Positions 1 through 47,833 of a stretch of 47,833 bases of DNA are shown piece after piece (position 1 is the first letter of the stretch; each line of letters starts with the position of its first letter). The notes under the pieces were generated by a model. The model saw only the letters and a list, made by a program, of their open reading frames with translations, was not told the DNA's origin and did no database searches. The translations under genes were made by a program, and so were the position numbers. The DNA is taken from assembly GCA_030615265.1 (NCBI GenBank), contig JAUWZP010000005.1:1-47833 (forward strand). The letters run 5' to 3'. This DNA comes from Candidatus Bathyarchaeota archaeon (GTDB lineage Archaea > Thermoproteota > Bathyarchaeia > Bathyarchaeales > Bathyarchaeaceae).

Positions 1-287
1 TGAATTATATTGCTCGTAGCAAAGCTAATAGCGATGCTGAAAGCGCCAAGCCCCACAATCAGCGAGGTTAAGTCAACGCCTAAAAGGGAAATCACAGCAA
101 AAACCCCAACAACATATAGTACATACTTAACGCCCCTTACAATTCCCTTTTCAATCTCTTCGGGAAAAGGTGTCTTCTCAAACACCTTCGCAAGAACCCT
201 GGAAACGATTCTAGCAACCAGGTAAGTGACCGCAAATGCAACAACCACCTCGATAACTTGAATAACGTTTATTCCAGCAATCTCCAT
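1..287 (-). CDS. MscS-family small-conductance mechanosensitive channel, N-terminal part (truncated by window edge)
   Basis: The reverse strand reads an open frame of 95 codons from ATG at 287 to the window edge. It has two hydrophobic segments (about residues 8-28 and 50-70) followed by a third that reads LGVDLTSLIVGLGAFSIAIS, which resembles the Gly/Ala-rich pore-lining TM3 of MscS channels. The cytoplasmic beta domain and the C-terminus lie outside the window. MscS channels are inner-membrane tension valves that release solutes during hypo-osmotic shock. An AGGAGG SD sequence lies about 10 bases upstream of the ATG, and a TATA-like CATAAAAAG sits near 336-344 on the same strand. The gene is divergent from the wHTH gene at 497. 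Family assignment is from TM3 only, hence not certain. Confidence 0.72.
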   Translation of the reverse strand, partial: MEIAGINVIQVIEVVVAFAVTYLVARIVSRVLAKVFEKTPFPEEIEKGIVRGVKYVLYVVGVFAVISLLGVDLTSLIVGLGAFSIAISFATSNII

Positions 288-349
288 CGAATCGAAGCCT
301 CCTTAACCTAACCTTTCCACTAAAGCTACATAACACTTTTTATGGAAAG

Positions 350-361
350 CTAAAGCTTTAG
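350..361. promoter_or_regulatory. 12-bp perfect palindrome in a divergent promoter region
   Basis: CTAAAGCTTTAG is a perfect palindrome between the divergent mscS-like gene and the wHTH gene at 497. It lies just upstream of the TATA-like element for the minus-strand gene. A second TATA-like stretch (TTTTATATG, about 461-469) is about 30 bases before the ATG at 497, which fits a nearly leaderless plus-strand transcript. The palindrome could be an operator, but nothing identifies the regulator. Confidence 0.3.
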
Positions 362-496
362 ATAAGATTTCGCGCGCAATTATCAGAGATGGAAGTAAAT
401 GTGTTTTTAAAAGCATTTTTAATTCCATACATGCGATTGAATTTGTAATCAAAGAGAATGTTTTATATGTAAGTACTTTTAATTAGACCTCTAAAA

Positions 497-772
497 ATGA
501 TTTGCAATCGAGGTTTACTTTTGGGAAAGAGGGAAGAGAGAATTCAGAAGAGGAGGAAAAAAATTATGGATTTTCTACTTGGTCGAAAGGCTCTTGACAT
601 TAGGCGTGGCTTGACTGTCAAAGAGATCACAAATGAATTGGATGAATCCGAGTCTGTGATACGACTTGATTTGTATTCAATGAAAGTGGATGGTGTGGAA
701 CGTGATTCGAAACGAATACCGAACGTTTTTTGGCTATCAAAGGAGGTTGGAGACGATGCGCGCGCTCTCTAA
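497..772 (+). CDS. Small winged-helix DNA-binding protein
   Basis: A 91-residue basic protein. Residues 10-30 are strongly charged (Arg/Lys/Glu-rich). Residues 38-80 have the pattern of a winged-helix domain: LTVKEITNEL as helix 2, SESVIRLDLYSMKVDG as the recognition helix, then a short wing ending in VFWLS. It has no SD but a TATA-like box about 30 bases upstream, as in leaderless archaeal genes. Its last 17 bases overlap the pyrF reading frame, and the pyrF SD is embedded in its 3' end, so the two are probably translationally coupled. That makes a role in regulating pyrF or pyrimidine synthesis possible, but this rests only on gene order. I do not recognise a named family. Confidence 0.65.
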   Translation: MICNRGLLLGKREERIQKRRKKIMDFLLGRKALDIRRGLTVKEITNELDESESVIRLDLYSMKVDGVERDSKRIPNVFWLSKEVGDDARAL

Positions 773-1556
773 TGTTGCAGAACTGCAAACTCGTTCCCAG
801 AAAGGTTTTAAGGTGAGAAAGAAAGAAACTAAAGTCTATGAGAGAGAGTTGCGAATGTCCAGATTAACCGAAAGAAATCGAATAATCCACGCGTTGGATG
901 TCGAAGACAAAGAGAAGGCATTAAGAATAGCCAGTGCGGTTAAGGAGTATGTAGATGCGATAAAAATTTCGTATCCCACATTCTTAAACATCTTGATCAC
1001 GCATAAGTCAAACATAATTAGTGAAATAAAGGAAATTACCAGACTGCCAATTTTAGCTTGCTTCAAGGTGGCGGACATCCCGTTTATTAGCTCCCGAATA
1101 ATGAGAATAACCATGGATGCGGGTGCAGATGGAGTAACGGTTCATGGGATGACTGGAAGGGACACAGTAAAAGCATGTATTGCCACTGCAAATAAAAGAG
1201 GAGTAGGTGTTTTTGTTGTCACGGAAATGTCGCACCCCGGGGCAATAGAATTTTATCAACCATTGGGTGACAAAATAGCCAAAATGGCAAAAGAGCTAGG
1301 AGCAACAGGGATTGTGGCTCCAGCAACAAGACCAAACAGAGTAAGGAAATATAGAAAAATAGTTGGCGAAGATATGATCATCATTTCTCCTGGCATAGGT
1401 GCACAAGGGGGTCAGATTGGAGATGCAATCGCAGAAGGAGCAAATTTTGAGGTCATAGGGCGACTAATATATACTTCATCAAATCCAGCTAATTCGGCCC
1501 GCGAGATCAGCCAACAACTTAAAAAGAGACTTGAAAAACCTCCTGTAGTGAGGTAA
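756..1556 (+). CDS. pyrF: Orotidine 5'-phosphate decarboxylase-like protein (OMPDC) with a Cys in place of a catalytic Asp
   Basis: OMPDC makes UMP from OMP, the last step of pyrimidine synthesis. The TIM-barrel signatures of archaeal OMPDC are all visible: IIHALDV (phosphate-side Asp), AIKISYP (Lys on strand 2), FKVADIP (catalytic Lys and the Asp donated across the dimer), TEMSHPG, ISPGIGAQGG and IGRLIY with the phosphate-binding Arg. The canonical D-x-K-x-x-D motif reads C102-F-K104-V-A-D107, so the first Asp is replaced by Cys (codon TGC at 1059-1061). I chose ATG 756 because AGGAGGT sits 8 bases upstream. This gives 266 residues with a basic N-terminal extension. Homologs normally begin near ATG 855, which is the alternative start. 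The gene ends directly against the convergent paralog, with no intergenic base. Confidence 0.88.
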   Translation: MRALSNVAELQTRSQKGFKVRKKETKVYERELRMSRLTERNRIIHALDVEDKEKALRIASAVKEYVDAIKISYPTFLNILITHKSNIISEIKEITRLPILACFKVADIPFISSRIMRITMDAGADGVTVHGMTGRDTVKACIATANKRGVGVFVVTEMSHPGAIEFYQPLGDKIAKMAKELGATGIVAPATRPNRVRKYRKIVGEDMIIISPGIGAQGGQIGDAIAEGANFEVIGRLIYTSSNPANSAREISQQLKKRLEKPPVVR

Positions 1557-2174
1557 TTATTGTTCAAGAAGCTCACAAGAAACTATCTCAAAATCGGCAC
1601 CTGAAGATATTGCATCACCCACTTTACCTCTCTTCTCGATAGTTGAAAGCAGTTGTAGATCATTCCCGATAGTCTCTTTCACCTTTCTTATCCTATCTAA
1701 ATGACGAGAAGTCATAACTATGCCTTCGCATCTGTTGTCTCGCGCCAAAATGGCATTCTGTACGACCTGAGTATCGTCAAATAACTCTCGGAAGAACGGA
1801 GTGCCCACATCGATTATCGCAAATATTCCTATTCTTGCTTTTTTTGTGCAGAATCTGAGGAAATCTTTTCCGTAGACAGCCATAACGGTCATTCCAAAAG
1901 CACCTTCGTTTTCAAAAAGATTGGAGAGAGCGGGTAGTGAATCCAGTTCCGACTGATCGAGCCTGTAATCTATAATTAGAGGTTTTTCAGAGTTATTCTT
2001 CCGCATAAAACTCTTTATTTCTGAAATCACACTAGCAGACTCTCGAAGTAACACTGGTAGTTTTAGATAAATTGCATCTATCGAATCTGACAAGCGTCTT
2101 ATTGCACTCTGTATCTCGCTTTTTCCGCTAGTGTCAAACGATACTATAATGCCTGTCTTTTTTTCCATAACCAT
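1557..2174 (-). CDS. Degenerate OMP decarboxylase paralog (TIM barrel, probably catalytically inactive)
   Basis: A 205-residue protein that follows the OMPDC pattern at low similarity: GIIVSFDTSGK aligns with the strand-1 Asp region, DAIYLKLP with the strand-2 Lys region, PLIIDYRLDQ with the D-x-K-x-x-D region, then GAFGMTVMA and the C-terminal GDAISSGADFEIV, which matches the phosphate-binding end. The strand-2 Lys is Tyr36, the catalytic Lys is Arg71 and the following Asp position is Gln74, while Asp69 is kept. By alignment it should not decarboxylate OMP, unlike a normal PyrF. The start ATG 2174 has GAAGGAGA eight bases upstream. Its 3' end abuts the 3' end of pyrF exactly, tail to tail. 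A regulatory, scaffolding or other sugar-phosphate role is possible; no function is claimed. Confidence 0.75.
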   Translation of the reverse strand: MVMEKKTGIIVSFDTSGKSEIQSAIRRLSDSIDAIYLKLPVLLRESASVISEIKSFMRKNNSEKPLIIDYRLDQSELDSLPALSNLFENEGAFGMTVMAVYGKDFLRFCTKKARIGIFAIIDVGTPFFRELFDDTQVVQNAILARDNRCEGIVMTSRHLDRIRKVKETIGNDLQLLSTIEKRGKVGDAISSGADFEIVSCELLEQ

Positions 2175-2282
2175 TCTTTTTTCTCCTTCAAGCCTAGCTA
2201 TCTTTTAATTGGCTCAAAGACTAATAATCATAACGGTTCATGGTTCAGCATCTTTGCGAATGCACGCCCGCGTTTTGCAGTT

Positions 2283-2294
2283 TGCATGCATGCA
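2283..2294. repeat. TGCATGCATG element, copy 1 (extended to 12 bp)
   Basis: TGCATGCATGCA upstream of the TIR-nuclease operon. It lies about 50 bp before the TATA-like sequence ATATAAAATA (2345-2354) that probably drives the operon. It is one of five copies of TGCATGCATG found in this window, all between 2.28 and 9.89 kb. Confidence 0.55.
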
Positions 2295-2344
2295 TCGTGT
2301 TGAGCTAGGATTGCGCATCTAGCTTATTGCCATTTGATGCTAAA

Positions 2345-2354
2345 ATATAAAATA
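2345..2354 (+). promoter_or_regulatory. TATA-like promoter element of the TIR-nuclease operon
   Basis: ATATAAAATA is preceded by an A-rich stretch and lies about 50 bases upstream of the GTG at 2396. Transcription would be expected near 2372-2376, giving a short leader. Confidence 0.4.
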
Positions 2355-2395
2355 CAACCTACAGAAATACAAAAGCAAGTCAACGACAAGTAGAA

Positions 2396-3283
2396 GTGGG
2401 TTTGAGAGACATGGTGAGATTACCAGCAAAAAAGAAGAAGCAAGTTTTTCTGATTTATGCTACAGAGGATGGAGCTATCTCGCGAGAAATCACAAAGCAA
2501 CTTGAAATAAGTGGCTTCAGTGTTGCACATTTTGAATACGAGCTGTTGTGGGATGATTCAATGGCAAATAAGATGAGAAACGTCATTTCTTCAGGTGATT
2601 ATATCTTTTTCTTACTTTCAAAGAATTCACTAAGGTCTGAATGGGTTAGATATGAGCTTTCAGCAACATACCTTGATGAGTTGGCAACTCGTGATGTTAC
2701 TGTTATTCCCGTGTTGATCGACTATTCCAAAGTCCCTGATTTTTTATCGAAATTCCAAATGCTTGACCTTCGGAAAAAGACCAGTGGAAACATCAGAAAA
2801 GTCATCAGTCAAATCCTGAATGCCCCCAGGATCGACCTCTCTTCTCTTTCTGGATATGAGTTTCTAAGACTGGCAGCCGATCTCTTGAAGAAACTCAGAT
2901 TCAGAAACATCAAAACGGGTTCAGGAGTGGAAGATAGAGGTATTGATCTGATGGCTGAATTCTACCGACGAGATCCATTTGGTGTAGAGAACAAAGAAGT
3001 CTGGATTGTAGAGACAAAGTTCTATCAAAACGAGAGAGCGAGTCTAAAATCTCTTCGTGCATTGGCGGGCTCATTGACTTTTTTTCCAGATGCCAAAGCC
3101 CTCCTAATTACAAATGGCTTACTGACATCCTACGCTAGGAAGTGGCTTCAAGATATTTCCGGACGCGGAAGGCATATTCGAGTAATTGAAGGTCCAGAGC
3201 TTAGGAATCTTCTCCTTCGTTTTCCAGATCTGGTGGACCAATATTTTCCACCTGCAAGTCAGAGGGTAATGGATGCCGACTGA
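2396..3283 (+). CDS. TIR domain - Mrr-type restriction endonuclease fusion
   Basis: Residues 15-135 form a TIR domain: KQVFLIYATEDG on the first strand, then a WDDS segment, DYIFFLLSKNS and SEWVRYEL, where Glu87 sits at the NADase catalytic position. Residues 150-285 form an Mrr-like PD-(D/E)xK nuclease: GYEFLRLAADLL helix, GIDL with Asp184, and IVETKF with Glu206 and Lys208, followed by AKALLITNG. TIR domains in prokaryotic defence either cleave NAD+ or act as signalling modules, and Mrr domains cut DNA, often modified DNA. The combination suggests an anti-phage or anti-plasmid effector. The start is GTG 2396, with ATG 2411 as an alternative. The last 11 bases overlap the next gene, a second nuclease, so the two form an operon. 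It lies 0.6 kb from the end of a type I restriction operon. Confidence 0.82.
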   Translation: MGLRDMVRLPAKKKKQVFLIYATEDGAISREITKQLEISGFSVAHFEYELLWDDSMANKMRNVISSGDYIFFLLSKNSLRSEWVRYELSATYLDELATRDVTVIPVLIDYSKVPDFLSKFQMLDLRKKTSGNIRKVISQILNAPRIDLSSLSGYEFLRLAADLLKKLRFRNIKTGSGVEDRGIDLMAEFYRRDPFGVENKEVWIVETKFYQNERASLKSLRALAGSLTFFPDAKALLITNGLLTSYARKWLQDISGRGRHIRVIEGPELRNLLLRFPDLVDQYFPPASQRVMDAD

Positions 3284-3809
3284 ACAGCTAATACATCGAC
3301 TTTTCTCTTGTCCGAAGGGAAAGAAGGGATGGAGACAATTCGAAGATATCTGTATCGAAGTTCTTCAATTCTTATTTGTGCCGCCTCTGAGAAGACCGAG
3401 AATTCAATCAAGGCCCATATCAGGTGTAGAAAGGAGAGATGCTGTATTTCCAAATTGGATTTCAGATACTGCAAGTATATGGGGGCAGTTGCGTGTTGAA
3501 CTCAATGTTCGCTTCATCCTTTTCGAATTCAAGAACTTCAAAAAACAGAAGGTCAGTTCCACAGATGTTGACCAAGTGAGGAACTACCTTAGTCCTAGAA
3601 TCGGCAAGCTGGGAATTATAATCAGCACCCAACCACCAAGTAGAGCTGCCCTCAAAAAAAGGAACAGGGTCTATACTGATGACGAGAAGGTGGTTCTCTT
3701 TTTGAGTCCCAACGACTTGAAAGAGATGATATTTATCAAAGAAAGGGGAGAAGACCCGGCTGATCTAATAATGGATGCGGTTGATGATTTCATGTTGCAA
3801 TATGGGTGA
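3273..3809 (+). CDS. PD-(D/E)xK restriction-endonuclease-like protein, partner of the TIR-Mrr gene
   Basis: A 178-residue protein beginning with a helix GWRQFEDICIEVLQFLF typical of restriction-endonuclease-like folds. It then has RRDAVFPN (Asp56) and FILFEFKNF (Glu85 and Lys87), matching the D...ExK catalytic core, followed by DVDQVRNYL and the strand LGIIIST. The 11-base overlap with the TIR-Mrr gene implies translational coupling and joint action. It may be a second nuclease subunit or a DNA-binding helper. I do not recognise a named family beyond the fold. It is followed by a 36-bp gap to a convergent gene. Confidence 0.72.
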   Translation: MPTEQLIHRLFSCPKGKKGWRQFEDICIEVLQFLFVPPLRRPRIQSRPISGVERRDAVFPNWISDTASIWGQLRVELNVRFILFEFKNFKKQKVSSTDVDQVRNYLSPRIGKLGIIISTQPPSRAALKKRNRVYTDDEKVVLFLSPNDLKEMIFIKERGEDPADLIMDAVDDFMLQYG

Positions 3810-3845
3810 GTGCTCGAGTGACATGTCGTCGGGTGGTGCCGTCCC

Positions 3846-4163
3846 TCAATGTGTCGTAACATGAGACTCTATTCTAGGTGCATGCATGTCCTGCGCTCTC
3901 TCTTGTTCTGCACGTGAAAGAAGCATAAAACGACCACGACTCACATGATGCTTTTTATAGATCCCGGAATCTAGAAGCAACTGCAAATATTCTTCTACAA
4001 CCTTTCTCCTCAGCCCAGATTCTAACGCGTACAACGCGATCAACTCTCTGATGCTTTTCAGTTTTCTATTAGATGTGACAAAGCGCTTGAAAGCTTCTAC
4101 GCGTGCTTGCCTTCGCTGGATCGGTGACCCCTTAAGCTTAACAATGTCGCTCAAATCTCTCAC
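3846..4163 (-). CDS. Small helical protein, possible winged-helix regulator
   Basis: A 105-residue basic protein. Residues 10-35 are rich in Arg/Lys. Residues 36-70 (SIRELIALYALESGLRRKVV followed by EEYLQLLLDSGIY) look like a helix-turn-helix, then GRFMLLS as a possible wing. The start is GTG 4163, without SD. A TATA box (TATAAA on this strand, 4195-4200) lies about 35 bases upstream, so the transcript is almost leaderless. Inverted repeats sit upstream of that TATA box. The protein may be an autoregulator in the defence island. One TGCATGCATG copy lies inside its 3' end. Function is not known. Confidence 0.55.
   Translation of the reverse strand: MRDLSDIVKLKGSPIQRRQARVEAFKRFVTSNRKLKSIRELIALYALESGLRRKVVEEYLQLLLDSGIYKKHHVSRGRFMLLSRAEQERAQDMHAPRIESHVTTH
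3879..3888. repeat. TGCATGCATG element, copy 2
   Basis: TGCATGCATG within the 3' coding end of the minus-strand gene 3846-4163, about 70 bp downstream of the end of the TIR-nuclease operon. It is the only one of the five copies that lies inside a gene. Confidence 0.5.
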
Positions 4164-4213
4164 CAGATTTCGTGTATGTGTGCATCATGGTCTCTTTATA
4201 GCACTTGCTGATG

Positions 4214-4244
4214 TGATATATCATATAATGATAAAGTCTATCAT
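4214..4244 (-). promoter_or_regulatory. Two inverted repeats upstream of the promoter of the 3846-4163 gene
   Basis: TGATATATCA (4214-4223) is a perfect palindrome. It is followed by ATGATA and TATCAT arms separated by five bases (4228-4244). Both lie immediately upstream of TATAAA (4195-4200, minus strand) for the small gene starting at 4163. The position and half-site likeness (TGATA) suggest one repressor or activator site, perhaps for autoregulation. Confidence 0.4.
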
Positions 4245-4421
4245 AAACAGACTTTTCAGTTTGTGTAAAGAAGCTCTTTCATGATAAAAGCGAGATAAGC
4301 GCTCTTATCTTCAACGGTTTTTCCCAGTAAGAGCTTTCCATGCGGCAAGCCAGGCCTAAATCCAGCTTCCTCGCCCTATGACCACGCGCGATTCAAGATT
4401 CCAGCGATACGCTCTCTTCTA

Positions 4422-5705
4422 TCATAGTTGCGCGTTGAACGCCCTATCTAGAATGCTGGAGATTAATTCCTTTATCTCTTCTTCCGTTTCATCCTGCAAT
4501 TTCTTCAGTTCATCCACATTTTCCTTAAGACAGTCAAGGTTGGCGACAATGCGACGTTGGTCTTTAATGTTATTAACAAAGTTGACATTGATTGTGTAAA
4601 TATCTGTGCTTCTGATTCCCGGCTTAGGAGATCTTGTTGGCAATTCGTCGAGCTTTTTCTCCAATAGAACATAGTATAAATACTTCATATCCAAGGGCAC
4701 CAAAGGAACTACATAATATGTTGTATCAATTGGCCAACAGGGTTCATCAGTTACGGTTAATTTTCCTGTTGATCCTTTTCTGCCTATGACAATCGTTGGA
4801 TGTTCAACAATGTATTCGCTGTGAAAGCCGACGATTCCGTTTGAACCATATACCCCATATTTTCCATTATCGTCTCTATCAGAACTCTTCAACCCTTTTC
4901 CGCTCCTGATTTTGACTATCCTTCTAAGTTCAATTTGTTGCCCCTCAGCTGAGTTAACAACTCTATCCAGTTTTGCGAAAAAGAGCTCCTCCAAGTCCTT
5001 TGTTGCGCCCGCCCTAAGCCTCCCTGCTTCTTCTATACTCACTAAGAGACGTTCAATCTTCCCAATCTTTTCTTCCATTTCTTCGAATATTGGTGGTAAC
5101 TCTACTGATTTGCCATATACTTTATTTCTGTAGGCATTAAGGTATTTGGCTATAGCCTCCTGAACCTCAATTCCCGGAACAAAAATCTCTAACGACGAAA
5201 GTTTTTTCCCGTTCACATTGGGCTGTGCGGAACCGATTTTTTCGGTCTTAATCTGTGACCAATATTGTTTTGTTTGGAAAAACCAATATAAGAAATCAGG
5301 GGTTACACCTTTTTTGGGTTTGATTCGAATGAGATATGAGGCGAAAACGGATCTGGGTATTTTGCCCTTCACAATAAAGCTTTTTCCAGTAGTCCCACCT
5401 GTGCGAGCAAAGAGAATATCGTTCTCTCCTAAGAGATATTTTTCAGGATGCGCACAGCGACAATAGGGAACAGAATTCCAATCTATTTTGCCGGCCTGAA
5501 TATCGGTAATTCTAACATATTTGGTACCTATAGGTTCCCTTGAAGCCGATGCGGTATACCCATATTGGGGCTTTTCGATTATTTTTGAAAGATGGGTTCT
5601 GGAATAATTCATCAATTCCAACTCTTTGAATAAAACGGAAGAAACGACACCTACCAGAGTTTCCTCAAACGGAACGTGATATGGAATAAATGATTCAATT
5701 TTCAA
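4422..5705 (-). CDS. hsdS: Type I restriction-modification system, specificity subunit HsdS
   Basis: A 427-residue protein with two target-recognition domains. The first (about residues 35-195) has KYVRITDIQAGKIDW and NDILFARTGGTTGKS. The second (about 255-390) has YGVYGSNGIVGFHSEY and TIVIGRKGSTGK. Each is followed by a helical spacer (about 200-245 and 395-420). HsdS reads the two half-sites of the recognition sequence and holds two HsdM and two HsdR subunits. The start codon is TTG 5705, overlapping the hsdM stop as TTGA, so translation is coupled. It is the last gene of the hsdR-hsdM-hsdS operon. The recognition sequence cannot be deduced from the protein. Confidence 0.93.
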   Translation of the reverse strand: MKIESFIPYHVPFEETLVGVVSSVLFKELELMNYSRTHLSKIIEKPQYGYTASASREPIGTKYVRITDIQAGKIDWNSVPYCRCAHPEKYLLGENDILFARTGGTTGKSFIVKGKIPRSVFASYLIRIKPKKGVTPDFLYWFFQTKQYWSQIKTEKIGSAQPNVNGKKLSSLEIFVPGIEVQEAIAKYLNAYRNKVYGKSVELPPIFEEMEEKIGKIERLLVSIEEAGRLRAGATKDLEELFFAKLDRVVNSAEGQQIELRRIVKIRSGKGLKSSDRDDNGKYGVYGSNGIVGFHSEYIVEHPTIVIGRKGSTGKLTVTDEPCWPIDTTYYVVPLVPLDMKYLYYVLLEKKLDELPTRSPKPGIRSTDIYTINVNFVNNIKDQRRIVANLDCLKENVDELKKLQDETEEEIKELISSILDRAFNAQL

Positions 5706-7270
5706 TGTATATCACTTCTGCTTGTCTCCTCCAGAATTGCTTCAAGCAATTCAGATATTCTCTTTTCCTTTTCAAGGATGCTGCCAACTATTTCCTCAGG
5801 AACTCTGTACTCTTCGCCCTTTGCTCTACTTGGATTTCTAACATCTAGATTGTAATTGTTCTGTGTTACCTCTTCAACGGATGCTTTCCAAGCATGATCA
5901 TTTTCGACTCTATTGTTCCACCAGTCCCCCAGCGGTTTGAATTCTTCATATCGCAAGGGCTTAGTTTTAGTGTAACATGGATTTTTCAAATGTTGTCTTT
6001 CAGGAGGTAGAGGATGTTCATAATACCAAATTTCCTTTGTAACTCCATTCCTTTCAAAAAACAAGAGATTTGTTTTTATGTATGCATAAGGGGCGAATAC
6101 GCCTTTAGGTAGTTTCACAATGGTATGTAAGTTGAAGTTTTCGATCAGTTGTTTCTTAATTCTTGCTCCCACACCAGTAGCAAAAAGTGTGCCATCTGGG
6201 ACAACGACACCACAACGTCCACCCTTTTTTCCTCTGATTGGTCGCCTAAGTTTTCGCATTATTAGTTGTAGAAAAAGTAGCGCTGTTTCAGCTGTTTGTT
6301 TGTCCTTTGGAAAATTCCCTTGGATACCCGGTTCTTCAGCACCTCCAAATGGAGGATTAGTTAATATTATGTCTACTCTATCCTTGTCTCCGATTTCTCT
6401 CAAAGGAAAACGTAGAGCATTTCCGGAATCAATTTCTGGCGTTTCGACTCCATGCAAAAGCATATTCATCTGGCAAAGTAAAAAGGGTAAAGGTTTTGCT
6501 TCAAATCCTGATAATGTACTTTTCTGTAATATCTCAAAATCTTCCGACTTCTCACATTGATCTTTAAGAAGCTTGAAAGATTCAACGAGAAAACCCCCTG
6601 TCCCAGCAGCTGGATCTAAAATGGTTTCTCCAAGTTGAGGATTGACAACTTTGACCATAAATTGAATCACAGGTCTTGGAGTGTAGAACTCGCCTGCATC
6701 CCCTGCTGAATCGCGCATCTCTTTTAGTAATGATTCATAAATGAAAGCGAGTGTGTGAATCTCTTCTGTGGAACCAAAGTGTATCTCATCTATTTTGTTT
6801 ATTACTCTACGAAGAAGATAACCATTAATCATTCTGTTTACTACGCCTTTAAAGACGGTGGCAACAACATCTCGTCTATCTTTTTCTTCCGATCCGGACA
6901 GCGATCTTAAATAAGCAAATAAACCCATTCCTTCTGTGCCATCAGGCCTTATTGTCTTATCTTGATTGATGAATGCAAGTAGCTCTGAACCTGTAATTCC
7001 CTCTTTCTTTGCAGCCCAGTCTCGCCATCGATAAGGTTTTTCTATCGTCTGTCTAAATGAAACATTTTTTAATTTTGCTTCAGCTTCCAAAATTCGTTCT
7101 TGATCGTCAAAGAATTTTAAAAACATAAGCCATGTTATCATGGGAATTCTATCAACATCACCGTTTAATCCCTTATCCTTGCGCATTTCGTCCCGAACAG
7201 ATTTGATTATGGAACTGAGGTTCTGACGTGAAGTTCTTACTTGTGTGTTGTCTAGGGTTTTTTGTCTCAT
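5702..7270 (-). CDS. hsdM: Type I restriction-modification system, N6-adenine methyltransferase HsdM
   Basis: A 522-residue protein. The N-terminal helical domain (residues 10-160) is followed by DAGEFYTPRPV (about 191-201), the SAM-binding motif LDPAAGTGGF (about 218-227) and the catalytic motif NPPFGG (about 305-310), all typical of type I gamma-class adenine methyltransferases. HsdM methylates adenine in the bipartite target to protect host DNA and, with HsdS, forms the core enzyme. The start ATG 7270 has an AGGGG-type SD and lies 9 bases below the hsdR stop. No frameshift or missing motif is visible, so it is likely functional. Confidence 0.95.
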   Translation of the reverse strand: MRQKTLDNTQVRTSRQNLSSIIKSVRDEMRKDKGLNGDVDRIPMITWLMFLKFFDDQERILEAEAKLKNVSFRQTIEKPYRWRDWAAKKEGITGSELLAFINQDKTIRPDGTEGMGLFAYLRSLSGSEEKDRRDVVATVFKGVVNRMINGYLLRRVINKIDEIHFGSTEEIHTLAFIYESLLKEMRDSAGDAGEFYTPRPVIQFMVKVVNPQLGETILDPAAGTGGFLVESFKLLKDQCEKSEDFEILQKSTLSGFEAKPLPFLLCQMNMLLHGVETPEIDSGNALRFPLREIGDKDRVDIILTNPPFGGAEEPGIQGNFPKDKQTAETALLFLQLIMRKLRRPIRGKKGGRCGVVVPDGTLFATGVGARIKKQLIENFNLHTIVKLPKGVFAPYAYIKTNLLFFERNGVTKEIWYYEHPLPPERQHLKNPCYTKTKPLRYEEFKPLGDWWNNRVENDHAWKASVEEVTQNNYNLDVRNPSRAKGEEYRVPEEIVGSILEKEKRISELLEAILEETSRSDIH

Positions 7271-7279
7271 CTCAATCCC

Positions 7280-9619
7280 CTAGGTTACGTAGAGTAGGTT
7301 TTGCAATTCATCTAATGATGATTTAAGTTCATCAGGACCACCAAAAAACGTTGCTATTTCTAGCACATTTCCATAACTGGAAATTGGTGGGATCTTCAAT
7401 ACATTCACGTCATTAAGCTGAGTAGTTCCGAAGTCAATATACTTTTCTAAAATCTCAGATAGAATGTTTCGAGCTTCAGGTCTAAACCTATTAAAAAATT
7501 CCTTCTCCTCTTTTCTTAGGCGTTCAGCTCGTTCTCTGCGAGATCGAATCGGAGCGTTAAACGCAATATTACACAAGACATCGAAGGGATCTGCTCCCGG
7601 AACTCCGCTTACCCTAAGTAGTTGTTCTAAAGAGATGCCACGATCTTCTAATGATTCAATTATAGCTTCTCTTTGTTCTGCTTCACTCCATTTAGACCTC
7701 AATTCTGCAGTTGAAGTAAACATTGATCGTACTTCTTTCCCGGCATATTCTGTATAACTTATAGCTCTAATGCGTTTTCCATCTTCGTCAAGATCATACA
7801 CAGTATCAGTAACTATCTCAACTGAACCACCATCAACATAATATTTACTGGGCTCCCCTTCAGAGTCATCACTAATACTGGGTTCTTCGTCTTCTGGTTC
7901 TTCAAAAGGTCTAAACGTCCATTCTTTCAAGAGTTTTCCTTCGGCATCAATTTCTTCTTCGGTTAAATGAGCTGGATCTCCATCAAAGTCTGGATCAGCA
8001 AAAAGCTTTGTGGCACTTCCTGTGTAATCAAGTATTGTGAAAAAGAGTTTTCCATAATCATCTCTTACTCTTGTTCCACGACCAATCATCTGCTTAAAAT
8101 CAGTCATTGAATTAATATTTCGGAGCAAAACAATATTTTTGCACAAAGGAACATCGACGCCAGTAGTCAATAGTTGAGATGTTGTGACCAATACTGGAAC
8201 CTCAGTTTCAATATCCATGAACTTGTCCAAATGGCCCCGGGCAACATCTCCATCTTCTGATACAATTCTGACTACATACTCTGGTTTTTTCTGGGTTAGA
8301 TCACTGTTTAAGTTGTTTAGTATGCTTCGCATTATATGTGCATGGTCAATGTCAACACAAAAGATGATGGTTTTTGCCCATCGGTCAGTCTCTCTTAAGT
8401 AGTTTGTAAGATGTTTAGCTACAGCTTCAGAACGGGCTGTCAGTGAGATAATTCTTTCGAATTCAGGTGTCTCATAGAGTTTGTCTGGAATTATTCTTTT
8501 GTATCGGTCAATCTGATCTTTGGTTGGTCTCCATCCTTCAGCGTCTACATTTGAAACAACTCTACGAACCCTGTAAGGTGCTAAGAAGCCATCTTGGATG
8601 CCTTGACTGAGGCTATACAAATAAACTGGGTTCCCAAAATATCTATACGTAGCTCGGTTATCTCTTCTGAGAGGTGTAGCCGTCATACCTAACTGGTAAG
8701 CAGGACTAAAATACTGTAATATTTCCCGCCAATTATTTTCATCTCTTGCACTTCCTCTGTGACACTCGTCAACGATTATCAAATCAAAGAAATCTCGTGG
8801 GTATTCCTTGAAAAGTCCAGGTCTCCTTTCATCACGAGCAATAGACTGGTAAGTAGCAAAATAGACTTCTCGACTCTTATCTGCTTCACCTTTAATTTTA
8901 TGTCTCGCATCACCTAAAGGAGCAAAGACCTTGTCTTTAGGATCATCCACCAGAATGTTCCGATCAGCTAAATACAAAACCCTAGGCTTTCTATATTCTC
9001 CAGTTCTATTCCATCTACTATTCCAAAGTCTCCAGACAATTTGAAACGCAACGAAAGTCTTTCCAGTACCAGTAGCCATAGTAAGAAGAACTCTCTTCTT
9101 CCCTGACAGAACTGCTTTAATTACTCTGTGGATAGCTATCTCCTGATAATATCGAGGGGGCTTACCTGGAACTCTATATCCGGGAGCCAAAACTCTTTCA
9201 GCAAATAAGTCATCCTTAATTCCTTCAGCCGTTCTAAGACGGTTCCATAGTTCATCTGGAGAAGGGAATCTTTCAAGCCTCTTTTCTTTCCCGGTAAAGA
9301 AGTTATGTTCAATAATTTCTTTACCGTTAGTTGCATATGCAAACTTCAAGCCTAAAGTTTGAGCGTATTCTTTAGCTTGTGGGAGACCAGCAGCGGCACT
9401 CTTATTTGCAGACTTTGCCTCTACAACTGCCATCATAAAATCGCGCCTATATCTAAGAATGTAATCAGCTCTTTTTTGTTGGCGACGTCTACACTTGTTC
9501 TCTAGAACTACAATTCTACCGTCAGTGAAGGTCTTTTCTCGACTTATTTGATCCTCTGTCCAACCAGCACTATGCAACTTAGGAGTGATATACTTACTAC
9601 AGGTATCAGCTTCGGAAAT
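7280..9619 (-). CDS. hsdR: Type I restriction-modification system, restriction/translocase subunit HsdR (apparent ATT start)
   Basis: A 779-residue protein from the chosen start. The N-terminal nuclease has ADYIL (about Asp52) and VVEAK (about Glu67 and Lys69). The SF2 translocase follows, with Walker A MATGTGKT (about 180-187), DECH (about 284-287) and GMTATP, then helicase C motifs (TSQLLTTGVDVP, IGRGTR) and a C-terminal HsdS/M-docking region. The first ATG/GTG/TTG in frame is TTG 9577, but the frame continues upstream as ISEADTCSKYITPKLHSAGW. This matches the conserved HsdR N-terminus (normally M-x-E-A-D-T-C-x-K-Y) and precedes TTG 9577 by 14 codons. The initiator there is ATT at 9617-9619, with a GGAGAGGAG SD upstream. 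An in-frame stop (TAA, 9626-9628) leaves no standard start. It is the first gene of the operon. Confidence 0.92.
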   Translation of the reverse strand: MSEADTCSKYITPKLHSAGWTEDQISREKTFTDGRIVVLENKCRRRQQKRADYILRYRRDFMMAVVEAKSANKSAAAGLPQAKEYAQTLGLKFAYATNGKEIIEHNFFTGKEKRLERFPSPDELWNRLRTAEGIKDDLFAERVLAPGYRVPGKPPRYYQEIAIHRVIKAVLSGKKRVLLTMATGTGKTFVAFQIVWRLWNSRWNRTGEYRKPRVLYLADRNILVDDPKDKVFAPLGDARHKIKGEADKSREVYFATYQSIARDERRPGLFKEYPRDFFDLIIVDECHRGSARDENNWREILQYFSPAYQLGMTATPLRRDNRATYRYFGNPVYLYSLSQGIQDGFLAPYRVRRVVSNVDAEGWRPTKDQIDRYKRIIPDKLYETPEFERIISLTARSEAVAKHLTNYLRETDRWAKTIIFCVDIDHAHIMRSILNNLNSDLTQKKPEYVVRIVSEDGDVARGHLDKFMDIETEVPVLVTTSQLLTTGVDVPLCKNIVLLRNINSMTDFKQMIGRGTRVRDDYGKLFFTILDYTGSATKLFADPDFDGDPAHLTEEEIDAEGKLLKEWTFRPFEEPEDEEPSISDDSEGEPSKYYVDGGSVEIVTDTVYDLDEDGKRIRAISYTEYAGKEVRSMFTSTAELRSKWSEAEQREAIIESLEDRGISLEQLLRVSGVPGADPFDVLCNIAFNAPIRSRRERAERLRKEEKEFFNRFRPEARNILSEILEKYIDFGTTQLNDVNVLKIPPISSYGNVLEIATFFGGPDELKSSLDELQNLLYVT

Positions 9620-9671
9620 GACCGTTTATTTCTCCTCTCCTTTTGATTGAGCGAATTAATCTTATCAGACT

Positions 9672-9682
9672 TGCATGCATGC
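9672..9682. repeat. TGCATGCATG element, copy 3
   Basis: TGCATGCATGC in the divergent region between hsdR and the wHTH-HNH pair. On the minus strand it lies about 55 bases upstream of the hsdR initiator and just above an AT-rich stretch (GATAAGATTAATT) that could be the hsd promoter. Confidence 0.55.
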
Positions 9683-9718
9683 CGTCAGTGAAAGTTCTCT
9701 GCTCAGCGATCTATTCAT

Positions 9719-9728
9719 TGCATGCATG
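9719..9728. repeat. TGCATGCATG element, copy 4
   Basis: TGCATGCATG in the middle of the divergent intergenic region (9620-9935) between hsdR and the wHTH-HNH operon. This 316-bp region contains three copies of the element and no visible gene. Confidence 0.55.
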
Positions 9729-9870
9729 ATTATTTCACTCAACCGTATTTGTTGTTTAAACTGAACTTAAACTCTGCGGTTACATTGATCTGATTAATAC
9801 TGGCTTTGCTGAAATCGGCTGAATCTTATTTGGTTTTCTCAACCATGAAAAACAAGATAACCTTGTCGAA

Positions 9871-9881
9871 TGCATGCATGC
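9871..9881. repeat. TGCATGCATG element, copy 5
   Basis: TGCATGCATGC directly upstream of the TATA-like TTTAAATAA (9895-9903), which should drive the wHTH-HNH pair. The spacing of about 14 bp to the TATA box is suitable for an activator or repressor. Confidence 0.55.
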
Positions 9882-9894
9882 GCAGACCGTAGCG

Positions 9895-9903
9895 TTTAAA
9901 TAA
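9895..9903 (+). promoter_or_regulatory. TATA-like promoter of the wHTH-HNH pair
   Basis: TTTAAATAA lies about 35 bases upstream of ATG 9936 and just downstream of TGCATGCATG copy 5. Confidence 0.45.
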
Positions 9904-9935
9904 TTGAATGAGTCAATTGACTTAGCTGATTGGCT

Positions 9936-10436
9936 ATGTCGTTAAGAAACCTTATCGATATATATGAAGCACATAAACGAGAGACGATTATCGATTATCT
10001 TCTTACACATCAGAATCCTTATGAAAGAAACCAAAGGAGCATGATGAGCGCGTTAGGAATGAGCCAAGCAACTTTGGTGAAATATCTCGCTGGGTTGAAA
10101 GGTGAAAGATTAGTTGTAGAGAAGCCTTTTGGCACAGCCGTTGTTTACGAGATTCCATATGACATCGCAATTGCAAGTGGGCTTGCTGATAAATACGAGA
10201 TTTTTGATTTAGACAAGTATCTGGCGGCAAAGAGTCAACCGAGTAGCCGAGAGTGGGCGGGAAGGGTTTTCAACTTTGTAGATGTGGTTTACATTCATGC
10301 AATACATAAAGACGGGTTCAAGATTGGGATTCCCATTCGAGACAAGGATAAGAAGGAGTTGGTTGAAGCGGTTGCCCTCGGATTGAATATTGAAGCGATC
10401 TTCACCGCTATTGTCAATTATTTTGCGCAGAGGTGA
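9936..10436 (+). CDS. Winged-helix DNA-binding protein, cotranscribed with an HNH nuclease
   Basis: A 166-residue protein. Residues 10-70 form a helix-turn-helix: [38 protein letters not shown] (recognition helix) and a wing around [17 protein letters not shown]. The C-terminal half (about 75-166) has no family I recognise. The start ATG 9936 follows a TATA-like box by about 35 bases; TTG 9930 is an alternative two codons upstream. The HNH gene follows with its SD embedded in this gene's end, so they are likely one unit. Because TGCATGCATG copies occur at this promoter and at hsdR, this protein is a candidate regulator of the island; that is inference. Confidence 0.65.
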
Positions 10437-10441
10437 GGTCT

Positions 10442-10693
10442 ATGGGATACACAAATGATGAGCTGAGCTATGTCTATGATAAAAACGATGGATATTGCTG
10501 GCATTGTGGAAAGAAACTTGCATGGAAGAATTATGCCATGCGCTATGACCGAGGAGCTTGGGAAGTTGATCACAGCAATCCAGTTTCGAGAGGCGGAACG
10601 GATTATCTGAGAAATCTCGTCCCCGCGTGCATTGAATGCAACCGGAGCAAAGGCGATCTAACGTCGCGAGAATTTGAAAGCTTTCTAGAATGA
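10442..10693 (+). CDS. Small HNH endonuclease
   Basis: An 83-residue protein with a complete HNH/zinc core: CWHC (first Cys pair), [13 protein letters not shown] (the His of the beta-beta-alpha-metal motif), [17 protein letters not shown] (Asn, second Cys pair CIEC, final His-equivalent position Asn). HNH domains cut or nick DNA. The start ATG 10442 has AGGTGAGG just upstream; GTG 10433, overlapping the previous stop, is the alternative. It is shorter than McrA/5-methylcytosine-type enzymes and lacks an additional specificity domain, so the upstream wHTH protein may supply DNA binding. Confidence 0.8.
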
Positions 10694-10948
10694 ATCCTCT
10701 TTCATGTCTGCTTATTTTCCGCTTGTTTGCTCTAGCTATTCAGAAGTAAACTTCTAAGCGCGCATAGAATACAATCTTCAATGATACTTGAAGGCTTTAA
10801 CTGGGAGAAAACCGTTGAACATAAGAAGCATTATCTCGTTTTTATCATGAAACAATGAATACTTCCAAAGACAGAACTGATTTTGCATCAACCTTTTCTA
10901 TTTTACTATATACTAAATACAATGCCGTAGATAGCGCAAGACTAGCGG

Positions 10949-11131
10949 TTATACGAACTCGTTTGGATGGTGATATTTCATCGCTTTTGTCATTAAGTAG
11001 GAGCGATTACGAGGCAGGTGTATGCCAAAGTCTTCGCGGGCTACGATGCGCATAAGCTGAGGGTCTATTTTGCGCGCTTGAGATTCTTCATCTTCAACTT
11101 CACTGAATTTTTCCCTCACGGAGTAAAGCAT
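10949..11131 (-). CDS. Small hypothetical protein, last gene of a short operon
   Basis: A 60-residue ORF starting at ATG 11131, five bases after the stop of the zinc-ribbon gene. It is acidic to neutral at the start (EKFSEVEDEE) and basic near the end (IHLPRNRSYLMTKAMKYHHP). I see no known family. A longer reading from ATG 11182 would overlap the zinc-ribbon ORF and is less likely. Between this gene and the HNH gene (10694-10948) I see no further ORF, only a short inverted repeat AGAAGT/ACTTCT at 10742-10755. Confidence 0.4.
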   Translation of the reverse strand: MLYSVREKFSEVEDEESQARKIDPQLMRIVAREDFGIHLPRNRSYLMTKAMKYHHPNEFV

Positions 11132-11136
11132 GTTCT

Positions 11137-11259
11137 CTAGGCTTTTCCTTGCCGGTAAAGAATGGTTCCACAGTTTCTGCATGCGTAGAAGTTGGATTCA
11201 ACCTTTCTTTGTTTGGACTTATCAATTTCACTGTTGCAATTTGAATTTGGACATTTCAT
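11137..11259 (-). CDS. 40-residue zinc-ribbon-like microprotein
   Basis: The reverse strand encodes 40 residues from ATG 11259: MKCPNSNCNSEIDK at the N-terminus (Cys pair C-x4-C) and YACRNCGTILYRQG near the C-terminus (C-x2-C), ending at TAG 11137. The two Cys pairs and the C-R-N-C-G knuckle are the pattern of a small zinc ribbon, as in RNA-polymerase- or ribosome-associated proteins. A purine-rich GAAGTGAAGGG precedes the start. It lies between two small genes of the same strand downstream of aIF5A. Function unknown; the Cys pattern makes it more than a chance ORF. Confidence 0.5.
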   Translation of the reverse strand: MKCPNSNCNSEIDKSKQRKVESNFYACRNCGTILYRQGKA

Positions 11260-11281
11260 AAGCCCCTTCACTTCCAATCTC

Positions 11282-11596
11282 TTAGACTCTCACGAACAAC
11301 TTGTACTCTTGGGGTTCCGAATCGAAAAGAGGGCAGCATTTGCAGGTTTCTTCATCAACTTGTTCCCTCAGTAAGCCACAGTAGATTCCACCACTTGCTG
11401 AAAAGATGACTTGTCTGCAATCTTTGGGGTTGTGCATCTTCGTGGGTTTTTTCACTTTGACATGGCGGCTTCGGGAGAGCCGTCGCACAGCGTCCTCAAA
11501 TTTTCGTAAATGTTCGGGTTCATCGTGAAAGAATTGTATGTCTCTCTGAGTTTTGTGGTTCGTAGTACCACCCGTTCTTAAATCGATATGTTTCAC
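11282..11596 (-). CDS. Small Cys-rich protein downstream of aIF5A
   Basis: A 104-residue protein. The N-terminal half is charged with a basic patch (RRLSRSRHVKVKKPTKMHNP). The C-terminal half has five Cys: CRQVIFSASGGIYCGLL, then ETCKCCPLF, which could form a metal site. The start is GTG 11596 with no SD and an AT-rich upstream region, so it may be leaderless. It follows the aIF5A stop by 47 bases and precedes the zinc-ribbon microprotein by 22 bases, so the group may be cotranscribed. No family recognised. Confidence 0.55.
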   Translation of the reverse strand: MKHIDLRTGGTTNHKTQRDIQFFHDEPEHLRKFEDAVRRLSRSRHVKVKKPTKMHNPKDCRQVIFSASGGIYCGLLREQVDEETCKCCPLFDSEPQEYKLFVRV

Positions 11597-11643
11597 TAAA
11601 ATAAGTTATGAATTTTCAATTAACATTCAAAATTTCCAATTTC

Positions 11644-12036
11644 TTACCCTTTGGTTCGCACGATTTTTATGCGGCCAAGTATGCGCCAAAACTCGACTTC
11701 AACACCAGAGGTCAATTTGCTCTTTAAAGCTTCTTCAGGCATTGGAGTTTCAAAGATTTCGTAGGTTTCCAAGTCCATAACCTGAACTGCGGAGGGCAAA
11801 AGAGCTATGACTTGGCCGGCTCTTTTCTCAATGATTGGAACCACAACTTGGGAGCTTCTAGGCTTTACGAAGCTTCGTTTTACACCGTCAAAGACTCCCA
11901 TGGCGACTACTCTTGCCTTTGCGGAGCCATGCTTGCCTGGTTTAGATTTGGTGTAACTTACGATACGACAGGGTTCGTTTTCAATCATGACGTAGCTGCC
12001 GACTTTTAGTGTTCCAAGCTCTGCTGGTTTGCTCAT
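11644..12036 (-). CDS. eif5A: Translation initiation factor aIF5A (hypusine-containing)
   Basis: A 130-residue protein with the two-domain aIF5A layout. The N-terminal SH3-like domain carries the hypusination loop SKPGKHGSAKAR with Lys35 as the modified residue. The C-terminal OB fold runs from about residue 72 (GQVIALLPSAVQVMDLETYE). aIF5A acts at the ribosome to promote peptide bond formation at difficult sequences and needs deoxyhypusine synthase, which is not in this window. The start ATG 12036 has GAAGGG upstream. It is divergent from NAD kinase across about 100 bp. Confidence 0.96.
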   Translation of the reverse strand: MSKPAELGTLKVGSYVMIENEPCRIVSYTKSKPGKHGSAKARVVAMGVFDGVKRSFVKPRSSQVVVPIIEKRAGQVIALLPSAVQVMDLETYEIFETPMPEEALKSKLTSGVEVEFWRILGRIKIVRTKG

Positions 12037-12138
12037 TTTCAGCCCTTCAATTTCGTCGTTGCATATTGCGGTTTTAGAGAAGAATTAATTTATAGTCCTA
12101 ATTAAGTTATCGCTAAATGTCTCAAAGGTGGACTTGCA

Positions 12139-12984
12139 GTGTTTCAAACTGTTGGTTTGGTTGCCCGTGTTGACAGGAAAAAGGCTTTAGACCTTGCGGT
12201 TAAGCTTTCACGTTACATTGAAGAAAAGGGGTTAAAGGTTTTCCTAGAGCCAGCCTTAGCTAAGCACGCTAAAAAGTTGGACGCTTCGATGCCTCTTGCA
12301 AAGATGACACCTGATTTGATAATCACAATTGGCGGAGACGGCACAATATTGAATACATGTCTGCAGATTCCTAAGCCTGAACCGCCTGTCCTCGCCGTCA
12401 ACATGGGTGTGCGGGGTTTTCTCACAGAAGTAATGCCAAAGGATGCCTTTGAGGCGGTTGACAAGTGCTTAGAGGGCAGCTTCACTTTGGAGCGTTGTTT
12501 TAAGCTTGCTTCTTTTATCGGCAAGAAAAGGTTGCCCGACGCGCTCAACGAGGTTTTCATAACTTCTCTCGCTCCAGCTAAGCTCCTGCATATGCGAGTT
12601 TGGAAGAACGGAGTGTCAGTTGCGGATTGTCGTTCTGATGGTGCTGTTATATCGTCGCAAGTGGGTTCGACGGGTTATTCTTTGTCTGCTGGGGGCCCAG
12701 TTTTGGACGTTGGTCTCGACGCTTTTGTTTTTACTCCCATTTGCCCTCTAACGGTTTTTCATCCCATCGTGTTTTCAGCAAAGTCTTCGGTTGGCATCGA
12801 ACTTCTGAAACCGAAGAGAGCGCTCGTTGTGCTGGATGGGCATTACAGAGCTGAGATGAACCCTCAGGAAACGCGGATTACGGTGGTTAAGTCCGAGTAT
12901 GAGTCATCTTTTGTTCGGTTTAAAGAGGACTTTTATCGTCGACTTAAAGGGCGGATGCTTTTTTCTCGAGGGAGAGGAAGCTGA
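12139..12984 (+). CDS. nadK: NAD kinase
   Basis: A 281-residue protein that phosphorylates NAD(H) to NADP(H). The N-terminal alpha/beta domain has the diagnostic IITIGGDGTILNT (GGDG at about residues 64-67). The C-terminal beta-rich domain has SSQVGSTGYSLSAGGPVL, which contacts NAD. The start is GTG 12139 with AGGTGG seven bases before it, and a TATA-like AATTTATAG lies near 12087. The stop overlaps the CTG start chosen for nob1. NAD synthetase is also in this window, but 14 kb away. Confidence 0.95.
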   Translation: MFQTVGLVARVDRKKALDLAVKLSRYIEEKGLKVFLEPALAKHAKKLDASMPLAKMTPDLIITIGGDGTILNTCLQIPKPEPPVLAVNMGVRGFLTEVMPKDAFEAVDKCLEGSFTLERCFKLASFIGKKRLPDALNEVFITSLAPAKLLHMRVWKNGVSVADCRSDGAVISSQVGSTGYSLSAGGPVLDVGLDAFVFTPICPLTVFHPIVFSAKSSVGIELLKPKRALVVLDGHYRAEMNPQETRITVVKSEYESSFVRFKEDFYRRLKGRMLFSRGRGS

Positions 12985-13517
12985 AGTCTAAAAAGCGTGT
13001 TGTGGTTCTTGATACTTCCGCTTTAATTGCTGGTTTTGACCCTCTTTCGATAGTGGACGATGTGTATTCGGTGGGAGCTGTGGAGGGGGAGCTGGCTTCT
13101 GGTTCGTTGCCTTGGGTTAGGTTCAAAACTGCTGTGGAAAATCGGAAGCTGAAGCTGAAGGCCCCAAAGACTGAGTTTCTAGATAGGGTCAGGGAGTCTT
13201 CGCGTGATGTGGGTGACATTCTCTTTCTCTCGGATGTTGACTTCCAAGTTTTGGCTTTAGCTCTCGAACTGAAAAGCACCGGGAATGAACCGTTCATTGT
13301 TACCGACGACTATTCGATTCAGAACGTAGCAGACCAGCTTGGCTTGGAGTTTGCGCCTCTCATGACCTTTGGCATACGTTTCAGGCTTCACTGGATAAGA
13401 TATTGTCCTGCCTGCCACCGTAAGTATCCGCCTGATTATAAGCTGAAGAAATGTGAAATCTGCGGCACAGAGCTTAAGAGAAAGCCTCTTAAGAAGACTG
13501 CCTTGAAGAGAGAATAG
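12981..13517 (+). CDS. Nob1-like ribosome maturation endonuclease (PIN domain + zinc ribbon), apparent CTG start
   Basis: From about residue 8 the PIN domain reads VVVLDTSALIAGFDP (first catalytic Asp), then VEGEL, DVGDILFLSDVDFQVLALAL and FIVTDDYSIQNVA (later acidic residues). The zinc ribbon is CPACHRKYPPDYKLKKCEICG, followed by a basic tail. Nob1 cuts the 3' end of pre-16S rRNA in the small subunit. The first standard start is GTG 13002, but this removes the beginning of strand 1 and has no SD. CTG 12981 overlaps the nadK stop as CTGA, is six bases behind GGAG and adds a basic KSKKR leader. I therefore prefer it (178 residues); GTG 13002 remains possible. Confidence 0.85.
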   Translation: MKSKKRVVVLDTSALIAGFDPLSIVDDVYSVGAVEGELASGSLPWVRFKTAVENRKLKLKAPKTEFLDRVRESSRDVGDILFLSDVDFQVLALALELKSTGNEPFIVTDDYSIQNVADQLGLEFAPLMTFGIRFRLHWIRYCPACHRKYPPDYKLKKCEICGTELKRKPLKKTALKRE

Positions 13518-13533
13518 AAAACTGGTGAGAAGC

Positions 13534-14112
13534 ATGGGTTTCGTTGAACGCAAAACGGTGTATTTTGACTCTGCGGGCAGACATAACACCGATGTTGTTT
13601 TGAAGCTTGCGAAAGAATATGCGGAAGCTGAAGGCATAAACGACATTGTTGTTGCGTCGACTACAGGTGAAACAGGAGCCAAAGTTGCCCAGATGTTTAA
13701 AGGTTTCAACGTGGTTGTGGTTACGCACCATGTGGGGTTCAGAGAGCCAGGAGTACATGAACTGCAAGAAGAATTTCGCCAGCAAATTTCGGGAAACGGC
13801 GCGAAGATTTTGACTGCGACCCATGCTCTAAGCAGTGCGGAACGAGCTGTGAGGAAGAGGTTTGGGACTCTCCAACCATTGGAGCTCATTGCCAACGCGC
13901 TTAGGCTAATGGGTGAAGGCACGAAGGTTTGTGTTGAGATTGTAATCATGACCGCGGATGCTGGGTTAATCCCAATAGATAAGGATGTCATAGCTATAGG
14001 GGGAACTGGCAGAGGAGCAGACACAGCGACGGTTATAAAGCCGGCAAACGCCTCAAAATTCTTCAACTTGAAAATAAGAGAAACAATAGCCAAACCAAGA
14101 GACTTCAGATAG
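13534..14112 (+). CDS. Conserved protein of the pyruvate kinase C-terminal-like (alpha/beta) superfamily
   Basis: A 192-residue protein: TVYFDSAGRHNTDVVLKLAKEYAEAEG, then DIVVASTTGETGAKVAQMF, VVVVTHHVGF, and GADTATVIKPANASKFF at the end. The alternating strand/helix pattern with an S-T-T-G-x-T-G turn resembles the isolated pyruvate kinase C-terminal domain found as stand-alone proteins in archaea and bacteria. It lacks the catalytic barrel, so it is not a pyruvate kinase; biochemical function is unknown. I use ATG 13534, with GGTGA just upstream, rather than GTG 13525. It follows nob1 by 16 bases and may share its transcript. Confidence 0.7.
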   Translation: MGFVERKTVYFDSAGRHNTDVVLKLAKEYAEAEGINDIVVASTTGETGAKVAQMFKGFNVVVVTHHVGFREPGVHELQEEFRQQISGNGAKILTATHALSSAERAVRKRFGTLQPLELIANALRLMGEGTKVCVEIVIMTADAGLIPIDKDVIAIGGTGRGADTATVIKPANASKFFNLKIRETIAKPRDFR

Positions 14113-14119
14113 AAAACAT

Positions 14120-14271
14120 TGGCGCCGGGGATGGGATTTGAACCCATGAGGCTCAAAGAGCCACCGGCTTGCTCTTCGGTTCTGACCCCTTCTTTTCATA
14201 TGCCATTTCTAACAGATCTCGAGGCCGGCGCATCTGCGGATCGTCGTGTTTTTCCGCTCTGCCACCCCGGC
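14120..14271 (-). tRNA. tRNA-Ser(CGA), with a 48-nt canonical intron and a probable second insertion in the D-arm
   Basis: The acceptor stem GCCGGGG (14265-14271) pairs with CCCCGGC (14124-14130), followed by a G discriminator and an encoded CCA. The T-arm is ATGGG/CCCAT with loop TTCAAAT. A long variable arm (GGCTC-TTT-GAGCC) marks a class II tRNA. The anticodon stem is CCGGC/GCCGG with loop CTCGAG..A, anticodon CGA (Ser, codon UCG). An intron of 48 bases (14170-14217) interrupts the loop at the canonical 37/38 position. The D-stem is short (GCA/TGC) and its loop is 27 bases, holding a GCGGA/TCCGC hairpin. That is too long for a mature D-loop and may be a second archaeal intron. Confidence 0.88.
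14170..14217 (-). other. Canonical tRNA intron (position 37/38)
   Basis: These 48 bases between G37 (14218) and A38 (14169) interrupt the anticodon loop of tRNA-Ser(CGA). Removing them restores a 5-bp anticodon stem and a 7-base loop. Archaeal splicing endonuclease would cut at a bulge-helix-bulge structure. Confidence 0.75.
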
Positions 14272-14340
14272 AACGCCTATTATCCGTGTGAGAACTTGCT
14301 GTCTAAAAGTGTTTCTTTGCTCTATGAAGGCTAAGTCAGA

Positions 14341-14487
14341 TCAGATAAGCCATTTTAGCATGTTTGGGTAAAGCCGTTTTTTCTTTTTCCTTAGCTTCGT
14401 CGGGTCCCAATTGCTTAGGATTGTAATAGCCTCATTTGCCACTTTAATGCAGTTTTCTTCGCCAGCGCCAACAGAAGTTGAGTGCAT
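14341..14487 (-). CDS. 48-residue basic hypothetical protein below the AbrB-PhoU gene
   Basis: The reverse strand encodes 48 residues from ATG 14487 to TGA 14341: an N-terminal half with AGEENCIKVANEAITIL, then NWDPTKLRKKKKRLYPNML, a strongly basic helix-like end. GGTGA lies six bases upstream of the ATG, and the gene follows the AbrB-PhoU gene on the same strand by 35 bases. No family recognised. It could be chance, but the SD and position favour a real small gene. Confidence 0.35.
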   Translation of the reverse strand: MHSTSVGAGEENCIKVANEAITILSNWDPTKLRKKKKRLYPNMLKWLI

Positions 14488-14522
14488 CTTTACTCACCGC
14501 ATTGTTATCGCTTGTCAGGCTG

Positions 14523-15503
14523 TTAAGGTAGTTTAGGCATGACGAGATCGGCAATGTCGACGCTGTAGTCATAAATCCTGTTCATGGAGGAAGCCACAGC
14601 CAAGACGTGGGGAGCCAACTCGTACGCCTGAGACCGCAAAAAGGTTTCAATCTGATTGTACCCATCAGCCAAAGCTTGCCGTTCGTTTCTAACGGCCTCC
14701 GCAACCACGACATCACGAGAAAACACAGCTTTCAACGCCTTTTCATGAGCATCAAAAGCGATTCTGTGAACCTTCAAAAGCAGTTGCGCCAACTCCTTCG
14801 CCACGGAGACACCTTCTAATCTTACTACGAATTCAGCAACCTGCACCGACTGGTCGCCAATAGCCTCAACAAAAGTCGCAATCAAACGATAATCTAAACA
14901 ATCAATAGGAAGAATGCCTAGCTTTTCGCTTAAGCTGGGATTCTGAATAACCGTCCGCAAAATCCGCACAAGCAGAAAGTAGAGCCTATTCACCTCATTG
15001 TCCCGTGCAATCACATTCTTAGCCAGCTGCGCGTCACTTTCGATCAGCGCGGTGAAAGCATCCCGATGCATGCTTGAGGCAATAGAATACTCCCGCCGAA
15101 GAATCTTGCTAGGCGGAAACGCAGAAGGCTCCAATAGACATTGCAAAACAATCTTGGCATAGTCTTCTTCAATAATCTCCAAGCCGATCAAACGACTTGA
15201 AGCCTGCTTAATTCGTTCGCGGTCGCCCGTGCTTATGCGATCTTTAGCCTCAACTCGGATAATGTCGTAGCCAAGCAGGTACTTGCCAACAATTTCACGG
15301 TCAACAAAAGGCGTTGGCTTAATCACAACCATCTGAGGTGCATGTTCAACATTGTATTTAGCATCAATGACAAGTCTTCCATTAGTTGTTTCGGAAATAG
15401 CTACGAGAGAGCTACGCTCAAGCCCTTTACGCAGGGCCCATTTCTTGGGCAAACAAACAAAGAAGGTGCCGCCACCTGTTCGCTGGACTCTACGAAACTC
15501 CAT
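14523..15503 (-). CDS. AbrB/SpoVT - PhoU domain regulator (phosphate signalling type)
   Basis: A 326-residue protein. Residues 1-48 are an AbrB-type swapped-hairpin DNA-binding domain (EFRRVQRTGGGTFFVCLPKKWA). Residues about 115-326 form two PhoU-like three-helix repeats (for example RDAFTALIESDAQLAKNVIARDNEVNRLYFLLVR and the parallel AFDAHEKALKAVFSRDVVVAEAVRNE). Such archaeal AbrB-PhoU proteins are thought to link phosphate or metal status to transcription. ATG 15503 is used; an upstream in-frame ATG gives a hydrophobic 40-residue leader unlike the family. A TTTATTTAG promoter-like element lies about 40 bases upstream. No Pst transporter genes lie nearby. Confidence 0.82.
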   Translation of the reverse strand: MEFRRVQRTGGGTFFVCLPKKWALRKGLERSSLVAISETTNGRLVIDAKYNVEHAPQMVVIKPTPFVDREIVGKYLLGYDIIRVEAKDRISTGDRERIKQASSRLIGLEIIEEDYAKIVLQCLLEPSAFPPSKILRREYSIASSMHRDAFTALIESDAQLAKNVIARDNEVNRLYFLLVRILRTVIQNPSLSEKLGILPIDCLDYRLIATFVEAIGDQSVQVAEFVVRLEGVSVAKELAQLLLKVHRIAFDAHEKALKAVFSRDVVVAEAVRNERQALADGYNQIETFLRSQAYELAPHVLAVASSMNRIYDYSVDIADLVMPKLP

Positions 15504-15711
15504 ATAGACCACACCATTCAAACTATGAATACATCTAAATAAAGCTGTCTTTGTACATATAGAACTATTTTCGCTTCCTAAATATTTGAATATTAGCGAC
15601 AGTTGCAAAGTAGTCGAAGCCAATTCGCCCAGCTCGCATGCTTCATCAACAGCTCTTGCAGTGCGCCCGCAGTGGAACCTTTTAAAGTCAGATACTTAAA
15701 ACTACTTTAGG

Positions 15712-16431
15712 GTGCAGGAATTGGTTCTGCCAGCTAAAATCTTCGAAATAAAAGAAGAAGCTGACCTTGGGTTGCTGGTCGGGAAGCTCAAGGATTTCCG
15801 TGAAGAAGAGCTTTACCAGACTCAAGATGGAGAAAACATAAATCTGGTAACAGAAATCTTAGACCTGAAACTGAAAGAGGGCTCGATATCAGGTGTTTTC
15901 AGCAAGGATTTTGTGCGCAGACGTTTTTACAAGCGTAAGTTAATTGAAAACCCGGTTACAGAGGAATCCCCTTTTTGGATTAAACCTTTCAATGGTAGAG
16001 TTTTCATCATCGTGTCGGCGCCATCTGTAGCCCGAGGGGTAAAGAAGTTATTAACAAACTACATAGCGAATAAGCTCAGCAAGGTTCTGTTCATAACACC
16101 GCACGCGGTTGTCGAAGTGGCAATCTCTCACAGGACTCTGAAGGAGCTTCATGAGTCGAACCCACAGGCGACGAGACTCATATGGTTTGACAATGTCGAC
16201 ATACCTGGTGTAGAAAAGCTTTGTCTAGCGGGACCCGATCTTGCTGACACCAAGCTATATCACGATTATCTTGAACACGGGAAGATCTGGTACGTTGTAT
16301 TTGAAGCTCAAAAGCGCGGAATTATGGTTGGAATTGCAAGGAATTGTGTAATAACACTCTTCAGCAAAAGCACGATCGAAGAGTTCATAGATTACATCGT
16401 AAAAGACTTCTTAATGCTCATTGAAAAATAG
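15712..16431 (+). CDS. Conserved hypothetical alpha/beta protein
   Basis: A 239-residue soluble protein. It contains VFIIVSAPSVARGVKKLLTN, then SKVLFITPHAVVEVAI, RLIWFDNVDIPGVEKLCL and GKIWYVVFEAQKRG, alternating strands and helices, with a helical C-terminus (IDYIVKDFLMLIEK). No catalytic motif is evident and I do not recognise the family. GTG 15712 lies about 33 bases after a TTTTAAA box, consistent with a leaderless start. It is divergent from the AbrB-PhoU gene and separated by 132 bp from the DUF429 gene. Confidence 0.7.
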   Translation: MQELVLPAKIFEIKEEADLGLLVGKLKDFREEELYQTQDGENINLVTEILDLKLKEGSISGVFSKDFVRRRFYKRKLIENPVTEESPFWIKPFNGRVFIIVSAPSVARGVKKLLTNYIANKLSKVLFITPHAVVEVAISHRTLKELHESNPQATRLIWFDNVDIPGVEKLCLAGPDLADTKLYHDYLEHGKIWYVVFEAQKRGIMVGIARNCVITLFSKSTIEEFIDYIVKDFLMLIEK

Positions 16432-16563
16432 CGCCAAACTATGGGCGCGTGCAAACAGAAAAAACGAATGTGCAGGGAAACATCTTCACTTCCGATTCAT
16501 GCATCCAAATGGAAATATATGTTTAAAGATTCTAGTTAAGAATCTAATCGTACAGGCACACCT

Positions 16564-17175
16564 ATGAAATCACAGAAGGATAGAGCCAAGAAATTGCAGG
16601 AACACGTCATAGTCGGAATCGACCTAGCTGGAAAAGCCATCAATCCAACAGGGTGGGCTCTGCTAAGAGATAAGCAGGTCCAAGCTTGCCAATTATTCAC
16701 AACAGAGGAAATCTTAGCTAAAACCCTAGACTGTTCACCTACACTTGTCGCCATAGATGCCCCTCTAGCCTTGCCAAAAAAGAATATCATGCGAGAGGCT
16801 GACAGACAAATGCATAAGCTCGGATATCCCGTGTTTCCCCCTCGCTTCCAAAGCATGAAATCTCTCACCCTGCGAGCACTAAGAATCGCAAAAAAACTAA
16901 AAGACAGAAATATCCATGTAATAGAAGTTCATCCCACATCAACTCGAAAAGCCCTTGGAATACCAACCAAGAACTGGGAGCGCATTCAAGAAATCCTCCT
17001 ACAGCTTGGATGCAAAGGAGACATAGAGAAGCGAACATTAACGCCACATGAAATCGACGCAATCACAGCGGCTTTCACAGCGGATCTCCACATAAATGGG
17101 AAGACAAAACTAGTAGGAGACCCAAAAGAAGGCTATATTGTGATTCCACTCAAAAATGACTGGAAGAGGCTATGA
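16564..17175 (+). CDS. DUF429 protein (predicted RNase H-fold nuclease), cotranscribed with DP1
   Basis: A 203-residue protein: HVIVGIDLAGK at the first strand (Asp), then TLVAIDAPLALP, READRQMHKLGYPVFPPRF, IHVIEVHPTSTRKALG and HEIDAITAAFTADL. The strand-1 Asp, the Asp-Ala-Pro turn, Glu-x-His-Pro and the late Asp-Ala fit DUF429, predicted to have an RNase H-like nuclease fold. Its function is not established. A TATATGTTTAAAG promoter-like stretch lies near 16515. Its stop overlaps the start of the PolD small subunit by 4 bases (ATGA), so it is coupled to replication. Confidence 0.82.
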   Translation: MKSQKDRAKKLQEHVIVGIDLAGKAINPTGWALLRDKQVQACQLFTTEEILAKTLDCSPTLVAIDAPLALPKKNIMREADRQMHKLGYPVFPPRFQSMKSLTLRALRIAKKLKDRNIHVIEVHPTSTRKALGIPTKNWERIQEILLQLGCKGDIEKRTLTPHEIDAITAAFTADLHINGKTKLVGDPKEGYIVIPLKNDWKRL

Positions 17176-18722
17176 CCGTGAGCGAACTCCTTCAAAAAGC
17201 CGTTTACACAGCCCTCGAAGCAGGATACCAACTCGACAAAGAGGCCTTCAACTTCTTAGAGAAACTCTCCAAAACAGAAGACCCAACCATAATAGTTGAA
17301 AAAGCCGTCAAAAAAGCCCAAACTCTTTCTCAAAAACCACTGTTTATTGGTCGTAGCCTCATAGAGGAACTGCTAACCGAAGAAACTAAAAAGCCAGCGG
17401 CACCCGCAGCGCCCATATCGACTGCTCCTTTAGAAACCAAGAAAACAGCTTTTCACCCATATGCAAAAGAGATTGCCCCGGATATCAAGGTGATTCAGGA
17501 TCCTACAAAAGAAGCCTGCACGACGGGTTCAATTGAAGATTATCTGAAATATTTCCGAGACCGTTTTAGAAGACTGGAGAAGATTTTGAGGCGGAGAATA
17601 GACATTAAAGGCGCCATGCCGATTTCAGAAGCGTTAAAGGCACCGAGAAATTCCAAGGTTAAGGTCATCGGTATTCTTACAGAGAAGAGAGAATCTAAAC
17701 AAAGAATCTTCTTCAAGATCGAAGACATGAACGCCGCTGCCACCGTGTTTATGCCTCAAAACATAAAGGAAAAGATTCGGGTAAAAACCCAAATGTTGCT
17801 TCTAGACCAAGTTGTCTGCGTCATGGCAGTTAAGGGCCGAAATGATTTGCTTGTGTTAGAAGATGTGCTCTTCCCAGATGTGCCCCTGAGAACTCCGCGC
17901 AAAGCGTCAATTCCAGTTTATGCAGCTTTAATATCAGATTTACATGTCGGCAGTAAGCTGTTTATGCGAGAGGAATTCAACCGATTTCTACTGTGGCTGA
18001 ACGGTAAACTCGGAAACGCCTACCAAAGAGAAGTGGCGGGAAAAATAAAGTATGTTATCATTGCCGGCGACATCGTAGACGGTATAGGAGTATATCCGGG
18101 GCAAACAAAAGAACTGGCAATCACAGACATTTACCAGCAATACGACATGGCTTCAAAATTTATTGAACAGATCCCAGACTACATCGAATTGATTATCATA
18201 CCTGGAAACCATGATGCTTCCAGAAAAGCGTTGCCTCAACCAGCAATACCAAAAGAATATGCTGAAAGCATCTATAATGTGAGAAAGGTGCATTCTCTTG
18301 GCAACCCATGCGTAATGAGTCTTCATGATGTGGAGCTACTTGTTTATCATGGTCGTAGCCTAGACGATATCATTTCAACCGCCCCTAACCAGAGTTTTAT
18401 GAACCCAGAAAAAGCAATGAAACTCCTTCTGCAATGTAGGCACCTCGCGCCCATTTATGGACAGAAAACCCCCATTTCACCGGAAAACAGAGACTTCATG
18501 GTTATAGAGCGTGTCCCTGACATCTTCCACACAGGCCACATTCACGTAGAGAAGCACGAGAGTTACAGAGGAGTTCTGTTGGTGAACTCTGGCGCTTGGC
18601 AAGAGCAGACCACGTTTCAAAAGAAAATGGGCGTAAAACCTACGCCGGGAATTGTGCCAATTGTAGACTTACAGACTTCGCAAGTCTTTTCTGTGAACTT
18701 TAAGTCAGCCACACTAGACTAG
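17172..18722 (+). CDS. polB: DNA polymerase D small subunit DP1 (3'-5' exonuclease)
   Basis: A 516-residue protein. The N-terminal helical part (1-50) and a Pro/Ala-rich linker (about 70-95) are followed by an OB fold (about 155-240) and the calcineurin-like phosphoesterase (about 250-500). All metal motifs are intact: ISDLHVGS, IAGDIVDG, IPGNHDASRKA, and FHTGHIHVEKH. DP1 is the proofreading subunit of PolD, the main replicative polymerase in most non-crenarchaeal archaea. The start ATG 17172 overlaps the DUF429 stop. The large subunit DP2 is encoded about 10.7 kb away at 29.4-32.8 kb. It ends 13 bp from the convergent orc1. Confidence 0.95.
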   Translation: MTVSELLQKAVYTALEAGYQLDKEAFNFLEKLSKTEDPTIIVEKAVKKAQTLSQKPLFIGRSLIEELLTEETKKPAAPAAPISTAPLETKKTAFHPYAKEIAPDIKVIQDPTKEACTTGSIEDYLKYFRDRFRRLEKILRRRIDIKGAMPISEALKAPRNSKVKVIGILTEKRESKQRIFFKIEDMNAAATVFMPQNIKEKIRVKTQMLLLDQVVCVMAVKGRNDLLVLEDVLFPDVPLRTPRKASIPVYAALISDLHVGSKLFMREEFNRFLLWLNGKLGNAYQREVAGKIKYVIIAGDIVDGIGVYPGQTKELAITDIYQQYDMASKFIEQIPDYIELIIIPGNHDASRKALPQPAIPKEYAESIYNVRKVHSLGNPCVMSLHDVELLVYHGRSLDDIISTAPNQSFMNPEKAMKLLLQCRHLAPIYGQKTPISPENRDFMVIERVPDIFHTGHIHVEKHESYRGVLLVNSGAWQEQTTFQKKMGVKPTPGIVPIVDLQTSQVFSVNFKSATLD

Positions 18723-18735
18723 GTGAAAGGCATTT

Positions 18736-19986
18736 TCAATGTCGAGTTTCAGAAATATCGATTAAGCATTTCGCTGTATACTTGATTAGACGCCCAAGTC
18801 TTTCATCGTCCATGAACACTCTTCTAATTACACCGCGCGGAACTCCTAAACGAATTTTTTTTGTTCTTCCATAGCGTCCCATGCTTACGACCTGTGTGTT
18901 CAGTAATCCAATCACATCTAATTCGTTGATTAAGCCGCTGACGCGTCTCTGGGTGAGCGGGGTTAAACCTGTTTGTTCACAGAGTTCACAGTAGATTTCG
19001 TAGATTTCGCCAGTAATAGCATGATGGATCTTAGCTTTCACTAGAAGGTAGACTCCGAAGAGAACAAGTTTAGAATGCACAGGAAGATTTTTCAGAGCTT
19101 CAACAACGCGGTCGTGTTCAATTCTTGTTTCTGCTAGTCGTATATGCTCTTCGGTTATGATTCTAACGCCTTTTCGTTCAGTCAACTCTCCGGCAACGCG
19201 AAGAAGGTCTAAGGCTCGTCTTGCATCACCGTGCTCTGCAGCAGCTAATGCGGCACAAAGGCTTACGGCACTATCGGATAGTACTCCGTTGAAGAAGGCT
19301 GATTTTGCGCGATCTAAGAGAATGTCCCGGAGTTCTGCGGCGTCGTAGGGTCTGAAAACAATTTCTTCTTCACTTAGTGAGCTTAAAACTCTTGGATCGA
19401 GAAAATCTTTGAATCTGAGGTCGTTGGAAATGCCTACAATTGAGGCCTTACCGAAACGGAGGGCCTCATTCACTCTTGTCAATTCATAGAGTAGCGTATC
19501 ACCACGAGTCTTCACGAGGGCATCAATTTCATCTAACACTGCAATGAAGATGCCGGTTTGTTTGTCCAAGCCTTTTTGGAACCGGTCAAAAACCTCTCCT
19601 AAAGCTAAACCTGTAAACGGAACCTTAACACCGAGAGCACAGCACAACGCGGAGAGAACCCTGTATTCTGTGCCAGCCCATCGATAGTTGACATAACAAA
19701 ATTCAACTGGGGAAGCGCACTCCTTGGCTTTTTGGCTTAACTTGCTCAGCACATATTTTACAACGGCAGTTTTACCTGTGCCAGTTTTACCATAAAGGAA
19801 GATGTTAGAGCAACGCACACCTTTGAGAACAGGAGCAACCGTCTCTCCCAAAGAACGGATTTGTTCTTCACGGTGAGGAAGTTTTTCAGGAATATAATCG
19901 TGTCTCAATAGTTCTCTATCTTTAAAAACGAGAGCACTTTTCAGAAAGCGATCAAATACTCCTTCTAACACAGTAGTTTCATTCAC
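18736..19986 (-). CDS. orc1: Orc1/Cdc6 replication initiator
   Basis: A 416-residue AAA+ protein: Walker A GKTGTGKTAVVKY (about 65-77), Walker B FIAVLDEIDALVKTRG (about 146-160), sensor 1 IVGISND, sensor 2 HGDARRALDLL, and a C-terminal winged helix (about 310-400). Orc1/Cdc6 binds ORB repeats at origins and loads MCM. The 768-bp non-coding region immediately upstream holds ORB-like repeats, so this gene sits beside its probable target origin, as in many archaea. Confidence 0.95.
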   Translation of the reverse strand: MNETTVLEGVFDRFLKSALVFKDRELLRHDYIPEKLPHREEQIRSLGETVAPVLKGVRCSNIFLYGKTGTGKTAVVKYVLSKLSQKAKECASPVEFCYVNYRWAGTEYRVLSALCCALGVKVPFTGLALGEVFDRFQKGLDKQTGIFIAVLDEIDALVKTRGDTLLYELTRVNEALRFGKASIVGISNDLRFKDFLDPRVLSSLSEEEIVFRPYDAAELRDILLDRAKSAFFNGVLSDSAVSLCAALAAAEHGDARRALDLLRVAGELTERKGVRIITEEHIRLAETRIEHDRVVEALKNLPVHSKLVLFGVYLLVKAKIHHAITGEIYEIYCELCEQTGLTPLTQRRVSGLINELDVIGLLNTQVVSMGRYGRTKKIRLGVPRGVIRRVFMDDERLGRLIKYTAKCLIDISETRH

Positions 19987-20156
19987 AGGTTTCTCTCTCC
20001 AAACTAAGTGAAATGCGACGCTCGAATTCAGCTAGAACAAACATAAGAACTCTCATACAAAAAACTAAACCAAAAACACTAGACCTTCAAGAGAAAATCT
20101 GCGAACAACAACTAGAAAGTGTATTGTTGAAATAAAACAGTGGAATGAGCCTCACA

Positions 20157-20178
20157 CCCCCCTATTTCGTGTGGAGAG
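20157..20178 (-). promoter_or_regulatory. ORB-like element 1
   Basis: On the minus strand the sequence reads CTCTCCACACGAAAT, then a run of six G. It matches the archaeal origin recognition box layout (TCCA...GAAA...GGGG) and points toward orc1. Confidence 0.55.
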
Positions 20179-20337
20179 CCTCTGATACTTTGAGGATGAT
20201 ATATTATTTTCTTATAAGAAAGAGCCTCTAATTGTTACAACGAAAATTTTTATTTATCTATTGTCCTTAAACACTTTGTAGTAACTGTCGAAATTTGTTG
20301 CAATTATATCATTTTTGTGTCTTCCTACAGTGTTAGC

Positions 20338-20360
20338 TTTCAGTGGAAAGAGAGGGGTGA
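20338..20360 (+). promoter_or_regulatory. ORB-like element 2 (best match)
   Basis: TTTCAGTGGAAAGAGAGGGG on the plus strand, followed by TGA. The CAGTGGAAA core plus GGGG run is close to the known ORB consensus (TCCAGTGGAAAC..A.GGGG), here with a TTC for TCC change. Confidence 0.6.
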
Positions 20361-20544
20361 GGGTCTGTCCTTCCCTCCTCTTCTTTCCTTTATTATGGTA
20401 TGTAGAATTCTCTGAGCATTAACATAACAGCGATAATCAGGCGACTTCTCTGTAAACACTTGTGAAGTGAGCCTTCGATTCCTCTGTTTTCACCCTTTTT
20501 TGTAGATCCACACGCGTTTCCTGGGTCTTTCAACCAGCCGCATG

Positions 20545-20568
20545 ACCCCTGCGTTTCTTGTGGAGAAA
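20545..20568 (-). promoter_or_regulatory. ORB-like element 3
   Basis: On the minus strand TTCTCCACAAGAAACGCAGG, then GGT. It shares CTCCACA.GAAA with element 1 and GAAACG..GGGG with the general ORB consensus. Confidence 0.6.
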
Positions 20569-20754
20569 GGAAAGCGAAATGATCTCATCTGTATTTGATC
20601 AGATATCCCCTGAGTGAACTCTGTGAAATTAAATAGCCACAGAAATTACTGATTTTTAGGTTTTGCGCATATTTTAAACGTTTCACAACCTACAGCTTCA
20701 CCGTAAACTCTATAATGTGTGAACTGTAAACTGTCTAGAGGTTAGGATATCCTG

Positions 20755-21180
20755 ATGCCAGTAAAGAAGATGCGTGTCGAAGTATTCGATGGTAGCGGCA
20801 ATCGTTACACTGTAACTTTTGAAGGAAATGTAACCAGAGAAAAGGCCATTCGACTTCTTGACCTAGTCGAGTTGCTCGGGGGCATGCCAAGCGTTAATCC
20901 TAACCTTGAAGAAACAACTTCAGCATACTCTAAGTTTGACAAGCTGCGGTCAATACTTGATAAACACTTCCCAATCGTGTGGTTCTCTTCCAGGGACGCT
21001 CAACTTGTTTATGAACAGGCATTTAAAGAACCCATCAGCCTAAGTACGGTTTCCACTTATTTGTCTCGGATGGTTGACCGCGAGGTTCTCTTGAAGAGTG
21101 GAGCCTCCAACCGCAGGCGCTATAGAGCAATGACTAAACTGTCTCAGAGTACACTGAGTTCTATGAAAGGTAATAAATAG
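20755..21180 (+). CDS. Winged-helix protein preceding nurA-herA
   Basis: A 141-residue protein. Residues 1-40 form a beta-hairpin-rich region (MRVEVFDGSGNRYTVTFEGN). Residues 60-130 are a winged helix: KLRSILDKHFPIVWFSSRDA, SLSTVSTYLSRMVDREVLLK (recognition helix and turn) and a wing NRRRYRAM. A perfect palindrome AGGATATCCT (20743-20752) lies just before ATG 20755 and overlaps the presumed SD, a possible autoregulatory site. It is 67 bp from nurA on the same strand, so it may regulate or assist the NurA-HerA machine or act at the adjacent origin. Function inferred from position only. Confidence 0.68.
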   Translation: MPVKKMRVEVFDGSGNRYTVTFEGNVTREKAIRLLDLVELLGGMPSVNPNLEETTSAYSKFDKLRSILDKHFPIVWFSSRDAQLVYEQAFKEPISLSTVSTYLSRMVDREVLLKSGASNRRRYRAMTKLSQSTLSSMKGNK

Positions 21181-21247
21181 CAACCAATGTCAAAGATAAA
21201 CGGGTTGTTTAGGTTACAAATGGCCTCTTTCGAAGAGGTAGGAAGAT

Positions 21248-22261
21248 TTGAGCGAATTAAATGATGACTTGAAGTCCTTGGTTCGGACACTTAAAGATTA
21301 CGTGGATAACGGGACTCTCAACGGCTCTGCAGTGGACATGAAGGAACCTAAGTCCATTTCATATTTTCCTGAACTCAAAAAACCCCTGGACTTTCTAAAG
21401 TCTTTTGAGGGAAAATTTGTTGCTGTTGATTGTTCTACCAAACCATTAATGAGAGGTAACCGTTTCGGAGTTTATCTGCTCCGAGTTGCTTATGCCTCCG
21501 TAAATCCTAGCGAAAAAGAAAACTCGGTAACATGGGGACCATGTCCACTGCAAGAAAGAATCTGCGCCGCAAAGGGAGACGAAATTGCAAGAAGACGGCA
21601 ATTAGAACGCCTCAGGTTTGAATATGAGAGCGAATTAGCCGAAACACTGCTTTCACAATTGAACTCGTCGGATTATTTGCTTCTTGATGGTATAAGCTAT
21701 TTTGGGAGACCAGAAGATAGAAGATTTGCCTTGGCTCTCTACGAAAAAGCTCGTAGGAAAAGCCTCAATTTTCTGGCGATTTCAAAGAACTCTCCAAGTC
21801 TGTTCGATGACAAAGGAAGAGATTTAATAGCGCAGATTGCAGTGGACATGTCCACTGCAACAGCGTGGGTTTATCACCCTATCGAGGAATTGAAAGCTAA
21901 TCCTCACAAAAATCGTTTCGGCGACGGATCTCTCGTAAAACTTAACCCCGAGTCATTCCGTATTTTCCGATGCGACATCATGGATTACTTGACAGAAGGA
22001 AATATGATGCAGCTGCTTTCACCTTTAACATCCATTTCTGGAGACCCTCGATGTTTAGGATATCCCGTATCTCTCTTTCTGGCTCATAATTTTGCTAAAG
22101 TGGATTCTGAAGCGAAACTGTTGTATTACCGAGATTTAGTAGAGGAAGCCTTAGCTGATGTTGATGAGGAATTGTTAAAATTCCTCAAGTTTGAGGAGGC
22201 TCTTAGTAATTTTAGAAGTGAATTGTATGGACGGAAATATCCATGGGAATTGAAGGGGTAG
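21248..22261 (+). CDS. nurA: NurA 5'-3' nuclease
   Basis: A 337-residue protein. The NurA core begins with FVAVDCSTKPLMRGNRFGVY (first catalytic Asp) and continues with YLLLDGISYFG (second Asp), FLAISKNSPSLFDDKGRDLI and, late, SLFLAHNFAKVD. NurA resects DNA ends together with the HerA helicase in archaeal homologous recombination. The start is TTG 21248 with GAGGTAGGAAGA immediately upstream. herA starts four bases after its stop, so the two proteins are made together. Mre11 and Rad50, commonly in the same operon, are not in this window. Confidence 0.85.
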   Translation: MSELNDDLKSLVRTLKDYVDNGTLNGSAVDMKEPKSISYFPELKKPLDFLKSFEGKFVAVDCSTKPLMRGNRFGVYLLRVAYASVNPSEKENSVTWGPCPLQERICAAKGDEIARRRQLERLRFEYESELAETLLSQLNSSDYLLLDGISYFGRPEDRRFALALYEKARRKSLNFLAISKNSPSLFDDKGRDLIAQIAVDMSTATAWVYHPIEELKANPHKNRFGDGSLVKLNPESFRIFRCDIMDYLTEGNMMQLLSPLTSISGDPRCLGYPVSLFLAHNFAKVDSEAKLLYYRDLVEEALADVDEELLKFLKFEEALSNFRSELYGRKYPWELKG

Positions 22262-22265
22262 AAAT

Positions 22266-23816
22266 TTGTCTGAGCCTATAGGGTTTGTGTGCGGAACTGA
22301 GGGAGACAAAGTCTCTTTCTTTCTGAATCATGGAATCAACCTTTCTTTTGGGCAGATTGTCCGAATGGACTCAGGCGAAAGAAGTTTCTATGCAAGAGTC
22401 TTTAATGCCAAAAGCAGCTCCACTCTGAGGACAATAGAGCAACTACGTGAGGCGGAGGGTAAGGAGGCTTTTGGGCCCTACTCTAGCTTTCGAAGTGTCG
22501 AGGCTATTCTGTTTCTGGAAAAAAGGGCGGATAGAAGTCACTCTCCAACTTTTAATCCTAATTACAGAGACAAAGTGTATACCGCCAGCGAGGAAGACTG
22601 TTCGGTTTTGAAGCTTGGTGGGGATTTGGAGATAGGGCGTTTGCGCTCCGGAGAACAGGTGCTTGGTCCTGTGGGCATAAGTGTCCAAGCCATACCTAAG
22701 ATGATGGGCATGTTCGGAATGACTGGTTCAGGAAAGACAAATTGTGAACTGGTGTTAAACGCGCGAATAATAGATAATAGCCCAAGAACTGTGGGTCTCA
22801 TTTTTGACTTTGCCGGACAACTGTTAACAGGGAAGGACATAGAACCTCAGAGAGGCCTTCGAGATCATCCGCTCTTTCACAGCAAGGTTCGTTACTACTC
22901 AGCTAGAGAAAGGAAATTGTGCGTTGGATTGTACACACTACATCCTGCTAAACTCCAAACAATCTTTCCTGACGTTAGTGATGCTCAGTATAGACTTGCC
23001 AAAAGACTATATGAAAAGTTGGGCAAGAACTGGATAGAAGGGGCACTTGAAACTTACGAAAGGGGTGAGTCCCGTGAGGTCAGAAATATTGCGCGCGCGC
23101 ACACAAAAGTGATTGACGCTCTTATGCACAAGCTTTCTGATCTTTCGCCTAGCCTCTTCCCAGCCTCTGATTACAGCTTTATTGATGATGTGATCCAAAA
23201 TGTTAGCGCAGGAATCACTTGCCTCGTCGATATATCTGGGATAAGCTCCGAAGAACAACATGACATGACCTGCCTCACGGCATCTGGTGTAGCACGTCAT
23301 TATAAGCGGATGTGGGAAGGCAATTTTGAAGAGTGGGAAAAGCTTCCAACTCTCTTGATAACGCTTGAGGAGGCCCATGAGTTCCTTGACCCAGAAATAC
23401 GTAAAACCATATTTTGTGATATCGCTTTAACATACCGCAAGTATCGGGTTGGACTGAATGCTGTGACTCCGCGGCCTTCAAGAATAAACCGTAACGTCTT
23501 CGCCGAGCTTTGGACCAAGGTTATTATGAAGACAGAATTGCGCCACGACAGGAACTACCTCACCCAAAACACGCCATACATGGAGTACAGCGATACCGAG
23601 ATAAAGATGCTCGATGTTGGAGAAGCCCTGCTCATCTCGGAGCCGAAGATCCGATTTGCGGTTCCAATAAAGGTCATTCACTATCCCGAATATCTGGATG
23701 AAAGGGGAAAAGTTGACTACAAACTGCCTCCGTCCAAATCTCTTTCAAAAATGGACGAACAACTCAAGCGAATTAGTCAAGCAGGAGAAGACCTTGTTGG
23801 CAGCAACACTAAATAA
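22266..23816 (+). CDS. herA: HerA bipolar DNA helicase/translocase
   Basis: A 516-residue protein. An N-terminal beta-barrel (HAS) domain (about 1-110) is followed by the FtsK-like ATPase: Walker A GMFGMTGSGKTNCEL (about 148-162), Walker B LLITLEEAHEFLD (about 359-371), sensor region NAVTPRPSRINRNVFAE and a C-terminal tail. HerA forms a hexamer that drives NurA for end resection. The start is TTG 22266, four bases after the nurA stop. The nurA-herA pair is next to the putative origin and the PolD small subunit. Confidence 0.93.
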   Translation: MSEPIGFVCGTEGDKVSFFLNHGINLSFGQIVRMDSGERSFYARVFNAKSSSTLRTIEQLREAEGKEAFGPYSSFRSVEAILFLEKRADRSHSPTFNPNYRDKVYTASEEDCSVLKLGGDLEIGRLRSGEQVLGPVGISVQAIPKMMGMFGMTGSGKTNCELVLNARIIDNSPRTVGLIFDFAGQLLTGKDIEPQRGLRDHPLFHSKVRYYSARERKLCVGLYTLHPAKLQTIFPDVSDAQYRLAKRLYEKLGKNWIEGALETYERGESREVRNIARAHTKVIDALMHKLSDLSPSLFPASDYSFIDDVIQNVSAGITCLVDISGISSEEQHDMTCLTASGVARHYKRMWEGNFEEWEKLPTLLITLEEAHEFLDPEIRKTIFCDIALTYRKYRVGLNAVTPRPSRINRNVFAELWTKVIMKTELRHDRNYLTQNTPYMEYSDTEIKMLDVGEALLISEPKIRFAVPIKVIHYPEYLDERGKVDYKLPPSKSLSKMDEQLKRISQAGEDLVGSNTK

Positions 23817-23830
23817 GTCGCATGTCACAT

Positions 23831-24535
23831 CTACTGAGGCATAGACTCGGTTTTCTTCAAGATTTTCCGCATTTCCTCCTTGATCCGATATGCATAAGGC
23901 GTTTTAGTTTCATCTCGCTCGACATAACCCTTTACATACAGCTTCTTCATCAGCCTAGCAGTATGCTCTCTCGTTAGCTCTATTTCGCTTTTTATTTCTG
24001 GAGCAGTCTTCGGTCCTTTATCTGTAAGGATCTCTAAAACACGCAGTTCAGTTGCAGTTAGCTGGGCTAGAGCCCGCTCCCTCTTAATAGGGATAACTCC
24101 CCTTATCTGTACCTCTTGGGGCTCAGAAATTCGTTGCGCCATATTCTCTTGAGCTTTAACCACTTTGTCGATTCTCTCATTTAGTTTATCGATTTGCGGC
24201 AGCAACTGCTCCTTAAGTCCTAGAGCTGTATCCATCTGGGACGTGATATCACTTAGCTGTGTCTCATGTTTCTTCAACTGATCCGTGACATCTGTGATGC
24301 CTGTAACATCCTCTCTTTTAACGGAGAGAAACTCTAGCTTGTGACCAATCATTCCAACATGTTCTTCCAATCGTTGCAGTTGATTGTTGAAACTTATGAC
24401 GATGTCCTTCACAATGTCCTTCGCTTCATCATACCTTTCATAAGCTTTTCTGATCCGCTTATAATAAAGCAATATCGCACCCATCGACAAAAACAGAAAA
24501 ACAACGGTGACCACAAGAAGGATTTCAGAGTACAA
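23831..24535 (-). CDS. Membrane-anchored coiled-coil protein with C-terminal winged-helix domain
   Basis: A 234-residue protein. Residues 4-25 are one transmembrane helix (ILLVVTVVFLFLSMGAILLY), followed by basic KRIRK on the cytoplasmic side. Residues 35-150 are a long coiled coil (heptad-like pattern through QLQRLEEHVGMIGHKLEFL and KEQLLPQIDKLNERIDKVV). Residues 160-225 form a MarR-like winged helix (LTATELRVLEILTDKGPKTA, then EIKSEIELTREHTARLMKKL and wing YVERDETKTPYAYRI). The layout suggests a DNA-binding domain tethered to the membrane. The start is TTG 24535, five bases after GGAGGAG. Promoter-like TATATT with an adjacent TGTGATGTCACA palindrome lies upstream. No named family recognised. 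Confidence 0.75.
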   Translation of the reverse strand: MYSEILLVVTVVFLFLSMGAILLYYKRIRKAYERYDEAKDIVKDIVISFNNQLQRLEEHVGMIGHKLEFLSVKREDVTGITDVTDQLKKHETQLSDITSQMDTALGLKEQLLPQIDKLNERIDKVVKAQENMAQRISEPQEVQIRGVIPIKRERALAQLTATELRVLEILTDKGPKTAPEIKSEIELTREHTARLMKKLYVKGYVERDETKTPYAYRIKEEMRKILKKTESMPQ

Positions 24536-24663
24536 TTAAACTCCTCCAAACAGAAGAGACGCCCATAACCAAGTGTGATATGAACGTGATTACCCGGAGC
24601 TCACGTAACATCACGCTTTCTAATGGCCAACTTCCAAGTGAACATGACTGCAATATACCTGAT

Positions 24664-24675
24664 TGTGACATCACA
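24664..24675 (-). promoter_or_regulatory. TGTGATGTCACA palindrome-like operator
   Basis: On the minus strand TGTGATGTCACA (TGTGA-TG-TCACA, arms fully complementary) lies about 5 bp upstream of the TATA-like TATATT (24652-24659) in front of the membrane-wHTH gene. The same 12-mer, differing in the last base, occurs on the plus strand at 24762-24773. Placement at the upstream edge of a TATA box is typical of archaeal regulator sites. Confidence 0.45.
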
Positions 24676-24761
24676 AATCACATTTCGTGTCCAAATACCA
24701 TTTCCTCCCTTAATAAGGTTTATGTTATTGGGAAAAATGATGTACTAGGATGGTTGTGACT

Positions 24762-24773
24762 TGTGATGTCACG
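24762..24773 (+). promoter_or_regulatory. Second TGTGATGTCAC copy
   Basis: TGTGATGTCACG overlaps the stop of the gene at 24769-25251. It is oriented opposite to the 24664-24675 copy. A further exact TGTGATGTCACA lies inside the aminotransferase gene at 25853-25864 and may be chance. Confidence 0.3.
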
Positions 24774-25251
24774 TTTCTGAGAAGACCTTTTCGCTGGATA
24801 ACGATTCTAGGTTTCTCTCAAGTTCGTCTCTCAGCATGTTGATGACTCGGAGGTTTTCTTCTGTTCGATTTTTGTCGGGTAGAATGTTCTTGTAGGCGTT
24901 TACGTAGGCTTGTAGCTTGTTTGCGATTTCTATGTATGGGTCTAATCGTGTGCTATCGAATATTCCAAGGTATCCGAGGAGGAGGACTGTGTAGATGGAT
25001 TGAATGACGTTTTTTCTTGCTTGTTTCAATGTCCTATTGAAGGCTCCTCGGCTTATTTCTGCCTTAGTTAGGCGTAATCTGGCTTTTTCCTCCATCTTTA
25101 TTCGTTTTTCAGCTATATTTTCAGCTAAAAAGTCTATTAAGAGTGTTTCGACCTGTATTTTGGTTAAATTACTGTTCTTCATCAATATTTTTGAAATCTG
25201 GTCATCTAGTGCATTTTTTAGCCACTTTTGGACGTTTTCCTTGGCGAACAA
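24769..25251 (-). CDS. Conserved hypothetical helical protein
   Basis: A 160-residue, mostly helical, charged protein. The N-terminal half (KWLKNALDDQISKILMKNSN, then TKIQVETLLIDFLAENIAEK) leads to a central basic HTH-like stretch (RLTKAEISRGAFNRTLKQAR), a hydrophobic segment VIQSIYTVLLLGYLGIF (about residues 88-104) and a C-terminal helix. The start is TTG 25251 behind GGTGAG. A GGTGCGCACC palindrome (25314-25323) lies in the upstream divergent region. Downstream there is a 233-bp gap with operator-like sites to the membrane-wHTH gene. I do not recognise the family. Confidence 0.6.
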   Translation of the reverse strand: MFAKENVQKWLKNALDDQISKILMKNSNLTKIQVETLLIDFLAENIAEKRIKMEEKARLRLTKAEISRGAFNRTLKQARKNVIQSIYTVLLLGYLGIFDSTRLDPYIEIANKLQAYVNAYKNILPDKNRTEENLRVINMLRDELERNLESLSSEKVFSET

Positions 25252-25313
25252 ACTCTCACCTAATATCTGGTCTTGGATGGATACAGTTTTGTATACAGGG
25301 AAAAAAGGTTTAC

Positions 25314-25323
25314 GGTGCGCACC
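25314..25323. promoter_or_regulatory. GGTGCGCACC palindrome in a divergent promoter region
   Basis: A perfect 10-bp GC-rich palindrome between the genes at 25251 (minus) and 25380 (plus). It is flanked by TTTAC and GTAAA arms. A TATA-like TTTTATG lies near 25340. It could serve either gene. Confidence 0.3.
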
Positions 25324-25379
25324 ATTACAAATGTAAACGTTTTATGTGAGAAGGATTACACAAATACCCAAGAAAGGTT

Positions 25380-26576
25380 GTGAGTCTATTGAACCGTTTT
25401 AAGATAGCCACACGACTCAGCAAGATTAAGCCCTCGGGCATACGCCGCTTGTTCTCTTTTGCACACAACATGCCCGATGTCATAGGGTTAGGCCTTGGTG
25501 AACCTGACTTTGTTCCTCCTCCTCATGTTTTAGAAGCGGCTAAGCGAGCTCTTGATGACGGCAAGACTCACTATACTTCAACCGCAGGTATCTCTGAGTT
25601 ACGTGAGGCTTTAGCTAAAAAAGCTAAACGTGAGTACGGATTGACTTATGATACGGAAACAGAGATTTTGATAACAGTTGGGGGAACACAGGCCATTTTT
25701 CTTGCCTTAATGGCTCTAACAAATCCTAGCGATGAAGTTCTCATTCCGAATCCGGGCTTTGTAATCTATCAACCTGACGTTTTGATGGTTGACGGCATTC
25801 CTGTTTCGATGCCAGCACTTGAGGAAAACGAGTTTAAGCCGGATGCCGACGTTGTGATGTCACATGTCACAGATAGGTCACGCATAATGATTGTTAATTC
25901 TCCTAACAATCCAACAGGTGCAGTGTTCTCTCATGATGATTTGGCGTCTTTAGCTAAGCTTGCAGTTGAACGTGATCTAATTGTGATTTCTGACGAGGTC
26001 TATGAGCGAATCACATATGATGGAACAAAACATTACTGTCTATCTTCTTTTCCTGAAATGCGCGAGCGTACATTGGTTGTAGGTTCTTTCTCCAAAACCT
26101 ATGCCATGACAGGTTTCAGAGTTGGCTATGTGTTTGGCCCTGAAGAACTGATTACCCCAATGATGTTAACTCACCAATTCTCGGTCGCATGTGTGAGTGG
26201 GCCCGCTCAATACGCAGCAGTTGCAGCTTTGGAAGGTCCACAAAGCTTCGTTAAAGATATGATAGCCGAATTTGATAGGAGACGAAAGCTTCTTCATGGA
26301 AGACTCGATGAGATTGAAGGCTTTAGTTGCAAGCTTCCAAAAGGGGCATTCTACGCATTTGCCAACGTTAAAGAGTTGGGTGGATCATCGAAAAACCTTG
26401 CTGAGTTTCTTCTCAACAGAGCGAAGGTTGTAACCGTGCCCGGCTCTGCCTTCGGCACGTACGGTGAAGGATACCTGCGATTTTCGTATGCAACGGCTTA
26501 CGACAAAATTGGGGAAGCTCTAGATCGAATTGAACAGGTTTTGAAGGATTTTAAGCCGAAAACGCGCGCAGTTTAA
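25380..26576 (+). CDS. Class I/II PLP-dependent aminotransferase (aspartate aminotransferase family)
   Basis: A 398-residue fold-type I aminotransferase. Visible motifs: GLGLGEPDFVPPPHV (substrate entry), NPGFVIYQPDV, IMIVNSPNNPTGAVF (PLP-binding Asn), VISDEVYERITYDG (Asp and Tyr) and SFSKTYAMTGFRVGY with the Schiff-base Lys near residue 239. Substrate could be aspartate, aromatic amino acids or alanine; it cannot be fixed from sequence. GTG 25380 is used, though AAAGG is only two bases away; TTG 25389 has better SD spacing. It converges on the nitrilase gene with a 4-base overlap of stop regions. Confidence 0.9.
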   Translation: MSLLNRFKIATRLSKIKPSGIRRLFSFAHNMPDVIGLGLGEPDFVPPPHVLEAAKRALDDGKTHYTSTAGISELREALAKKAKREYGLTYDTETEILITVGGTQAIFLALMALTNPSDEVLIPNPGFVIYQPDVLMVDGIPVSMPALEENEFKPDADVVMSHVTDRSRIMIVNSPNNPTGAVFSHDDLASLAKLAVERDLIVISDEVYERITYDGTKHYCLSSFPEMRERTLVVGSFSKTYAMTGFRVGYVFGPEELITPMMLTHQFSVACVSGPAQYAAVAALEGPQSFVKDMIAEFDRRRKLLHGRLDEIEGFSCKLPKGAFYAFANVKELGGSSKNLAEFLLNRAKVVTVPGSAFGTYGEGYLRFSYATAYDKIGEALDRIEQVLKDFKPKTRAV

Positions 26577-27406
26577 AGATTCTCCGCTTGTTTCTTTAAG
26601 GAATCGAACAGTTCTGGTCTTAAGTCTCGGAGCATAGGAACGAAAACCTCTACACGGTCCATATCTGAGTAATCGATCTGCGTAACTACCATGTCTTCTT
26701 CATCATACCTTGCTTGAGCAAAGATCTTACCACTGGGAGCGATCATTCGGCTTCCACCCCAAAATTGGAGTCCATCTTCGATGCCGACTAGATTTACGTA
26801 GGCCAAAAACATGGTGTTCTCTAAAGCTCTAGCGGTTGTGAGCACTTCGAAGAATCCGCGGCGCACTGAAGGTGACGCTGAAATGCATATCACAAGTTGT
26901 GCCCCCTTCAATCGTAGTAGGCGTGTGATTTCTGGGAAAAACACATCATAACAAATGATTAGTCCCAGTTTTCCGATAGAAGTGTCAAAGACAGGAGTTT
27001 GATATCCGCCTCTAAAGTACCGTTTCTCTTCGAACACGCTGTGGGTTGGCAAGTGCATTTTCTGGTATTTGCCGATAAATCCTTTTGGGCTGATGAGAAC
27101 GGCTGTGTTGTGAAGCACAGCTTTGGCCTTGCTGCTTTTTTCAAGCATTCCCAGAACAATGTGCATATTTTCCCTTTTCGCAATGGCTTCCAGTCGATGA
27201 ACTGACGGTCCAGGAATAGGCTCGGCCAGTTCGTATACTAGGTCTCTGCACACGTATCCCGTGAGGGCAAGTTCAGGAAAAACAATAAGATTTGCCCGTT
27301 TTTTCTTGGCTTGCTTAACGTACTGTTCAATCTTTCTGATGTTGTGGTCTTTGTCTCCAACTTTGCAGCTGATTTGAGCCAGAGCCACATTAACCTTTTC
27401 AGGCAA
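26573..27406 (-). CDS. Nitrilase-superfamily amidohydrolase, probable glutaminase partner of NadE
   Basis: A 277-residue C-N hydrolase with the Glu-Lys-Cys triad: IVFPELALTGY (Glu45), GKYQKMHLP (Lys116) and LIICYDVFFPE (Cys152). TTG 27406 is chosen because GGGAGG is seven bases upstream. A longer reading from 27475 would extend into nadE. The gene follows nadE by 19 bases. In bacteria and eukaryotes glutamine-dependent NAD synthetase has this domain fused to the synthetase. Here the two domains are separate genes, so this protein may supply ammonia to NadE. Omega-amidase or another nitrilase role is an alternative. Confidence 0.88.
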   Translation of the reverse strand: MPEKVNVALAQISCKVGDKDHNIRKIEQYVKQAKKKRANLIVFPELALTGYVCRDLVYELAEPIPGPSVHRLEAIAKRENMHIVLGMLEKSSKAKAVLHNTAVLISPKGFIGKYQKMHLPTHSVFEEKRYFRGGYQTPVFDTSIGKLGLIICYDVFFPEITRLLRLKGAQLVICISASPSVRRGFFEVLTTARALENTMFLAYVNLVGIEDGLQFWGGSRMIAPSGKIFAQARYDEEDMVVTQIDYSDMDRVEVFVPMLRDLRPELFDSLKKQAENL

Positions 27407-27425
27407 ACAGTTTCCTCCCTTTACC

Positions 27426-28280
27426 TCATGATGTATAGGGAAGCCGGAAATCTTTCCCTGCCGTCCTATATCCAAGTTTAGTTGTTAGGGGCGCACGGCG
27501 TTTATGTTCATTTGCCAGCCATCTTGCTTTTATGTCTAGCACAAGTTTCAGAGGCAGTCTTAACTGGCGAGCAATTTCTTCTGGAGCCAAGAAGTTTTCA
27601 AGTCCAAGGAGAGTTAGGTCTAGCATCTCATATTTGATGCCTAATTCTTCTTCGGCTAAATGGCCTGGCCAGAGTGCTGGTGTCGATGGTTTGGTTATGA
27701 TTTCCTCTGGCACTCCTATATATGCGGCTAGTTGCCTCACTTGTGTTTTGTAAAGGTCCATGAGGGGCGAGATGTCTGCTGCTGCGTCTCCCCACTTGGT
27801 GAAGTAGCCTATCATTGTCTCCGACTTGTCTGAACTGCCGCAGACTATTCTCTCAAGTCTGTTTGCGTAATAGTACCAGCACGTCATTCTTGTTCGTGCT
27901 TTCAGGTTGCCCTTTCCGCGTTTTTCTTGAGCATCGTATATCGGAAGAGAATCATAGTATGCTCTTAAGATCGGTGATATATCTATGGTCTCTATTTGGA
28001 AGCCGAATTTTTCCGCAAGCATTTTGATGTGTTTTATGTCCGTGGCATTGTAAGTTTCCTCTTCTGGCATTGAAAGAGCGAGAACCTTCTTGCCTCCTAT
28101 GGCTAGGGACGCCAAAGCAGCTGTTGTGGAACTGTCTATGCCACCTGATACCCCCAAAACGATTCCCTTCATTCTGCTTTTGTCCACATAATCCTTGATA
28201 AACCGTTTAATTCTTGTTGTTACCAGTGGCCATTTGAGCTTTAAGACGTTAGGTGATAGTCTCAATGTAGGCACCTTCAT
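27426..28280 (-). CDS. nadE: NAD+ synthetase (synthetase domain)
   Basis: A 284-residue N-type ATP pyrophosphatase with VLGVSGGIDSSTTAAL (P-loop at about residues 42-57), ALSMPEEETYNATDI, CGSSDKSETMIGYFTKWGDAAADISPL (acceptor-site motif, with the conserved K-x-x-G-D) and the C-terminal ELGIKYEMLD. It adenylates nicotinate adenine dinucleotide and amidates it with ammonia to form NAD. It has no glutaminase domain, which the following nitrilase gene may provide. The ATG 28280 lies about 26 bases after TTAAATA, suggesting a leaderless transcript. It is divergent from elf1. Confidence 0.95.
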   Translation of the reverse strand: MKVPTLRLSPNVLKLKWPLVTTRIKRFIKDYVDKSRMKGIVLGVSGGIDSSTTAALASLAIGGKKVLALSMPEEETYNATDIKHIKMLAEKFGFQIETIDISPILRAYYDSLPIYDAQEKRGKGNLKARTRMTCWYYYANRLERIVCGSSDKSETMIGYFTKWGDAAADISPLMDLYKTQVRQLAAYIGVPEEIITKPSTPALWPGHLAEEELGIKYEMLDLTLLGLENFLAPEEIARQLRLPLKLVLDIKARWLANEHKRRAPLTTKLGYRTAGKDFRLPYTS

Positions 28281-28377
28281 TTCTTACATGTGAACAAGTA
28301 TTTAAGCGAAGATAGTCTACTCTACTGAAATGTAACTCAAGTTTAAACTCGGTTAATGACTACTTAGAGGCTTTGAG

Positions 28378-28623
28378 ATGGGAAGACGACGCAGAAAAGT
28401 CGTGCGCATGCCTAAAAAACGTTTGCCAAAAGTTTTTCTATGTCCCAAATGTGGAAAAGAGGCCATTAGAGTGGAGCTTTCAAAAAGCGAAGAACAAGCG
28501 GTCGTACGCTGTGCAGGCTGCGGTTTAATACAGGAAATGCCGCTTAAACCCGCACATAAAGAAATCGATGTATACTGCGTTTTCACAGACAAATATTATT
28601 CTGACATAAGAACACGCACATGA
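28378..28623 (+). CDS. Elf1-like transcription elongation factor (zinc ribbon)
   Basis: An 81-residue protein with a basic N-terminal tail ([17 protein letters not shown]), then the zinc ribbon [15 protein letters not shown] and [13 protein letters not shown], and [13 protein letters not shown]. This matches the Elf1 family: four Cys, the basic tail and the V-D-V-Y motif. Elf1 binds the RNA polymerase clamp region and helps transcription through chromatin. It is preceded by a TTTAAAC-type promoter element and GAGG. It may be transcribed with GGGP synthase and DP2 downstream. Confidence 0.88.
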
Positions 28624-28633
28624 AGGCGTGCCT

Positions 28634-29392
28634 ATGAAAGGACGAGTGGAAAAATACCTGCTGAACAAGATTCACAAAGATGGAGCTATTCACTTTACTC
28701 TTCTTGACCCCGAAGAATTTTCCCCTGAAACAGCTGCCAAAACCGTTCGCGAAGTCGAATCTTGCGGCACAGCTGCCGTCATGGTTGGAGGATCCACAAT
28801 AGTTTCTACTCCACATCTGGATGATGTCGTAAAAGCTGTCAAGAAAGCCGTAAAGATTCCAATCATATTATTTCCTAACAACGTCACAGGGATCAGCAAA
28901 TACGCAGACGCCATATGGTTTATGTCTCTCCTCAATTCGTCTGACCCCTACTTCATAACCGGGGCTCAGATTCTTGGTGCACCAATCATCAGAAAGTTTG
29001 GTTTAGAGACAATTCCTCTCGGTTACGTTACTGTTGGCGAAGGTGGAGCCGTCAGCGTCGTGGGACGGGCTTGTCCAATTCCCTATGATAAACCAAGATT
29101 AGCTGTTGCCCATGCATTAGCTGCTCAGTATTTTGGCATGCACTTTTTCTATTTGGAAGGAGGGTCTGGAGTAAAACAGCCTGTGCCAAACGACATGATT
29201 CGAATGGTGAAAAGCACCGTTGATATTCCACTTATCGTTGGCGGGGGCATACGAACTGGCGAGCAAGCGAGGAATGTAGTAAGCGCTGGAGCAGACGCTG
29301 TTGTGACAGGCACGATCACAGAAGAAGAGGGAAACTTAAAGGATAAAATTGGCGTTCTTGTAGCGTGCATAAAGTCTGGAAACGCAAAATAA
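28634..29392 (+). CDS. (S)-3-O-geranylgeranylglyceryl phosphate synthase (GGGPS)
   Basis: A 252-residue TIM barrel that joins glycerol-1-phosphate to geranylgeranyl diphosphate, the first committed step of archaeal ether lipid synthesis. Motifs: HFTLLDPEEFSPE, AVMVGGSTIVS, IILFPNNVTGISKYADAIWF, FFYLEGGSGVKQPVP and IVGGGIRTGEQARNVV (phosphate-binding). The start ATG 28634 has GAAGG upstream, GTG 28628 being an alternative. It follows elf1 by 10 bases and its stop is 26 bases before the DP2 start, indicating an operon of lipid synthesis, transcription and replication genes. Confidence 0.95.
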   Translation: MKGRVEKYLLNKIHKDGAIHFTLLDPEEFSPETAAKTVREVESCGTAAVMVGGSTIVSTPHLDDVVKAVKKAVKIPIILFPNNVTGISKYADAIWFMSLLNSSDPYFITGAQILGAPIIRKFGLETIPLGYVTVGEGGAVSVVGRACPIPYDKPRLAVAHALAAQYFGMHFFYLEGGSGVKQPVPNDMIRMVKSTVDIPLIVGGGIRTGEQARNVVSAGADAVVTGTITEEEGNLKDKIGVLVACIKSGNAK

Positions 29393-29418
29393 CTGCCTCT
29401 CAAAAAGGAGGAGACAAT

Positions 29419-32400
29419 TTGAAGACGAAGATGAGCAAGGAGTACCAAGAGTACGTTTCGCATTTAGAAAGTCAGCTGGAAGAAGTATACCAGATTGCAA
29501 GGAAAGCTAGAGGAAGAGGAGTAGATCCCACGCCGACTCCTGAACCCGAGAGGGCAAAAGACATGGCAAGCCTTGTCGAAGGCCTAGTTGGGCCCTCTGG
29601 TGTCGCTGAAAGCATACGAGAACTAAGCAAAAAGTTGTCCAGAGAAGAACTTGCCTTCAAAATTGCTGAGGAAATAGTCTATGGCAAATTTGGACACATG
29701 GATACCACAGAAGCTGCTGAGCAAGCAATTAGAACTGCTCTTGCAATCTTTACTGAAGGCATTACGGCAGCGCCCTTACAAGGCGTAGCCCGCGTGGCGA
29801 TCAAAAACAACTTGGACAGAACAAAATATCTTGCCATATATTTTGCTGGGCCAATACGATCAGCAGGCGGAACTGATCAGGCTCTAACACTCGTTGTCGG
29901 AGACTTTGTAAGACGACTCTTGGGGCTAGACCGCTACAAGCCCACACCCGAGGAAATTGGAAGGTTCACCGAAGAGGTTCGACTTTACGAACGGTCGGTG
30001 ACACGCTTTCAATACAAGGTTTCCGATGAAGAATTAAGAAATGCGCTCCAATCGCTCCCAGTGGAAGTCACTGGAACAGAATCAAACCCCGTAGAAGTTT
30101 CGTCTTTTCGTAACTTGCCTCGCGTTGAAACCAATCGGGTGCGTGGTGGCGCCCTTCGAGTTGTGAACGATGGAGTTGTTGGGCGTTCGCTGAAGGTTTG
30201 GACAATTGTGGAGAAGCTAGGAGTCGAAGGCTGGGATTGGCTTAGAAGAATGCGGGAGACTAAAGAGGAGAAGACCGTTGGGTTCATGGAAGAGGTGATT
30301 GCTGGTCGCCCAGTGTTCTCCTTTCCCTCAAGGCATGGGGGTTTCAGGCTTCGCTATGGAAGAGCAAGAAATACAGGATTAGCCGCGGTAGGTGTTCACC
30401 CCGCAACCATGATGGTTCTTCAAAACTTTCTAGCCGGCGGCACACAACTGCGTATTGAAAGGCCGGGTAAGGCTGGCACAGTTCTTCCAGTCGACGCTAT
30501 TGAGCCACCTGTTGTTCGGCTGAGAGATGGTTCGGTTGTGCGGGTGACAACTGAGAACTTTAAGCAAATTGAAAATGTGATTGAAAAGATCCTTTTTCTC
30601 GGCGACATTTTAATTGGATTTGGAGATTTCCTTTACAACAACAAGCCGCTTCCTCATTCTAGCTACACCGAAGAATGGTGGAGCCAAGAACTTCAGGCAG
30701 CCATCAAAGTTTCGTTTAATGGAGATTTGAAAGTAGTTGCTGCAGAAGCCGAGGTTCAGGTCACTCGTCTAGAGATGTTCTTAAGTAATCCTTTTGAAAA
30801 AAAGCCCACCGCTAGAGAAGCAGTGAAGTTGGCTTCCACCATTAATGTGCCGCTTCATCCCGCTGTTACGTACTTTTGGCATAGCATCTCGACAGAAGAT
30901 TTTCGAAAGCTGAGGACCTGGCTTTTCAACTGTACAGTTCACAAGGAGAACGAGGAGATTTCCGAGATAACTGGTGCATCAAATGCCCCTGTAAAAAACC
31001 TGCTCGAAAAGTTATGTGTGCCACATAAGGTTGTTGATGAAAAGATCAAAATTGAAAAGGACGATGCTTTGATTTTTGCGTTTTGCTTGGGATTGCACGT
31101 TCCAAAAAAGCGAGTATCTCATGGTAAGCCCGTGTTAGAGGTCATTAAGGATCTAACTGGAATTGTTGTTCGAGCGAAGGCTCCAACTGTTGTCGGCGCA
31201 AGAATGGGGCGTCCTGAAAAAGCCAAAAGACGCGAGATGCGTCCTCTTGTTCACGTGCTTTTCCCAGTAGGTTTGGCTGGGGGGTCACGGCGGAATCTAG
31301 TAGAAGCATCTAACAAGGCGGTTGTTGAAGTTGAACTTACCAAAAGACGCTGTCCCAACTGTCGTGAGATAACCTTCAAGGTGAAGTGTCCCAGATGCGA
31401 TGTGGAGACCCTTGTTGAGCGTGTGTGTCCTCAGTGCAAACGTGTCTCTAAGGAGTCTATATGCCCAATTTGTAAGAGCAGAACGAGAAGCGTTGAAAAG
31501 CAAGCAGTAAATTTCAGAGAGCTAATTGAAGAAGCATGTAAAAGATTGAATCTTCCTTTTCCATCTATCGTGAAAGGGGTTAAAGGGCTAACAAATGAGT
31601 CGAAGACTCCCGAAATCGTTGAAAAAGGGATTCTAAGAGTCAAACATGACCTGTCAGTCTTCAAAGACGGCACAATGCGGTTCGATGCGACTAATGCTCC
31701 ATTAACCCATTTTAAGCCTAGGGAACTACAAGTACCTGTAGAAAAACTTAGGCAGTTAGACTATTTGTACGATGTTGACGGAAATCCACTGGCTCAGCCC
31801 GACCAGATTTGCGAGTTGAAGATTCAAGACATTGTCATTCCAATGCAAAATGCAGAATACTTTGTTCGTGTAGCCAGCTTTCTCGACGAACTATTGAAGA
31901 AAGTCTACGGGCTTCCAGCCTACTACAATGTTAAACGGAAAGACGACCTTGTCGGAAAATTAGTCATAGGGTTAGCCCCTCACACTTCTGTGGGCATTCT
32001 TGGAAGAATCATCGGCTTCACCAATTTACACCTGTGTTATGCGCATCCTCTCTGGCACTCATCGAAGCGGAGGGACTGCGATGGCGACGAAGATGCCTTA
32101 ATGCTCGCATTAGATACTGTTCTAAACTTTTCAAAAGCATACTTGCCAGCTCAGATAGGCGGGATTATGGATGCACCGCTGTTCATAATTCCAGTGGTTA
32201 ACCCTATTGAGGTTCAACGGCAAGCGCATGAAGTGGATGTTGCAGATGCTTATCCCATGGTTTTTTATGAGAAGACTTTGCAGAATGTGTCGCCGCAGGA
32301 AGTCAGACCGATTATAGACCTTATTGAGCACAGGCTAGGCACCGAAGCGCAGTTTCAAGGTTTCAGCTACACGGTTCCAGTTTCTAACATTAACGCTGGC

Positions 32401-32832
32401 AATCGAGAGAGTGCCTACAAGAAGCTAGGGCGGATGACCGACAAGTTGAAAAGTCAACTTAAACTTGCAGAAAAGATTGAAGCTGTAGACGCCGAAAAGG
32501 TGGCTCTAATAGTCTTAACAACTCACTTTATGCGCGACATTTCTGGTAACCTGCGGGCATTTTCCACTCAAGGCTTTCGCTGCAAGGCTTGCAACAAGAA
32601 GTACAGAAGATTACCGCTGAAAGGCGTATGTCTAGAGTGTGGAGGATCCTTAACCCTAACGGTTTACCGCGGTGGGATTCAAAAATATTTGGAGGTTGCC
32701 CACCAGTTAATACGCAGGTATGAACTGCCCAACTATTATGCTCAGCGCCTAATGCTCGTGCAGGAGGAGATTAACTCTCTTTTTGAAGGCAAAAAACCTA
32801 AACAGATAAGCCTCAAAGACTTTATTGACTAA
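29419..32832 (+). CDS. polC: DNA polymerase D large subunit DP2 (catalytic)
   Basis: A 1137-residue protein with no intein visible. The N-terminal helical region (1-60) is followed by IYFAGPIRSAGGTDQA (about 140-155, first conserved catalytic region). The double-psi barrels include WHSSKRRDCDGDEDALML near residue 885, carrying the Asp residues that bind metal. Zinc-binding Cys clusters are CPNCREITFKVKCPRCDVE with VCPQCKRVSKESICPICKS (about 642-690) and CKACNKKYRRLPLKGVCLEC (about 1055-1075). TTG 29419 is chosen because GGAGGAG is five bases upstream; ATG 29431 is an alternative. PolD pairs DP2 with DP1, encoded at 17.2-18.7 kb. It is followed by a small wHTH gene after 27 bp. Confidence 0.97.
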   Translation: MKTKMSKEYQEYVSHLESQLEEVYQIARKARGRGVDPTPTPEPERAKDMASLVEGLVGPSGVAESIRELSKKLSREELAFKIAEEIVYGKFGHMDTTEAAEQAIRTALAIFTEGITAAPLQGVARVAIKNNLDRTKYLAIYFAGPIRSAGGTDQALTLVVGDFVRRLLGLDRYKPTPEEIGRFTEEVRLYERSVTRFQYKVSDEELRNALQSLPVEVTGTESNPVEVSSFRNLPRVETNRVRGGALRVVNDGVVGRSLKVWTIVEKLGVEGWDWLRRMRETKEEKTVGFMEEVIAGRPVFSFPSRHGGFRLRYGRARNTGLAAVGVHPATMMVLQNFLAGGTQLRIERPGKAGTVLPVDAIEPPVVRLRDGSVVRVTTENFKQIENVIEKILFLGDILIGFGDFLYNNKPLPHSSYTEEWWSQELQAAIKVSFNGDLKVVAAEAEVQVTRLEMFLSNPFEKKPTAREAVKLASTINVPLHPAVTYFWHSISTEDFRKLRTWLFNCTVHKENEEISEITGASNAPVKNLLEKLCVPHKVVDEKIKIEKDDALIFAFCLGLHVPKKRVSHGKPVLEVIKDLTGIVVRAKAPTVVGARMGRPEKAKRREMRPLVHVLFPVGLAGGSRRNLVEASNKAVVEVELTKRRCPNCREITFKVKCPRCDVETLVERVCPQCKRVSKESICPICKSRTRSVEKQAVNFRELIEEACKRLNLPFPSIVKGVKGLTNESKTPEIVEKGILRVKHDLSVFKDGTMRFDATNAPLTHFKPRELQVPVEKLRQLDYLYDVDGNPLAQPDQICELKIQDIVIPMQNAEYFVRVASFLDELLKKVYGLPAYYNVKRKDDLVGKLVIGLAPHTSVGILGRIIGFTNLHLCYAHPLWHSSKRRDCDGDEDALMLALDTVLNFSKAYLPAQIGGIMDAPLFIIPVVNPIEVQRQAHEVDVADAYPMVFYEKTLQNVSPQEVRPIIDLIEHRLGTEAQFQGFSYTVPVSNINAGNRESAYKKLGRMTDKLKSQLKLAEKIEAVDAEKVALIVLTTHFMRDISGNLRAFSTQGFRCKACNKKYRRLPLKGVCLECGGSLTLTVYRGGIQKYLEVAHQLIRRYELPNYYAQRLMLVQEEINSLFEGKKPKQISLKDFID

Positions 32833-32859
32833 AGCCAAGAATAGTTTGAGGAGTCCCTA

Positions 32860-33120
32860 GTGAAGGAAAGACACCACCCAAAAGCTTTCTTAGTTGAAAA
32901 AAGAAATGTTCGATTAGGACTTATTGCTCGTTCACGGATTGCACGTTTTCTGGAGAAACAATCGTCTAACGCCAAAACCATTGCAAAAGAAACTGGAATG
33001 AGCTATGCTGCCGCGCTTCATCACCTGCACCTTTTCGAAGCCGAGAAAGTTGTTGTGCGTAAAGGGAAAAGGCCTTTCCAGTGGGAATTAACTGGCGCTG
33101 GACAACAAAGTCTTGTCTGA
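32860..33120 (+). CDS. ArsR-like winged-helix regulator
   Basis: An 86-residue protein with RLGLIARSRIARFLEKQSSN, then AKTIAKETGMSYAAALHHLH as helix 2 and the recognition helix, and a wing VVVRKGKRPFQWELTG. This is a single-domain ArsR/MarR-type winged helix without evident metal-site Cys. The start is GTG 32860, six bases after GAGGAG. It lies 27 bp downstream of DP2 and may share its transcript. Target unknown. Confidence 0.8.
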   Translation: MKERHHPKAFLVEKRNVRLGLIARSRIARFLEKQSSNAKTIAKETGMSYAAALHHLHLFEAEKVVVRKGKRPFQWELTGAGQQSLV

Positions 33121-33133
33121 ACTGTTTTCTTGG

Positions 33134-33433
33134 TTAGGGTTGAAAATTTCTAGTGCATTTGCAGGGCACTTGCTTACATCTTGGGCATATTTGATTGTAC
33201 TTCGCCATAGCAGCTTCTTCCAAGTTTACGTCAACCACGTTTGCTAGTGACGCCAACCATGCCAGAACGTCGGCAAACTCGTTTTCTAAAGCCTTCTTGT
33301 CTTTACCTTTAATGGCTTCACCTAATTCTTCAACTTCCTCTACAAGCCACAAGCATGTTCCTTTTGCTCCCCGCTTTGAGTCATGATGGAAATAGATCTG
33401 CCGCATCATATCTTGAAATTCACGAATATGCAT
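33134..33433 (-). CDS. MazG-like NTP pyrophosphohydrolase with C-terminal Cys cluster
   Basis: A 99-residue all-alpha NTP pyrophosphohydrolase: FQDMMRQIYFHHDSKRG, then CLWLVEEVEELGEAI (E-E-x-x-E metal motif), ALENEFADVLAWLASLAN (E-x-x-D motif), and the end ICPRCKQVPCKC, a zinc-like Cys cluster common in archaeal MazG homologs. These enzymes hydrolyse non-canonical or excess NTPs. The start is ATG 33433, convergent to the wHTH gene 13 bases away. Confidence 0.88.
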   Translation of the reverse strand: MHIREFQDMMRQIYFHHDSKRGAKGTCLWLVEEVEELGEAIKGKDKKALENEFADVLAWLASLANVVDVNLEEAAMAKYNQICPRCKQVPCKCTRNFQP

Positions 33434-33467
33434 GGTGCTGAGCCTTCCTATCCACCTATTGCTGGTT

Positions 33468-33678
33468 TTAAATTTTAAACTTGAGGAGGCTTATTTGCCC
33501 CTCAGCAACTATATGGACTACCTTTATCTCTTCGCTTTCTAAACACGCTGATATAAACCTGCGATGACAATACTTTGGACAGCGGCGCACATCACTTAGG
33601 ATTTCGATTTTATGCTTTTTCAACATTTCTAGGAATGTTTTTTGAGACCTGTTGCTGTGTCCTATGGTTCAAATCACG
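33468..33678 (-). pseudogene. Remnant of a DUF488 gene (nonsense codon, frameshift and internal deletion)
   Basis: Read on the minus strand from GTG 33678, just after the glyA stop, the frame is M-I-stop-T-I-G, where family members have M-x-Y-T-I-G-H-S. One extra base follows, and then HSNRSQKTFLEMLKKHKIEI continues with LSDVRRCPK. This is followed immediately by YCHRRFISACLESEEIKVVHI, which belongs near the C-terminus of DUF488 proteins. About 50-70 middle residues are missing. The three lesions (TGA 33670-33672, frameshift near 33661, internal deletion) show decay of a once intact DUF488 gene downstream of glyA. The rest of the frame is open until TAA 33468-33470. Confidence 0.7.
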
Positions 33679-33681
33679 GTT

Positions 33682-34998
33682 TCATCGGATTCTAACGTAT
33701 TCATAAGCTTCTGTGGCGTTTTCAAAACAGTAATGCACCTTCTGATAGTCTCTTCGGAACGCTCTAACGTCGCTTTTCACTTTTTCCGCGTCTTCCTTGT
33801 CAATGATCACCCTTTTAATGAACTCCGCGATCTCCTCCATCTCGCTCTCTTTCATTCCAAGCCTTGTAATCTCGGACGTTCCCAGTCTTATTCCACCGGG
33901 ATTGATGAAGTGCCGGCCTTCCTTAATGTCCCATGGTAACAGGTTTCGATTAATAATGATGTCAGCCTTTTCCAGCTGGCCTTCAATAGTGCCTCCATCG
34001 CCATGTTTTGTTATGTCTATAAGCAACACATGGGATTCAGTGAAGCCTTTATGCTCTGCCAAAACGTTGAAACCCCGTTCATAAAGTGCTTGACCCAAAG
34101 CTTTGGAATTCCTGATAACCTGATGAGTGTATTCTTCTCCAAACTCTAACATCTCCGCGCATGCTATGGTTACTCCAGCCAACGCATGAAGGTGATGATT
34201 GCTTATCATGCCCGGGAAGGCTGCCCGCTTAATTTTATCCGCGTGCCTTTCCCATGAAAGCACTCCGCCATGCTGTGGACCAAACAGAGTCTTATGAGTA
34301 CTCAAAGTGACGGCGTCTGCTCCCTCTCTTAAGGGGTCTTGAAAACAGCCTCCGGCAATCAAACCAGCCACGTGGGCTGCATCATAGGCAACGGTTGCGC
34401 CAACCTCATGGAACGTTTCTGCCAACTCCTTAACTGGATGAGGAAATGGAAAAACGCTGGCGCCAAACATGGCAAGTTTTGGCGATCTCCCCTCTCTTGC
34501 CAGTTTTGCAATTCTCTGCTTGGCTCTGTCTATGTCAATGTTTAACTCTTTATAGTCAAGCGGAAGATATTCCACCACCAAGCCGTGCACTGCGCCTGCG
34601 GTGCCCCCCAGCTTCTTCTTACCCATAGTAATATGCCCTCCACATGGAATTGACAAGGCCATCATCACATCGCCAGGCTCGGTGAACGCAGTATAGACAA
34701 CCAGGTTGGAAACCACGCCTGAGATTGGGCGAACATCCACAAATTCTGCTTTGAACAGTTTCTTTACAAGGTCTATGCATACGAGTTCAACTTGGTCGAT
34801 GTACTGGCATCCAGCGTAGACGCGTTCACCAGGCCAGCCCTCTGCATAGCGGTTTCCGAAGTCTGTTGCAAGCGCCTCTCGCACGGCGGGGCTCGGTATG
34901 TTCTCGCTTGCAATCAGCGGAATTGTTTCTCGAAACCATTTGTGGTGTTGCTGAAGCAGATCTAACGTTTTAACATAATATTCGCGTGGTGAGCTCAT
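33682..34998 (-). CDS. glyA: Serine hydroxymethyltransferase
   Basis: A 438-residue PLP enzyme that interconverts serine and glycine with a one-carbon carrier. Motifs: IPLIASENIPSPAVREAL, NRYAEGWPGERVYAGC, ISGVVSNLVVYTAF, VAYDAAHVAGLIAGG (PLP Asp and His) and LSTHKTLFGPQHGG with the Schiff-base Lys near residue 233. ATG 34998 is used because it has GAAGG upstream and the expected N-terminus. An upstream ATG at 35088 adds a hydrophobic leader and is rejected. It is divergent from sec61-beta. Confidence 0.96.
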   Translation of the reverse strand: MSSPREYYVKTLDLLQQHHKWFRETIPLIASENIPSPAVREALATDFGNRYAEGWPGERVYAGCQYIDQVELVCIDLVKKLFKAEFVDVRPISGVVSNLVVYTAFTEPGDVMMALSIPCGGHITMGKKKLGGTAGAVHGLVVEYLPLDYKELNIDIDRAKQRIAKLAREGRSPKLAMFGASVFPFPHPVKELAETFHEVGATVAYDAAHVAGLIAGGCFQDPLREGADAVTLSTHKTLFGPQHGGVLSWERHADKIKRAAFPGMISNHHLHALAGVTIACAEMLEFGEEYTHQVIRNSKALGQALYERGFNVLAEHKGFTESHVLLIDITKHGDGGTIEGQLEKADIIINRNLLPWDIKEGRHFINPGGIRLGTSEITRLGMKESEMEEIAEFIKRVIIDKEDAEKVKSDVRAFRRDYQKVHYCFENATEAYEYVRIR

Positions 34999-35112
34999 GT
35001 ACAAACCTTCACGTCTGTATTCATTAAGGTCTGGCAAGATAAAAGTTTGGAATAAGGAAAGTTTAATTAGTGGAAATCTTCCTATCATTCCTGTAACATT
35101 AAGGTGGACGCC

Positions 35113-35292
35113 TTGAGTCGAAAGTCCAAAAAAAGTGAAAGCGCCCCTATGCCCTCAGCAAGCGCTGGGTTGCTTCGATTTTTTGAAGAAGACACCAAGG
35201 GTGTCAAGGTTAGACCTGAACTCGTTGTTGCATTGACGGCGTCTCTGATAATTACGGTAATCCTTGCAAAAGTCTTCTTAGGACCAATCTGA
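35113..35292 (+). CDS. secG: Preprotein translocase subunit Sec61-beta
   Basis: A 59-residue protein with the diagnostic MPSASAGLLRFFEEDTKGVK, a cytoplasmic amphipathic segment, then one transmembrane helix (VVALTASLIITVILAKVFLG). It is the small beta subunit of the SecYE-beta channel. TTG 35113 has AAGGTGG five bases upstream; GTG 35104 overlaps that SD and is less likely. It is divergent from glyA. Confidence 0.93.
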   Translation: MSRKSKKSESAPMPSASAGLLRFFEEDTKGVKVRPELVVALTASLIITVILAKVFLGPI

Positions 35293-35323
35293 GTATCTTA
35301 TGTAATAATCTTCTAGAATATTC

Positions 35324-35330
35324 TTATATT
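35324..35330 (+). promoter_or_regulatory. TATA-like element before a stem-forming sequence
   Basis: TTATATT lies about 30 bases upstream of the 35355 stem, the usual TATA-to-start distance plus a few bases. The preceding region has no ORF to serve, apart from the hairpin region itself. Confidence 0.3.
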
Positions 35331-35354
35331 CCTCTTGCTCCCCAAAGGGCTAGT

Positions 35355-35421
35355 GGTGCGGGACACTTAACAACGCGGGAAACTTTCCTCTCACTCTGTT
35401 CCCTCGAGGCGCACCCGCACC
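35355..35421 (+). ncRNA. Candidate structured RNA (67 nt) between sec61-beta and the Sm-like gene
   Basis: GGTGCGGG (35355-35362) pairs with CCCGCACC (35414-35421), an 8-bp GC-rich closing stem. An inner GGGAA/TTCCC stem with nearby GC pairs lies within. A TATA-like element sits at the right distance upstream (35324). The region is between two convergent genes, so the strand and the alternative of a convergent terminator remain open. It has no tRNA T-arm and no C/D or H/ACA boxes that I can see, and I do not recognise the family. Confidence 0.35.
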
Positions 35422-35449
35422 TCTAAAAACAGTTTGCGGAAGAGTCAAA

Positions 35450-35731
35450 TTATTTATTCTTGTGTAGAACCTCAATGCGTTGAACCGAGTTAAGGTTGAT
35501 GAAAACCTCACTTCGGTCTTCTTTCCCAACAACCTGCGGTATCGGCTTAGCTATCGTTGCACGCAGAATTATTGCATCAGCGTCGGACAGCCATATTCCC
35601 GGCGGGTCATGAGTAACAGCTATTAGTTTGCCCTCAAAGCCATAAGAGGCACCTAAAATTACCGAGACTCTGCGCCCCACGTTCTTTTCGAGCATGTGAA
35701 ACACAGATGGTGGGAGACCACTTTCCGACAT
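35450..35731 (-). CDS. Sm-like (LSm) RNA-binding protein
   Basis: A 93-residue protein: FHMLEKNVGRRVSVILGASY, then FEGKLIAVTHDPPGIWLSDA (Sm1 region with the loop) and EVFINLNSVQRIEVL (Sm2-like strand with N-x-x-x-I). The five-strand Sm pattern is clear, though the insertion near residues 50-75 is longer than in canonical archaeal Sm1. Sm proteins form rings that bind U-rich RNA. The start is ATG 35731. Confidence 0.7.
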   Translation of the reverse strand: MSESGLPPSVFHMLEKNVGRRVSVILGASYGFEGKLIAVTHDPPGIWLSDADAIILRATIAKPIPQVVGKEDRSEVFINLNSVQRIEVLHKNK

Positions 35732-36066
35732 GGAAACCAGCAGAATCTTAGAATGATTTCAAGCTTAAAACTTTATCTCATAGCGGCATTTCAACAGTTC
35801 ATGCTGGTATACAATAGTCGCTGAGTTTCACACCGTTACATGCCAGTGTCACAAGCTTTTTGGAGCTTTTTCAATGAAACAATCGGGCTTTGAATAGATG
35901 TTTCTTCAATAATTAATGTAAATTTTGAAATCTTAAGGTCTCGTAGCTCTACTAAGCATTGTTGAAACTGGATTTCCCGATGTATCAATCTGCAGAGAAA
36001 TGAGCGAACGTTGAGTAACCTTTTTAGTTTCCGTTGAGTTACGATTAAAGCCTAAGGGGCATTAGT
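35732..36066. other. 335-bp intergenic region without visible genes
   Basis: Between the divergent Sm-like and DUF2070 genes. It is AT-rich and contains a TTTTTAG stretch near 36020-36030 that could be the DUF2070 promoter. I found no ORF, tRNA or clear repeat in it. Confidence 0.5.
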
Positions 36067-37896
36067 TTGGGTTCCGCAGACGTGTTAAATGACTATATTA
36101 ACCGGGCGGTGAAACGTTACTCCTCTCTATTCACTCTTCCCTCTTATAGGACCCTGACAAGCATGCTTTTCGTAGCATGCCTTTTTGTGGGCGTCTTTGC
36201 TGTTTTGCCGCTTCTCCCCTCTTCATATGGGCTTCTGCTAGGCTTGGTTGTTGGAGTTGTTTTCTTTCTTTTGGCGATGCTGTCTGATTTTGCACTTAAT
36301 CTAGGGGGCCTTAGAAACGACCCTGTTCTTAATTTGAGACGTTCTTCGGCTCTTTCCCTTTATTCCAACCTTTTATGGGTTGTGTTCATTCTTCTCGGAG
36401 ACTTCAGCTACATTTTTCTTAAAGATCTTGTTCTCTGGTTAAAACTCTCCCTTTTAGGCTTATGTGCCATCCTCATTCTCCGTTTGATAGTTTCTTCAGC
36501 GATCTCTTTCGTTAGCAGTAGAAGGATTATCTTCTACACTGCTTTGCAGCCGGGATTATACGTTGTGCCAGTAGTCTTAATAGCTGGAACAAAGGGTCAT
36601 GTCATTGCCCCTTCAACTTGGCTCTTCTTTGCATCATCCCTAATTGTGAGCATTTTCGCAGCGTTTTGCTTCATTTTTTTCCTCAACCGCATGGGCACAA
36701 AACTCGTCGGCGTGAAGTCGCTTTCTGTTCTTAAAGTTTTCATGGCCAATTGGACAGAAGACCTGAATGAACCTCTAGAAAGCCTTCTGGAAAATCTCAG
36801 CGTTGAACAAAGCATAAAGCTCTCTGTAATCATGTTTCGGGCAGGGGGAAAAATGAAAGCAGCCATGGTTGTTCCAGCTTTTCACCCTGGTCCTTTTAAA
36901 AATGTTGGCAGCAGCATCCTACCTTACCTGATTCAAAAGGAGCTGGAAAACAAGCTGAGATGCACAGTTTCCGTGCCGCATGGGATATCGGGACATGACC
37001 TTGACCTTGCGTCACAAGCTCAGAATCAAAAGATTATCGAACAGATTTCCAAAATCGTTGACATTTCGAATTTTTCCTCTTCAACCACTCCTCTTATGCG
37101 GGTTCACAAAAATGGAGCGCGGGTAACCTGTCAGATTTTTGGGAAATGCACTCTTTTCACGTTGACTTTGGCTCCTCAAACGATGGAAGACCTTCCAAAA
37201 AGTTTAGAGTCTTTCATTGCAGAGGAGGCTGGAAAACGAGGCTTGTCAACAGCAATAGTCATTGACGCCCACAATAGCATCGAAGGGCCTTTCCATGTTG
37301 AAAGGGCAATTTCACCCCTTAAAGAGGCTGCAGCTGCAAGCTTAGAAGCCGCTTTTGGAAGTCAGAAAAGTTCCTTGCAGGTTGGAGCAGCGAAAGTCGT
37401 TCCCACCGATTTCACTCTGAAAGACGGCATGGGTCCCGGTGGAATATGCGTTATCGCGGTGAAAGTGAAAGATCAATTGGTAGCTTACATCACGGTTGAC
37501 GGAAATAACATGATTTCTGGTCTCCGGGAAAGAATACTTCAAAGACTAAATGAAATCGGCTTTAATGACGCCGAGGTCTTGACCACCGACACCCATGTGG
37601 TAAATGGCATTGTGTTGACTCCGAGAGGTTATCATCCGCTTGGAGAGGCAATGGATCAGGAGAAGCTCATCAAGTACATCGAGCAAGCTGCATCAAGTGC
37701 AAGGAGTAACTTAGAACCAGCTGAAGCCGCATGGTTTACGAAGGTAACACCAAACGTTAGGGTTATCGGCGAAAAACAAATAGAGAGGCTCTGCATGTTA
37801 GCTGAAGAGGCTTTCTCAAGTGCAAAGAGGCTAGCCTCAATCGTATTTCCTCTAGTCGGCCTAATTTGGACTGCACTACTCATTCTTTCTCATTGA
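36067..37896 (+). CDS. DUF2070 archaeal membrane protein
   Basis: A 609-residue protein. Residues about 28-215 contain six to seven transmembrane helices. The long soluble part (about 230-585) has VPAFHPGPFKNVGSS, AIVIDAHNSIEG and DTHVVNGIV, with His/Asp residues suggestive of a metal site, and a final transmembrane helix (IVFPLVGLIWTALLIL). It matches the DUF2070 layout known from archaea; biochemical role unknown. The start is TTG 36067, seven bases after AAGGGG. It is a single transcription unit as far as I can see. Confidence 0.83.
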   Translation: MGSADVLNDYINRAVKRYSSLFTLPSYRTLTSMLFVACLFVGVFAVLPLLPSSYGLLLGLVVGVVFFLLAMLSDFALNLGGLRNDPVLNLRRSSALSLYSNLLWVVFILLGDFSYIFLKDLVLWLKLSLLGLCAILILRLIVSSAISFVSSRRIIFYTALQPGLYVVPVVLIAGTKGHVIAPSTWLFFASSLIVSIFAAFCFIFFLNRMGTKLVGVKSLSVLKVFMANWTEDLNEPLESLLENLSVEQSIKLSVIMFRAGGKMKAAMVVPAFHPGPFKNVGSSILPYLIQKELENKLRCTVSVPHGISGHDLDLASQAQNQKIIEQISKIVDISNFSSSTTPLMRVHKNGARVTCQIFGKCTLFTLTLAPQTMEDLPKSLESFIAEEAGKRGLSTAIVIDAHNSIEGPFHVERAISPLKEAAAASLEAAFGSQKSSLQVGAAKVVPTDFTLKDGMGPGGICVIAVKVKDQLVAYITVDGNNMISGLRERILQRLNEIGFNDAEVLTTDTHVVNGIVLTPRGYHPLGEAMDQEKLIKYIEQAASSARSNLEPAEAAWFTKVTPNVRVIGEKQIERLCMLAEEAFSSAKRLASIVFPLVGLIWTALLILSH

Positions 37897-37921
37897 AGCG
37901 TGTCAAAAAAAGAGAAGATGG

Positions 37922-38884
37922 CTAGGCCATTCCGCATTTCTTAAGTAATCTTTGCCAGCGCCTGTCCACCACTTCTTGAATCTTGCCGATAATGTGCTTA
38001 AACTCGGGCGTAAATAGGTGCCTAAACCGTCCCTGAGTCTTCAGGTATTCTTCCATAGCTTTCTTCCTTTCTGGTCTTAAAGCTATAACCTTGCTCGGCG
38101 CCGACAGGTTGTATTCGCCGTCTATGGCTTCCCACAGTGGAAATACGCAGGTTTCAACGGCCAAACGTGAGATTTCAATGCTCTTGCTTGGGTCAGAGCG
38201 CCACCCTCTGGGACAAGGAGCTATCACATGTAAGAAGGCTGGGCCCTCCACTTCTAAGCCCTTTCGGGCCTTTTTCAGCAAGTCTATCCAGTAGGCTGGT
38301 GAGGCGGTTGCTACGTAAGGCATCTCGTGTGCAACCATTATGTTTGCAATTGGTTTTTTGAGCTGAGGTTTTCCAGGGATTTTTTTGCCTGCTGGGGAGG
38401 TTGTTGTCCATGCTCCAAGTGGTGTGCCTCCGCTTCTTTGTATGCCCGTGTTCATGTAGGCTTCGTTGTCATATAGGACGTAAAGGAAGTCATGTCCTCT
38501 TTCAACGGCTCCAGATAAGGCTTGTATACCTATGTCGAAGGTTCCGCCGTCTCCTGCTAACGCGATAACGTCTACGTGTTCATGTTTGAGTTTGCCTTTT
38601 CTTTTCAGTATCTTTAGGGCTGCTTCAATTCCAGAAGCGTTTGCTGCCACGTTTTCGAAGGCTGTATGTATCCACGGTATCTTCCATGCCGTGAAGGGAT
38701 AGATTGTCGAGGTTACTTCCATGCATCCAGTTGAATTCGTTGCTATTGTGGGGCCCCTAACAGCCTTTAATATCAGTCTATGAACCGTTGCCGGGGCGCA
38801 TCCTGCACATGCCCTGTGTCCAGACATGAAAAGTTCTGGTTTCTCAGCAATCTCCTTTGCAGTAAACTTCCATTCTAATGCCAA
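37922..38884 (-). CDS. porB: 2-oxoacid:ferredoxin oxidoreductase, beta subunit (Por type)
   Basis: A TPP-binding subunit with CAGCAPATVHRLIL, TNSTGCMEVTSTIYP, VIALAGDGGTFDIGIQALSG (TPP/Mg site) and LYDNEAYMNTGIQRSGGTPLG. The long CAGC start and the lack of a further C-terminal Cys cluster are as in pyruvate:ferredoxin oxidoreductase beta. It acts with PorA, PorD and PorG to convert pyruvate, CoA and oxidised ferredoxin to acetyl-CoA, CO2 and reduced ferredoxin. TTG 38884 has AAGGAGG eight bases upstream; GTG 38902, overlapping the porA stop, is the alternative. It is the last gene of the operon. Confidence 0.93.
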   Translation of the reverse strand: MALEWKFTAKEIAEKPELFMSGHRACAGCAPATVHRLILKAVRGPTIATNSTGCMEVTSTIYPFTAWKIPWIHTAFENVAANASGIEAALKILKRKGKLKHEHVDVIALAGDGGTFDIGIQALSGAVERGHDFLYVLYDNEAYMNTGIQRSGGTPLGAWTTTSPAGKKIPGKPQLKKPIANIMVAHEMPYVATASPAYWIDLLKKARKGLEVEGPAFLHVIAPCPRGWRSDPSKSIEISRLAVETCVFPLWEAIDGEYNLSAPSKVIALRPERKKAMEEYLKTQGRFRHLFTPEFKHIIGKIQEVVDRRWQRLLKKCGMA

Positions 38885-38898
38885 TTTTTCTGCCTCCT

Positions 38899-40137
38899 TC
38901 ACTCCCTTAACCCTATAAACTTGATTGACTTGTCGATTTTGCCCGTTTCAAGAATTCTCGCTAGGTCTCGGTAGATTTTCTGAACCAAAAGCTGTGACAT
39001 GTCTCTTCCGCCTAGACCGTAGATGTAGTTAACCACATGTGGATGTATGTTTGAGTCGTAGAGAACATGCCTGATTTCATGAAAGACAGGGCCTCCGGAG
39101 CCTCCGAAGCTGCAGCTTCTATCCATTACAGCGATGGCTTTCACATGTTGCAAGGCTTTGATTATCTCTTGAACTGGCAAAGGTCTGAAGGTCCTTATTC
39201 TTAACAGTCCAGCTTTCACTCCTTTTGCTCGTAATTGGTCTACCACTGTTTTGACGGTTCCCGCCGTTGAACCTAAGCATATAGTTACCAGTTCGGCGTC
39301 TTCCAGTCTATATGAGTCTACTAGGCCGTTTCCGTATCGGCGTCCGCTGACTTCCGCATATTCATCATGAACCTTCCTGATTATCCCTAATGCCTTCCTC
39401 ATGGCTTCCTCTTGCTGCCTTTTATGCTCAAAGTAGTAGTCATGGAGATCTAGTGGACCTATTGTTATCGGGTTTTCAGGATCAAGCTTATACGGCACGA
39501 ATTTTCCCTCATGATTCTTTACCAGTGGGATTTGTCTTTGGCCAACGAATTTTCGAACGGTTTCATCTGGTAGAACGCTTACATTTTCCAAGGTGTGACT
39601 TAGGAAGAATCCGTCCAGACCTACCATTGTTGGTAATGAGAGTTCTTGGTGCTCTGCTATTCTGAAGGCTTGTATGATCGAGTCGTACGCTTCCTGACTG
39701 TTTTCCGAGTAGATCTGTATCCATCCAGAGTCCCTTTCAACCATGCTGTCTGAGTGGTCACAATGTATGTTAATTGGAGCCGACAAGGCGCGGTTCGCAA
39801 CTGCCATCACAACTGGAGCCCTGCAGCCAGAGGTCACGTAGAGAATTTCATGCATTAAGGCTAAACCCGCAGAGGCTGTTGCTGTGAAGGTTCTTGCTCC
39901 CACCGCTGCCGCTGCTAGGCAACACGTGAGCGCGCTGTGCTCTGATTCGGTGCATATGAACTCTGTGTCTACTTCGCCATCGTGAACATATTCGCTGAAT
40001 CTTTCAACTATTATTGTCTGCGGAGTAATCGGGTAAGCGGCTACGACATCCACATCACATTGCTTTGCCGCAAGCGCGACTGCTTCATCTCCGTTCAGAG
40101 CTATCGCCCTTGGCCCCTTCTGTGTAGTTAGCACCAT
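38899..40137 (-). CDS. porA: 2-oxoacid:ferredoxin oxidoreductase, alpha subunit (Por type)
   Basis: A 412-residue protein with AALAAKQCDVDVVAAYPITP, then TEFICTESEHSALTCCLAAA, TFTATASAGLALMHEILYVT and SGCRAPVVMAVANRALSAPI, and the C-terminal domain LVTICLGSTAGTVKTVVDQL. The pyrimidine/PP-type pattern is that of PorA. ATG 40137 has GAGGGAT upstream; a longer reading from 40206 overlaps porD. It lies between porD and porB with tight spacing. Pyruvate is the likely substrate by family, but is not proved. Confidence 0.93.
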   Translation of the reverse strand: MVLTTQKGPRAIALNGDEAVALAAKQCDVDVVAAYPITPQTIIVERFSEYVHDGEVDTEFICTESEHSALTCCLAAAAVGARTFTATASAGLALMHEILYVTSGCRAPVVMAVANRALSAPINIHCDHSDSMVERDSGWIQIYSENSQEAYDSIIQAFRIAEHQELSLPTMVGLDGFFLSHTLENVSVLPDETVRKFVGQRQIPLVKNHEGKFVPYKLDPENPITIGPLDLHDYYFEHKRQQEEAMRKALGIIRKVHDEYAEVSGRRYGNGLVDSYRLEDAELVTICLGSTAGTVKTVVDQLRAKGVKAGLLRIRTFRPLPVQEIIKALQHVKAIAVMDRSCSFGGSGGPVFHEIRHVLYDSNIHPHVVNYIYGLGGRDMSQLLVQKIYRDLARILETGKIDKSIKFIGLRE

Positions 40138-40139
40138 GT

Positions 40140-40430
40140 TTATCCCTCTCCCTCCAGTTTCATTGATATTGCATCGACGGGACATTCCACTTCGCAGATT
40201 CCACATCCCTTACAGTAGTCATAGTTGATCACCATCTCGTTTGTTTCAGCTTTCCATGCTATGGCGCCGTCTGGACAGTAGATGTGACATAGCATGCAGC
40301 GGGTACATTTCTCCGAGTCTAAGATAGGGCGGTAGGTTCTCCAATCTCCTGTTAGGTAGGCTGTACTTGGAACCCAGCACACTCCAGCCATAGGAATTTC
40401 TTTCCAACTTTTCTTTTCTTGTGTATTCAT
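40140..40430 (-). CDS. porD: 2-oxoacid:ferredoxin oxidoreductase, delta subunit (2x[4Fe-4S])
   Basis: A 96-residue protein with two ferredoxin motifs, CTRCMLCHIYCPDGAIAWK and CKGCGICEVECPVDAISM. It carries electrons from the catalytic core to ferredoxin. The ATG overlaps the porG stop as ATGA. Confidence 0.93.
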   Translation of the reverse strand: MNTQEKKSWKEIPMAGVCWVPSTAYLTGDWRTYRPILDSEKCTRCMLCHIYCPDGAIAWKAETNEMVINYDYCKGCGICEVECPVDAISMKLEGEG

Positions 40431-41041
40431 CCAGTTCTAGCCTCCTTGTAGGCTTCTTTTATTATCGGAATATTTTTCTCGGCTAAGTTTGGTGGGAATC
40501 TCTTGTTTGTGGCCTTTTCTATGCTTTCCAAGCTTACAATATGTGTTGCTCTTGCAACTGCTCCAATCATTGCCGTGTTTGTTATCGGTCTACCCAGAAT
40601 TCTAATCGCTATCTCAGTTGCTGGAACGGTCCAAACCTTTCCGGTTTTTAAATCCAGTTTTTTCCGAATTTCAGCTGGGGATACTTTTGTGTTGACTATG
40701 AGGGCTCCGTTTTCCTTTAGTCCCTTGGTTACCGGCACTGTTTTCAGAAGGGTTGGGTCCAACACAACCACAATGTCTGGATTGTAAACTGAGCAGTGCA
40801 GGTTTATTGGCTCTTCGCTTATTCGTGTGTAAGAGTTTACTGGTGCTCCCATGCGTTCTGGCCCGAACTCTGGAAAAGATTGAATGTATTTTCCTTCCAG
40901 TATAGCTGCTTTTGCCAAGATTTCGCTTGCAGTCCATGCTCCTTGGCCTCCTCGTCCATGCCACCTGATTTCTTTGAGTTTTTTCACTTTGTTTTTCTCC
41001 AAATCAATTATCGTTACGCTTAACGGATGTTTGCCACGCAT
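40427..41041 (-). CDS. porG: 2-oxoacid:ferredoxin oxidoreductase, gamma subunit (Por type)
   Basis: A 204-residue protein: IRWHGRGGQGAWTASEILAK (glycine-rich start), YIQSFPEFGPERMGAPVNSY and ANTAMIGAV-like ITNTAMIGAVARAT. ATG 41041 overlaps the korC end by 22 bases and has an AAGGA SD; GTG 40987 behind GGAG is an alternative that fits the usual length. It is the first gene of the Por half of the operon. Confidence 0.9.
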   Translation of the reverse strand: MRGKHPLSVTIIDLEKNKVKKLKEIRWHGRGGQGAWTASEILAKAAILEGKYIQSFPEFGPERMGAPVNSYTRISEEPINLHCSVYNPDIVVVLDPTLLKTVPVTKGLKENGALIVNTKVSPAEIRKKLDLKTGKVWTVPATEIAIRILGRPITNTAMIGAVARATHIVSLESIEKATNKRFPPNLAEKNIPIIKEAYKEARTG

Positions 41042-41589
41042 TCCATTCCTTTTTCAAAGGCTCTTACATTGACTGAAAAGAAGTGGCTCTTTTTTGCTCC
41101 CAAAAACTCCTTTAACGCTTTTACAACGGCTTCCTTAGCTAAAACACCCGTATATGCAATGTAGGCACCAAGCATCACCATGTTTGCTGCCTTTTCCCCG
41201 CCAACTTGAGCAGCAAGCTCGTTTGCGCGAACCGGAATCGCGGTGATATTCTTTCTCTTTATTTGCTTAGTAATTAGTGAGGCATTCCAGATTAACACGC
41301 CGCCACTTTTTAACATGGATTCGAAAGCTTCCAGTGAAGGATTATTCATCATGATCAGTGCATGAGGAGAGGTTATAACTGGTGATGCTATTTCTTCGTC
41401 GGAAATCACCACGGTGCAGTTGGCTTTTCCCCCCCGCATTTCCGGACCGTACGAGGGAATCCATGTTACGTTTTTCTTCTCTTTCATTGCGGTAAAAGCC
41501 AGCAGCTTTCCGATAAACATGAGTCCCTGTCCGCCAAATCCAGCCATCAGAACGTCGGTGTAAAAGGGTTTTTTGATACTTTCTTTCAC
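41020..41589 (-). CDS. korC: 2-oxoacid:ferredoxin oxidoreductase, gamma subunit (Kor type)
   Basis: A 189-residue protein with [40 protein letters not shown] and [15 protein letters not shown]. This is the KorC/VorC layout. GTG 41589 overlaps the korB stop as GTGA and is five bases behind GGAGGAG. It completes the DABC set. Confidence 0.92.
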
Positions 41590-42335
41590 ACTTTCTCCTC
41601 CTTTGGAACCTTAAATTCACCTAACGGATAATAAGGCATCATCTTCTTTTCAACCCAATCTAACGATTCTTTAGAGGAGAGTCCCCATATTGTTGGGCAC
41701 TGTGACAGCACCTCTACAAGGGAGAAGCCAAGCCCTTTTATCTGGGTTTCAAACGCCTTTTTTATGGCTTTTTTGGCTTGCAAGATGTGTTTTGGAGTAT
41801 GCACGCTTACCCTTGCAATGTAGGCAGCACCCTCTAGTGTGGCAAGTAACTCCGACATTCTAATGGGATAACCCGAATGTTTTGCAGATCGTCCAAACGG
41901 AGATGTTGTTGTTTTCTGGCCAACAAGCGTTGTGGGAGCCATCTGTCCTCCAGTCATTCCATAAACTGCATTGTTAACAAAGATTGTTGTGATCTGCTCT
42001 CCCCGAGCGGCTGCATGGACAACTTCAGCCGTGCCAATCGCGGCCAGATCCCCGTCTCCTTGGTAGGTAAAAACGGTTAGTTCAGGATGCACACGCTTGC
42101 AGCCTGTTGCGATTGCTGGTGCTCTACCGTGAGCAGCTTCATACATGTCGCAGTCAATGTAGTTGTAGATTAAAACAGAACAGCCAACCGGCGCAACCCC
42201 AACTGTTCTCTCTCTTATGCCCAGTTCATCCATGACCTCTGCCAGCAGGCGATGGATAATTCCATGCCCACATCCCGGACAGTAGTGAGTTCTTACGGCA
42301 AGTAATGATTTAGGTCTACCAAAAACTTTCTCCAT
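41586..42335 (-). CDS. korB: 2-oxoacid:ferredoxin oxidoreductase, beta subunit (Kor type, TPP-binding)
   Basis: A 249-residue protein with [60 protein letters not shown] (TPP/Mg site) and [20 protein letters not shown]. This is typical of KorB/VorB beta subunits; the precise 2-oxoacid (2-oxoglutarate or branched-chain) cannot be told. ATG 42335 has AAGGAG nine bases upstream; TTG 42344, overlapping the korA stop, is the other option. Confidence 0.92.
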
Positions 42336-42340
42336 CTCTC

Positions 42341-43396
42341 TCAAGGCTCCTTCACTATCTTTTCTACTTCAACAACAATTTCATCGTAGCTTGGAACCAT
42401 TCCTCCAGTGCGCCCATAGAAAAACACTTCGGCTTTTCCGCAGACTCCAAGTTTAACGTCTTCCACCATCTGTCCCAGATTCATCTCTACAACGAGTATC
42501 TTCTTGATTTTGTCACTTATTTGAGCGAAAGTCTGGTAAGGAAACGGAAAGAGCGTAATCGGCCGCACCAATCCCGCCTTTATGCCCTTTTCACGTAGAA
42601 TTCTAATAGCTGACTTTGCTATTCGTGCAACGGTTCCAAAGGCGGCGATGATGACTTCAGCGTCTTCGGTTAGGTATGTTTCGGCGCGGATCTCGTCTTT
42701 TATAATCTCTTGGTATCTGCGATTAAGCGTCAAATTGCGTTGTTCCAAAATCTCGGGTTGGAGATAAAGCGTCTTAATTATGCGTCGAGGTCTTCCTTTT
42801 GCACCCGTGAGGGTCCAATCTTTTGGAGGGAGAGACTGCTGCTTCCTTTTCTTAAATTCCACTGGCTCCATCATTTGACCTAGATATCCGTCTCCTAAGA
42901 TCATTACAGGGGTTCTGTATTTGTCCGCTAAATCGAAAGCTTCCATCGTTAGGTTAACTGCTTCTTGAACAGTTGACGGTGCAAGGACAACCAGACGGTA
43001 ATCTCCATGACCCCCACCTTTTGTAGCTTGGAAATAGTCCGATTGTGAAGGCTGGATTCCACCTAGACCTGGTCCACCACGCATAATGTTGACGATAACG
43101 CATGGGAGCCATGCTCCTGCTATATAGGATATGCCTTCTTGTTTGAGGCTGATGCCTGGACTTGAAGATGAGGTCAATACTCGAGCTCCTGCACCTGCTG
43201 CCCCGAAAACCATGTAGATTGCAGCTATCTCGCTCTCTGCTTGCAGAAAACATCCTCCTACCTCTGGCAAACGCCTTGCGAGGTATTCTGGGAGCTCACT
43301 CTGCGGCGTTATTGGATACCCAAAAAAGTATCGGCATCCTGCTTGAACGGCGGCTTCAGCTATCGCCTCATTTCCGGTCATGAACCTCTTTTCCAT
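42341..43396 (-). CDS. korA: 2-oxoacid:ferredoxin oxidoreductase, alpha subunit (Kor type)
   Basis: A 351-residue protein: [60 protein letters not shown], then [11 protein letters not shown] and the C-terminal domain [23 protein letters not shown] 43396 has AAGGAGG upstream and overlaps the korD stop by one base (TAATG). A reading from 43594 adds a Cys/Arg-rich stretch that is the out-of-frame korD sequence and is rejected. Confidence 0.93.
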
Positions 43397-43623
43397 TAGG
43401 CAACCTCCTTCTTTGTTTGTCTGTAGACTTCTATTACAACATCTGGGCAGATTAGAGCACATAATGTGCATCCGGTGCATTTTTCTTCGGGGTCTACAAA
43501 TTCGGCTGGGTGATAGCCTTCTGGTGTAATCCGCTTGGCAATTCGAATAAGTTTCAGTGAACAAGTTTCTACACAAAGAGCGCATCCCTTGCAAAACTTT
43601 TCGTTTACTAGTATCTTTCCCAT
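43396..43623 (-). CDS. korD: 2-oxoacid:ferredoxin oxidoreductase, delta subunit (2x[4Fe-4S], Kor type)
   Basis: A 75-residue ferredoxin-type protein with CKGCALCVETCSLKLIRI and CTGCTLCALICPDVVIEV, two [4Fe-4S] clusters. ATG 43623 has GGAG nine bases upstream; a longer start at 43704 adds 27 residues with no homology to the family. It is the first gene of the eight-gene Kor/Por operon. The promoter should lie in 43624-43760. Confidence 0.92.
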   Translation of the reverse strand: MGKILVNEKFCKGCALCVETCSLKLIRIAKRITPEGYHPAEFVDPEEKCTGCTLCALICPDVVIEVYRQTKKEVA

Positions 43624-43915
43624 TTTCGTTTTCTCCAGCCTATGTTTTGCCAAGAGGTGAGCATGTTCACTCTTGTTAGAGACACAAAAGTGTAGTTTCT
43701 TCAATATTAGTGTTAACCTTTGAACCGTGAAAACTCGGAGTCAACACGCTCTGGGATGTAAAGCGAAAAACCCGGTTCAGTAGCAGTCGTCAAGAGACGT
43801 AAACAATATTGTTAATACATATTTCACGATAACATAGTATTTATGGAAAAATATATGAAGCTACAGTTTAGGTAGTAGTAGTTAACTTCAATGTCAACTT
43901 TGAGGAGGAATAAAA
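43624..43915. promoter_or_regulatory. Divergent promoter region of the Kor/Por operon and alba
   Basis: 292 bp between korD (minus) and alba (plus). A TATA-like AAATATATG (43849-43857) precedes alba by about 60 bases, and a second AT-rich TTTAATAC stretch is near 43814. The minus strand has an AT-rich TAATATTG near 43705 for korD. I found no ORF and no RNA gene. Confidence 0.5.
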
Positions 43916-44308
43916 CTGTCAAAAGAAGAACAAGCAAAAACCGAGAAAACTGAAAAGGTTGAAGCACCTAAAGAAGCTAAGGTCCCCCCAAAAAAAGTTA
44001 AAGCACCCCCAAAGCCACCTAGAAAAACAGGCGAAAACGCAGTCCTCATAGGAAGGAAACCAGTGATGAACTACGTGATTGCCTGCCTCACTTTCTTCAA
44101 CACAGGAGCAAACGAAATATGCATTAAAGCCAGGGGACGGTCTATCAGCAGAGCAGTGGATACCGTTGAACTTCTCCGCCGGGCATTCCTTAAAGGATTG
44201 GGACTTAAGCAAATCAAGATAGGCACTGAAGAGATAACCAGAGAAGAAGGACGTAAATCAAACGTTTCAACCATTGAAATAACTGTAGCCAAAGCCGAAT
44301 CCAAGTGA
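43916..44308 (+). CDS. alba: Alba DNA/RNA-binding protein with Lys/Pro-rich N-terminal extension and apparent CTG start
   Basis: The last 81 residues are a clear Alba fold: [40 protein letters not shown] and [20 protein letters not shown]. Alba is an abundant chromatin protein that also binds RNA. The frame extends upstream without a stop to TGA 43901, and the only plausible initiator is CTG 43916, seven bases after GAGGAGG. This gives 130 residues: the extension is about 38 residues of Lys, Glu and Pro ([19 protein letters not shown] and later [14 protein letters not shown]) before VLIGRKPVM, where Alba proteins usually begin. A start at GTG 44060 or ATG 44063 would remove the first Alba strand. 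Confidence 0.88.
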
Positions 44309-44455
44309 TTTTTGCAGGCGAACAAAACAACTGCCAAATAGTTAGAGTTTCACTGAAAGAGCTTTGCCTCTTCACCTATTTCTCTAGATCAGGTAAGAGG
44401 GAATATCCTTAAAAGCAGAGGCTTCAAAAAGGTTATCCTCTTTAAGGTGAAGCCT

Positions 44456-45793
44456 ATGAGCGATTATCCGAAAATCGTTGTAAGCCCGCCAGGTCCAAAA
44501 GCGAGAAAGCTTGTCAGAAAAGACGAAGCCGTGATTTCATCCTCTTACGTCCGATTTTACCCACTTGCAATTGAGTCCGGTAAAGGTTGCATAGTTAGGG
44601 ACGTTGACGGAAACGAATACATAGACTTCAACTCTGGACTCTTATGCTTGAATGTGGGGCACAATCATCCAGAAGTCGTGCAAGCGATAAAAAAGCAGTG
44701 CGACAAATTCCTCCATTACTCTAACACTGACTTCTACTATTCTGAAGTCGTAAACTTAGCGGAAAAACTGGGCGAAATTACTCCAGGACGCTTCGAAAAG
44801 AAGGTTTTCTTCGGAAACAGCGGGGCAGAAGCTGTTGAGGCTGCAGTAAAGCTTGCGAAATGGCACACGCGAAAACATCGATTCATCGCTTTCATCGGAG
44901 CTTTTCACGGTCGCACTACAGGAGCGCTTTCTTTCACGGCGAGTAAGCCCGTGCAGAGAAGACACTTTTTCCCTCTGCTTCCTGGAGTGGTACATGTACC
45001 CTATCCTTACTGTTACCGTTGCCCCTTTAAGTTGTCGTTGCCAGAATGCGACTACTGGTGCGTCAACTTTATCGACGAGCTAGTTCTACAGAAGTATGTG
45101 CCGTCAGAAGAGGTTGCAGGCATATTGTTTGAGCCCATACAAGGAGAAGGCGGCTACGTAGTGCCTCCACCTGAATACTTTCAGCGCCTCAAGAAACTAG
45201 CAGACAAGTATGGCTTGTTACTCATTGACGACGAAGTGCAGGCGGGAATGGGTCGAACCGGGAAATGGTTCGCAATTGAGCATTGGAAGGTGGAACCTGA
45301 CATCGTCTGCATAGCCAAGTCTATAGCTTCTGGTTTACCTCTCGGCGCAACAGTAGCTCGAGCCAAAATCATGGACTGGGAAGGCGGCTCTCATGCCTCA
45401 ACTTTTGGGGGAAACCCCATTTCATGTGTTGCCGCATTGGCGGTTATTGATGTAATTAAAAAGGAAAAGCTTCTTGACAACGCAGTTAAGCAGGGTAATC
45501 ATGTTCTCAAGCGGCTTGAAGAGCTAAAAGAGGAAAGCGAAATCTTAGGTGATGTCCGAGGCAAAGGCTTGATGATAGGCGCCGAAATAGTAACCGACAA
45601 GCGAACTAAAAAGTATGGCAAGAAAGAGGCTCATGAAATCATGTTACGATGTTGGAAGCGAGGCATAGCCATAATTACAAGTGGTGCCTCTTCACTTCGC
45701 GTAGCTCCTCCTCTGAGCATTACATCTGAGCTGTTGGATGCGGGTCTCGACATAATTGAAGATGTTATCAGAGAAGTTGAAAAAGAAAAGTGA
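44456..45793 (+). CDS. Class III PLP-dependent aminotransferase (acetylornithine/GABA aminotransferase family)
   Basis: A 445-residue enzyme: GCIVRDVDGNEYIDFNSGLL, LNVGHNHPEVVQAI, VFFGNSGAEAVEAAVKLAKW, FIGAFHGRTTGALSFTAS, and LLLIDDEVQAGMGRTGKWFA, with the PLP Lys in IVCIAKSIASGLPLGA. A Cys-rich insert (YCYRCPFKLSLPECDYWC, about 185-205) is seen in archaeal members annotated as acetylornithine aminotransferase family; some of these are amino acid racemases or broad-range transaminases, so the substrate is uncertain. The start is ATG 44456, behind AAGGTGAAG; GTG 44447 is the other option. No arginine or lysine genes are nearby. Confidence 0.9.
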   Translation: MSDYPKIVVSPPGPKARKLVRKDEAVISSSYVRFYPLAIESGKGCIVRDVDGNEYIDFNSGLLCLNVGHNHPEVVQAIKKQCDKFLHYSNTDFYYSEVVNLAEKLGEITPGRFEKKVFFGNSGAEAVEAAVKLAKWHTRKHRFIAFIGAFHGRTTGALSFTASKPVQRRHFFPLLPGVVHVPYPYCYRCPFKLSLPECDYWCVNFIDELVLQKYVPSEEVAGILFEPIQGEGGYVVPPPEYFQRLKKLADKYGLLLIDDEVQAGMGRTGKWFAIEHWKVEPDIVCIAKSIASGLPLGATVARAKIMDWEGGSHASTFGGNPISCVAALAVIDVIKKEKLLDNAVKQGNHVLKRLEELKEESEILGDVRGKGLMIGAEIVTDKRTKKYGKKEAHEIMLRCWKRGIAIITSGASSLRVAPPLSITSELLDAGLDIIEDVIREVEKEK

Positions 45794-45817
45794 TAAATCT
45801 TCGGCTTTCGCTCTGAG

Positions 45818-46384
45818 TTAGATGAATCCAACTATTCGCATTGCAATGAGTAACGAGAAGATGGCTAGTAAGTCAGAGATGCTTGTGCTTATCGGTATTG
45901 TCACATTGTCCGGGTCAAGTCCTTTACGCCAAGTTAAAAACGCTACGGCAACTGCAACTACACAAACGAGAAGAGTAAGTAATGTTACTGCAATAACGCA
46001 GGTAGCCAGAAAAGGAAGCATTCGAGTAGTCCCTAAGCCAGCCTTATCGGCTACTACGAAGTTTATTATTCCCATGTAAAATGAGGAAAGAACACCTATA
46101 GTTACTATTGCAATTATGTTTGATTCTAAAGCTTCGCTTCTCTCCAATTTTGGTTTGATAACGCCTAAAGCCAAAAGCGTCGTAATCCTCGAAGAAAGGA
46201 TGGTAGCCGCATCGTTTCCCAGTTCACTTATAGACGGCACCACCATCAGAAAAATTGGAATCGCCAACCATGCCTCGGTTCCTCTAAGCTGCATTGCGGT
46301 GCCAGCCACAGTGCCAATTGAAGCCGCCACTATAAGTGCGGGGACGCTTTCCTTCATTATACGCTTAAACGCCTCTGTCTGCAT
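45818..46384 (-). CDS. MgtE/SLC41-type divalent cation transporter half, copy 2
   Basis: A 188-residue membrane protein with five probable transmembrane helices: ALIVAASIGTVAGTAM, then WLAIPIFLMVVPSISELGNDAATILSSR (the P-x-x-x-x-x-G-N-x-A pore motif of MgtE), NIIAIVTIGVLSS, ATCVIAVTLLTLLVCVVAVA and SDLLAIFSLLIAMRIVG. It has the transmembrane domain only, with no N or CBS regulatory domains. It follows the other half gene (46387) with a 2-base gap, so the two probably form a heteromer. ATG 46384 is chosen; GGTGGGAT is upstream. Confidence 0.87.
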   Translation of the reverse strand: MQTEAFKRIMKESVPALIVAASIGTVAGTAMQLRGTEAWLAIPIFLMVVPSISELGNDAATILSSRITTLLALGVIKPKLERSEALESNIIAIVTIGVLSSFYMGIINFVVADKAGLGTTRMLPFLATCVIAVTLLTLLVCVVAVAVAFLTWRKGLDPDNVTIPISTSISDLLAIFSLLIAMRIVGFI

Positions 46385-46386
46385 TT

Positions 46387-46941
46387 TTATCCCACCATAA
46401 TGGCTGCAAGAAATAGGCAAATAACCGCTGTAATGTCGCCGACGCTTGTAACTAGAGGTCCCATAACGCTGTCAGGATCTATGCCCCTTCGAAAAACCAG
46501 AATTGTAAGCATTATGGTGAAGGGTCCTACAATCACTGAAGCCAGTGCGCCGCTTAATGCTCCGACCACTATGAGTTTCCACAAGACAGCATCCATACCT
46601 AAAAAGACACTGACAAAATAAGTCAACACACCGATTAGCGTATTAACAAACATGCTGAGCAGGAGTGAGGCAACAAGATTCATGGCGGTATCACCTTTTA
46701 AAGTGATTTTTGGTTCTATCAAACCCGTGTGTAGTCCAGTTCCAATGCGTGCACTTACAGCGCCTAGAATGTTGCCTCTTAGCCCCAGAAACCCCGGAAT
46801 CATGATCAATAGACCGGGAAAGTTCTCCAGAAGATGCCGCATTGCACTGCTAGCCAGAAAAAGACCTGCCAGGGTTCCGCCACTTATAGAAAGCACTTCT
46901 GAAAAGAAGCTTTCCTTGATCATTTTCCGAAGCTGAGTCAT
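46387..46941 (-). CDS. MgtE/SLC41-type divalent cation transporter half, copy 1
   Basis: A 184-residue membrane protein: GGTLAGLFLASSAM, LLIMIPGFLGLRGNILGAVSAR (the P-G-x-x-G-x-R-G-N motif of the MgtE pore), LGMDAVLWKLIVVGALSGAL, and DPDSVMGPLVTSVGDITAVI near the end. It has five transmembrane helices as in the second half. ATG 46941 has AAGGCGAT upstream; the 47001 alternative adds a basic tail. Mg2+ or another divalent cation is the likely substrate by family. Divergent from the PhoU-TrkA_C genes, perhaps functionally linked. Confidence 0.87.
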   Translation of the reverse strand: MTQLRKMIKESFFSEVLSISGGTLAGLFLASSAMRHLLENFPGLLIMIPGFLGLRGNILGAVSARIGTGLHTGLIEPKITLKGDTAMNLVASLLLSMFVNTLIGVLTYFVSVFLGMDAVLWKLIVVGALSGALASVIVGPFTIMLTILVFRRGIDPDSVMGPLVTSVGDITAVICLFLAAIMVG

Positions 46942-47130
46942 TTTGATCGCCTTGTGGCGGATCCTGCATCCTTTCCACCTAGATTTGACTGTTCCTTTCA
47001 AGTTTCATTTATAAAATTGTTTCCATGCTCCCTTTGCAGCTTGAAACCCAGATGGGATAAGACATATCTGTGTGAAGTCTTTATGCTAATTGAAGCAAAC
47101 AAGGTTTTCTTCCTTGGGAGTTTTCACCGT

Positions 47131-47739
47131 ATGGTTCGAGTAGAAAAGGTTGAGTTCAAGCCAGTTGGTGTGAGAGACCTCCTCATAGAGATGAAGGACC
47201 TCTCTGAATTAATGATTGACCTAGCATATTCAGCTGCGCTTTTTGACAGTCCAGCGCTTGCCGAAGAAGTTATGGAGATGGAAAGCCACATAGACACACT
47301 TACTTACCTTCTAAACATGAATCTCATGGTAGCCGCTAGAGACGCTGACGACGCCGAGTCTCTTGTTGGAGTTACTAAGGTTGCCGGAGCCACCAACAAG
47401 ATTTCAGATGCCGCAGCGGATATAGCTGCAATAGTTTTGCAGGGGATAGGAATCCACCCCATTATACGAGAAGCCTTCGAAAAAGTTGAAGAGCGATTGA
47501 CACGAGTAAACGTGAGACCTAACTCCATCTTAGTTGGAAAACAACTCGGAGAACTAGAATTAGCTGCAAAGATGGGCGTTGACATAATTGGTATCAGGCG
47601 AAATAAAAGATGGATAATTAACCCAGAAGAAGATGAGGTCATTCGGGAAGGAGACGTTCTCATTGTACGAGGCGCCCCAAAAGGCATAGAAGAAATCGAA
47701 GGCGTCGCCAAAGGAACAATACGGAAACTTGAGGACTGA
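47131..47739 (+). CDS. PhoU-domain plus TrkA_C-domain protein, copy 1
   Basis: A 202-residue protein. Residues 8-115 form a PhoU-like helical bundle (VRDLLIEMKDLSELMIDLAY, EEVMEMESHIDTLTYLLNMN, and a third helix). Residues 125-200 form a TrkA_C (RCK-C) domain: NVRPNSILVGKQLGEL, GVDIIGIRRNKRWIINP and EDEVIREGDVLIVRGAP. Such PhoU-TrkA_C proteins are found beside MgtE/SLC41 half transporters in archaea and probably gate them, sensing a nucleotide or an ion. ATG 47131 is chosen over upstream starts that lack homology; GGGAG is upstream. A second paralog starts five bases after its stop. Confidence 0.82.
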   Translation: MVRVEKVEFKPVGVRDLLIEMKDLSELMIDLAYSAALFDSPALAEEVMEMESHIDTLTYLLNMNLMVAARDADDAESLVGVTKVAGATNKISDAAADIAAIVLQGIGIHPIIREAFEKVEERLTRVNVRPNSILVGKQLGELELAAKMGVDIIGIRRNKRWIINPEEDEVIREGDVLIVRGAPKGIEEIEGVAKGTIRKLED

Positions 47740-47744
47740 AGTTT

Positions 47745-47833
47745 ATGGCAAGCCAAGAATTGTTCAAAAAAATTGTTGACATGATGGTGGAGCTGAAAGA
47801 CACTTCAGAACTTATGCTGGATCTCGCCTACTC
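47745..47833 (+). CDS. Second PhoU-TrkA_C type protein (truncated by the window edge)
   Basis: An open frame of 29 codons plus two bases to the edge: FKKIVDMMVELKDTSELMLDLAYS. It repeats the pattern of the preceding gene's first helix (LLIEMKDLSELMIDLAYS), so it is a paralog and not a chance ORF. ATG 47745, with GAGGACTG upstream, follows the previous stop by 5 bases. The TrkA_C part would lie beyond this window. Confidence 0.75.
   Translation, partial: MASQELFKKIVDMMVELKDTSELMLDLAY

Follow-up and report, generated by a model that had tools for sequence, protein, structure and literature searches.

OMP decarboxylase (OMPDC), an enzyme of pyrimidine synthesis, is a textbook example of extreme catalytic power, and to our knowledge its motif has been reported in all organisms. 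Close to the left end of a 47,833-nt stretch of archaeal DNA (the window, meaning the whole stretch that was analysed), two genes for OMPDC homologs meet tail to tail, and both encode proteins that are altered at catalytic positions. This arrangement raises the question of whether two altered copies together make up an enzyme, as the initial annotation of the locus hinted, or whether the pair serves some purpose other than decarboxylation while the cell obtains that activity elsewhere.

Two convergent OMPDC homologs

The genes under consideration are the following.

497-772, forward strand: putative winged-helix (HTH) protein of 91 aa (weak match to PF0610-like_N, E 0.0037, below cut-off).
756-1556, forward strand: D70C protein resembling PyrF, PRK13813 type (methanogen/Thermoplasmata; PRK13813.1, E 1.4e-69); the neighbour.
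1557-2174, reverse strand: degenerate OMPDC-fold paralog of 205 aa, stop 1557-1559, ATG 2172-2174 (homology, predicted fold and residue table).

The degenerate gene is real and its product is an OMPDC homolog. Its stop codon abuts the stop of the pyrF-like gene (1554-1556) with 0 bases between them, so that the reading-frame coordinates agree with the gapless tail-to-tail arrangement first annotated, and an AAGGAG-like Shine-Dalgarno site lies directly 5' of its ATG. The protein matches NCBIfam NF010386 (PRK13813.1) with 51 bits (E 1.4e-13), aligns with the neighbour's product at 26% identity (BLASTP, E 1e-18) and has the Archaeoglobus fulgidus OMPDC as its best PDB match (phmmer, 3.2e-6), while falling under both family cut-offs (19.2 vs 27 bits for PF00215, 51 vs 208 bits for NF010386). 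An AlphaFold2 (AF2) model, built on an input alignment that contained seven PyrF homologs, reached a pLDDT of 89.2 and a pTM of 0.87, and the top Foldseek matches to this model were all archaeal OMPDCs (E 2.8e-12, TM 0.82). Model and structural search hence both indicate an OMPDC-type barrel, predicted with PyrF rows in the alignment, and bear out the TIM-barrel outline proposed from the sequence. Neither PADLOC nor PHROG returned a match for the protein, and its membership of a defence family was dropped on these grounds.

The neighbour lies above the curated cut-offs (139.7 bits for PF00215; 234 vs 208 bits for NF010386). Its probable start is the ATG at 756, with an AGGAGG at 741-746, in place of position 690 given by the ORF caller; the conserved core begins near 855, and the N-terminal extension before it is of low confidence. 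The closest relative of the neighbour, at 50% identity, is a canonical PyrF with an intact 'DLKLAD' motif from a genome of the same class, in which no second PyrF was found. The 3' end of the small upstream gene overlaps the probable neighbour start by 17 nt; the location of ATG 756 inside the end of this gene suggests translational coupling. The small protein, for which no homolog was found in 60 relatives, is a possible cotranscribed regulator.

Active-site residues and the geometry of a mixed dimer

Residues are numbered after the Methanothermobacter thermautotrophicus (Mt) enzyme and were compared over about 97 homologs. The catalytic tetrad (K42, D70, K72 and D75') reads Tyr, Asp, Arg and Gln in the degenerate protein, with Ser at the last position in an alternative alignment. 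Further losses comprise S127 to Gly, R160 to His, Q185 to Lys and G202-R203 to Ser-Cys; the GxGxQG loop has decayed and is shorter by two residues, and no C-terminal helix is left, so that phosphate and flap positions are affected alike. D20 and D70 are the sole checked active-site residues left. The catalytically degenerate pseudoenzyme of the initial annotation is thus backed by K42Y, K72R, Q185K, R203C and the loss of D75, and its residue readings agree with ours for Tyr at the strand-2 Lys and Arg at the catalytic Lys, as well as for the missing trans Asp, with Gln or Ser in its place depending on the alignment. The phosphate end, described there as kept, is instead eroded at S127, R160, Q185, R203, the GxGxQG loop and the last helix.

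The neighbour presents a different picture, in which D70 is replaced by Cys and K42, K72, D75 and all other checked catalytic and phosphate residues are intact. Its motif is C-F-K-V-A-D ('ACFKVADIP'), with Cys for the first Asp of D-x-K-x-x-D, and the codon (TGC) is two base changes away from either Asp codon. The degenerate copy does hold the Asp that the neighbour has lost, as annotated, and is itself among the 95 of about 97 covering homologs with Asp at position 70. The exceptions are the neighbour, alone in having Cys among the homologs collected, and one Thermoplasmata copy with Tyr; natural loss of part of the motif is hence rare among homologs (2 of about 97 at this position). The Thermoplasmata PyrF (L105 1426-2091, genome G709; 'ICYMKIADIP') is one base from Asp, and its Tyr may for this reason be a sequencing error. 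In yeast OMPDC, alanine variants of the residues equivalent to D70, K72 and D75' (D91A, K93A and D96'A) have no detectable activity (PMC12874384). On this basis the neighbour probably does not function as a decarboxylase, bearing in mind that its D70C differs from the D70A of the yeast work.

The complementary pattern of loss had been taken to hint at a heteromeric enzyme. Each OMPDC site draws K42, D70 and K72 from one subunit and D75' alone from the other (PMC12395307). A mixed dimer would therefore offer one site with K42, C70 and K72 but without D75', and a second with Y42, D70 and R72 together with D75'. Neither would be complete, and the D70 of the degenerate protein could not replace the C70 of the neighbour, because D70 must come from the neighbour's own chain and only D75' crosses the interface; a D75 is moreover already present in the neighbour. 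Segment 71-88 of the Mt enzyme lies at the dimer interface (PMC12395307), and of its 16 family-conserved positions the degenerate protein keeps 0 and the neighbour 7; in segment 94-110, the degenerate protein keeps 3 of 12. Site geometry and the loss of the interface segment lead us to reject heteromeric complementation. A non-canonical scaffold or allosteric partnership of the pair may exist, adjacency being the one argument that speaks for it.

Distribution, ancestry and genomic surroundings

Searches of 60 relatives, 163 genomes of the order, 398 sampled from the phylum and 350 sampled from the class Thermoplasmata brought up no recognisable orthologue of the degenerate gene. IMG/VR, phage and plasmid records held none either, and no close relative appeared in GTDB species contigs; the pattern scans detect close relatives only, and the absence holds within these collections. 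Likewise, the two genes were recognised together in none of the relatives or of the order, phylum and Thermoplasmata sets, so that synteny, proposed as a check on the partnership, lends it no support. The weak matches examined were ordinary PyrFs. A hidden Thermoplasmata family of degenerate genes, which matches of up to 56 bits had made a candidate, was discarded once the 30 sequences fetched proved to be PyrFs with K72, Q185 and R203 (the L105 protein with Tyr at D70 among them), and plasmid relatives were discarded likewise, since the motif is intact in the Vibrio match examined, a PyrF of archaeal type. The literature searched contained no description of an OMPDC pseudoenzyme.

Two other arrangements of paired OMPDC genes were seen during these searches. 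The conjugative plasmid NZ_AP027047.1 of Vibrio nigripulchritudo carries two pyrF genes of different types (L131 437-4687), one of them archaeal-like and 37% identical to the window PyrF, with a dTMP kinase, an aminotransferase and a MATE exporter nearby. On contig C40 of genome G050 (L039 3433-5069), two different OMPDC homologs stand in tandem with a 7-nt overlap and DxKxxD in both, after a phosphoribosyltransferase-like and an S-adenosylhomocysteine-hydrolase-like gene; the arrangement resembles a biosynthetic gene group connected with nucleotides.

A 38-sequence tree gives the degenerate protein an end branch of 4.7 changes per site; that of the neighbour measures 0.56. The AU test mildly rejects the two as sisters on their own (p 0.04), and a recent tandem duplication of the neighbour is accordingly not favoured; it does not reject a grouping of the degenerate protein with Thermoplasmata or with the clade to which the neighbour belongs. 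The codon score of the degenerate gene (0.173) is within the range of neighbouring genes, and when the neighbour sequence was evolved neutrally to the same divergence, by substitutions only, no stop appeared in 0.05% of runs. The gene is probably expressed, to judge from its sequence. The frame is intact, a Shine-Dalgarno-like site precedes the start, codons are used as in other genes and the fold is confident, which together point to maintenance as a protein and disfavour neutral pseudogene decay. Since no relative searched carries the gene, its retention could be recent. The independent decayed duplicate that had been offered as a second option is thus near right in ancestry, and less so in the decay that it implies.

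The pair lies within an accessory region, whose main features are as follows.

1-11148: accessory region of ~11 kb (third-position G+C and DNA comparison).
2396-3283, forward strand: fusion of TIR and Mrr-type restriction endonuclease (Pfam TIR_2 2.5e-17, Mrr_cat 4.8e-14).
3273-3809: PDC-M36A-like protein, overlapping the end of the 2396-3283 gene (PADLOC E 1.1e-18; phrog_31260 E 2.3e-23).
4422-9577, reverse strand: type I restriction-modification operon, with HsdS 4422-5705, HsdM 5702-7270 and HsdR 7280-9577 (Pfam).

This location beside defence genes follows from three observations: DNA homology to a near relative (G002) begins at window position 11149 and runs rightwards, with no match for 1-11148 in two same-genus genomes other than short repeats; third-position G+C in the region, at 0.29-0.44 vs 0.38-0.52 beyond, is lower than in most of the window; and the defence genes themselves are present. 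The TIR-Mrr fusion and the PDC-M36A-like protein form a possible two-gene defence system. An imperfect inverted repeat (4277-4321 / 10808-10852; 45 nt, 87% complementary) flanks the restriction-modification operon; similar copies occur elsewhere in genome G001, and these repeats may be mobile-element ends. Window positions 1-141 are identical to the first 141 bp of contig C53 of the same assembly (C53:1-141), an exact contig overlap through which C53 probably continues the chromosome leftwards (mechanosensitive channel, then TldD/TldE-like genes). The source assembly is a draft of 119 contigs with 3.5% contamination; a contaminant origin of the window contig was rejected on account of its SHMT, which is 88-90% identical to those of same-genus genomes.

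A canonical PyrF with a DCKIND motif ('PTIMDCKINDVG') is encoded on contig C5 of this assembly (C5:13604-14284) and groups in the tree with a same-family sequence, as is typical of the lineage; a Fae-HPS fusion is found on contig C44. Given these two genes elsewhere in the genome, the window pair is additional, and housekeeping decarboxylation is assigned to the C5 PyrF. The neighbour, which the initial annotation had named pyrF, is therefore rejected as the housekeeping gene.

Interpretation and relation to known systems

We consider it fairly probable that the locus combines a non-decarboxylating pseudoenzyme of the OMPDC fold with a nucleotide-binding D70C copy, the C5 PyrF acting as housekeeper. 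The degenerate protein would trace back to a PyrF of archaea, probably one of the PRK13813 type, from which it diverged either long ago or very rapidly, and it would persist as a folded protein in the accessory region. Because K42, K72, D75, S127, Q185 and R203 are lost, neither OMPDC-like phosphate binding nor catalysis is expected of it, and its most likely remaining use would be structural or regulatory, through its surface. The neighbour should still bind a UMP- or OMP-like nucleotide, whereas OMP decarboxylation at a useful rate is not expected, and decarboxylation for housekeeping would proceed via C5.

The best surviving alternative, which we nevertheless regard as unlikely, is a pseudogene in early decay, with the degenerate copy a non-functional relic of the island and the D70C copy on the same path. 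The long branch, the loss of nearly all functional residues, a C-terminus truncated exactly at the gene junction and the failure to find an orthologue in the searched collections are all compatible with decay, but the frame is intact over 205 codons behind a Shine-Dalgarno-like site, codon usage resembles that of neighbouring genes, the barrel is predicted confidently, the probability of no stop under neutral substitution to the same divergence is 0.0005, and the D70C copy retains all its other checked active-site residues.

HPS and KGPDC, of the same superfamily as OMPDC, catalyse other reactions, and the barrel can thus change its reaction. A new enzyme, in which the D70C copy, by itself or together with the degenerate protein, carries out a different reaction on a nucleotide or a sugar phosphate, would accord with the single exchange at D70 among preserved ligand-binding residues, K42, K72 and D75, and with the extra intact-motif OMPDC copies in the accessory gene groups of L039 and the Vibrio plasmid. 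The adjacent genes are defence genes, none of them metabolic, and Cys at position 70 occurs in no other homolog collected, which makes this reading improbable. Slightly less credence still is given to a pyrimidine-nucleotide sensing module in the defence-gene region, made up of the HTH gene (497-772), a D70C barrel that would bind UMP or OMP without turnover and a ligand-blind paralog as its partner or antagonist; were it true, a recycled OMPDC pair would serve regulation and not catalysis. Least probable, lastly, is a heteromeric dimer whose D70C subunit is restored, or activated allosterically, by its degenerate partner, for while the paralogs are adjacent and both altered, and an impaired-plus-dead pair has a precedent in trypanosomatid deoxyhypusine synthase (PMC3663545), the incomplete mixed sites and eroded interface stand against it, the genes are convergent and not in one operon, the pair co-occurs in no other genome searched and a canonical PyrF is already available.

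The product of the degenerate gene is best described as a putative OMPDC pseudoenzyme, a strongly accelerated variant within a known kind of protein. A single pair in a single draft genome permits little general inference and is a modest curiosity. The role of that aspartate can be probed directly in a natural D70C protein that retains its other checked residues, and the degenerate copy illustrates the extent to which the barrel may diverge with the fold still predicted.

Among known systems, the nearest is archaeal OMPDC itself (PyrF; PRK13813/NF010386; M. thermautotrophicus 3g1a, A. fulgidus 4muz), with which both copies share the TIM barrel and end-to-end homology, identity being 20-31% in the case of the degenerate copy and roughly 40-50% in that of the neighbour. 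Compared with this enzyme, the degenerate protein is without K42, K72, D75, S127, Q185, R203 and the last helix, and the neighbour without D70. The HPS/KGPDC branch, represented in this genome by the Fae-HPS fusion, has the same fold and superfamily as the degenerate protein, but HPS carries D-x-K-x-x-D ('DLKTLD'), which the degenerate protein does not, and the latter scores best with PyrF models. The trypanosomatid deoxyhypusine synthase likewise joins an impaired and a dead paralog in one genome, the dead paralog giving a 3000-fold activation (PMC3663545); in contrast to that system, the pair described here recurred in no other genome searched, and the interface region of the degenerate OMPDC is not conserved.
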